DNA of 5,536 nt, from the NCBI GenBank assembly GCA_947302865.1, contig CAMYWS010000090.1, positions 1-5,536 of the forward strand. Direction: 5' to 3'. Positions 1 through 5,536 of this stretch are shown in pieces. Every line of letters starts with the position of its first letter. The first letter of the stretch is position 1. A model generated the notes under the pieces. It did no database searches and was not told the DNA's origin. It saw only the letters and a program-made list of their open reading frames with translations. The DNA comes from an uncultured Clostridia bacterium (GTDB lineage: Bacteria; Bacillota_A; Clostridia; Christensenellales; CAG-138). Both the position numbers and the translations under genes were made by a program.

Positions 1-60
1 TTCCGAAAAATCCATCCCCAATTCATACTTTTTTCATAAATTCTTCCGATTCCCGGCAGC
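1..60. other. Left flank with no supportable gene
   Basis: Beyond the terminator there is only AT-rich spacer. On the minus strand an ATG at 37 has a GGAAG-like site upstream but stops after four codons. Two further ATGs (26 and 15) run open to the edge without a properly spaced ribosome site. A downstream minus-strand gene may begin near the edge, but this cannot be judged from the few codons visible. Confidence 0.4.
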
Positions 61-87
61 AAAAAGCGGAAGCCCCTCGACTTCCGC
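61..87 (-). terminator. Rho-independent terminator of the operon
   Basis: On the minus strand GCGGAAG (87-81) pairs with CTTCCGC (72-66) around an 8-nt loop and is followed directly by TTTTT (65-61). It lies 66 nt after the DUF4956 stop codon. There is no T-run on the plus-strand side, so it acts in the operon's direction only. Confidence 0.88.
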
Positions 88-153
88 AATGATATTTACC
101 GCCCTTGAAAAGTTGTCAGGAGAACCATCCCTCTGTGTTCCCTGTGTCCGGGA

Positions 154-810
154 TCACAGTCCGGTCTTGGTGTTGTACGCAACGATGTCCACACTGATCA
201 CGCCTTCTTTGCGGGTCAGCGAACGCAGGCAGTCCACCTGCTCGTTCGAAAGTTTCATCTCGGACACTGTCTCCTGCACGCCCTCGGCGCTGGAGCAGGA
301 TTTCAGCTTGCCCTTCGACAGAAGCGGCGAAACCTCGTTAAGCGCAATCGAATCCTCGGTGCGTACGACGACGAGATACAGGTCCTGCTGCGCGACGCGT
401 CCGAAATAATACACGGCAAGAATCAGGATGCCGATGCCGAGCGTTGCCAGTATGGAGACGAGCACAAAACCCGCACCGCAGATGATGCCGTTCACGATCG
501 CCCAGAACATGAACACGGTGTCCATGACGTCCTTGACCGCGGTGCGGAAACGGACGATCGACAGCGCGCCGACCATGCCGAGCGACAGCACGACGTTCGA
601 GGAGATCGCGAGGATCACGGCGGACGTGACGAGGCTCAGCAGCATCAGTGAGAGCGAGAACCGTTTGGAGAACATCACACCCGAATACACGAGCCGGTAA
701 ACAAAGATGATGTAGAGACTCAGCACGAAGCTGAGACCGACGCAAAGCAGCAGGTGGCCGACACTGACCGCGGAAAGCTCTGATGCAAAGAAATCTGTGA
801 TTCGTTCCAT
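154..810 (-). CDS. DUF4956 integral membrane protein
   Basis: This is a 218-residue membrane protein of unknown biochemical function. Hydrophobic segments lie at about 18-39, 51-70, 97-112 and 113-134, giving about four transmembrane helices. Between the second and third lies the family's hallmark stretch GMVGALSIVRFRTAVKDVMDT (within 78-98), a Gly-rich turn with Arg87, Arg89 and Lys93 that probably sits at the cytoplasmic membrane face. Residues about 142-218 form a soluble C-terminal domain with alternating strand and helix character (DLYLVVVRTED; GVISVDIVAYN). The ATG at 810 has AGAGG 6 nt upstream and lies 21 nt after the VTC stop codon. DUF4956 genes commonly sit beside VTC-domain genes, so a role as membrane partner of the polymerase is reasonable but inferred. 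The conserved basic motif could contact an anionic polymer. It is the last gene before the terminator. Confidence 0.9.
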   Translation of the reverse strand: MERITDFFASELSAVSVGHLLLCVGLSFVLSLYIIFVYRLVYSGVMFSKRFSLSLMLLSLVTSAVILAISSNVVLSLGMVGALSIVRFRTAVKDVMDTVFMFWAIVNGIICGAGFVLVSILATLGIGILILAVYYFGRVAQQDLYLVVVRTEDSIALNEVSPLLSKGKLKSCSSAEGVQETVSEMKLSNEQVDCLRSLTRKEGVISVDIVAYNTKTGL

Positions 811-831
811 AGGATACCTCTTGATTTGTAA

Positions 832-1521
832 TTATTCGATGCCGTGCAGACGGGCATAACTAAGTGCGTATTTGGAAAAAGACTGCTGCTGCCGCGGCAC
901 CGTTTCGAGCACGCGGCCGAGCTGCGCCGGGATGCGGTCGTCGGTTTTGATCTCAAGGATCACCGCACCGTTTTCCAGTACCGGGAACGGCGGGCGCATC
1001 GATGAGAAGAACGTGCAAGGCATGCCCGTATAGACCTGCGTGTCCATCGTGATCCGCACGTTGTCGAACCGGTAGGTATACGGCACACGCCGGTAGTCCA
1101 CGACGGCGGCGGGCAAAAGCCGCTGCGACTTCGCCTCTGCATAGAACGCACGGCACAGCGGTTCATCCGCTTCGGCAAGCGCTGCATAGTCGCCCTGCTG
1201 CATCGCCCGTGCGACGGATTCACCGACGATCGTCTGCGTCTTCTTGGTCATGTCCCCGACTTTTTCCTTCTTCTCAAGCCGGATCAGACCGAGGTCGCCG
1301 TTATAGAACCTGAGCCGGTACTTGCACCGGTCCGCTTCGCCGTCCATCTTCTCCCGGAATGCATCGGCGTCCGGCGTATCGAAGTACAGACTGCGAATCT
1401 GATACGCGCCGCTCTTTGCCTGCGCGTCCATGCGCATCAGCGGCGCAATCCGCGCGCGAAGCACCGCGGCCGTATCGAGACTGATGATATATTTCTTTTC
1501 GATCCGGAATCCGTCCTGCAT
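832..1521 (-). CDS. VTC-domain polyphosphate polymerase family protein (CYTH superfamily)
   Basis: This 229-residue protein has no signal peptide or membrane segment, so it is cytoplasmic or peripheral. The triphosphate-tunnel pattern of VTC domains runs throughout. It has RIEKKYI (6-12), SLYFDT (44-49), the basic KYRLRFY (67-73), RLEKKEK (81-87) with Lys93-Lys94, VDYRRVPYTY (141-150), RITMDT (156-161), LEIK (189-192) and SFSKY (214-218). In yeast Vtc4 this fold polymerises the ATP gamma-phosphate into polyphosphate inside a basic tunnel lined by such Lys, Arg and Glu residues. They look intact here, so catalysis is plausible. Yeast VTC subunits also carry SPX and transmembrane domains, and both are absent here, leaving a bare catalytic domain. 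The ATG at 1521 has GGAGG 8 nt upstream, inside the last Gly-Gly codons of the CotH gene. The gap is 4 nt, so translational coupling is likely. A different CYTH activity, such as a triphosphatase, remains possible. Confidence 0.9.
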   Translation of the reverse strand: MQDGFRIEKKYIISLDTAAVLRARIAPLMRMDAQAKSGAYQIRSLYFDTPDADAFREKMDGEADRCKYRLRFYNGDLGLIRLEKKEKVGDMTKKTQTIVGESVARAMQQGDYAALAEADEPLCRAFYAEAKSQRLLPAAVVDYRRVPYTYRFDNVRITMDTQVYTGMPCTFFSSMRPPFPVLENGAVILEIKTDDRIPAQLGRVLETVPRQQQSFSKYALSYARLHGIE

Positions 1522-1525
1522 CGCG

Positions 1526-4500
1526 TCAACCTCCGAAGTAGGCGTTGTATTCGGCGTTGGACAGATGGAGCACTTTTTTGGCGCTCTGCTTCAGTTGCTT
1601 CACCCGGTCCGCCTTCAACAGCCGCTCGATCTGGTTATAGTTGTACAGGTAATCCGTTTGCGGCAGACCCCAGCGCGGAAATTGCCGCAGCGTCTCTGTG
1701 CGGACGGCTTCGTCGAACGAATAGAACAGGGCGAGCACGTCCTCCTGCCGGAACGAGTTTTCGCAATGGTACGCGAGCCGCTTCAGAAGCATGTCCTTGA
1801 ACTCGCTGTTTTTGATCAGCGCCTTCAGAAAGTCCGCGGTCTGGCCGGATTTGAACACGTTATCAAAGCTCGCCGGGTTTTTGAACACGCATTCGACGTC
1901 GTAATACACAAAGTGCCACTTGTTGTCGGTCTCCGAACTCTTGAAATACCGGACGTTTCCGGAGAGATCGGTGTTGTAGCAATACGCCTGAAAGATCGCC
2001 CAGTCGATCAGATCCTCGAGCGCAACGTGCTCCTTGATATACTCGTAACACTCGCTCTTGGACATATCGTGCGTTTTGACATACTTCCAGAGCTGATAGA
2101 TCTCGGTCTTCTTATGATCCTCATACATGTAGCCCTCGAACAGCGTGATGCTGTCCGTTTGCACACCGAGCCGATCCGCAAGCGTCTCCCCGCACAGCGA
2201 TTCCATGAAGTGATAGATCCCCCAGTATTCGCCGTTCAGATAGAGCACGCACGGTACGGAATCCTGCACGAACGTCGTGTCGCGGTACGGCATCGCGAGT
2301 TGCTGCGCAAGCGGCTCGCGGAAAACGCCGTACTTGGAATCCAGTCCCGCTCGGATCTGCAGCTGAGGAAATGTCGACTGCTCGCAATCGTCGCCGAACA
2401 GATCGTACCGGAGCCGACCGCCGTACTGGTCGGAAAAGATCACCCGAAACGACTTTTGTCCGCGGCGGCGGGAAGTCTGCCCGCTGATCCGCACGCCGCA
2501 ATCGTGCGTGATCGTGCCGTTCCCGTCGGTATAGACGATGCACGCTTCCCTCTGCCAGTTTTCCATCGGATGCGAATAGATGCCCTTGGCGCCGTTCAGG
2601 TCGTTCGGCGCCATGATCAGGTTCAGCACCGGCAGCGTATGTCCCTCGTTCACAGTATAGGCAAGCGTCAGCGGCTTGCTCATCCGCTTGTCGTCCTCGA
2701 GCGCCGCCGCCCGTATGACGGAGGTTTGGGACACCCGGATCGGTTCGGTATAGACGTTCGACTTCGTCGTCGGTTTCGACCCGTCGGTCGTATAATAGAC
2801 GGTACCGGTTCCGCTCAATGCAACCGCAAACGTATCGACGTTCTCAAAAACGCCGGAATTGACGGAGGCCGTCGGCATTTCCGTTCGCATGACCGCCGCC
2901 GTGCCGTTCCCGTTCGCCCTGCGGGGGGTCGGGCTCTCATAGAAGTATACGCCGCCCCCGCGGCCGTTGCGGCCGATCGAGCCCTCCGGCGGGACATCGT
3001 AGATATGCAGATAGTCTAGCAACTCGCCCGCGCTGTTGTAAAGGTACACCCGGTCCTCCCCGCCGTTCAGCTTGAACGGTGCGTGGAAGCCGTTCTTGTC
3101 GGTCAGCGACGCGTTGCCGGAGCAATAAACCAGATAGTACGCGCCGCTGTTGAGCATCGTATCCGGCAGCGCGCATTTGAACGGCTCATCGGTATCGTCG
3201 GTCAGATAGTAGCCGGCAAGGTTGATCGGCTCCGCCGCGCTGTTGCGCAGCTCGACCCAGTCGAAATACTCGCCGTTGTTCTTCGCCACGGTCCGGTTCG
3301 CGGGCATCGCCTCGCTGATATAGAGCTCGCCCGCTATGTAAGACTGCAAAAAGAGCTGATACCCTGCGCCGGTGTTCGCATAGCCGGGCGTCGGGCAGTC
3401 GGTTTCGGCAAACGATCCGTCGCCGGTACGGACGAAGGAACGATCCGGTTCCGCCGCCGGATATACAGCGCAGTCCAGAAGCATGCCCGATGCGGAGGAC
3501 AGATATACCGCACCGCCCTTGCTGCTCAGCCCGAACGGCGCGACGATCTCACCGTCGTCGCCGCCTTCCTTGCTGCACCGGATCACGATGAATTCGCCCG
3601 GTGCGAGCGCAACGTCCGGCAGTCGGAAACGCATGAGGTCGCTGTCCCGGTCGGACAGACAGAATGTGCCGGTCATGATCGTATCGTTCGCTGCATTGTA
3701 AAGCTCGACCCAGTCGGCAAATACGCCGTCACCGAATGCGAACGTACATTTGTTGTCCGGCATCACTTCGCTGATCAGAAGCCCGGTGACGACCTGCTGC
3801 TGCATGCGATAGGCGGCAATACCTGCTTCATCGTTGGAGAAGTTCGGCGTCGGCTCGGAATAGCGCGCAGGCAGGATCCCGCCATCATAGACGAGCGAGA
3901 CGTCGGTTTCTGCAGCAACGGTAATCGCTGCACTGTACAGTGTGCCGTCCGGTTTGGTCAGATACACGGTCTCACCGCCTGCAGCAGACAGACTGAACAG
4001 CGCCGCCTGCCCGGTCGGCTCCGTATCGTCGCACGAGATCACGAGGTATCCGCCTGCCGGGATTACCGTCCCATCCGGGAACGTATACCGCACGGACGTG
4101 ACGCTGTCGCTGAGCCCGTAGCCGGAGCAATCGACCTCAGAGTCCGCGGTATTGACCAGTTCGATCCAATCCGGTGCAGCACCGTCCGCAAGCAGCACGG
4201 AACGGTTGGCCGTCATGATTTCACTGAACCGCACGGCGCTGCCGGACATATATGTGTTCAGGCAGTCCTGCCGCCCCTGCTCGTTATTCGCAAAGCCGGG
4301 CGTCGCATACGCGATTGCAATCGGTTCGCCGTCCTCGCGCACGATCGCGCCGTTTTTGGCGCAGGGCACGGTGGTCAGATAATCTGTCAGCACACCGTCC
4401 GCCGTATAGAGAAGCAGCAGTTCGCCGCCGTTGCGCGAAAGCCCAAAATCGGCGTACAGCCCGTCCGTTTGTGAACGCGCACAACGGATCAGGCAGTACC

Positions 4501-5272
4501 CGTCCGGCGCAAGCACGGTCCCGGACGGCACGGCAAACTGCATTCCCTCGATGCCGTCCTGCAGCACGTACCCGCCGATGTTCACCTGCTCGTCCGAGCC
4601 GTTATAAAGCTCTACAATGTCCGTGACAAGCCCGTTTTCGTCGGCAAACAGCGAATTGGACGTGATGACCTCGGAGATCGTAACCGGACCGGACACGGCG
4701 CGCAGGCTCAGTTCGATCCCGGACTGTGCCGGAGCCGCCTCCGTGATGGCTGCGGCGCCCGGCGACGGCTGCGTGGACACGCGGAACTGACCTTTCTCGT
4801 CGCGCTCGGCAGACGTATTGTCCGAAAGCGGGATCGTCATAACGGAATCAATCAGAACATTCTTCCGATTGAGCAGCAGCAATTCTTCCCCGCCAACGCG
4901 TGAGATACCGAAATCGGCGTATTCGTCACCGCCGGAGCGCAGGCAATAGATTACGTAATATCCGTGTCCCTCGATCACGGTTCCCGCCGGAACGGTATAG
5001 CGGGACTTACGGCTGGTGTCGGTCAGCTTGAAACCGCCGATCGAAATTGCCGCGTCGGAAGAATTATACAGCTCAACCCAGTCGGTGCAGACGCCGTTTG
5101 CGTTCGGATAAAGCGTGTTGGATGCCATGTATTCCTGGATCTGCACAGGAAATTTGGACGTACTCTGGTTGCTGCTCAAACGCGAAGAAACCCGGCTTCC
5201 CAGGATCGCCAACCCGATGAGCGCGATCGCCGAGCCGAGAATCAGCAGCAATGCAGTTTTTTTCTTGTGCAT
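1526..5272 (-). CDS. Membrane-anchored extracellular CotH-family kinase with five lamin-tail domains
   Basis: This is a 1248-residue protein, numbered from the ATG at 5272. Residues 1-5 are basic (MHKKK) and residues 6-24 form one hydrophobic segment. No lipobox or clear signal-peptidase site follows, so a signal anchor with the rest outside is likely. Five lamin-tail (LTD) domains follow at about 43-172, 197-329, 347-480, 498-633 and 650-788. Each has a [IV]SE-type first strand, a DW[VI]EL.N motif and a closing PTPG.AN-like motif. Residues about 803-874 resemble the chitobiase C-terminal/Fn3-associated domain (YYTTDGSKPT). The CotH domain starts near 880. It shows GQTSRRRGQKSFRVIF (931-946, candidate nucleotide-binding Lys940), LNGEYWGIYHFMES (1012-1025, Glu1024) and the acidic YYDVECVF (1123-1130). 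Bacillus subtilis CotH is an atypical kinase that phosphorylates spore coat proteins CotB and CotG; the substrate here is unknown. The ATG was chosen because AAGGAG lies 8 nt upstream. An in-frame TTG at 5335 would lie only a few bases from the predicted transcription start. First gene of the operon. Confidence 0.93.
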   Translation of the reverse strand: MHKKKTALLLILGSAIALIGLAILGSRVSSRLSSNQSTSKFPVQIQEYMASNTLYPNANGVCTDWVELYNSSDAAISIGGFKLTDTSRKSRYTVPAGTVIEGHGYYVIYCLRSGGDEYADFGISRVGGEELLLLNRKNVLIDSVMTIPLSDNTSAERDEKGQFRVSTQPSPGAAAITEAAPAQSGIELSLRAVSGPVTISEVITSNSLFADENGLVTDIVELYNGSDEQVNIGGYVLQDGIEGMQFAVPSGTVLAPDGYCLIRCARSQTDGLYADFGLSRNGGELLLLYTADGVLTDYLTTVPCAKNGAIVREDGEPIAIAYATPGFANNEQGRQDCLNTYMSGSAVRFSEIMTANRSVLLADGAAPDWIELVNTADSEVDCSGYGLSDSVTSVRYTFPDGTVIPAGGYLVISCDDTEPTGQAALFSLSAAGGETVYLTKPDGTLYSAAITVAAETDVSLVYDGGILPARYSEPTPNFSNDEAGIAAYRMQQQVVTGLLISEVMPDNKCTFAFGDGVFADWVELYNAANDTIMTGTFCLSDRDSDLMRFRLPDVALAPGEFIVIRCSKEGGDDGEIVAPFGLSSKGGAVYLSSASGMLLDCAVYPAAEPDRSFVRTGDGSFAETDCPTPGYANTGAGYQLFLQSYIAGELYISEAMPANRTVAKNNGEYFDWVELRNSAAEPINLAGYYLTDDTDEPFKCALPDTMLNSGAYYLVYCSGNASLTDKNGFHAPFKLNGGEDRVYLYNSAGELLDYLHIYDVPPEGSIGRNGRGGGVYFYESPTPRRANGNGTAAVMRTEMPTASVNSGVFENVDTFAVALSGTGTVYYTTDGSKPTTKSNVYTEPIRVSQTSVIRAAALEDDKRMSKPLTLAYTVNEGHTLPVLNLIMAPNDLNGAKGIYSHPMENWQREACIVYTDGNGTITHDCGVRISGQTSRRRGQKSFRVIFSDQYGGRLRYDLFGDDCEQSTFPQLQIRAGLDSKYGVFREPLAQQLAMPYRDTTFVQDSVPCVLYLNGEYWGIYHFMESLCGETLADRLGVQTDSITLFEGYMYEDHKKTEIYQLWKYVKTHDMSKSECYEYIKEHVALEDLIDWAIFQAYCYNTDLSGNVRYFKSSETDNKWHFVYYDVECVFKNPASFDNVFKSGQTADFLKALIKNSEFKDMLLKRLAYHCENSFRQEDVLALFYSFDEAVRTETLRQFPRWGLPQTDYLYNYNQIERLLKADRVKQLKQSAKKVLHLSNAEYNAYFGG
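1530..1534 (-). promoter_or_regulatory. Ribosome binding site of the VTC gene inside the CotH 3' end
   Basis: GGAGG on the minus strand is formed by the last two glycine codons of the CotH gene (GGA GGT TGA) and sits 8 nt before the VTC ATG. Ribosomes finishing the first gene would uncover or directly reuse this site. Confidence 0.8.
2909..5146 (-). repeat. Array of five diverged lamin-tail domain repeats within the CotH gene
   Basis: Five protein-level repeats of about 130-140 residues run at nucleotides 5146-4757, 4684-4286, 4234-3833, 3781-3374 and 3325-2909. Shared landmarks are an opening strand (VQIQEYMASN, VTISEVITSN, VRFSEIMTAN, LLISEVMPDN, LYISEAMPAN), then TDWVELYN or a variant, a GY.L.D turn, and a strand ending in a cysteine in all five copies (Cys110, 264, 414, 566, 717). 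A closing TPG.AN-like motif follows in most copies. The repeats are strongly diverged, so this is an old domain duplication rather than a recent DNA tandem repeat. Only short DNA stretches, such as the complement of CTCGACCCAGTCG near the DWVEL codons, remain similar. Bacterial LTDs are presumed to be adhesive or ligand-binding immunoglobulin-like folds; the ligand is unknown. Confidence 0.88.
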
Positions 5273-5280
5273 AGCAGAAA

Positions 5281-5286
5281 CTCCTT
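5281..5286 (-). promoter_or_regulatory. Ribosome binding site that sets the CotH start
   Basis: AAGGAG on the minus strand ends 8 nt before the ATG at 5272. This near-perfect Shine-Dalgarno sequence decides for this ATG over the in-frame TTG at 5335, which has no ribosome site and nearly coincides with the predicted transcription start. Confidence 0.85.
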
Positions 5287-5324
5287 CGGTCGATTCCTGT
5301 CCGACGTTTTCTCCGCCGAATAGC

Positions 5325-5339
5325 GAATTTTTCAAATTC
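5325..5339 (-). promoter_or_regulatory. Perfect inverted repeat at the predicted transcription start
   Basis: GAATTT-TTC-AAATTC on the plus strand is a 6+6-bp palindrome with a 3-nt centre. It falls at about +2 to +18 of the predicted transcript. It could be an operator for a small repressor or a weak hairpin at the RNA 5' end. AT-rich palindromes of this size also arise by chance. Confidence 0.35.
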
Positions 5340-5348
5340 TAATTAAAA

Positions 5349-5377
5349 AGTATACCATTTTTCGACAGTCTTGTAAA
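5349..5377 (-). promoter_or_regulatory. Sigma-A-type promoter of the CotH-VTC-DUF4956 operon
   Basis: On the minus strand, TTTACA (5377-5372) is followed by a 17-bp spacer and TATACT (5354-5349). The -10 is preceded by TG one base upstream (TGGTATACT), an extended -10. Transcription should start near 5340-5343, giving a leader of about 70 nt before the ATG at 5272. Each hexamer differs from consensus at one position and the spacing is ideal. No comparably good promoter was noticed in the short gaps before the two downstream genes, which supports one transcript. Confidence 0.8.
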
Positions 5378-5460
5378 GTGGCGAAATCCGCCCCGAACAA
5401 TGCACAGGCAAAACATGCGTCAAAGGGGCTGTGCCCTTACAATGGTTTTTCAGACTGTCG
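5363..5460. repeat. 98-bp region bounded by a 9-bp inverted repeat, overlapping the operon promoter
   Basis: CGACAGTCT at 5363-5371 and its exact complement AGACTGTCG at 5452-5460 bracket the stretch upstream of the operon. The inner copy lies in the spacer between -35 and -10. Within the bracket are two small stem-loops: AAGGG/CCCTT (5423-5438) and GGCG/CGCC (5380-5392). There is also an imperfect 11-bp direct repeat (5392-5402 and 5434-5444). It may be a small dispersed intergenic element carrying a promoter or a folded regulatory region. No target-site duplication or coding capacity is visible. Confidence 0.45.
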
Positions 5461-5520
5461 GGAACAGCGGCCGCATGCTGCCGGGAATGGCGTCGGATCA
5501 TTTGCGGCGAAACAGTAAAC

Positions 5521-5536
5521 AAAAAGCAGGGGTCTT
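5521..5536 (-). terminator. Possible right arm of an upstream gene's terminator, cut by the window edge
   Basis: On the minus strand the window opens with AAGACCCCTGC followed by TTTTT, which looks like the 3' arm and T-tract of a rho-independent terminator. The pairing 5' arm would lie beyond the window, so this is unproven. If real, it separates the operon from the preceding gene. Confidence 0.3.

Follow-up and report, generated by a model that had tools for sequence, protein, structure and literature searches.

A CotH, VTC and DUF4956 operon in an uncultured Clostridia bacterium: a near-obligate VTC-DUF4956 pair with an exchangeable extracellular partner and a tentative role at the cell surface

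Genes for CotH, a polyphosphate polymerase, DUF4956 and DUF4832 were reported beside pelDEADAFG in 2020 (PMC7112168), and in 2025 each homologue was deleted in Streptococcus intermedius (SIR_1594-1592; PMC12345266). According to the accessible portions of the latter paper, aggregation persists in all four accessory mutants. In artificial sputum medium it falls by more than half in the DUF4956 and CotH mutants, the former producing more Pel and the latter less, and these portions report no change in aggregation or Pel for the VTC mutant. The same source already names the streptococcal DUF4956 homologue as MgtC plus ACT with four membrane segments, and its authors state that the trio was not found together outside the Pel locus. 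In Clostridium perfringens NELoc-2, a published table lists genes for VTC, CotH, HEAT, GT2 and a small membrane protein next to one another, and the tables consulted show VTC near CotH with no Pel names given (PMC2879425). The gene set itself is therefore in print, and the preliminary description of our locus, which knew of no assigned function for this neighbourhood, overlooked its place as a Pel accessory group (PMC7112168) with deletion phenotypes (PMC12345266), as far as the available text of both papers goes. In the literature consulted on CotH, VTC and DUF4956 we have not seen a near-obligate VTC-DUF4956 pair, an exchange between CotH and Cthe_2159, or a wide spread outside Pel. Word searches of mostly open-access literature found no paper combining DUF4956 with VTC or with MgtC, and such searches can miss papers, since PMC12345266 does not use the term DUF4956.

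The window, that is, the whole stretch of 5,536 nucleotides analysed here, carries on its minus strand the gene order CotH, VTC, DUF4956, with intergenic gaps of 4 and 21 nt (Table 1). The three-gene observation made in the preliminary description is confirmed, and the proposal that the genes form an operon is borne out by these gaps and by co-occurrence elsewhere far above chance; its overall interpretation is partly supported. All Pfam assignments lie above curated cut-offs, with five LTD repeats (E 4e-71), Fn3_assoc and CotH (E 3e-24) in the first protein, followed by VTC (E 1e-36) and DUF4956 (E 1.6e-10). A purine-rich, ribosome-binding-like sequence precedes all three starts (AAGGAG before that of CotH). 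The promoter-like site TTTACA-17-TATACT matches the consensus at 10 of 12 positions and is the best of 6 sites, where shuffled sequences average 2.7; the terminator-like hairpin (87..66), whose stem comprises 9 pairs, ranks first among 11 such sites, where shuffles give 5.6. Both calls are consensus matches and no proof of function.

A scan for related loci found four, all in MAGs: L001 (sheep-rumen Clostridia, the nearest relative, 93% VTC identity), L002 (goat reticulum Clostridia, 74%), L003 (sheep ileum Clostridia, 63%) and L004 (Lachnospiraceae, 30%). In L001 both promoter hexamers recur upstream of the operon (TTTACA...TGGTATACT), and the operon ends in its own hairpin and T-run, which differ in sequence from those of the window. 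The suggested framing by a promoter and a terminator holds at the level of promoter-like and terminator-like signals.

Table 1. Features of the window, with positions and the basis of each assignment
Feature	Position	Strand	Basis
CotH-family secreted/anchored protein, 1248 aa from ATG	1526..5272	-	Pfam, ORF call
CotH N-terminal anchor/signal segment, residues 1-26, Lys-rich then hydrophobic	5195..5272	-	Sequence
CotH kinase domain, residues 927-1215, with E1024, N1100, D1102, D1125	1628..2494	-	Pfam, profile
VTC domain protein, 229 aa, putative soluble tunnel enzyme	832..1521	-	Pfam, profiles, alignment
DUF4956 membrane protein, 218 aa, MgtC/SapB-like	154..810	-	Pfam, structure model, profiles
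Five predicted membrane helices of DUF4956, residues 17-141	388..762	-	Structure model
C-terminal ACT-like domain of DUF4956, residues 144-211, predicted cytosolic	178..381	-	Model, fold match
Promoter-like site, -35 TTTACA, 17 nt spacer, extended -10 TGGTATACT	5349..5377	-	Consensus scan
Intrinsic-terminator-like hairpin then TTTTT, 66 nt past the DUF4956 stop	66..87	-	Hairpin scan

The structure model of DUF4956 (pLDDT 82) predicts five membrane helices and a beta-alpha-beta-beta-alpha-beta end domain, where the preliminary description had about four helices and a basic loop. Conservation was read from an alignment (A2) of the window protein with 55 of 66 proteins and 12 of 120 listed homologues, a choice that favours high-scoring proteins. 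Among its 68 sequences R87 occurs in 67 and R89 in 68, both on the predicted cytosolic side. Lysine plus arginine averages 1.5 in the first loop, 2.5 in the third and 2.8 in the C-terminal linker, and is near 0 in the second and fourth loops; this distribution predicts a cytosolic position for the ACT-like domain and for the R87/R89 motif. The end domain matches ACT domains at modest E-values (0.001 to 0.01, none at or below 0.001), and the MgtC C-terminal domain 2lqj appears at rank 19 of the same fold search (E 0.007).

Comparison of the DUF4956 profile with 30 MgtC proteins gives a probability of 97.4 and a score of 82.8 over 202 columns, whereas 30 block-shuffled decoys reach at most 37.5 and reversed profiles 21.7. 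The helical part alone reaches 89.3% and the end domain alone 21.7%. In Pfam (E up to 0.001) the window protein matches only PF16316, with no match to MgtC (PF02308) at the cut-off; the MgtC model weakly matches six DUF4956 relatives (E 8e-5 to 1e-3, all below cut-off), and the DUF4956 model weakly matches one true MgtC. These comparisons make DUF4956 a remote relative of MgtC/SapB, with five helices and a cytosolic ACT-like domain predicted, and do not support the earlier view of it as the membrane half of a yeast-type VTC.

The VTC protein scores 127.1 bits against PF09359 (cut-off 23), and Pfam (E up to 0.001) finds no further domain in it; SPX and membrane segments are absent. Fold matches of its model list Vtc proteins first, with a predicted whole-domain match to Vtc4. 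The profile match to Vtc4 aligns K10, R69, R71, K85, R145 and R156, and E190, K192 and K217 align only in a second, weak stretch of 1.6 bits. Thus, the tunnel fold appears closest to that of Vtc4 and has its basic and metal-binding residues, the last three by way of the weak stretch. In an alignment (A1) of the window protein with 61 of 68 proteins, filtered at 75% identity, which favours high-scoring proteins, 21 columns are invariant across 62 sequences. K217 is among them, and lines up, in the weak stretch, with the catalytic Lys458 of Vtc4. The earlier description of a tunnel without a transmembrane segment is borne out, and we infer that the protein most likely polymerises phosphate from ATP.

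It is also conceivable that VTC is a triphosphate or short-chain polyphosphate hydrolase rather than a polymerase. Hydrolases have the same tunnel fold, and residue 8 is Glu in 62 of 62 sequences, as in tunnel hydrolases and unlike Vtc4; E8 corresponds in the alignment to one of the four acidic-patch glutamates given for hydrolases in the accessible part of PMC4641920, and it counts against polymer synthesis. However, R6 is basic at an acidic-patch position as in Vtc4, as is K192 by motif order, and K94 may be a third such position (the alignment of that strand is uncertain). Given also the invariant K217 and the leading place of Vtc proteins among the fold matches, we regard hydrolysis as a very improbable function.

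The CotH protein consists of an N-terminal hydrophobic anchor, five LTD repeats, Fn3_assoc and a C-terminal kinase domain. A profile of 15 CotH proteins matches the solved CotH 5jd9 (E 2e-36); the window protein used alone found no PDB chain. E1024, N1100-x-D1102 and D1125 fall in conserved columns of the profile and presumably have their kinase roles here. The Asn-x-Asp motif deviates in 2 of the 15 relatives (L004 and L134). The domain therefore appears to retain the conserved Asp residues of a kinase. As had been proposed, the protein is probably extracellular: its N-terminus is hydrophobic, and a simple test on mapped loci detected such a segment in 25 of 26 CotH-cluster frames, the exception being the downstream piece of a frame with an internal stop. 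A second CotH gene (L125 4780-8190, G001:C5), in the genome of L001 (G001), stands at another VTC-DUF4956 pair and has one in-frame stop, which reflects either an assembly error or a decaying gene.

To place the operon in its class, we searched 196 genomes sampled evenly across the class to which G001 belongs; this sample covers one class, mostly as draft genomes, and its counts include related genomes as independent. VTC was found in 97 genomes, DUF4956 in 94 and both in 92 (Fisher P 9e-47). For 108 of the 121 VTC matches, DUF4956 lies within 1.5 kb on the same strand, downstream in 107. The median gap between neighbours is 7 nt in 35 mapped pairs, with overlaps over-counted because the gene caller, which missed VTC in 4 of 44 loci, always takes the longest frame. 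Among the 13 remaining VTC matches, one (G022) has DUF4956 at 1.9 kb, and 12 lie on contigs without it, 7 of these matches being partial, 3 at a contig end and 2 (G047, G181) apparently complete. Eight of 116 DUF4956 matches are not beside VTC; 3 score below the DUF4956 cut-off, and one more, also under it, is a true MgtC. G125 and G166 have DUF4956 without VTC, both scoring below cut-off. The pair is thus near-obligate. The predictions that the families co-occur better than chance and that the neighbourhood recurs in Clostridia both proved correct in the surveyed class.

Among 14 named control genomes, VTC and DUF4956 match in the same three (Bacteroides ihuae, Corynebacterium glutamicum and Methanosarcina acetivorans). 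CotH matches in C. glutamicum, M. acetivorans and Bacillus subtilis, the last without a VTC match, and Cthe_2159 in B. ihuae only. PPK1 shows no association with VTC in the survey (36 of 97 VTC genomes, 27 of 99 others, P 0.17), which neither supports nor weakens the explanation favoured below. In one locus, VTC and DUF4956 are separated by a gene (L133 7912-9666) whose product combines SLH and polysaccharide deacetylase domains.

The third gene is less constant. Cthe_2159 was first recognised through a Pfam match to one protein of a cluster found with CotH-less pairs, and then by family search; it occurs in 74 survey genomes, and CotH in 71. Considering 109 VTC-DUF4956 pairs (within 2 kb) and, for their partners, the matches listed (150 for CotH), CotH lies within 3 kb of 47, Cthe_2159 of 32 (downstream in 28), neither of 30 and both of none (P 1e-10 if independent); extra stretches of a Cthe_2159 protein already counted were left out. 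One or the other family is present in 93 of 97 VTC genomes as compared with 11 of 99 others. The partner counts indicate that VTC and DUF4956 form the core and that the extracellular partner is exchangeable, so CotH is not the fixed third member it was taken for. Like CotH, Cthe_2159 usually has a hydrophobic N-terminal segment (10 of 11 cluster frames in mapped loci, the exception barely under threshold).

A quick tree of 62 VTC rows, with 29 weak forks, 4 unlabelled rows and hand-set labels for the window and L002-L004, has two deep groups. The group of 28 holds 23 CotH rows, 1 Cthe_2159 row and 4 unlabelled rows including the window; the group of 34 holds 17 Cthe_2159 rows, 13 with neither partner and 4 CotH rows. 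The partners exchange 5 times on this tree. The Cthe_2159 protein of L122 (6879-8399, G117), which sits within the CotH group, has a CotH-type anchor (15 of 26 residues identical; 200 shuffles reached at most 11). In the accessible part of a comparison of anaerobic rumen fungi, Cthe_2159 and CotH are both among the domains unique to them (PMC6712302), the same two families as seen here.

Several neighbourhoods point toward polysaccharides. Of the 6 genomes whose PelG match exceeds the cut-off, 3 carry VTC and CotH downstream of that gene, HEAT and GT2 frames follow CotH in L126, L133 and L142 and on a Planococcus maritimus plasmid, and CotH-VTC-DUF4956 stands amid polysaccharide genes on Pseudobutyrivibrio xylanivorans pNP95. 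They are what would be expected of a set that adds phosphate or some other charge to an exopolysaccharide (Pel or a different one) and in which CotH acts as a surface kinase for glycan or protein. Among the matches listed, however, PelG goes unmatched in the genomes that hold 42 of the 47 trios (35 of 39 genomes), which weighs against Pel only; a missing PelG in a draft genome is not proof, and a sub-cut-off match in G119 was treated as none. No PelG match was found in the draft genome of the 93% relative either. We consider decoration of an exopolysaccharide unlikely as the function of the set.

Other neighbours were also recorded. A conserved protein of ~720 aa follows CotH in five loci (L126 4545-6698, L127, L128, L133 and L142), four of which continue with a HEAT frame and three with GT2 (one member of each tested); the L126 member, the one tested, has no Pfam match. 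The same series after CotH occurs on the Planococcus maritimus plasmid. Actinobacterial replicons carry DUF4956-VTC in Streptomyces and VTC-CotH in Nonomuraea; with the Planococcus and Pseudobutyrivibrio plasmids, these make up all 4 plasmid records matching VTC. In Streptomyces sp. BHT-5-2 (L148 7931-9964) a 677-aa frame without a Pfam match comes after DUF4956-VTC. In 15 of 40 mapped loci (L108, L111, L112, L114, L115, L117, L119, L120, L129-L132, L135, L137 and L143), frames of one cluster that resemble response regulators and histidine kinases in length and first residues are found no more than 4 genes from VTC, suggesting possible signal control.

Such frames would suit a regulatory unit that exports nothing. 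In this scheme nucleotide or phosphate state would be sensed by VTC together with the ACT-like domain, DUF4956 would adjust membrane energetics or exopolysaccharide output in the way that MgtC acts on ATP synthase, and CotH would be a separate surface effector. The resemblance of DUF4956 to MgtC fits this proposal, as do the opposite Pel changes of the DUF4956 and CotH mutants and the lack of a reported change for VTC in the available text of PMC12345266. Nonetheless, conservation of the VTC tunnel follows the polymerase pattern, and the association with secreted proteins in 93 of 97 VTC genomes suggests a product that reaches the outside. Pure regulation seems to us rather unlikely.

We instead favour, tentatively and as a whole at somewhat less than an even chance, the view that the window holds a stand-alone example of a surface unit widespread in bacteria. 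Its soluble VTC enzyme would act at the inner membrane face, polymerising phosphate from ATP. DUF4956 would be its MgtC-like partner, with the cytosolic ACT-like domain and basic inner loops docking or regulating VTC, and might carry the product, or else relay a signal, to the other side of the membrane. Outside, CotH here and Cthe_2159 elsewhere would act on the product or hold it at the cell surface, often together with exopolysaccharide; CotH might do so by phosphorylating a target there. Besides E8, two observations argue against this surface unit: deletion of VTC in S. intermedius has no reported effect on aggregation or Pel in the accessible text, unlike that of its two neighbours (PMC12345266), and 30 of the 109 pairs have neither partner nearby among the matches listed.

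A bolder version would be a polyphosphate export machine, in which VTC makes the polymer, the MgtC-fold protein carries it, and outside it serves CotH as phosphate donor or Cthe_2159 as polyanion ligand. We think this quite doubtful, but if true, it would give the MgtC fold a function and explain what fuels a secreted bacterial kinase where no ATP exists. More generally, both papers on the gene set, in their accessible parts, tie the trio to Pel (PMC7112168, PMC12345266), and in our survey VTC and DUF4956 form a frequent module in their own right (both in 92 of 196 genomes sampled from the class), whose partner can be a kinase in one locus and a polysaccharide-binding protein in another. What was known as the accessory of a single polysaccharide may thus become a general surface system, for which it can now be asked whether a bacterial VTC makes polymer and whether an MgtC-like protein moves it.

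Among known systems, the Pel accessory set of Gram-positive bacteria, as far as its published description was accessible, shares with the window the same three protein kinds in contiguous genes, a secreted CotH and an MgtC plus ACT membrane protein. In contrast to that set, CotH is the leading gene in the window, follows a promoter-like site of its own and encodes five LTD repeats, no PelG match was found in the draft genome of the 93% relative, and the membrane protein is modelled with five segments where four are given for the streptococcal homologue (PMC12345266). NELoc-2 (PMC2879425, PMC11677781) has, in the parts of its description available, a gene set like that of the window plus HEAT and GT2; its membrane protein, annotated as tubulin/FtsZ, is by size and place probably DUF4956. 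With the yeast VTC complex (Vtc4, PDB 3g3r, 8i6v) the locus has the tunnel domain in common, but it has no SPX or Vtc1-like (DUF202) domain, and its membrane partner is MgtC-like. That partner resembles MgtC/SapB (PF02308) in its helices, its C-terminal ACT-like domain and a profile match over 202 columns, and is distinguished by an RFR motif missing from the MgtC consensus and by its nearly constant place beside VTC.
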